Source: a virus
Length of the DNA stretch: 20,708 nucleotides
Virus record (IMG/VR): IMGVR_UViG_3300031565_000474
Coordinates: 1 to 20,708 of that record
Reading direction: 5' to 3' (one strand)
The notes below the pieces were generated by a model that was not told the origin of the DNA, searched no databases, and worked only from the letters and a program-made list of their open reading frames with translations. Position numbers and translations under genes: made by a program. Positions within the stretch are counted from its first letter, which is position 1. Each line of letters opens with the position of its first letter. Positions 1 to 20,708 of this stretch are shown piece by piece.

Positions 1-1407
1 TATATAGTAGGCGTTTGCAGAATCGACAATACCATAGGTTTGCCTTGCAGTCACTTCCGGTATGCCCCCGACGGCAGCGGATATAAGTCTTACTATGTTT
101 GCTGTCCCGGATGCTCCTACACGGGAGGCTGCGGAAAAAGCTGTAGATAAGTCCCCCGCGGCAGACAATAACGTGCCCCCTAAAAGTGCAGCTCTCGTAC
201 CCATATTTACGATATTTGTCACACGCTTTGCGGATAAACTACCGCCGTAGTCGGCTGAACCATCTACCGTTTCTAATATCTGTTCGGGTGTACGCCCCCC
301 TAAACTATTCCAAAAACCGGGTGTGTCTATCGCCGCCCTTTCTGTTTCTGTTGCCTGTGCTTTTGCTATTTGTTCGGCATGGGCTAGCGTGTTGCGCGGT
401 GTAGCCCCAAACTGTTCTACTAAAGACAAAGTTCTATACACGTTTGATACTGTTTCTACTAACGTACTGGCTACAGTATTGTTGCCGTAGTTTCGCATGA
501 ACCAAACGTAATCCTCTGCGGTATTCAGATATAATGTACGTTTTCTATCTAATCTTTTACCTACAGGTGCCACTCTCTGGCGTTTTAAATCAACTCGGCT
601 AAGCGGTATATCGCTCAAATCACCCCCGGTGCGTCCGTCGAAATAGTTAGACAAGAACGCTTCAACATCTGAATCATTGGCGTATTGTTTCTTAGGGAAT
701 ACTTTGGCTTTGTTTACGCGACCTTTTAAGTCTGCTATGAATTTCTCTTTGGTAGCGGCTAGCATTGTGTCAGGGTTTGCGCTTACCTTTGCCATATACC
801 CTTCTACAGATTCTATCCTTTGCCCGTTCTCCGCTAGCTTACTTCTCGCGGGGTCGACATAGCGCCGCTGAAAAATTTCTGCTATAGCAACAGCCTCTTT
901 ACTTCCGGATACTCCGGTGTTCGCTCCTACTGTTTTATTAAGTTCCCCTATCTCGGTCATTATTGCTACCTCATTCTCGGGGGAATCTAACCACTTTAAC
1001 ATGTTCTTCCCTGTCTTCTTGTTGAGTGCTTGTATGTCCGTGTGGAACCTGTCTAACGCTTGTCTTTGGGCTAACCCTACTGCGTCTGCTTTAGTCCTTG
1101 TGGCCTCCGTCAAAGCTAACAGCGGGCGTTTACCCTGCCCTATAAACATGTTTATGGATTGTTCGTAGGATTCTCTGGCACGCAGCGACGATGCTATTTG
1201 CGCCTCCCCAGCGATAACGTCGCCTGCCATATCTTCCCTTAGTTCCTGCATAAGATTTATAAATACATTGTTAAAATCGTCAGGCCTTTGTAATGTTTCT
1301 TTTGTCGCAGCAGCCATTATTTCGTCTATCGCCGTGTCAAAAGTTATAGGGTCTGACAGATTTATCTTAGCTTGAGACACACATTTTATTATTAAATCGT
1401 TAGCCAC
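1..1407 (-). CDS. large internal virion / ejection-type protein, C-terminus beyond window
   Basis: An uninterrupted reading frame of 469 codons runs off the left edge. It starts with GTG at 1407, overlapping the end of the preceding gene by 8 bases, with a G-rich ribosome binding site (AGGGGGT) a few bases upstream. The first 300 residues are mostly charged and helical. The segment around residues 275-340 (SRVDLKRQRV, then LNTAEDYVWFMRNYG, then SLVEQFG) resembles a motif block that I recall from very large podovirus internal virion proteins, where an acidic/aromatic DxWxFxxxYG stretch precedes a VEExG-like stretch. Around residues 400-450 the sequence turns Ala/Gly rich and could contact membrane. 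It is the fourth gene in a row of likely ejection proteins after the tail tube genes. The exact function is inferred from position and composition only, and the missing C-terminus could carry an enzyme domain. Confidence 0.75.
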   Translation of the reverse strand, partial: MANDLIIKCVSQAKINLSDPITFDTAIDEIMAAATKETLQRPDDFNNVFINLMQELREDMAGDVIAGEAQIASSLRARESYEQSINMFIGQGKRPLLALTEATRTKADAVGLAQRQALDRFHTDIQALNKKTGKNMLKWLDSPENEVAIMTEIGELNKTVGANTGVSGSKEAVAIAEIFQRRYVDPARSKLAENGQRIESVEGYMAKVSANPDTMLAATKEKFIADLKGRVNKAKVFPKKQYANDSDVEAFLSNYFDGRTGGDLSDIPLSRVDLKRQRVAPVGKRLDRKRTLYLNTAEDYVWFMRNYGNNTVASTLVETVSNVYRTLSLVEQFGATPRNTLAHAEQIAKAQATETERAAIDTPGFWNSLGGRTPEQILETVDGSADYGGSLSAKRVTNIVNMGTRAALLGGTLLSAAGDLSTAFSAASRVGASGTANIVRLISAAVGGIPEVTARQTYGIVDSANAYYI

Positions 1408-3331
1408 GGCTACCCCCTAAGCAGTTTACAAAATCATTAACAGCGTTCATAAAATTAGTAGTCTCTTCCAACTCTGCTAATTGTTCCCTTATATATTCTT
1501 TGCGACCAGCGGGAGCGTTTTCGTCTTCTAACACCCGTTGTATTTCATTTCTATTATCTGCCGCCGCCGTGTTTATGGTTTTATCCACATCCTCGCCCGT
1601 TACCTTCCGCGGCTCAAGACCCACGGGCGCAACTGCTTCGGGTTTGTCTAACGTATCTACAGTTTGTCTTTTTACCCAAGCCTGTAAATCGGGTTTTATT
1701 GCCTTTGATTGTATGCCTATTAATTTATTATACGCAGCCCTATTAAATTCTCTTAGAACATCTGCTACGGTATTACTATCCCTTTGCGCGTTACGGTACG
1801 CCGGTGTTTCTCTAATTTCATTACCACGGTTCTGTAGCTTGGCTTCTTTTTTATTTAGCTTATCTATTTCATCTCTTACCAAGGAAGCGGTTGAGGGAGA
1901 ATCCGCCTCCGATAAACGGGTGTTGGCGTCTGCCTTGGCGAGTCGTGTTTGCATTGTTTCTTTTTCAATTTCACTTAGTCTCGCCGCTAAGGAAGGTTCG
2001 CTTGTTGCGAGGCGTGCAACTGTATTTTCGCTAATACTAAAGGCGTTAAGCTGTTGTAAGGAATTACCGTAATCCCTAACAGTGTCGAACCATTCTTTTG
2101 TAGGTCTGTATCCTAGAAGTTCTTCAAACTCTTTAAGTGTTGCTATCCCGTAAAGTTCCTTAGTATTTGCCGAGTTGTATATCTCTTCCAAAGACGCAAC
2201 GGCTTCTTCCTTGGTCTTACCTTTACCTTTTACAGCTGCTAATAGCCCATCTTCTCCTTCATAAGAAGCTTCAAAAAATTTACCAACTTTTACTACATCA
2301 GGGGAGCGCGCTGCGGTAGGTGGTAGTGTAGTTAGAGGTATAGCTTTTTGCGCCAACTGCGCTTTAACAACTGGTAATACATCGAGGGGTTCTCCGTTAA
2401 AATCTTGTGTGGCCAATATCTCGCTAACTTGTATGTCTTCTTGCGCTGTTTTATATTTATTCCAGTATTGATTTATCTTAAATTGACCCACATGTATTGC
2501 TCCGGACAGTAACACCCCAGCGGCTATGTCTGCTGCTAACTGTTGATATGAATATTCTTCACCCAACACTGCTGCGGTACCACTACTACCTGCTGCGCCA
2601 CCAGCAGTTAGTAAACCTGCGGCTACGCCCTCTGCCGCTACGGCGGTGGCCTGTCTACCTAAAGTGGCTTGTGAGGCGGAAATAGCCGCAGTTGCCCCCT
2701 TCGAAGCCGCAGGGACGGCGGTGCGTGCTCCTGCACCTGTTAGTAACGCTCTTGCCCCTATCCCCGAAGATGCTACCGCCGCGGTAGCTCCTGCTGCACC
2801 TACCGCGCCAACAACCGCGCCTGCTGCTACTAAAGAATAGTACCAGCTTTTAACGTCCATAGCTGCACCCACAATACCTCCTAGTATTGCGGAACCCTTA
2901 TCCCACGCGTCAGCTTGTTGCATGACAAATTCTTGGCTGTTAATTATATCCCTTCTGTCTGCCAACATTGAGGCCACAGAATACGTCATACCTTCTTCGT
3001 ACGTTATGTCTTCCCTGAAAAAGTTACTGTTGCGCCAATCTTCCTCTGATATGGGTACTACAGGTTCCGCTTCTATAGCTTCTCTCGCCTCTCCGCCTAT
3101 AAGCCAAGTGCCTAAGTAGGACAACATGCTTCTGTCTTCTTCACCCATCTGGGATTCTTTTAGCACTACTGCCGCGTCGGCTTGGCTGGAGCCCGCACCG
3201 GTGAGTGCGTCCTGTTTACCTGCTTGAAAGAAGGTACGCGAGTCGTAACCCCGTATTAATGGCGCGAGATTGCCCCTACGGTAGTAATCGTTGTTTATTA
3301 CTTCGCCTTCTAGTAACCTGTCTAAAAACAT
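1400..3331 (-). CDS. internal virion / DNA-ejection protein with Ala/Gly-rich hydrophobic domain
   Basis: This protein of about 643 residues follows the 621-aa gene in the virion operon. ATG at 3331 is preferred because AAGG lies about 7 bases upstream; a GTG directly before it (3334) would add one residue. Residues 1-140 are polar and acidic. Residues 145-290 are strikingly rich in Ala, Gly and Val, with several stretches long enough to enter a membrane (for example around SLVAAGAVVGAVGAAGATAA). Residues 300-640 are charged and helical with coiled-coil character (LSEIEKETMQTRLAKADANT). This layout is what would be expected of a T7 gp16/gp15-like ejection protein that forms part of a channel across the cell envelope during DNA entry. 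No catalytic motif was recognised. The role is inferred from position, size and composition. Confidence 0.75.
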   Translation of the reverse strand: MFLDRLLEGEVINNDYYRRGNLAPLIRGYDSRTFFQAGKQDALTGAGSSQADAAVVLKESQMGEEDRSMLSYLGTWLIGGEAREAIEAEPVVPISEEDWRNSNFFREDITYEEGMTYSVASMLADRRDIINSQEFVMQQADAWDKGSAILGGIVGAAMDVKSWYYSLVAAGAVVGAVGAAGATAAVASSGIGARALLTGAGARTAVPAASKGATAAISASQATLGRQATAVAAEGVAAGLLTAGGAAGSSGTAAVLGEEYSYQQLAADIAAGVLLSGAIHVGQFKINQYWNKYKTAQEDIQVSEILATQDFNGEPLDVLPVVKAQLAQKAIPLTTLPPTAARSPDVVKVGKFFEASYEGEDGLLAAVKGKGKTKEEAVASLEEIYNSANTKELYGIATLKEFEELLGYRPTKEWFDTVRDYGNSLQQLNAFSISENTVARLATSEPSLAARLSEIEKETMQTRLAKADANTRLSEADSPSTASLVRDEIDKLNKKEAKLQNRGNEIRETPAYRNAQRDSNTVADVLREFNRAAYNKLIGIQSKAIKPDLQAWVKRQTVDTLDKPEAVAPVGLEPRKVTGEDVDKTINTAAADNRNEIQRVLEDENAPAGRKEYIREQLAELEETTNFMNAVNDFVNCLGGSRG

Positions 3332-3340
3332 CACGGTGCC

Positions 3341-5206
3341 TTAATTAAAAAATAAACCTCGCCCCGTAGGTACGGTCTGCCCCTCGTCTGCTGGCTCTGT
3401 CGCCAGTTCTAATAACTCTGTTAATGTCAACTCTATGGGCTGCGGCACAATGCGTGTCTGACCGTCTGGTGCTTTTATAGGAACACCTCTACTGACAAAA
3501 CCGGCGCCTCCTGCTAAGCTCAACCTATAGGTCTTATTAGGCCCCATGACCCATCCGGATTGCTTAAGCATTGCTTTCCTTTCAAGCTCAGCTATTTGAG
3601 GATTAACTCTTGTGGTCCCGTCGGTAGCAGTTATGCTTGGTAGTATGTTGGACATATATAGTTCAGGTTCCAACCCTATCAAATTGTTTTTTATTTCCCT
3701 CATTTTGCGTTCGCTTAAAGTATTCTTGTGATTGTTGGGTACAGTATAAGCATTAAAATTATCGGTTACAGTAACGTATGTCTTGGCAGATTTATAATTA
3801 CCCCCGGCGGCTGTTACCGCGTTGCTGAGGCTCTGGCCGCGTAGTACTTCTTGCTGCACCATCACCGCCAGTACATTTTTAACATCTTCCACGCTTTCTG
3901 CTATGCTGCCTCCCGACGCTATGCCTGACCTAAAAGCCACTTCGGCATCTTCTTCTGTTAGTGTATTTATCTTTTTAGTTATTTCCCCCCGGTATTGTGG
4001 ATCTCTAGTATTTAAAAAATCTAAAGCTTTCTTACCCGCTTCCGGATCAGCTATTAAGGCCATCTGGGCGTCTACGAGTATCTGATTGTCTTCGTTCACC
4101 GCTGCTCTTCCCGTTTCGCGTGCTTGCCTGTACCGCTCTACAAAATCAGAAACGTAAGGGCTACTGCCGCCGAGTGTGGCTATATCTTTAACGCCTTGGT
4201 CTCCGTGTTGCAGATACGCCTCCGCCAATATGTTTTCGATTGCGTTGACGTTTCCCGCCTGTGTTAATCTAAAATTATATTGCTCTGCGGTTTGCTTGGG
4301 TAGCACAGGCATAGTATTAGGGTTTAAACCTAAACTTTGTATTGCTGCCTCCCGGTTCTGCGCCGAGGGTGCTAGGCCGTTGCCCGCCAGCCAAGTATCA
4401 ACAGCCCTTACAGGATCGGTAGGTGCTAAAGAAAAAGCTCTTTCCTCCAACCTTGTTCTTTCGTTACGCGCAGCATCGATTTGCTTTACTGCGCTATCGT
4501 AAACCCTGTTCACGAAATCAGGATTTAAGTTGTTAAACCGGCCTGACTGTATCTCCGCTAACGTACCCTCCGGGTTTGTGTCTGATAAACGCAATAATGT
4601 AGACTGTTCTACGATAGCCGTTACATCATTCCTAGCTCCTTCCTTCATGTGTTCTGGGAGCCCTGATATAAATTCTGCCCCGAACTGTAATGCTTCTTCG
4701 CGAGTGGTGTTACCAAAACGCATGTTGTTGGCGGTGTTGTTCAGCACAACAGAAAAATCTTGTTTAGTCTGTTCTAGCATAGCCGTTTCTTGCATTTTTA
4801 CTGCTGCCTTAGCGATATTTTGGCGCATTCCTAGAACTTTTTCGTGTGCCCTTAATTGTAAAAAGTTAGGCACATTTTCCATAAAACCTTGAGCCTGTTT
4901 ATTGAACATCTCTAACGCCGCTCTAGGGAAACCTCCATCTGCTGGTACTGTATTGGCCAACTCCTGCATACCCGCAGTAGCTTGTAATTCAAAATTAGAT
5001 AGATTGGTAAGGAACTGCGTAGTGTGGTATTCTCGTAAACGTCTTTCAGCGTTTTCCGCTACTTGGCCTATAAACTGACTTGCCCCTGTTGTAGCGCGCG
5101 CTTGCGCTGCCCCGAAGGTATCTGCGGTAGCGGTGCTGCGTCTGGTTGGTGTTCCTACTCTTTGAGGTTCAACCCGCCTCGAGGGTACCTGTGGTATTAT
5201 AGCCAT
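3341..5206 (-). CDS. internal virion protein (T7 gp15-like position)
   Basis: A 621-residue, mostly helical soluble protein. Its ATG directly follows the TAG stop of the upstream 176-aa gene, with AAGGA about 9 bases before it, so translation is probably coupled. The N-terminus (IIPQVPSRRVEPQRVGTPTR) is Pro/Arg rich and unstructured, followed by long amphipathic helices with many Gln, Asn and Glu (for example EREYHTTQFL-like and MRQNIAKAAVKMQETAML). Such a beginning followed by a helical repeat body is common in the mid-sized internal virion proteins of podoviruses, which travel with the DNA into the cell. There is no signal peptide or membrane segment. I could not assign it to a named family with certainty; position between the gp14-like and the hydrophobic gp16-like proteins is the main support. 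Confidence 0.7.
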   Translation of the reverse strand: MAIIPQVPSRRVEPQRVGTPTRRSTATADTFGAAQARATTGASQFIGQVAENAERRLREYHTTQFLTNLSNFELQATAGMQELANTVPADGGFPRAALEMFNKQAQGFMENVPNFLQLRAHEKVLGMRQNIAKAAVKMQETAMLEQTKQDFSVVLNNTANNMRFGNTTREEALQFGAEFISGLPEHMKEGARNDVTAIVEQSTLLRLSDTNPEGTLAEIQSGRFNNLNPDFVNRVYDSAVKQIDAARNERTRLEERAFSLAPTDPVRAVDTWLAGNGLAPSAQNREAAIQSLGLNPNTMPVLPKQTAEQYNFRLTQAGNVNAIENILAEAYLQHGDQGVKDIATLGGSSPYVSDFVERYRQARETGRAAVNEDNQILVDAQMALIADPEAGKKALDFLNTRDPQYRGEITKKINTLTEEDAEVAFRSGIASGGSIAESVEDVKNVLAVMVQQEVLRGQSLSNAVTAAGGNYKSAKTYVTVTDNFNAYTVPNNHKNTLSERKMREIKNNLIGLEPELYMSNILPSITATDGTTRVNPQIAELERKAMLKQSGWVMGPNKTYRLSLAGGAGFVSRGVPIKAPDGQTRIVPQPIELTLTELLELATEPADEGQTVPTGRGLFFN

Positions 5207-5737
5207 CTACGCGTCCTTTGGTTTTTTGAACATATTCCATCTTTCTGCTACCGTTCCTGCGGTTGCTAAAAAATTAGTAAGTTGATTTGTCCTGCCAGCT
5301 CGTGTCTTAGCCTGTCCTGTGGCTAAAGCCAGGTCGGCTTCTTCACGCTCTTGTGAAGCTCGGAAACGTATCTCCTCTACTTCACGCTCGGCGTTTGCCA
5401 GTATCGTAAAAGCATCTAAAGCCCCAACCCCGGCGGTATCCGCTACAAGGTCTGCCGCGCTATCTTGGTCTACAACAATTCCCCTCTCCGCTAAACCAAC
5501 ACGCTGTTGGCTTATGGTATCGGCGGTAGCCACTTCTGCTTCCCTCGCAGATATGTTACCTCTGACCATAGCGTCTTCCGCTGCTCTGTCCATAAAAAGC
5601 GCGTTGGTACGCAGTATGTTAGCTTGGTGCACCGCTAAGTTCTGCTGCGCCTGTGTTTCTTGTCTTATGGCAACGCTGCGTGTTACTCCTTGTAACACGC
5701 TAGCCACCCTAACTGCTGCATTTAAAAGATTAGCCAT
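5207..5737 (-). CDS. internal virion protein, T7 gp14-like
   Basis: A 176-residue helical protein. The pattern is typical of the small internal virion protein of podoviruses: an N-terminal hydrophobic helix (LLNAAVRVASVLQGV), a long Ala/Gln-rich helix with RTNALFMDRAAEDAMVRGNI, then QQRVGLAERGIVVDQDSAAD and a second Ala-rich helix with DAFTILANAEREVEEIRFRA. Homologues that I know show the same order: a DAxxRG motif, then QR..LA..G(V/I)..D.GSA, then DA.TI..NA.RE. In T7, gp14 forms the outer-membrane pore during DNA ejection. The gene sits between the tail tube B gene (1-base gap) and the larger ejection proteins, exactly as expected. The ribosome binding site is GAGGTAG, close upstream of ATG. 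Confidence 0.8.
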   Translation of the reverse strand: MANLLNAAVRVASVLQGVTRSVAIRQETQAQQNLAVHQANILRTNALFMDRAAEDAMVRGNISAREAEVATADTISQQRVGLAERGIVVDQDSAADLVADTAGVGALDAFTILANAEREVEEIRFRASQEREEADLALATGQAKTRAGRTNQLTNFLATAGTVAERWNMFKKPKDA

Positions 5738-5738
5738 A

Positions 5739-8513
5739 TTATTCTACCTCGAAATCTAGTGTAGCACCTAATAGATAAAAAGGCAACGGGTCAATTTGTC
5801 TTAAGAACACTCTACCGTTGCTGTTCCATTCTGATAATATTGTTATACGTTCCACGCCTGTAAATAGACTTGTTGGTTCTCCCCACTTTTCAAACTTTCT
5901 TTGCGCCCATTCAACTAAACGATTAGGGTTAGGACCTATCAGTAACCCCCGTGAATCTTTAAACCGCAGCGCAACACCGGATACTTTTTTATTTTTACCT
6001 TGTATCGTTCTTTGTTGCGTCTCTAAATCTAAAGTTTCTACATCAGATATATACGATAACCCTGTATGTATCCTGCTAAATTTACGGCCAAAGGTAACAG
6101 TACCTTCGGAAGACACCACGAGGTCGCGAATTACGTTACCGTCACCCAACGCCACCACATCTTTACCTGCTAAATGTCGTAAACCGCTTACAGTATCCAC
6201 CGCTTTGCGTACTTGCCCGCCCCCTAAATACGCTGCAAAGTTTGTGCTGTCAACATATTCTCCTTCTAATCGCAAAGTGATCGTGTTTGTGGTAGCATCG
6301 TCAACAACATAGCGGAAATTATTAAGGTGGTTAGGGTTTATCACGTTACCCTTAGCATCTATAGTAGTTTCCCACCTAGCATCGTGAATATCTACTTCGT
6401 CACCATCCGCGAAGGGATGGCCGGTTATCGTAAGCACCGCTGGGTTGGCGTTAGTAATACTTGCTATGGTGTAGGGGTCATCAAGTGATAGCCCGCTATC
6501 TACAAAAAAAGCGTCGCGTATATCTTCAAATGTCCTGTTATCTGAACGCTCGATATAGTATACTGTTCTGCCGCCAACGGAGCGTTTAACGACAAAGAAT
6601 AAAGATTCCAAAGTATCAGCAACATTTGCTCTTGATGCTGCCACGCTGTAATACTCGCCTTCCGTGTCCCATGTCGTCCACCCTATTACTTGCTGCGCCT
6701 CGTTGAGTGTAAGTAGTATTGCGCTACCGTCGTCCCTTACAGAAGCGATTATCGGGTCAACATTCTGTCTCAAATAGGTCCAATCTGTAAGTTTTTTACC
6801 AGATAGTAAATGGGGGGACCATAGCGACAATTCGCCAGATTCGTAACCAGCGGTATTAAAAGCAAATTGCAAGCTCCTTACCGCTGTACCTGTATAGAAT
6901 ATAGCTGTAGAGCCAACAACGTGAGGAGGAAGTTGTGCGCTTCCCCAAGTAGTCTGAGGCCGCTGCTCTATACCAGTTAGCGAAAAACCCCCTTGCGAAG
7001 TTACACGCCATTCGGCACCGGTAGTAAAAACCAACAAATCGTTAAGAGATACGAAATGTCTTATCTCGTTTACCTCTAAAGAAGGTAATGTAGTACTAAA
7101 GGAATCTTCGCTTCTAACAGGAGAAGTCACACTAAAATTCCTAAATGCGCCTAACCTAGAGTAAAATTTTGTATCGGGTTTGTTATTAGAGCCTCCAAGT
7201 ACCCTCCTTTGTTGGTGGAAACCCACCGCCCCTGGGTAGTCGTCTTCGTCCCTAAAAGGGTTAAAAGGGAATGGTGTAGATATTTGTGCATTAGCTTGCA
7301 AATTAGAGTCTTTAAAAGAGGTGTTTTCTGTTTCCCCTATAAAAGCAAAAGCCCCGTTTGTATTACGGTAAACAGCGTAACGGATAGTGTTTGGTACCGC
7401 TGTGAAAGTTATTGTGTTATCAAAGGTGGTGCTAGAATTACTCAGCCGTACGAAAGCCCTCTTAAATGTTCCTCCTGAAACGTAAGCTCCGTAATCGGTA
7501 CCATCTTCTCTTTGTAACGACACCGTGGTTGTTGTTAAACGTATGACCTTAAAACGCCTGCCGTTTAGCTCCGTCATCCCTACAATATTCTCTATAAGGA
7601 TTTCATCACCTGTGGCCAAATCGGCGTCAGCAGATAAGGTTAATACTACCGGGTTAGCCTGTGTAGCGGCGGTTATAGTCTGTGAAGCATCTGTAGTTAG
7701 GGCTGTTGAACTCTCTTCTTTGGTATCTTGTTCGATAGCCGTAACTGTGTATTTAACAACAGTACTTCCATGTGTTCCTGCACTGGCGGCCAATGTAGTC
7801 GGCGCTGAGTGGGTAGGTACAAACGCTGTCGTTGTCAATGTCCAGTTGGCTAGTGCTAATCGCGTTAAGTCCTTAGTAGGATAGCTAGGGTGCGCTAACG
7901 TCATAACATCTGCTGTTTGGCTTATCTTTATATTAAATAGATCGGCCTGTAAATACGGGGATGCTATCTCATAGATCTTGGCTGCGGTACCGCCGGAGGT
8001 ATACGCCCCGTAGGTAGTGCTATCTACGTCTCCACCGGTGTAAACGTCTTGTAGTGAAAAAGTATCGGCATCTAATACCGTTATTTTAAATCTACGCCCG
8101 TTAAGCTGAATCATGCCCCCTATGTTTTCTAACGCTACCTCGTCGTTGGAAGAATACCCATGTGTAGCAATAGTTAAAACTGTTGGGTCAGCTTGCGTGG
8201 CCGCTGTTATATTCTTTGCTGTCTCTGTTATGTGGCCTTCGTTGCGTAAGAAACGGATATACCTATCCCCTAATTCTATCTGGTGCGTGTCTATTGTTTT
8301 AAACTGGAACGCTATAAGCCTAGGTGGTTTAGTAAAGTCTTTTACGGGTGCTATAAAGTGTGTACCACCCCGGTTATACACCCCCCCGTATTGGCTTACG
8401 CTTACATTACGCGCTTTTCGCAACCCTGTGTAATAGTCTTCTTGATCTATCCTCCCGTACAGCTCTGGTGCTATTTCGCCTTTAGAAAAAGAAGGTTGTG
8501 TTATTTCTGGCAT
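5739..8513 (-). CDS. tail tube protein B / nozzle-like protein with three FCCH-like insertions
   Basis: A 924-residue protein. The N-terminus (TQPSFSKGEIAPELYGRID, then a Y..GL..ARN..V...GGV.NR.GT.F pattern) is the signature of podovirus tail nozzle proteins equivalent to T7 gp12 (tail tubular protein B) and their relatives in BPP-1/epsilon15-type phages. Three internal modules resemble the ubiquitin-activating-enzyme E1 FCCH-type beta fold often found in phage tail proteins: residues about 102-183, 280-352 and 683-770. Each has an (A/T)xxxNP-VLT start, a GDE(V/I) turn and, in the first two, NGRRFK followed by YGAYxSGGT. The central part (residues 410-620) contains DDYPGAVGFHQQRRV and W.T-rich blades typical of the family core. 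It follows the tail tube A gene with a 3-base gap and a good GGAAGG ribosome binding site. Confidence 0.88.
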   Translation of the reverse strand: MPEITQPSFSKGEIAPELYGRIDQEDYYTGLRKARNVSVSQYGGVYNRGGTHFIAPVKDFTKPPRLIAFQFKTIDTHQIELGDRYIRFLRNEGHITETAKNITAATQADPTVLTIATHGYSSNDEVALENIGGMIQLNGRRFKITVLDADTFSLQDVYTGGDVDSTTYGAYTSGGTAAKIYEIASPYLQADLFNIKISQTADVMTLAHPSYPTKDLTRLALANWTLTTTAFVPTHSAPTTLAASAGTHGSTVVKYTVTAIEQDTKEESSTALTTDASQTITAATQANPVVLTLSADADLATGDEILIENIVGMTELNGRRFKVIRLTTTTVSLQREDGTDYGAYVSGGTFKRAFVRLSNSSTTFDNTITFTAVPNTIRYAVYRNTNGAFAFIGETENTSFKDSNLQANAQISTPFPFNPFRDEDDYPGAVGFHQQRRVLGGSNNKPDTKFYSRLGAFRNFSVTSPVRSEDSFSTTLPSLEVNEIRHFVSLNDLLVFTTGAEWRVTSQGGFSLTGIEQRPQTTWGSAQLPPHVVGSTAIFYTGTAVRSLQFAFNTAGYESGELSLWSPHLLSGKKLTDWTYLRQNVDPIIASVRDDGSAILLTLNEAQQVIGWTTWDTEGEYYSVAASRANVADTLESLFFVVKRSVGGRTVYYIERSDNRTFEDIRDAFFVDSGLSLDDPYTIASITNANPAVLTITGHPFADGDEVDIHDARWETTIDAKGNVINPNHLNNFRYVVDDATTNTITLRLEGEYVDSTNFAAYLGGGQVRKAVDTVSGLRHLAGKDVVALGDGNVIRDLVVSSEGTVTFGRKFSRIHTGLSYISDVETLDLETQQRTIQGKNKKVSGVALRFKDSRGLLIGPNPNRLVEWAQRKFEKWGEPTSLFTGVERITILSEWNSNGRVFLRQIDPLPFYLLGATLDFEVE

Positions 8514-8516
8514 AGT

Positions 8517-9119
8517 CTACCTTCCCTCTATCCAAGATGCTTCCTGCTCCGGTATCGCTATACCTTCGTTAGCATCGTGCATTTCTGCCATACGCAACAT
8601 CGCAAGATATATGTTTAACATTTCTGTCTTTAATTCTCTCTTAGTCTGCAAACCCGACGCCATATAACTAGCTAATAAATAAGACGTAGTTATTTTAAAA
8701 TATTCGGAAAAAGTATCGGTGTTAGAGTTATCAAAGGTATAACGTAGAATAGCCTGTTCTTTGCTAGTTAATATGGTTCTTTGCGTACCGTTGCTGTTCA
8801 TAGCTACTTCAAAAGGCACTGGGTTTTTGTTTGTCAATCTTTGCGGTGTTTCTATCCGACGTGCTTTTAAGCAATCGGAAGGGTAACTATACCTAAAATC
8901 CCAATTATCAGTAGGCGCTTCGGGGTGTAAAGCAAGGGCGTTAATTTTTCGGGCAAAAGTCCAGTCATATCCCGAGAGTACCTGCCTGCGCGCGGGGTCA
9001 TACCAAAGCGATGCTTGCCGGGCTTCTGCTAAATCTTCGTCAAAAGCTGTTATTTGAATATTAGCTCCAAGATGCGACAAGGCAAGTTTGGCTATTTGTA
9101 TCGCGCCCGAATCGGACAT
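8517..9119 (-). CDS. tail tube protein A-like head-tail adaptor
   Basis: A 200-residue protein with the standard beginning of podovirus tail tubular protein A (T7 gp11-like): IQIAKLALSHLGANIQITAF, followed by a run of helix with EARQASLWYDPARRQVLSGYDWTFAR. The family pattern, as I know it, is an N-terminal ALxxLG, then A...YD..R...L...PW.FA, and the protein forms a dodecameric ring between portal and nozzle. Here the Pro in PW is replaced by Asp (YDWTFA), a common variant. The C-terminal half (residues 120-190) is helical. It lies directly upstream of the nozzle gene, as in T7 and relatives. The ribosome binding site is AGAGGA, 6-7 bases before ATG. Confidence 0.85.
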   Translation of the reverse strand: MSDSGAIQIAKLALSHLGANIQITAFDEDLAEARQASLWYDPARRQVLSGYDWTFARKINALALHPEAPTDNWDFRYSYPSDCLKARRIETPQRLTNKNPVPFEVAMNSNGTQRTILTSKEQAILRYTFDNSNTDTFSEYFKITTSYLLASYMASGLQTKRELKTEMLNIYLAMLRMAEMHDANEGIAIPEQEASWIEGR

Positions 9120-9135
9120 TATATATCCTCTATGT

Positions 9136-10299
9136 TTAGCTTACGGTTGAACTGAACGGTGTCGCAAAAGTACCAGAAGCATTACACCCTACTTGTACCC
9201 ACCACTGGTTTAGGCCTACGTCTTTTACAAACACACTTGTGCCAAGTATACCCCCTGTGGTGCTCCCGTTGAAAGTCACGGTATCTGTATCTGCTGCTGT
9301 CAAAAAGATATTTGCTGCATCTCCTCGCCCGAAAGCTAGACCTGACATTACGTCGTCAGCTAAGGCGCACTTTATCGTAGTAGTGTTAGATGTTATGGTA
9401 GTGTCCACAAAAAATGTGTAACTATCTCCACTGCCTGTAGCCTCTGGTAGGGTTACCTCTTGCCCTGCGGCACGATTCAACTTAACAGTTCTACCTGCGT
9501 GTGCGGGGGTTGTCACTACCAAGGTGGCGGCAGTGACGTCGACCAGTGTTAAAGCTGCGTTTTGCTTTATTAAACCTTTGGCTTCTACGTCACCTTCAAA
9601 GATTCTGGTATCTTGTTTAGCTGTGCTAAGTATTTTTTGATCGCTGTCTTTTTCTTGAAATACTGTGGCGTCTTTGCCTTCTAAACTGTACGTTACTAAA
9701 GGCACTGCCTGCACGTTTGTAACAGTACCGGCGAAAGTAGCGTTAGCAATAAATCTTAATACTTGTGTTGAACCTGCTACAATGTCGACAGACACCGTGG
9801 CGTCTGCTGTTGTCAGGGCCGCGCTGGCTGTGCCGCCGCCGATAGAAACTGTCAAGCTTCCTGCGGAACGTGTCATGTCAAACGTAACTCGGTAACTAGC
9901 ACCGGCTATTAAAGGTGTAGCTACTGTCTGGTCTAAGTTAGGTGTAGATGCGCTTGCCGTTCTTGTGGCCGCCCCGTCGGCTATCGCCCAGCCAGCTCCC
10001 GCTGTCCAGCCGGTGGTGTCAGCAAACTCTCCATTAGAGACATAATTTGATGTTATAGGTTTAGTGCGTATGCGAAAGATATTTTTTCCTGTGCTTAACA
10101 CACTACCGCTAAAAGTAACATTTGGCCTAGCGGCAGCAACCGGTTCCCACGCCCCTAATGGGTTGCGGGAAACGGCTTTCTCTAGCACTATTGTGCCATC
10201 GAAGGGTGAAGCCACGGAATAAGTTATATTTTCCTGTTGCACGCCTGTTTCCACTAATGTAGAAAAAGAACCCGCACCTGCTATACTACCTGTAGGCAT
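9136..10299 (-). CDS. head fibre / capsid-associated protein with carbohydrate-binding-like domain
   Basis: A 387-residue beta-rich, Thr/Ala/Gly/Ser-rich protein with almost no Cys. Residues about 85-200 look like a jelly-roll carbohydrate-binding module: VSNGEFADTTGWTAGAGWAI, then a YRVTFDMTRSAG segment, the usual NG-F-W--GW pattern of such domains. Residues about 255-385 (VKLNRAAGQEVTLPEATGSG, later FGRGDAAN, NGSTTGGILG, QWWVQVGCNASGTFATPF) match a C-terminal domain that I recall from many phage virion surface proteins. The middle (DATVFQEKDSDQKILSTAKQ) may be a trimerising linker. A location between the cement protein and tail genes suggests a capsid-bound or vertex fibre that could bind host or mucosal sugars; this is inference. 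The start has a GGTGGAGG ribosome binding site. Confidence 0.7.
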   Translation of the reverse strand: MPTGSIAGAGSFSTLVETGVQQENITYSVASPFDGTIVLEKAVSRNPLGAWEPVAAARPNVTFSGSVLSTGKNIFRIRTKPITSNYVSNGEFADTTGWTAGAGWAIADGAATRTASASTPNLDQTVATPLIAGASYRVTFDMTRSAGSLTVSIGGGTASAALTTADATVSVDIVAGSTQVLRFIANATFAGTVTNVQAVPLVTYSLEGKDATVFQEKDSDQKILSTAKQDTRIFEGDVEAKGLIKQNAALTLVDVTAATLVVTTPAHAGRTVKLNRAAGQEVTLPEATGSGDSYTFFVDTTITSNTTTIKCALADDVMSGLAFGRGDAANIFLTAADTDTVTFNGSTTGGILGTSVFVKDVGLNQWWVQVGCNASGTFATPFSSTVS

Positions 10300-10325
10300 A
10301 CCTCCACCCTCTAATGTTTTGTTGT

Positions 10326-10673
10326 TTATTTAAAGTTTTTAAGATCTTTTAACGTCTTAGGGGCAGAATCGTCTTTATCGTTGGCGTCAGCTTTTATTTC
10401 GTCGGCTTTCTTCAAAGATTCTCTAGCCTTTTCTATGGCGCTTAATTTGTTTTCGTCTGTCTTTGTGTTTATGGTTTTTCTAGTTTCACCCACCATTCCG
10501 ACCTTACGGGCGTCTTGGCTTTCTATAACGGTAGCAGTCGACGGAAGTATACTATAGTATTCCTCGGGGAACTCATGAGTTATCTCCGCTGCGCCATCAC
10601 GGTTACGGTATAGGCGATGCGGCTCCCCAAAGGGAGCAGCAAACCAATTGTTTTGTAATTTAACTTTTAACAT
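10326..10673 (-). CDS. small virion-region protein of unknown function
   Basis: A 115-residue protein between cement protein and head-fibre genes. Residues 1-60 form a compact domain beginning MLKVKLQNNWFAAPFGEPHR and ending near EFPEEYYSILPSTATV; residues 70-115 are highly charged (Lys/Asp/Glu/Ala) and probably a helix or disordered tail. The N-terminal NNWFAP-like start with FPEE..LP is seen in small proteins of podovirus head modules as I recall, but I cannot name a family. Ribosome binding site AAGGAAGGTGG precedes ATG. It could be a minor head or accessory assembly protein; no further claim is supported. Confidence 0.7.
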   Translation of the reverse strand: MLKVKLQNNWFAAPFGEPHRLYRNRDGAAEITHEFPEEYYSILPSTATVIESQDARKVGMVGETRKTINTKTDENKLSAIEKARESLKKADEIKADANDKDDSAPKTLKDLKNFK

Positions 10674-10697
10674 AATCCACCTTCCTTATATTATTAA

Positions 10698-11165
10698 TCA
10701 AGCAACGCTACCTTGTGGGTAAGCTTTGTTAGCGTCTAACGGAGACATAGATAAGAAAGCGGTTATCGTGCCTGCGGTAGTGTTTTGAGTTGTAACAACT
10801 TCACGAATACCTAAATAACGTTTGTAATTTATGTTAGACGGCAGCGGAGTTGATAATAAAACCGTACCAGGTTTTAAAGCGCCTGTACCGCTTGTGGTGC
10901 CTGTAACAAAATTTGTACTTGTTAGGATGTTTTCCGCGCCTGAATCTAAAGCCACGTTAGCTGCCTGCGTTAAAACTACTGCGAAAACACCAGCACTGCC
11001 AGCGGTTATGCCTGTGTCTACAACTACGTTTAGGTATACCGGCTCGCCTACGCCGATGTTGATACCGGCTGCGCCTAGATCATAGGCCTCGCCGACTTTA
11101 CGACCCGTGGTAGTATTGCCGGTTGCTTGCGCTTCGGCAAAAGTTGTAAGTAAATCTCTTAACAT
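10698..11165 (-). CDS. capsid cement (decoration) protein, Bbp16-like
   Basis: A 155-residue beta-rich protein immediately downstream of the major capsid gene. The series of features fits the cement protein family typified by Bbp16 of Bordetella phage BPP-1: an N-terminal LLTTFAEAQA-like helix, an AYDLGAAGINIGVGEPVYLN strand region (D.G....IG.GEP), a central VDTGITAG motif, a LL.TPLP strand, a KRYLGIRE strand, and a C-terminal TAGTITAFLSMSPLDANKAYP. In BPP-1 the cement protein locks the major capsid proteins in the mature shell. Position one gene after the capsid protein matches the BPP-1 order. Ribosome binding site AAAGGAT lies 7-8 bases before ATG. Confidence 0.85.
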   Translation of the reverse strand: MLRDLLTTFAEAQATGNTTTGRKVGEAYDLGAAGINIGVGEPVYLNVVVDTGITAGSAGVFAVVLTQAANVALDSGAENILTSTNFVTGTTSGTGALKPGTVLLSTPLPSNINYKRYLGIREVVTTQNTTAGTITAFLSMSPLDANKAYPQGSVA

Positions 11166-11194
11166 TTTATTATCCTTTTATTAAATATTTACTA

Positions 11195-12193
11195 TTAAGA
11201 TACCAGTGCTTCGTCAGCAGACAGGCAATCTAAACGGTGTATAGGGAATCCCGCAAACATTGTAGTTGGAACTCCGCCTACGTTTTCTGTGGTAAGTGTG
11301 CTATTTGCCACACGATTCTCTATTTGAGCTTCAAGAATGTCTTTCATGTCTCTTGACATGTACCAAACACCCCTGCCGCCGCTATACGGATTATCTATAC
11401 GGCTAAGTAGTTGGCGCATCAAACGTGGTAGATTAGCTGAACTGCCTGTAGCTGTAGCATTTAGGTCAGACTTATCTATATTACAGATACGACCTACGCC
11501 TCTCCAATCGCGTAAATGTAAACCTAGGTTTACTTTAAAGTGTGTACGGTAAATCTCACGAGACCCTCCGGTGCCTGTTAAAGTATCTTGACCTTTAAAG
11601 TTTACCATTATCGCGTCAGTAGCGTTACCTTTAGGGACGATTAGGTGGCAGGTTGTTTCCGCCCACTTAACGAACCATATAGAAGCGTTATCCGTACCCG
11701 CCCCGCCGCCTGCAAGAATGTTATCTGCGTTCTCTGCTGACAAAGAAGAATAGCGTGGTGCAAGGCCGGTGAAGCTATTAGGTTCAATCTGCTCACTACC
11801 ATATATCATGGTGTTGGCTAGATTTTGCGCCATACTCTCTAAGTGACCACGGGATTCCATAAGAAGCGCGTGCTCTTTGCCGCCGGGGGCAAGGTCTATA
11901 AGGTCTTTGTCTGGCTCAGAATACGCTTCAAGATTACCTATGTTATCCTGAATTTGTGCGTAAGTAGACTTAGAGGGTTGTACGAACTGGTACATAGCTC
12001 TCCAAGTAGAGTTAGGGAGACCGGTGCGAACACTGGAACGGTGGTAGTGATCTCCGTTGGCGACGGTAGTCACTGCGTCGGCCACAATAGTGTTGTATTC
12101 GTTTAGTATCTCTACTACCGCTGCGCCTTTCCCGTCAGGGTCGGTCAGTTTTAGTATGTCCAATAAGGACGGGTTGTTAGTGCTTAGTGACAT
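11195..12193 (-). CDS. major capsid protein, epsilon15 gp7 / BPP-1 type
   Basis: A 332-residue HK97-fold capsid protein. The opening LLDILKLTDPDGKGAAVVEIL followed by a TGLPNSTWR motif, FVQPSKSTYAQI, and LEAYSEPDKDLIDLAPG is the characteristic N-terminal block of the epsilon15 gp7-type capsid family (L.......DPDGK.A.IVEILN, VRTGLP...WR, G.QPSKST.AQV, E.WSEVD.DLA). Residues about 150-300 form the P- and A-domains with an IYRTHFKVNLGLHLRDWRGV segment and R..LSRI. The scaffold gene lies upstream and the cement gene downstream. A likely ribosome binding site, AAGGGATAG, precedes ATG by 4-5 bases. It is normally the most abundant virion protein. Confidence 0.93.
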   Translation of the reverse strand: MSLSTNNPSLLDILKLTDPDGKGAAVVEILNEYNTIVADAVTTVANGDHYHRSSVRTGLPNSTWRAMYQFVQPSKSTYAQIQDNIGNLEAYSEPDKDLIDLAPGGKEHALLMESRGHLESMAQNLANTMIYGSEQIEPNSFTGLAPRYSSLSAENADNILAGGGAGTDNASIWFVKWAETTCHLIVPKGNATDAIMVNFKGQDTLTGTGGSREIYRTHFKVNLGLHLRDWRGVGRICNIDKSDLNATATGSSANLPRLMRQLLSRIDNPYSGGRGVWYMSRDMKDILEAQIENRVANSTLTTENVGGVPTTMFAGFPIHRLDCLSADEALVS

Positions 12194-12234
12194 TTTACTA
12201 TCCCTTTTTAGTTAAAAAATTATTAATCGCTACC

Positions 12235-12945
12235 CTACGAAAATATACGTTGAGCAACGGACTTAGTAACGGGTTGGGTATTGCCACCAATCAATACGTC
12301 GCCTTCGGACATAGCTTTTCCAATTCGGTAGAAAAACCTGACCATCTCTGGGTGCTTTTCAAGTTTGGATTCTTTGAGGTATGTTGTTAATTCCTCTGAA
12401 CCAAACTTCTTTAACGCCTTAGCACCTATTCCTATGTTCTTCTGTAAGTCTTTACCACCAAATTCGGTATCACTTTTACAGCCGTCTTCCCAAGATTTAT
12501 ACAAATCGTTAAGAGCCTTTTCCTGCTCTTTTATAGCGGAACTTTCCGCAGCAAAAGCATCGTCCAAAAGTTTCTGGGCTGCTTTATCTGATAGATTGTG
12601 TTCCTTTGCGAATTCTTTTATCTTTGCAGTTTCTTGCTCTAATATCTCTTTATTAACTGTATCTTTAAATTCTTCCGGTATCACGAACTCGTAGTCATCT
12701 AATGTTTTGCCTTGGGTATCAGAAGTCTCTTTTTCTTCTTTATTACCACTTTCACTTTTTGTTTCTGTGTTTTCAACATTGCCTTCTGTGTTTTCTACGG
12801 AAGCTAGACCTTTCAGGTCTCCTCCCTCTATGGAAGAAGTATCTACTTCTTTGTTCTGCCCCGCCTCTGGAGCCTTAGTAGTTTCTACACTACCTACTGC
12901 TGCGACAGCGGTTGTATCTTGCGCGTTATTAGTTTCTTCACTCAT
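12235..12945 (-). CDS. capsid scaffolding protein
   Basis: A 236-residue, strongly acidic, helical protein directly upstream of the major capsid gene, the usual place of a scaffold. Residues 1-85 are disordered and rich in Glu, Thr, Asn and Ser (TEGNVENTETKSESGNKEE). Residues 90-215 are predicted helical with Lys/Glu heptads (EILEQETAKIKEFAKEHNLS). The short C-terminal end (GGNTQPVTKSVAQRIFS) is basic, which fits the scaffold's capsid-binding tail in other podoviruses. The assignment rests on composition and position, since scaffold sequences diverge rapidly. Ribosome binding site AGGGTGG precedes ATG. Confidence 0.82.
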   Translation of the reverse strand: MSEETNNAQDTTAVAAVGSVETTKAPEAGQNKEVDTSSIEGGDLKGLASVENTEGNVENTETKSESGNKEEKETSDTQGKTLDDYEFVIPEEFKDTVNKEILEQETAKIKEFAKEHNLSDKAAQKLLDDAFAAESSAIKEQEKALNDLYKSWEDGCKSDTEFGGKDLQKNIGIGAKALKKFGSEELTTYLKESKLEKHPEMVRFFYRIGKAMSEGDVLIGGNTQPVTKSVAQRIFS

Positions 12946-12954
12946 AAGTCCACC

Positions 12955-13299
12955 CTAATCTTCTAAGTAATTGTCTAAGATATTATAAGACTTAGATTCT
13001 TTTTCTAGCCCTTCCAACCTGTGTTTGATTGTCCTGGCTCTTTTTAAATCTTCATCCTGCATCATTATGTAACAATTATCCTTGATTGTCAATACCCTTT
13101 GTATTATTTGACTTCCTAATTGCCTTTTACCGTTGTGAAACACCACATTGTCCTGCGGTACGACATACATACCGGACATTTCTATTATCTCAAAGATAAC
13201 CTGTCTACCGTTTTCGGTAGCCAATACGTCTTGCCAAGCTAGCTCTTTTGACTTTTCTATTTCGGCCACAAGCTTATCATACTGCGCTTCGTTTGTCAT
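12955..13299 (-). CDS. Bbp19-like small phage protein
   Basis: A 114-residue protein between portal and scaffold genes. The segment WQDVLATENGRQVIFEIIEM, followed by a G.YVVP stretch and FHNGKRQLGSQIIQ, matches the pattern of Bbp19-type proteins of BPP-1 and relatives (VL.T..GR.VL..L...G......F......A...G.R..G..I...L). Their function is not established. The C-terminus is charged and helical (LKRARTIKHRLEGLEKESKS). Its ATG overlaps the stop region of the portal gene by 4 bases (translational coupling), and a GGAGG lies 7 bases upstream. The gene order Bbp19-like, scaffold, capsid, cement is the same as in BPP-1. Confidence 0.75.
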   Translation of the reverse strand: MTNEAQYDKLVAEIEKSKELAWQDVLATENGRQVIFEIIEMSGMYVVPQDNVVFHNGKRQLGSQIIQRVLTIKDNCYIMMQDEDLKRARTIKHRLEGLEKESKSYNILDNYLED

Positions 13300-15005
13300 T
13301 CCGCCGCCTCCGCTCTACCCATTGATTCTACTGCTTGCGCGCCCATTTGGGCGGCATTAGCGTTTTCTACCTCTGCTTGCCTATCTGCTTGCGCCTGCGC
13401 GGCTTCCGCTTGCTGCTGCATAATCTGCTCAACTTCTTCGTTAGAGCGTACTGCGCTGGGCTGTACGCCAGTCATGCGTGCGTAAGAATCCATAGAAGAG
13501 ATTGCGTCTATCTTTAACAACGCCTCTGGGTTAGTCTGCGCCAAACCTTGCCCGAACATAATGTACCTTTCTAGTGACCCTATTTCGGAGAATTGCTGCG
13601 CCAAGGCCAAAGCAGATATAAATTTAATATTAAGAGGCATACCTTCCATCTCCTCCGGCATAGGCGGTAGTATTCCCGCTCTTTCTGCCTGCCTAAAGGT
13701 GCGTTCTATTAGTGATGCTTGAAACTCTCTGTGTATCCTGCCGAGGGGTGGGCCTAACTGCATAAGAGCTTCTTGGTCGCGCATAGATAATTCCATCTGG
13801 TTGACGGGTTGAATACCCTTGCGCTGTGTTATAGCCATAAATAAGTTTACAAAGAAAGCTTCGTTGATACGTTGCTCCACTCTGTCCATCTCTATGCTCA
13901 TTTCTTGGAAAGGTACATTTACTTGGTACGCGCTTTGTACTCTTTCCCCTGAACCGTCATTAGCAATATATCCGCTTGGTATGTTCTGTTTACTTACAGC
14001 CGCTTGTTTTAATTGTGGTGGGCCTGTAAGCACCGGCGTTACCATCTTATCAAGCCCTTGCGCCTTCCTACGTTCCATTATCTGTAGGCCTTTAGTATCA
14101 CCCAGTGCTACCATCGCCGGGCAGTCGGTGCCGTAGGTATCTTCATTACTTAAATCCCAGCGTATGACGTGCACCGGGAATTCCTCGAAACCGGACTTCT
14201 CTAAGAAATTATTTTTGAAATCATCGGGATACCTGCTGGCGTCACTACCGGCGGCTCCTTGCTCGTAGTATACTGTTCTAAAAGGTTTGTTAGCCGATTC
14301 TAGTTTTTCAGGGTCGTGGTCCGGGTTCGGTTCTATGAACTGCACTACACGGAATCTGGCTTCGTAGTTCGCTGTGTCGTAAGCACTCTTAACCGCTATC
14401 GATACATTATCCATGCCAAAGCGCCCGATTAGTTGCTCTGCTGTACGGGTGGTTCGCGTAGCAAAGGTGTTGACGTTAAATCGGTCATCCTGACCTATAA
14501 AGTAGCTACCTGCCGTGTGCGTGTAGAACCTCGTTACGTCGTTGAAATCATCCAACTGTGACATGGCTGAGGTGCCGTATAATAGTAATTCTTTAAACAT
14601 GACCGGTGCCATGTTATATAAATTGCTTGAAAAGAATATTTGTCGTATGAGGTTCTCGACCTGATACAGCCAGTCCCTCACCGGTGCAAAGCCCATCATG
14701 TCTGGATCCATTGTCTCGAACTTGAACCAAGGTCTGGACGCCTCCATGGTGCCCGTAAATATTCCTGCGGTAGCCACCCTTAGTGCTTGTGTAGCCCTCG
14801 AGTTTATTATGTTGCCGTATTTGCGATTGCCGTTGTTGGGTAGCTCGTCCAGGAATCTCCCGCTGTGTGGGCTAATAAAAGCGGATAACTGCTGCCAGTG
14901 GTGTTCAAAAGATTCGCGTTCCCTAGCCATAGACGCTAGCCTAGTGTTGTAGTAGTTCATGCTGGATTTGTTCCCAAGGAACGGTTCACTCTTAATGTCT
15001 ACCAT
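13296..15005 (-). CDS. portal (head-to-tail connector) protein, T7 gp8-type
   Basis: A 569-residue portal protein of the podovirus head-to-tail connector family. Diagnostic stretches are YYNTRLASMARERESFEHHW (R...L...R..FE..W), then FISPHSGRFLDE, then NIINSRATQALRVATAGIFT followed by RPWFKF (the family's S.A..AL..LAAG....T....WF.L), and LYNMAPVMFKELLLYGTSAM (the Y......KE...GT). The C-terminal third (from about residue 380) carries FVNLFMAIT..G and a Gln/Ala-rich tail (EEVEQIMQQQAEAAQAQADR) predicted as coiled coil. Length is close to that of T7 gp8 (536). It forms the dodecameric ring through which DNA is packaged and ejected. AGGGG about 8 bases upstream serves as ribosome binding site. Confidence 0.93.
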   Translation of the reverse strand: MVDIKSEPFLGNKSSMNYYNTRLASMARERESFEHHWQQLSAFISPHSGRFLDELPNNGNRKYGNIINSRATQALRVATAGIFTGTMEASRPWFKFETMDPDMMGFAPVRDWLYQVENLIRQIFFSSNLYNMAPVMFKELLLYGTSAMSQLDDFNDVTRFYTHTAGSYFIGQDDRFNVNTFATRTTRTAEQLIGRFGMDNVSIAVKSAYDTANYEARFRVVQFIEPNPDHDPEKLESANKPFRTVYYEQGAAGSDASRYPDDFKNNFLEKSGFEEFPVHVIRWDLSNEDTYGTDCPAMVALGDTKGLQIMERRKAQGLDKMVTPVLTGPPQLKQAAVSKQNIPSGYIANDGSGERVQSAYQVNVPFQEMSIEMDRVEQRINEAFFVNLFMAITQRKGIQPVNQMELSMRDQEALMQLGPPLGRIHREFQASLIERTFRQAERAGILPPMPEEMEGMPLNIKFISALALAQQFSEIGSLERYIMFGQGLAQTNPEALLKIDAISSMDSYARMTGVQPSAVRSNEEVEQIMQQQAEAAQAQADRQAEVENANAAQMGAQAVESMGRAEAAE

Positions 15006-15008
15006 CTT

Positions 15009-15509
15009 CTACGCCCCTAACAATCTTTTTCTGGCTGTTACTTGCCCTGCCTCGCCACTGGTGCCTAGACCCCTAGACGTAGTAAATATTAAACTGCTGC
15101 GCCCCTGCGCGGCTGTCTCTAATGCTGTCCTAGAAGCCATCTGCTGGCTTGCTAAGGCTTGCTGTGTTCCGTCGCGCTGCGGTAAGTCTGTAGGTTGTGC
15201 AGTACCCTCCTGCGGAGGTACCGCTGTCGTGGACAAAGACGGCATACGGGGGGTACCCTGTAAAAGTGAGGCTCCTACGCCTATTAACGATGCTGTGGTA
15301 GCTAAACCTTTTAGCGTAGTCTTGCCTATAAGACCGGTTGCTGCGCCTCCTATTGTATTTGCTGTTGCTGCTACGCCCGCTAGTGCACCTCCTACGCCTG
15401 TACCTACCCCGCCTATGAGACCTGCTGCCCCTAGTGCTGCGCCACCTGTCACCACCGCTGCGGCTGCTAATGCGGCTATAGGTAACACTCTTCTAAAAAA
15501 CCTTCTACT
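15009..15509 (-). CDS. small Ala/Gly-rich virion-region protein; proposed AGT start
   Basis: The reading frame from a GTG at 15488 gives 159 residues, but that GTG lacks a well-spaced ribosome binding site. An excellent one (GGAGGTGA, 15513-15520) sits upstream and is correctly spaced for an in-frame AGT at 15509, seven codons earlier. Starting there gives 166 residues and adds RRFFRR, so the protein begins with a basic patch followed by a long Ala/Gly/Val hydrophobic stretch (residues about 8-60), a sensible membrane-inserting or signal-like start. The middle is Pro/Gln/Thr rich. The C-terminal end (SSLIFTTSRGLGTSGEAGQV then RKRLLGA) resembles the LLT..GL......KTLLG ending of small podovirus virion proteins near the portal gene (T7 gp7.3-like), as I recall. 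An in-frame TGA two codons before AGT rules out a more distant start. Confidence 0.7.
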   Translation of the reverse strand, partial: SRRFFRRVLPIAALAAAAVVTGGAALGAAGLIGGVGTGVGGALAGVAATANTIGGAATGLIGKTTLKGLATTASLIGVGASLLQGTPRMPSLSTTAVPPQEGTAQPTDLPQRDGTQQALASQQMASRTALETAAQGRSSLIFTTSRGLGTSGEAGQVTARKRLLGA

Positions 15510-15512
15510 CGG

Positions 15513-15520
15513 TCACCTCC
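15513..15520 (-). promoter_or_regulatory. near-perfect Shine-Dalgarno serving an AGT codon
   Basis: GGAGGTGA on the minus strand matches eight bases of the 16S rRNA 3'-end complement, the strongest such site I found in the window. Three bases (CCG) separate it from AGT at 15507-15509, giving 6 bases between GGAGG and that codon, which is standard start spacing. No ATG, GTG, TTG, CTG or ATT lies within useful distance in the frame; the first conventional start is the GTG 24 bases beyond the site. This is what decides the unusual start proposed for the adjoining gene. Confidence 0.8.
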
Positions 15521-15530
15521 CTCTGGTAAG

Positions 15531-15607
15531 TGGTTGCGGGGGTAGGACTTGCACCTACAATCCCTTGGTGAGTAACCAAGTGAGTTTACTATTTTCTCCA
15601 CCCCGCG
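15531..15607 (-). tRNA. initiator-type tRNA with ACU anticodon
   Basis: A 77-nt cloverleaf with encoded CCA begins at the base after the terminase large subunit stop codon. The acceptor arm has C1xA72 unpaired followed by G2:C71, C3:G70 and four more pairs (CGCGGGG / CCCCGC), and the D stem has A11:U24. These are the marks of bacterial initiator tRNA; the 5' CGCGGGGTGGAG and 3' CCCCCGCAACCA match E. coli tRNA-fMet. The anticodon stem is CTTGG/CCAAG with loop TTACTCA, so the anticodon is ACU (15571-15573), which reads AGU, not AUG. The T arm is GTAGG/CCTAC with loop TGCAAGT. The variable loop is five bases, so it is not a serine-type tRNA. Odd points: U55 is G, G19 is U, position 37 is C, and the 29:41 pair is U:A instead of the initiator's G:C. 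It is either a repurposed initiator or a decaying copy of one. Confidence 0.85.
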
Positions 15608-17239
15608 TTAATTCAATCCTATCGCCTCGTTAGCTGCGTCAAGCGGATCATAGTCGTGTGCCATGGCGAGCTTGTTACTGTAGTCCTCGTGGCTGCTCTC
15701 CGCTGTTCTGGAGTAGCTAACATCCCGTATAAAGGTTAGCGCTAAGGCATCTGCTTCATCCGGTGATCCACCTATCCTTGTTTTAAACATGTCTTTAGAT
15801 TCAAGGACTATCTGTCCCTTCATATTATAACCAAATTCCCTTTGTGTCAACTGGTCATATAGCCTAGTGCCTAATTGTGTGTGTCTGGCCGGTAGGACGA
15901 TGTCCGGTATTGCGTCCCTTAGCTTACCCATAAGCTCGTCACATACAAGCCGGTACATCTTCGGATTGGCTGCTGTTCTACCGGAGTTTATATCATTGAC
16001 GTTGGCAAGCCCCGCCTTGCGCAAGAAATCCACCACAGGGCCACCCATGCCTGTTCCGTCTACGTTTATCATGGCCACTTTACGCCCCACCCTCTCGAAC
16101 ATTCTGACCATGGCTACCACCTCGTCTACCAACAGGTCTGCGGATGCCCCGTACAGCATCTTAGGCGCGAACGTTCGGCAGTCATAGCCGACCCTCGGGT
16201 ATATCACCGATGCGTCATTACCTGAACGTGCAACGTCTACCCCTATAATAATAGGCTCATGGCGCAACTCGTGCGCCTCTGGTGCCTTGCGTTCCATCGC
16301 GGCAGCTACTTCCATAGAATTGATGAACTGTAGGCTCGAGGCGTCAGGGAATAACCCCCTGTAGCGCACTTTCACCCAGTCTGATTCCTCGCCGCCGTAC
16401 GCTTCTATGTTGGCTTCAATAGTCTCTTTATTCGGTAGGTAGCACTCCCTAGAATCTATCGAGCGCATACTATACCTGTAAGCGTGCTTGCCTACGCAGT
16501 TCTCAAAAAACATACCGGTGTTGCGTGTGCCGTTACCGAAGTCAAATATCATCGGCTCACCTGAACCTAGACCACCTTCGCGTACCTCGTAGAATTTATC
16601 AGGCACGCCGGATGCTTCGTCAAATATGTAAAACGATGTGGCCATAGGGGCGTGCTGCCCGGCAAACGCTTCTGACTTCTCCGGGCGGCAAGTCTTAGCT
16701 GCTACGCTCCATCTGTCCTTAAGCTCGCTGGCGTGGCACAGCCTCATATTGCCTTGGGTATTAGAGTATGTAAACCAGTCCCGTGTCAGGGACATGTTAT
16801 GCCACTTACCTAACTCCGCCCATGTCTTGGAACGTAGTTGCTCGTCTGTGTTGGCTGTTACTGATCCCATCGAATATGGCCGTGTGTCCATAACAAACTT
16901 TATCAGCCAAGCCGTAAGTGTTGATTTGCCGGTGCCGTGTCCTGTCACTGTGGAAAACCGTAGTGGTTTCACCGGTTTACTGCCATCGAAGGCGTTCTGC
17001 CTTATCTGCTTACCGAGGTCGTCTAAGAACTCACACTGCCACTTATCAGGTCCGTACTTAGTATCAAACCTACCCTTATACTCCTCCGGTAGCGGTACCA
17101 TCTGTATCGAGGGTTCGCTGTCCCAAGGGAACATAGCCATAACGTACTCAAGCGGTTTGTCCCGTAGATAGCTCAGGAACTCTGCTAAGGCTACGTCGGC
17201 TTGGTTCTTAGCGTTCACGGGGTTTGTCTGCGCTGTCAT
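15608..17239 (-). CDS. terL: terminase large subunit
   Basis: A 543-residue DNA-packaging motor. Walker A is GHGTGKST at residues 100-107, followed by the coupling region (SVTANTDEQLRSKTWAELGK). Walker B is the hydrophobic run ending in FDEAS (Asp207, catalytic Glu208). The C-terminal RNase H-like nuclease starts at IIIGVDVARSGNDASVIYPR (first catalytic Asp, about residue 335), continues with MINVDGTGMGG and ends with DEADALALTF (about 494-503), giving the three acidic positions of the headful nuclease. It pumps DNA into the procapsid through the portal and cuts concatemers. Its ATG overlaps the small-subunit stop by four bases (ATGA). Its own stop codon abuts the tRNA with no spacer. Confidence 0.95.
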   Translation of the reverse strand: MTAQTNPVNAKNQADVALAEFLSYLRDKPLEYVMAMFPWDSEPSIQMVPLPEEYKGRFDTKYGPDKWQCEFLDDLGKQIRQNAFDGSKPVKPLRFSTVTGHGTGKSTLTAWLIKFVMDTRPYSMGSVTANTDEQLRSKTWAELGKWHNMSLTRDWFTYSNTQGNMRLCHASELKDRWSVAAKTCRPEKSEAFAGQHAPMATSFYIFDEASGVPDKFYEVREGGLGSGEPMIFDFGNGTRNTGMFFENCVGKHAYRYSMRSIDSRECYLPNKETIEANIEAYGGEESDWVKVRYRGLFPDASSLQFINSMEVAAAMERKAPEAHELRHEPIIIGVDVARSGNDASVIYPRVGYDCRTFAPKMLYGASADLLVDEVVAMVRMFERVGRKVAMINVDGTGMGGPVVDFLRKAGLANVNDINSGRTAANPKMYRLVCDELMGKLRDAIPDIVLPARHTQLGTRLYDQLTQREFGYNMKGQIVLESKDMFKTRIGGSPDEADALALTFIRDVSYSRTAESSHEDYSNKLAMAHDYDPLDAANEAIGLN

Positions 17240-17733
17240 TGCGTGTACTCGCCGTTGATTGTCTTAATCGGGTTCTGATCATGCGCTCCTAGCCTTATCC
17301 GGTTACGCCCCTGCTGTATCTGCTCTATTATGATGTTCACGCTGGCCGATGAGTTCCCCTTCTCCGCGTCTGTTATTATGCCGTGGAGCTTGGCCTGCCC
17401 CATCACCGCTTGTAATGCCGCCGTAAACTTGCCGTCGCGCATAGCCTCGTCGTATATCTTTTCTAGCTTGAGAGTTTGTGTCGTGACCGTTACCCCTTTA
17501 GTCACCGGGTCTGTGTTCTCGTCTACCTGTGGTGTTAAGTTTCGCGGTTCCCCTCCGCGCTGTAGCTGGCTTATCATGGACTTTATGTAAGGGTTAGTCA
17601 TGAGCCTTGCCACGCCCTTGAGAGCGTTTTCTTTAGTGCCTATACACAGCTTAAAGGCTTCGGTTGGTGAAAGGCCTTCCTTAACCACCTTAACACAATA
17701 ATCTATTTCGTTTTTTTCTAATTTGTCCACCAT
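17236..17733 (-). CDS. terS: terminase small subunit
   Basis: A 165-residue protein. The N-terminus (CVKVVKEGLSPTEAFKLCIG, then NALKGVARLMTNPYIKSMIS) is a helix-turn-helix of the sort found in terminase small subunits, where A....G and the N..V...I....P....I helices bind the packaging start site. The middle (LKLEKIYDEAMRDGKFTAAL) is the oligomerisation helix pair also typical of the family. It is the first gene of the leftward virion operon and overlaps terL by four bases. No ribosome binding site precedes the ATG; in-frame TAA occurs three codons upstream, so the start cannot move far. A good promoter ends eight bases before ATG, so the message may have almost no leader. Confidence 0.85.
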   Translation of the reverse strand: MVDKLEKNEIDYCVKVVKEGLSPTEAFKLCIGTKENALKGVARLMTNPYIKSMISQLQRGGEPRNLTPQVDENTDPVTKGVTVTTQTLKLEKIYDEAMRDGKFTAALQAVMGQAKLHGIITDAEKGNSSASVNIIIEQIQQGRNRIRLGAHDQNPIKTINGEYTQ

Positions 17734-17741
17734 AACATATT

Positions 17742-17770
17742 AGTATAACAGGGTTTTGTGGCCAAGTAAA
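17742..17770 (-). promoter_or_regulatory. sigma70-like promoter for the virion operon
   Basis: On the minus strand, TTTACT (-35, 4 of 6 consensus bases) is followed by a 17-base spacer ending in TGT and by TATACT (-10, 5 of 6), i.e. with an extended TGn -10. Only eight bases separate the -10 from the terS ATG, so transcription would start at or next to the start codon. This predicts a leaderless or near-leaderless terS mRNA. Seen in sequence; activity is inferred. Confidence 0.6.
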
Positions 17771-17886
17771 CTGTTTTTATTATTCAAAATTTTTTACCGG
17801 ACGTGTTATTGCCGGTGTGCTCTGCTAAATAGTTAATTTTTTAAAGGGGTGGGGGTAACGTTTTTGTGATGTAACATTTGTTTTTA

Positions 17887-18188
17887 GGGGGGCGTATGGG
17901 TCCTAAGTTATTGATTTTTAACGATAACCTTTTTAAAAATTTTGTTACACTTTTTTGGTTATTTGCCGATGTGTGCGAGTTGTGTTAAGCTGTTGTTTTA
18001 TATTAATTTTTTGTTGTCGGTTTTATGTGCGAGTTGGGCTAACCTATTGATTTTTAAGTATGTTGATTTGTTTTATCAACTTTTTGTGTTATTTTGGGTT
18101 TTTTAGGTAACCTATTGATTTATAAGGATTTTGGTTTCAGTTTTGTGTTTAAAGTATTTAGGGGTCAGATAGCCTAAATACGCCCCCC
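17887..18188. repeat. long-range inverted repeat bracketing the leftward repeats, with inner hairpin
   Basis: GGGGGGCGTAT at 17887-17897 has its exact inverse, ATACGCCCCCC, at 18178-18188, enclosing three AT-rich repeats and two AACTCGCA elements. Next to the right arm is a perfect hairpin, GTATTTAGG (18154-18162) with CCTAAATAC (18173-18181) and a ten-base loop. The loop's GGGGTCA could alternatively pair with TGACCCC downstream near 18213-18219. Confidence 0.6.
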
Positions 18189-18275
18189 GGCAGCCCCAAA
18201 ACGTCATACTTTTGACCCCCTCCCCCTATTTCTTAACACTGTTAATACATTCCTTAACGCCCTAATAATGGACAA

Positions 18276-18293
18276 TGTAACAAACCTGTTACA
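18276..18293. promoter_or_regulatory. palindromic operator-like site TGTAACA-AACC-TGTTACA
   Basis: A perfect seven-base inverted repeat with a four-base spacer, the format of a dimeric repressor site. Single half-sites occur at 17870-17876 (TGTAACA) and 17943-17949 (TGTTACA), between terS and the palindrome. No regulator gene is in the window, so the binding protein is unknown. Confidence 0.4.
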
Positions 18294-18380
18294 AATATTA
18301 TTAATAAGTTAATAGAAATACGATTTATTTTTTACTGTGGCAAAAAAGCATCACTTTTGTAGCGTTTTTGTTACCGTTCT

Positions 18381-18400
18381 CGGCTGCGACCAGCCGTTTT
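18381..18400 (+). terminator. hairpin followed by T-run (rightward)
   Basis: CGGCTG-CGAC-CAGCCG is a perfect six-base stem with a four-base loop, followed by TTTT. Only the plus-strand orientation has the T-run. No gene precedes it on that strand, so it might end a short noncoding transcript from the control region. Confidence 0.4.
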
Positions 18401-18432
18401 CGTGCCATACGTTAGGCAAATTTGCCCCCCTT

Positions 18433-18504
18433 GGAGCCGTTGGTGGGCGCGTAACGCGCATATGGTGCGCGTAAAACGCCGTACCTGAAAAAGGGTCTGG
18501 CTCC
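18433..18504. other. GC-rich structured segment
   Basis: GGAGCC (18433-18438) pairs with GGCTCC (18499-18504). Inside lie a perfect GCGCG-TAA-CGCGC hairpin (18447-18459) and a second GCGCGTAA copy followed by AACGCC. CGGCTC downstream near 18524-18530 offers an alternative partner. The segment is far richer in GC than its flanks. It may be a structured RNA or origin element; nothing identifies a known class. Confidence 0.35.
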
Positions 18505-18691
18505 GGTTAAAGTCCGATGCGTGCGGCTCTATAAAAAATATGGCCTTCTAAAAGTAGCCGGAACTTTTTTCAGAAAAATTTCCAGGAAAGTTTAGGCGTT
18601 TTTTGGCGAAAGGTACGGCCGACCCGCTGAATACGGCTTCCACCCTACGTTTCCGCTGCCGTACCTCACGCAAAAAAGGTACGGTTATTTT
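18479..18691 (+). repeat. alternating inverted copies of CCGTACCT, last pair terminator-like
   Basis: CCGTACCT occurs at 18479-18486 and 18659-18666, and its inverse AGGTACGG at 18611-18618 and 18677-18684, in alternating order so that any neighbouring pair can form a stem. The last pair encloses a ten-base loop and is followed by TTATTTT, which resembles a rightward terminator. The arrangement allows mutually exclusive hairpins, as in an RNA switch or attenuator. Confidence 0.5.
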
Positions 18692-18914
18692 CCAAATATA
18701 CTTATAAATCAATAACTTAGCAGCATAGCGCAAATACATACGACGTGTATCAAAACACCCTTTACTCCCCTTAAAGTTGTATAAAACCTTGCTAACTCGC
18801 AAATATTTCGTTAACAAACCGCTAATAAATTAACAATCTTATTAACTCGCACTTTCCCGCGACTAAATACGCATAATAAACGGCAAAAATAGCAAAATCA
18901 TGTAAAAATAACTA

Positions 18915-18944
18915 TTGACAGGTCCTTTTAAACTAGGTAATAAT
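18915..18944 (+). promoter_or_regulatory. sigma70-like promoter for the rightward genes
   Basis: A perfect TTGACA (-35) and AATAAT (-10, 5 of 6) are separated by 18 bases. Transcription would start near 18951 and run through the last AACTCGCA copy into the 40-aa gene, giving a leader of about 100 bases. It is the best host-type promoter I see in the control region and suits early expression. Confidence 0.6.
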
Positions 18945-19051
18945 AGTTATATGTTAATAAAACACCTCAACACTTTTAGACGTGAATTATTGATATACAA
19001 TAACTTAACATACATATTTTTTCAACTCGCACGAAAAAGGATAATAAAACA

Positions 19052-19174
19052 ATGGCCATATTAACACTACTATTCGATTTAACGGCCAACAACGGCTGGA
19101 ACATTATATCGATAACTTTCTACGCAATAATAGCCACCACGGCTATTCAAGCCTTGCGTGGCAAGCTTAATTAA
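19052..19174 (+). CDS. 40-aa small membrane protein, first early gene
   Basis: A 40-codon frame, MAILTLLFDLTANNGWNIIS and so on, ending ALRGKLN. AAAAAGGA lies about ten bases before the ATG. Residues 15-35 (GWNIISITFYAIIATTAIQA) are hydrophobic enough for one membrane span, ended by a basic Arg-Gly-Lys. The next gene's ribosome binding site follows within 21 bases, so it belongs to the same operon. The function is unknown; small early membrane proteins of phages may act in superinfection exclusion or host takeover, but nothing here shows which. Confidence 0.65.
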   Translation: MAILTLLFDLTANNGWNIISITFYAIIATTAIQALRGKLN

Positions 19175-19190
19175 TCTTTTTAACAACTAT

Positions 19191-19494
19191 AAACAGGAGT
19201 AAAGACAATGCTTATTAATGAAACACTAGAAGATTTTATGAAGTTTGTATCTTCACAGCGTAAAGACAATAAAGATAAATGGGTCTTCGTTGAAAAACTT
19301 GTAAACGGGCGACATGTAAAGCTTAAATTTTACAATACATATCTACAGATTTTTACGGTTGATAATAAGCGTAAAGAGTCAGGCACAATGAATATGACTG
19401 TTAAGGCTTTTAATACGGAATTATTAGAGGGTTTACAAAACGCTGATTGCTATTAACCAAAAATAACCAACTAAAAACAGGAGTAAAGACAATG
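19191..19494 (+). repeat. duplicated translation leader
   Basis: AAACAGGAGTAAAGACAATG is identical at 19191-19210 and 19475-19494, including the ribosome binding site (AGGAGT) and the start codon, with looser similarity (TTAACAACTA versus TAACCAACTA) for ten bases before. Two neighbouring early genes therefore share a copied initiation region. Confidence 0.8.
19208..19456 (+). CDS. 82-aa hypothetical early protein
   Basis: An 82-residue protein with AGGAGT seven bases before ATG. It alternates charged helices and strands: LEDFMKFVSSQRKDNKDKWV, then VNGRHVKLKFYNTYLQIFTV, then TMNMTVKAFNTELLEGLQNA. The compact beta centre (HVKLKFYNTYLQIF) and a closing amphipathic helix suggest a small globular cytoplasmic protein. 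I recognise no family. The start region is a duplicate of that of the next gene, and the two lie in one operon with a 35-base gap. Confidence 0.75.
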   Translation: MLINETLEDFMKFVSSQRKDNKDKWVFVEKLVNGRHVKLKFYNTYLQIFTVDNKRKESGTMNMTVKAFNTELLEGLQNADCY

Positions 19495-20220
19495 ACACGA
19501 TTTACAGTAATACCTTTCCACGGCTTTTACAACAGCTGGCATGACAATATACTACATAGCGCAATAGAACAGTATTTCGACTTCGAGCAACCAGAGCACT
19601 TTGAAGAAAACTTTAATAACTATAAGGCAATACAAACCGATTACTCAAAATTATATACTGAGTATTTCAACAGTTTATTTAATGAAATAACTGGGCTTAA
19701 TATAGCATTAACTTTTGAAAGCTTGCAATCCCCTCGTGAATATAACTTCACAACGGACAGAATTTTTTGCCATATAACACCAGCGGACGTTCAAAAGCTG
19801 TATGGCTATGTAAAAACGGATGCCTTGCAGCACGTTATACAAGAGATGTTTACGCCTTGCAGCGGTTTTATACCGCATTACAGCAACGATGTAATAAATT
19901 GGCAATGCCGCCAGATATCGGATTTCGACCATAACGAAATACTAACACTAATAACGGCGGCATTATACCAAAATAACGTCGAACTTGACGAATACGCTTT
20001 AATGGAAGATGCAACTAACAACGGCGATATGGTAACCATTATAGACAGGCATGTAAGCGCATGGCTTGAGCTTAACCCTAATAAGGAAGAGAAAGCAGCA
20101 AAGTTCCACAATATACCTTATGCCGATTTTCAAGAGCTTTCAGAGGCGGAAAAGGCATATTTGATAAATAAGTATGAATACCTGCAACCATGCCCTTATA
20201 CGTTGAATATGGATGTTTAG
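19492..20220 (+). CDS. 242-aa conserved-looking phage protein of unknown function
   Basis: The start is ATG at 19492, set by AGGAGT seven bases upstream; an ATG at 19447 has no such site. The protein is acidic and rich in aromatic residues. It begins FTVIPFHGFYNSWHDNILHS AIEQYF-like, and has a central SPREYNFTTDRIF motif (residues about 80-93), then INWQCRQISDFDHNEIL and an acidic C-terminal half ending LQPCPYTLNMDV. I recall the FYxSxHxxxIxxAIEQ start and the SPREYNF-TDRIF motif from uncharacterised early proteins of diverse phages, without an assigned role. Its stop codon lies eight bases before a hammerhead ribozyme, so its mRNA would be released with a defined 3' hairpin. Confidence 0.8.
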   Translation: MTRFTVIPFHGFYNSWHDNILHSAIEQYFDFEQPEHFEENFNNYKAIQTDYSKLYTEYFNSLFNEITGLNIALTFESLQSPREYNFTTDRIFCHITPADVQKLYGYVKTDALQHVIQEMFTPCSGFIPHYSNDVINWQCRQISDFDHNEILTLITAALYQNNVELDEYALMEDATNNGDMVTIIDRHVSAWLELNPNKEEKAAKFHNIPYADFQELSEAEKAYLINKYEYLQPCPYTLNMDV

Positions 20221-20228
20221 GTAATACC

Positions 20229-20293
20229 AAGGCGAAACGGCAACCTGCAACACTGGTTGCCGTCTATAGTTTATAACTATACTGATGAGCTTT
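20229..20293 (+). ncRNA. type II hammerhead self-cleaving ribozyme
   Basis: All parts of a hammerhead are present in order. Stem II 3' strand AAGGC (20229-20233); GAA (20234-20236, G12 A13 A14); stem III, ACGGCAACC (20237-20245, starting with A15.1) with GGTTGCCGT (20255-20263, ending with U16.1), nine perfect pairs and a nine-base loop; C17 at 20264, the cleavage site; stem I, TATAGTT-TAT-AACTATA (20265-20281), seven perfect pairs; the core CTGATGA (20282-20288); and stem II 5' strand GCTTT (20289-20293), five pairs with one U:G. The open helix is II, hence type II. Predicted cut is between 20264 and 20265, 44 bases after the 242-aa gene's stop and 63 bases before the next ATG. Confidence 0.92.
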
Positions 20294-20327
20294 AATCGAT
20301 AAACAAAACAATTAAGGAGTTTTCAAA

Positions 20328-20525
20328 ATGTCAAATATAATACGCTTCCCGATAAATAAAACCGAAGAACGAAAAGAAGCAAGGGCAGAACTTGCGGAAC
20401 TATTAAGAACACTAGAACCAACGGCGATTTTGGCGGTGCAACTAACAGTATTTATTGAGGCAATAGATAAACATTTATATAAAATGCAGAAAATAAATGT
20501 TGACAAAGAAAATCAACAGGATTAA
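20328..20525 (+). CDS. 65-aa hypothetical helical protein
   Basis: A 65-residue protein with AAGGAG eight to nine bases before ATG. After a short strand (SNIIRFPINKT) it is helical: EERKEARAELAELLRTLEPT, then ILAVQLTVFIEAIDKHLYKM, ending with a charged tail. An IIRFP start followed by an amphipathic helix is common in small DNA-associated or regulatory proteins of phages, but nothing here proves such a role. It is the first gene downstream of the hammerhead cut, so its mRNA would begin with a 5'-OH end about 60 bases upstream. Confidence 0.7.
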   Translation: MSNIIRFPINKTEERKEARAELAELLRTLEPTAILAVQLTVFIEAIDKHLYKMQKINVDKENQQD

Positions 20526-20567
20526 GGTTATATTTACAAGGTTAAGCATTAAAGGGAGTTTAAAACT

Positions 20568-20708
20568 ATGCTAGTTAGTAAAATCAGAAAAAATATAATG
20601 GGTACAATTTCATTTACCGCCAAATTTAAGGGAATGAGAAAAGAGCAAGAATTTATTGTTTATGCTAACCCACAAGAAAATTTAGTGATACAGGCAGATA
20701 ATAAATTT
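20568..20708 (+). CDS. hypothetical early protein, cut by the right edge
   Basis: A reading frame with AAAGGGAG ahead of ATG at 20568 stays open to the end of the window (47 codons). The visible part, MLVSKIRKNIMGTISFTAKF, then KGMRKEQEFIVYANPQENLV, reads as alternating strands (GTISFTAKFKG and EFIVYAN) as in a small beta-rich protein. No family was recognised. It continues the rightward operon with a 42-base gap. Confidence 0.65.
   Translation, partial: MLVSKIRKNIMGTISFTAKFKGMRKEQEFIVYANPQENLVIQADNKF

What the first reader, a model, noticed from the sequence alone, without database searches (positions are those of the whole stretch)
15486..15521. Adjacent gene seems to start at AGT, the codon read by the ACU tRNA
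Seen: the gene right after the tRNA has GGAGGTGA with ideal spacing to an in-frame AGT (15507-15509). No ATG, GTG or TTG is there, an in-frame stop lies two codons upstream, and the first conventional start (GTG 15488) has no well-spaced site. The seven added codons give a basic RRFFRR stretch before a hydrophobic run, a natural N-terminus. Inference: the phage uses its own initiator to start this protein, so the tRNA controls production of a virion-region protein, and perhaps limits it to cells where the tRNA has built up. The match between an unusual anticodon and an unusual start codon in neighbouring genes is hard to put down to chance, but only one such gene is visible.
Basis: partly seen in the sequence, partly recalled or inferred. 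Interest (0 to 1): 0.93.

Follow-up and report, generated by a model that had tools for sequence, protein, structure and literature searches.

The report
Phage initiator tRNA with private start codon
This phage appears to carry its own start-signal tRNA that reads AGU instead of the universal AUG, and the virion-region gene right behind it starts with exactly that codon; nine other phage loci show other odd initiator-like tRNAs matching the odd start codon of the next virion gene, so some viruses seem to run a private 'start' of translation that no cell is known to use.

Summary
Observation confirmed, and much stronger than one locus. The window tRNA (15531-15607, minus) has the bacterial initiator acceptor stem with the C1xA72 mismatch and A11:U24, but anticodon ACU. 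The next gene has the best Shine-Dalgarno/spacing match of any position in the window, placed on AGT, with no ATG, GTG or TTG in reach. Scanning 85,000 prokaryote genomes for initiator-skeleton tRNAs whose base 34 is not C gave two real tRNAs. One, in an integrated inovirus, reads GAA, and the coat gene behind it starts with GAA. From there I found more inovirus loci: tRNAs with a 1x72 mismatch and anticodons UUG, CGU, UGU, AGU, CUG or CUC, each just upstream of a virion gene whose SD-spaced start codon is the cognate CAA, ACG, ACA, ACU, CAG or GAG. In three aligned sister viruses the start codon varies ACA/ACT/ACG and the anticodon UGU/AGU/CGU in step. In 10 of 12 such loci the cognate codon is at the SD-selected position (0.4 expected; 0 of 200,000 permutations). 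Homologues without the tRNA start with ATG or GTG. Best reading: phage-encoded non-AUG initiator tRNAs paired with private start codons. I found no precedent except engineered E. coli tRNAs. Aminoacylation, formylation and use are inferred.

The parts
15531..15607 (-). Initiator-type tRNA, anticodon ACU (loop TTACTCA), C1xA72, A11:U24, encoded CCA
   Evidence: ARAGORN, Rfam tRNA 46.3 bits, sequence comparison with E. coli tRNA-fMet and other loci
15513..15520 (-). Shine-Dalgarno GGAGGTGA, best SD/spacing position in the window
15507..15509 (-). Proposed AGT start codon, Watson-Crick cognate of the ACU anticodon
15513..15515 (-). In-frame TGA stop two codons upstream of AGT, which excludes an earlier start
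15009..15509 (-). Small protein gene between terminase and portal (166 aa from AGT); C-terminal motif shared with the gene after terL in relatives (a typical relative hits PHROG 831)
   Evidence: profile E 3e-5, best of 500 shuffles 0.95
15486..15488 (-). GTG, first conventional in-frame start, without a well-placed SD (rival start)
15608..17239 (-). Terminase large subunit; its stop codon abuts the tRNA 5' end
13296..15005 (-). Portal / head-tail adaptor
   Evidence: PHROG 332

Best explanation
The tRNA is a phage-encoded initiator tRNA whose anticodon is ACU instead of CAU, and the adjacent virion-region gene is translated from the cognate AGU codon. The tRNA is excised from the same transcript (its 5' end abuts the terminase stop and its CCA lies 21 nt before AGU), is charged by a host synthetase, is formylated because the 1-72 pair is open, is carried by IF2 to the P site, and pairs with AGU placed there by a very strong SD. 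Host fMet-tRNA cannot read this codon well, so the gene is expressed through the phage's own initiator: a private initiation channel kept in cis with the gene it serves. The same arrangement occurs in several inovirus loci with other codons (CAA, CAG, GAA, GAG, ACA, ACG, ACU) in front of coat or other secreted/virion genes. Shown by sequence: tRNA structure, SD, codon match, covariation, canonical starts in tRNA-less homologues. Inferred: charging, formylation, initiation, and the benefit (a reserved initiator for an abundant or late protein, possibly also immunity to host nucleases that cut tRNA-fMet).
For: Window: initiator skeleton with ACU; strongest SD exactly on AGT. Other cases: L254 UUC/GAA; L286 UUG/CAA; L297 CGU/ACG and L299 UGU/ACA; L317 UGU/ACA, L318 AGU/ACT, L324 and L325 CUG/CAG; L327 CUC/GAG. 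All these tRNAs have A72 opposite C, A or G at position 1. In the L317/L318/L297 alignment the start codon is ACA/ACT/ACG where the anticodon is UGU/AGU/CGU; L317 and L318 tRNAs differ only in the anticodon arm. 10 of 12 loci match, 0 of 200,000 permutations reach that, 0.4 expected. Homologues without the tRNA use ATG or GTG (L319-L323; L301, L330, L346, L347; terminase relatives of the window). Established: E. coli initiator mutants with GAC or CUA anticodons start at GUC and UAG carrying Val and Gln and are formylated (PMC2268962); IF3 accepts Watson-Crick codon-anticodon pairs irrespective of sequence (PMC10158994).
Against: No expression, charging or N-terminal data. No close relative of the window phage was available, so the AGT/ACU pair itself is a single case. 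C37 is unusual, the fourth D-stem pair is A13xA22, and the first of the three G-C anticodon-stem pairs is U29:A41. Exceptions: L285 and its relative L144 carry an open-1-72 tRNA-Gln (CUG) but the next gene has TTG/GTG; L326 (CGU) has ACT or GCG, near-cognate only; the GAC tRNAs L070 and L148 have no evident partner gene. Which host synthetase would charge an ACU initiator is unknown.
Confidence: 0.87

Rival explanations
1. The gene starts at GTG 15488 with the host initiator; the SD-AGT match and the ACU tRNA are coincidental.
For: GTG is a conventional start in frame; a codon match at 2-3 acceptable slots has a chance of a few percent.
Against: GTG has no properly spaced SD, while the best SD position of the window sits on AGT. 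Basic residues precede the hydrophobic run in relatives such as L152, which suggests the segment upstream of GTG belongs to the protein. The same codon-anticodon match recurs in nine other loci.
Confidence: 0.08
2. The tRNA is an ordinary elongator or translation booster (for example tRNA-Ser for AGU), unrelated to initiation.
For: ARAGORN labels it Ser(ACU); many phages carry elongator tRNAs.
Against: It has no long variable arm, has the C1xA72 mismatch and initiator acceptor/D-stem start, and the inovirus tRNAs of Gln, Glu and Thr type all share an open 1-72 pair, the formylation determinant.
Confidence: 0.03
3. The tRNA is a decaying or nuclease-resistant tRNA-fMet copy (decoy against anticodon nucleases such as VapC), not used at AGU.
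For: Phage tRNAs with anticodon-loop changes have been proposed to evade host tRNases (PMC10264068); the closest terminase relative L150 has an initiator-type tRNA-Met(CAU).
Against: All stems except one D-stem pair are intact, with changes on both sides relative to L150; an ACU anticodon could not serve AUG; the matched start codon would be unexplained.
Confidence: 0.02

Closest known systems
Engineered E. coli initiator tRNA anticodon mutants (U35A36 reading UAG, G34C36 reading GUC; PMC2268962)
   Same: An initiator tRNA body with a changed anticodon starts translation at the complementary non-AUG codon; charged by the synthetase that reads the new anticodon and formylated.
   Different: Made in the laboratory on reporters; here natural, in phages, each tRNA beside the one gene it would serve, with other codons and, in several inoviruses, on non-initiator tRNA bodies.
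Phage-encoded tRNA-fMet(CAU)
   Same: Initiator skeleton with open 1-72 pair in phage genomes; 112 of the first 121 skeleton hits show a CAU loop by motif, and the closest terminase relative L150 has one.
   Different: Anticodon CAU serves all AUG genes; the present tRNAs cannot.
Non-canonical start codons read by host fMet-tRNA (for example GTC in Streptomyces sigR, PMC5472188; AUU in infC)
   Same: Non-AUG starts.
   Different: Those are read by the host initiator and limited by IF3; AGU, CAA, GAA and ACN here come with their own cognate tRNA.
Phage suppressor tRNAs and stop-codon reassignment
   Same: A phage tRNA changes decoding for late or structural genes.
   Different: Acts on elongation at stop codons; here initiation is reassigned and the elongation code stays standard.

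Membership tests
Bacterial initiator tRNA | No Watson-Crick pair at 1-72 (formylation determinant) | tested here: met
   C1xA72 in the window; C, A or G opposite A72 in all partner-bearing loci
Bacterial initiator tRNA | A11:U24 in the D stem | tested here: met
   Window, L254, L327 met; L286, L297, L299, L317, L318, L324, L325 have U11 (elongator-like)
Bacterial initiator tRNA | Three consecutive G-C pairs 29-31:39-41 | tested here: inconclusive
   Window has U29:A41 then G30:C40, G31:C39, as does L150 tRNA-Met(CAU); full GGG/CCC only in L286 among the partner-bearing loci
Bacterial initiator tRNA | Anticodon CAU | tested here: not met
   ACU
Bacterial initiator tRNA | Aminoacylated and formylated, enters the P site | not testable with these tools
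   needs biochemistry
tRNA-Ser | Long variable arm (class II) | tested here: not met
   5-nt variable loop, 77 nt in all
Private initiator tRNA + cognate start codon (the system described) | SD-placed start codon cognate to the anticodon of the adjacent tRNA, no canonical start at that SD | tested here: met
   window and nine other loci

The most novel reading that the evidence does not exclude
Phages of at least two unrelated groups (a tailed podovirus-like phage and inoviruses) have evolved, more than once and from both initiator and elongator tRNA bodies, dedicated non-AUG initiator tRNAs that pair with a private start codon of a virion gene, so that initiation of that gene is orthogonal to the host and the first residue of the protein may not be methionine.
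Probability: 0.85. Interest if true: 0.97.

Novelty: categorically new. Interest (0 to 1): 0.96.

Why it matters
Initiation with a CAU-type initiator is regarded as nearly universal; changed initiators were laboratory constructs. Natural virus-borne orthogonal start codons would be a new form of genetic-code change (of initiation, not elongation), a new way to control virion protein synthesis, a reason why coat genes of some inoviruses are missing from annotation, and a set of ready-made orthogonal initiators for protein engineering. It makes testable what an initiator tRNA minimally needs, since several of these have elongator-like D stems.

Tried and rejected
Other ACU initiators in IMG/VR: the B35 and ACU-loop scans gave none; L143/L145 are 3' tRNA remnants beside an integrase-like gene (probably attachment sites), L144 a tRNA-Gln relative with an 8-nt loop. 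Non-CAU skeleton hits that proved to be CAU with shifted loops were dropped. L255 (UAU, Arsenophonus) looks like decayed or misread fMet. The first genome scan with a stricter pattern found nothing. Close relatives of portal and small protein were not found. A search for a CAG-start gene in L285/L144 found nothing convincing. A Zot-based survey of Clostridia genomes gave only two tRNA-bearing prophage loci. One frame offset for L326 was wrong; it is a non-match either way. Literature searches found no report of such tRNAs; most subscription journals and preprints were not covered.

Full report
The record. The window is a whole IMG/VR record of 20,708 bases. On the minus strand it holds small terminase, large terminase, the tRNA, a small protein, portal (PHROG 332), a protein matching PHROG 458 (protease), major head protein (PHROG 212) and tail proteins. 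Terminase matches at 39-55% identity are contigs of IMG/VR and Vibrio, Salmonella and Pseudomonas phages.

The observation. The tRNA (15531-15607) is CGCGGGGTGGAGAAAATAGTAAACTCACTTGGTTACTCACCAAGGGATTGTAGGTGCAAGTCCTACCCCCGCAACCA. It shares with E. coli tRNA-fMet the acceptor stem including C1xA72, G10-A11-G12, A11:U24 and the 3' end; the anticodon is ACU. ARAGORN calls it Ser(ACU), but there is no long variable arm. The gene behind it has GGAGGTGA, CCG, AGT. A duplex scan of every position on both strands puts the minimum energy of the whole window exactly at AGT (-12.7 kcal/mol). Strong sites at the heads of other ORFs carry ATG or GTG. An in-frame TGA lies two codons upstream, and the first conventional start, GTG 15488, has a poor site.

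The gene. In many terminase relatives the gene after terL ends in a conserved motif of the type GRxSTILT...KKTLLG; most of these start with ATG a few bases after the terL stop, and none has a tRNA there. A profile of 24 such C-termini finds the window protein at E 3e-5 against 0.95 for the best of 500 shuffles. A typical relative hits PHROG 831, function unknown. L152 begins MCSSGVKKAAKVVLPAVGAAVG, which resembles (S)RRFFRRVLPIAALAAAA and suggests that the residues upstream of GTG belong to the protein; this is a weak argument because of low complexity. The closest terminase relative, L150, carries an initiator-type tRNA-Met(CAU) upstream of terS, so initiator tRNAs occur in this phage group.

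Rarity of the tRNA. Scans of 2.9 million viral contigs for the initiator skeleton with a changed base 35 or 36 gave no other ACU tRNA and two with GAC (L070, L148). In 85,000 bacterial and archaeal genomes, skeletons with base 34 other than C gave 57 pattern matches but only two tRNAs: a probably decayed fMet in Arsenophonus (L255), and L254 in an Oscillibacter assembly.

Other cases. L254 looks like an integrated inovirus (its replication protein matches inovirus replication proteins). The tRNA has anticodon UUC and C1xA72; 27 nt behind it, AAAGGAGGGAGCGTC is followed by GAA GCT ACT ACC, the start of a 61-codon coat-like protein with no ATG, GTG or TTG before codon 9. Its homologue L301, without this tRNA, reads GGGAGAATGAGC ATG GAG ACT TCC. 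Following inovirus matches: L286 (MT135298), UUG tRNA with C1xA72, then AAGGGGTGATGTTTT CAA and a clean signal peptide QRKFIALLLACIFMLGLSVPASA, with an in-frame TGA three codons before. L297 (PQ006133), CGU, then AAGGAGGAAATAATCC ACG; L299 (PQ006144), UGU, then AAAGGAGGAGATACG ACA. L317, UGU/ACA; L318, AGU/ACT; L324 and L325, CUG/CAG. L327, a prophage locus, CUC/GAG. Most of these coat genes are absent from the GenBank annotation. Two coat types hit PHROG 2186, virion structural protein.

Covariation. L317, L318 and L297 align over tRNA, leader and coat gene. L317 and L318 are 90% identical over this stretch and their tRNAs are identical outside the anticodon arm. The start codon is ACA, ACT and ACG where the anticodon is UGU, AGU and CGU. 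The following codons are conserved (ACT ACT CCC). This is the change expected if codon and anticodon must pair.

Controls. The coat family is enumerated in the phage collection as 15 records. The six distinct viruses that carry the tRNA all show the match; five sampled tRNA-less ones (L319-L323) have GTG or ATG after the SD, as do L301, L330, L346 and L347. Other genes in the same genomes start with ATG behind an SD. For 12 loci with an adjacent open-1-72, non-CAU tRNA, the cognate codon is among the SD-best codons in 10; 0.41 is expected for random codons and none of 200,000 permutations of anticodons reached 10; without the window, 9 of 11 (1 of 200,000). The sister inoviruses are not fully independent, but their pairs differ.

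Exceptions. L285 and its relative L144 have an open-1-72 tRNA but TTG or GTG at the SD; L326 (CGU) has ACT or GCG. These may be relics, near-cognate use, or have partners elsewhere.

Mechanism. Known biochemistry permits each step: initiator anticodon mutants GAC and CUA are charged with Val and Gln, formylated, and start at GUC and UAG in E. coli (PMC2268962); IF3 requires Watson-Crick pairing at the first two codon bases but follows pairing strength and not sequence (PMC10158994); the anticodon-stem G-C pairs tune stringency (PMC11497404). All partner-bearing tRNAs have A72 opposite a base that cannot pair with it. Seven have U11 in the D stem, which suggests that initiator identity arose more than once, also from elongator bodies, mainly by opening the 1-72 pair. 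The inovirus anticodons are of Gln, Glu and Thr type, so those coats probably begin with Gln, Glu or Thr. For the window the amino acid is unknown; Arg is possible from C35 and U36 (from general knowledge of ArgRS identity, untested).

Why a phage would do this is inferred: a reserved initiator for an abundant protein, silence of the gene until the tRNA has been made, independence from host control of tRNA-fMet (VapC nucleases cut it, and phages generally avoid encoding the target tRNA; PMC10264068), or choice of the first residue. The tRNA lies 21-48 nt before the codon on the same strand in the ten matching loci, so the pair is inherited and probably transcribed together.

Novelty. Ten full-text searches found engineered systems but no natural phage-encoded non-AUG initiator. 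The library lacks most subscription journals and preprints, so priority is not certain.

Noticed in passing
L254 6815-7104; L297 4870-5193; L299 4868-5193; L317 1380-1713; L318 1386-1713; L324 1339-1662; L325 1282-1590; L286 3794 onward; L327 revcomp 763 onward: Inovirus loci with an open-1-72 tRNA of Glu, Thr or Gln anticodon just upstream of a coat or secreted protein gene that starts at the cognate codon; most of these coat genes are unannotated in GenBank.
   Followed up: yes
L070 6290-6365 (minus); L148 4811-4885 (plus): Initiator-type tRNAs with anticodon GAC (GUC/GUU) in two ~56.8 kb phage contigs; the natural counterpart of the engineered G34C36 initiator. No partner gene found; the next genes start with ATG.
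   Followed up: partly
L285 971-1044; L144 1578-1650: Inoviruses with an open-1-72 tRNA-Gln (CUG) whose next gene has TTG/GTG at the SD; L144 has an 8-nt anticodon loop (CTACTGAA). Exceptions to the rule.
   Followed up: partly
L326 revcomp 976-1051: Prophage with CGU open-1-72 tRNA and a coat gene whose start would be ACT or GCG, near-cognate only; possibly analogous to GUG or AUU read by CAU.
   Followed up: partly
L150 2274-2349: Closest terminase relative of the window phage has its own initiator-type tRNA-Met(CAU) upstream of terS.
   Followed up: yes
L131, L132, L134, L142 and window 15531-15607: A set of phage initiator-type tRNAs with TGC instead of TTC in the T loop together with a D loop lacking GG, hinting at a coupled change of the 18-55 contact.
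   Followed up: no
window 17236-17733: Small terminase gene ATG has no SD at all (duplex +1.0 kcal/mol), unlike the other genes.
   Followed up: no

Follow-up and report, generated by a model that had tools for sequence, protein, structure and literature searches.

Genes and features at the locus

The analysed stretch of DNA (hereafter the window) comprises the 20,708 bases of a virus contig record, in which podovirus-like portal, capsid, tail and terminase genes occupy the minus strand. Among small plus-strand genes, a 242-aa open reading frame with a weak match to phrog_37559 (19492–20220, +) ends with the stop codon TAG at 20218–20220, and a 65-aa open reading frame without a family match (20328–20525, +) begins with ATG at 20328, preceded by a sequence resembling a Shine-Dalgarno element, AAGGAG (20314–20319, +). 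Direct reading of these codons bears out the 107-nt intergenic gap given in a preliminary description of this DNA; the two genes are co-directional. The same description spoke of an early operon, which the region may be, judging only by its location across from the structural genes. The minus strand further has a tRNA-Ser-like gene with the unusual anticodon ACT (15531–15607), which directly adjoins the terminase gene, and, inside the tail protein gene, a match to the sRNA rli43 of Listeria that stays below threshold (5897–6070; 26.9 bits, gathering score 100) and is probably due to chance.

Read base by base, the plus strand at 20229–20293 is a complete type II hammerhead ribozyme, recognised by its sequence, its fold and a custom covariance model, and by Rfam below threshold. 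It starts with AAGGC (20229–20233), which supplies the 5′ strand of stem II, followed by the core bases G12, A13 and A14 (GAA, 20234–20236) and by the stem III hairpin (20237–20263), which is evident both from direct reading and from the fold. The latter has 9 bp and a 9-nt loop, and its strands ACGGCAACC (20237–20245) and GGUUGCCGU (20255–20263) include the A15.1:U16.1 pair. Then come C17 (20264), with the cleavage site predicted from its core position to lie between 20264 and 20265, the 17-nt hairpin I (20265–20281), the core CUGAUGA (20282–20288) and the 3′ strand of stem II, GCUUU (20289–20293). Hairpin I, delimited by direct reading and by comparison with its class, has the stem strands UAUAGUU (20265–20271) and AACUAUA (20275–20281); it can be read as 6 bp with a U-N-N-N-R loop (U20271 to A20275) or as 7 bp with the loop UAU. 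Stem II comprises 4–5 bp, one of them a G-U pair. A20229, the base just outside a 4-bp stem II, may form a pair with U20293 or else touch loop I.

All hammerhead core elements are present (C3 U4 G5 A6 N7 G8 A9, G12 A13 A14, A15.1:U16.1 and H17), and three helices with intact core-adjacent pairs surround them. Stem II is open and stems I and III are closed by loops, as in the type II permutation. The earlier claim of a full set of core bases and three stems in the right order is thereby confirmed, with stems of 9, 7 and 4–5 pairs; the sequence CTGATGA occurs once in the window. No open reading frame of at least 50 aa passes through the ribozyme on either strand; a 50-aa minus-strand frame (20078–20230) overlaps its first two bases.

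Type II hammerheads are known from bacteria, archaea and prophages, and natural examples next to prophage genes have been described since 2011 (Perreault et al. 2011, PMC3088659). The ribozyme in the window resembles those described there (RF02276) in its open-stem-II permutation, its core, its GUC cleavage triplet and its placement between phage genes. It also resembles the HF1/HF2 halovirus hammerhead variant described in the same work, which lies a short distance ahead of an early phage gene and near whose cleavage site a transcript 5′ end has been mapped, but which belongs to an archaeal virus and has a variant core (PMC3088659). Judged by its sequence, the locus is a genuine type II hammerhead; since phage and prophage hammerheads are already known, it is a fresh example and not a new kind.

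Fold, chance expectation and model scores

Folded alone, the 65-nt segment adopts exactly the hammerhead structure (−20.2 kcal/mol, z −3.75), and none of 200 shuffles did as well. When 600 first-order randomisations of the window were searched on both strands with a lax form of the motif, two matches were obtained, the better of them with 11 pairs versus 21 in the real motif. A chance origin of the motif is excluded. When a longer stretch of RNA is folded thermodynamically, the 5′ strand of stem II pairs upstream instead (probability of the closing pair 0.02–0.04); by the same method stem II is weak throughout the class (mean 0.08).

The Rfam search that the preliminary description had proposed as a check bore it out in part. 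When 131 bases were searched, Hammerhead_II (RF02276) was the top match, yet its 24.5 bits fell short of the gathering score of 37, and a scan of the whole window returned no match at the ribozyme. The gathering score is reached by only two of 20 ribozymes of the same architecture (16 loci), so that about 18 of the 20 are missed; the sub-threshold score therefore reflects a limit of the model. We also built a covariance model from 57 other viral-contig ribozymes; neither the window nor the two matches then known to be nearest to it (from contigs L174 and L192) were among them. With this model the ribozyme scored 47.5 bits (E-value 3.1e-12), and the runner-up in the window 7.7 bits. Covariation in the alignment is partly by construction, as only sequences whose stems had 4, 4 and 2 pairs or more were admitted, and only pairs beyond these count: such stem I pairs are formed in all 57 sequences, and one of them shows two-sided changes in 30. 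The roughly 18 misses among 20 suggest that the Rfam threshold hides most ribozymes with a short hairpin I, and phage hammerheads are probably undercounted.

Hairpin I length separates two architectures

Strict type II patterns yielded at least 264 unique motifs in viral contigs, which does away with the earlier notion that phage hammerheads are rare. The first pattern fixed the core bases and a few core-adjacent pairs of stems II and III; it demanded GGC and GAGC at stem II, by which about three stem II pairs are partly preset. The second pattern prescribed a U as the seventh base of hairpin I (U7), and class statistics were consequently taken from the loci of the first scan alone. Searched with the second pattern, named genomes of bacteria and archaea yielded 15 stretches, eight of them with proper stems.

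The length of hairpin I splits the unique motifs of the first scan (at least 181) into a short group of 52 with 16–18 nt and a long group of 123 with 21 nt or more; the remaining six have 19 nt. Among the matches listed, 47 of the 52 short-group motifs have a stem II of 4 bp, 49 have an A immediately 5′ of stem II and 47 have U7. The corresponding figures for the long group, again among the matches listed, are a 3-bp stem II in 87 of 123, the A in 64 and U7 in four, and its loop I finds longer complementary matches in the 3′ tail than in shuffled tails. A loop I that pairs with the 3′ tail over at least 4 bp makes up the pseudoknot of the published type II consensus, and the long group is this published form (PMC3088659). 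The short-hairpin class may also be described there in part.

The ribozyme in the window differs from the published consensus and has every feature of the short group: a 17-nt hairpin I, U20271 at position 7, A20229 and a stem II of 4–5 bp. For its three-base loop I the preliminary description saw no obvious tertiary contacts; the loop is no anomaly and belongs to a recurrent architecture. By analogy, a non-Watson-Crick tertiary contact likely joins U20271 in loop I to A20229, which lies just past stem II. Comparable contacts are known from other hammerheads, which makes this the natural reading. Loop I of the window (UUUAU, extending to GUUUAU if hairpin I opens) is in addition complementary to the tail AUAAA(C); sequence comparison found no such tail partner in three relatives from contigs L174, L192 and L221, despite the same loop.

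We would give roughly even weight to a broader proposal, in which the ribozyme is one member of a large short-hairpin class of type II hammerheads with sharp limits, the U-A contact replaces the pseudoknot in fixing stems I and II together, and the class, mostly invisible at the Rfam threshold, is the standard means by which unrelated phages separate cistrons right after stop codons. The locus adds a clear phage example to the type II hammerheads, of an architecture that recurs and is under-called by public models.

Relatives and genomic surroundings

Hairpin I of the window was found in three viral contigs only (L174, L192 and L221). Their ribozymes are near-identical to that of the window in hairpin I, CUGAUGA and GCUUU (94% over 33 nt) and likewise follow a stop codon and precede a start codon. 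They differ in stem III, which has another sequence and is still paired, and in their neighbouring genes, which are unrelated to those of the window. Between them and the window, the outer pair of stem I shows a two-sided change. Each of the three genomes carries two such ribozymes. L192 also contains a weak third match (667–750, 19.1 bits), in which the 3′ half is intact and the GAA region altered, possibly a decayed or variant ribozyme. L174, which encodes a single-subunit RNA polymerase-like protein (presumably so, by our reading of its sequence), and L221 have neighbouring genes in common. A comparison of L174:3270–3680 with L221:5520–5922 shows different upstream genes and homology that resumes at the first base of the ribozyme, a sequence pattern that suggests gene swaps ending at the ribozyme.

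No relatives of the flanking 242-aa, 82-aa and 65-aa proteins were found in viral contigs and no DNA relatives in the phage collection, and a search of plasmid DNA gave chance matches only. The nearest phages by terminase (39–54% identity) have structural genes in common with the window but not the region on the ribozyme side, and the sequence examined from them contains no ribozyme. Contigs L121–L125, which share the structural module, are non-homologous beside the terminase gene, and no ribozyme was found in them. Its absence from the nearest terminase relatives marks the ribozyme as an accessory part of this phage's genome.

Both this absence and the exchange of upstream genes between L174 and L221, as if cassettes swap, would fit a passenger that arrived by recombination with a gene cassette and is now useless or inactive. 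Decay should nevertheless bring changes in the core, as seen in the weak L192 match, and here all core bases and the three stems are intact. We therefore regard a decayed or passenger ribozyme as improbable, though the best of the competing explanations.

In 73% of the 264 unique motifs listed, an open frame ends with its stop codon no more than 15 nt from the 5′ end of the motif, versus 17% for random positions. The median gap after the stop is 2 nt in the short and 3 nt in the long class, versus 9 nt in the window, and the median gap to the next start codon with a ribosome-binding motif is 29 and 24.5 nt, respectively, versus 35 nt in the window (matches listed); these numbers are approximate, as simple open frames served as gene calls. 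Such a stop-ribozyme-start arrangement fits an intercistronic cutter.

Proposed processing of the intercistronic RNA

We consider it highly probable that the locus encodes a functional type II hammerhead with a short hairpin I, which shares one transcript with the flanking genes (242 aa and 65 aa) and cleaves it in cis at 20264/20265, separating the cistrons. After cleavage, the 9-bp stem III hairpin and a 2′,3′-cyclic phosphate would form the 3′ end of the upstream mRNA; the downstream mRNA would start with a 5′-OH and hairpin I, about 63 nt before the ATG. Our analysis supports these predicted RNA ends, which, like the ribozyme type and the predicted cut, had been put forward in the preliminary description. 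Counting against a functional ribozyme are the G-U pair in stem II, the other pairing partner of its 5′ strand in longer RNA, the sub-threshold Rfam score and the absence from the nearest terminase relatives. A likely purpose, and the probable benefit to the phage, would be that stability and dosage of the two separated cistrons can differ. That long phage RNAs are cut down to shorter mRNAs in this way was already proposed in 2011, and tandem prophage hammerheads cleave in vitro and in E. coli (PMC3088659). The regular stop-ribozyme-start layout makes the long-open role of phage hammerheads testable in a two-gene reporter.

Cleavage might alternatively serve as a switch: upstream RNA would pair with the downstream Shine-Dalgarno sequence, and the cut would release it. 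A predicted fold of 20190–20345 does pair CCUUA near 20194–20198 with the AAGGAG region. By prediction, however, cleavage raises accessibility by 0.007 ± 0.015 over 130 ribozymes and by 0.005 in the window, and shuffled upstream sequence yields the same gain. Release of the ribosome-binding site thus has no predicted effect, and we find such a switch very hard to credit. Least credible of all is a mere pair of structural hairpins that happens to resemble a hammerhead (a terminator or 3′-end stabiliser): stem III is strong, with 9 bp just after a stop codon, but no T-run follows the site, no terminator is called there, and the exact core, the third stem and the 47.5-bit model score would be left unexplained.

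The tails downstream of the ribozymes show one further pattern. Among the matches listed, 19 of 132 short-hairpin ribozymes carry a complement of CUGAUGA (at least 5 nt) within the 15 nt 3′ of stem II, versus 4.5 expected from shuffled tails, the sequences being non-independent; for the long class the count is one of 131 (matches listed). Examples are found in contigs L073 (from 2845), L114 and L047. By their complementarity, tails of this kind could mask the catalytic core.
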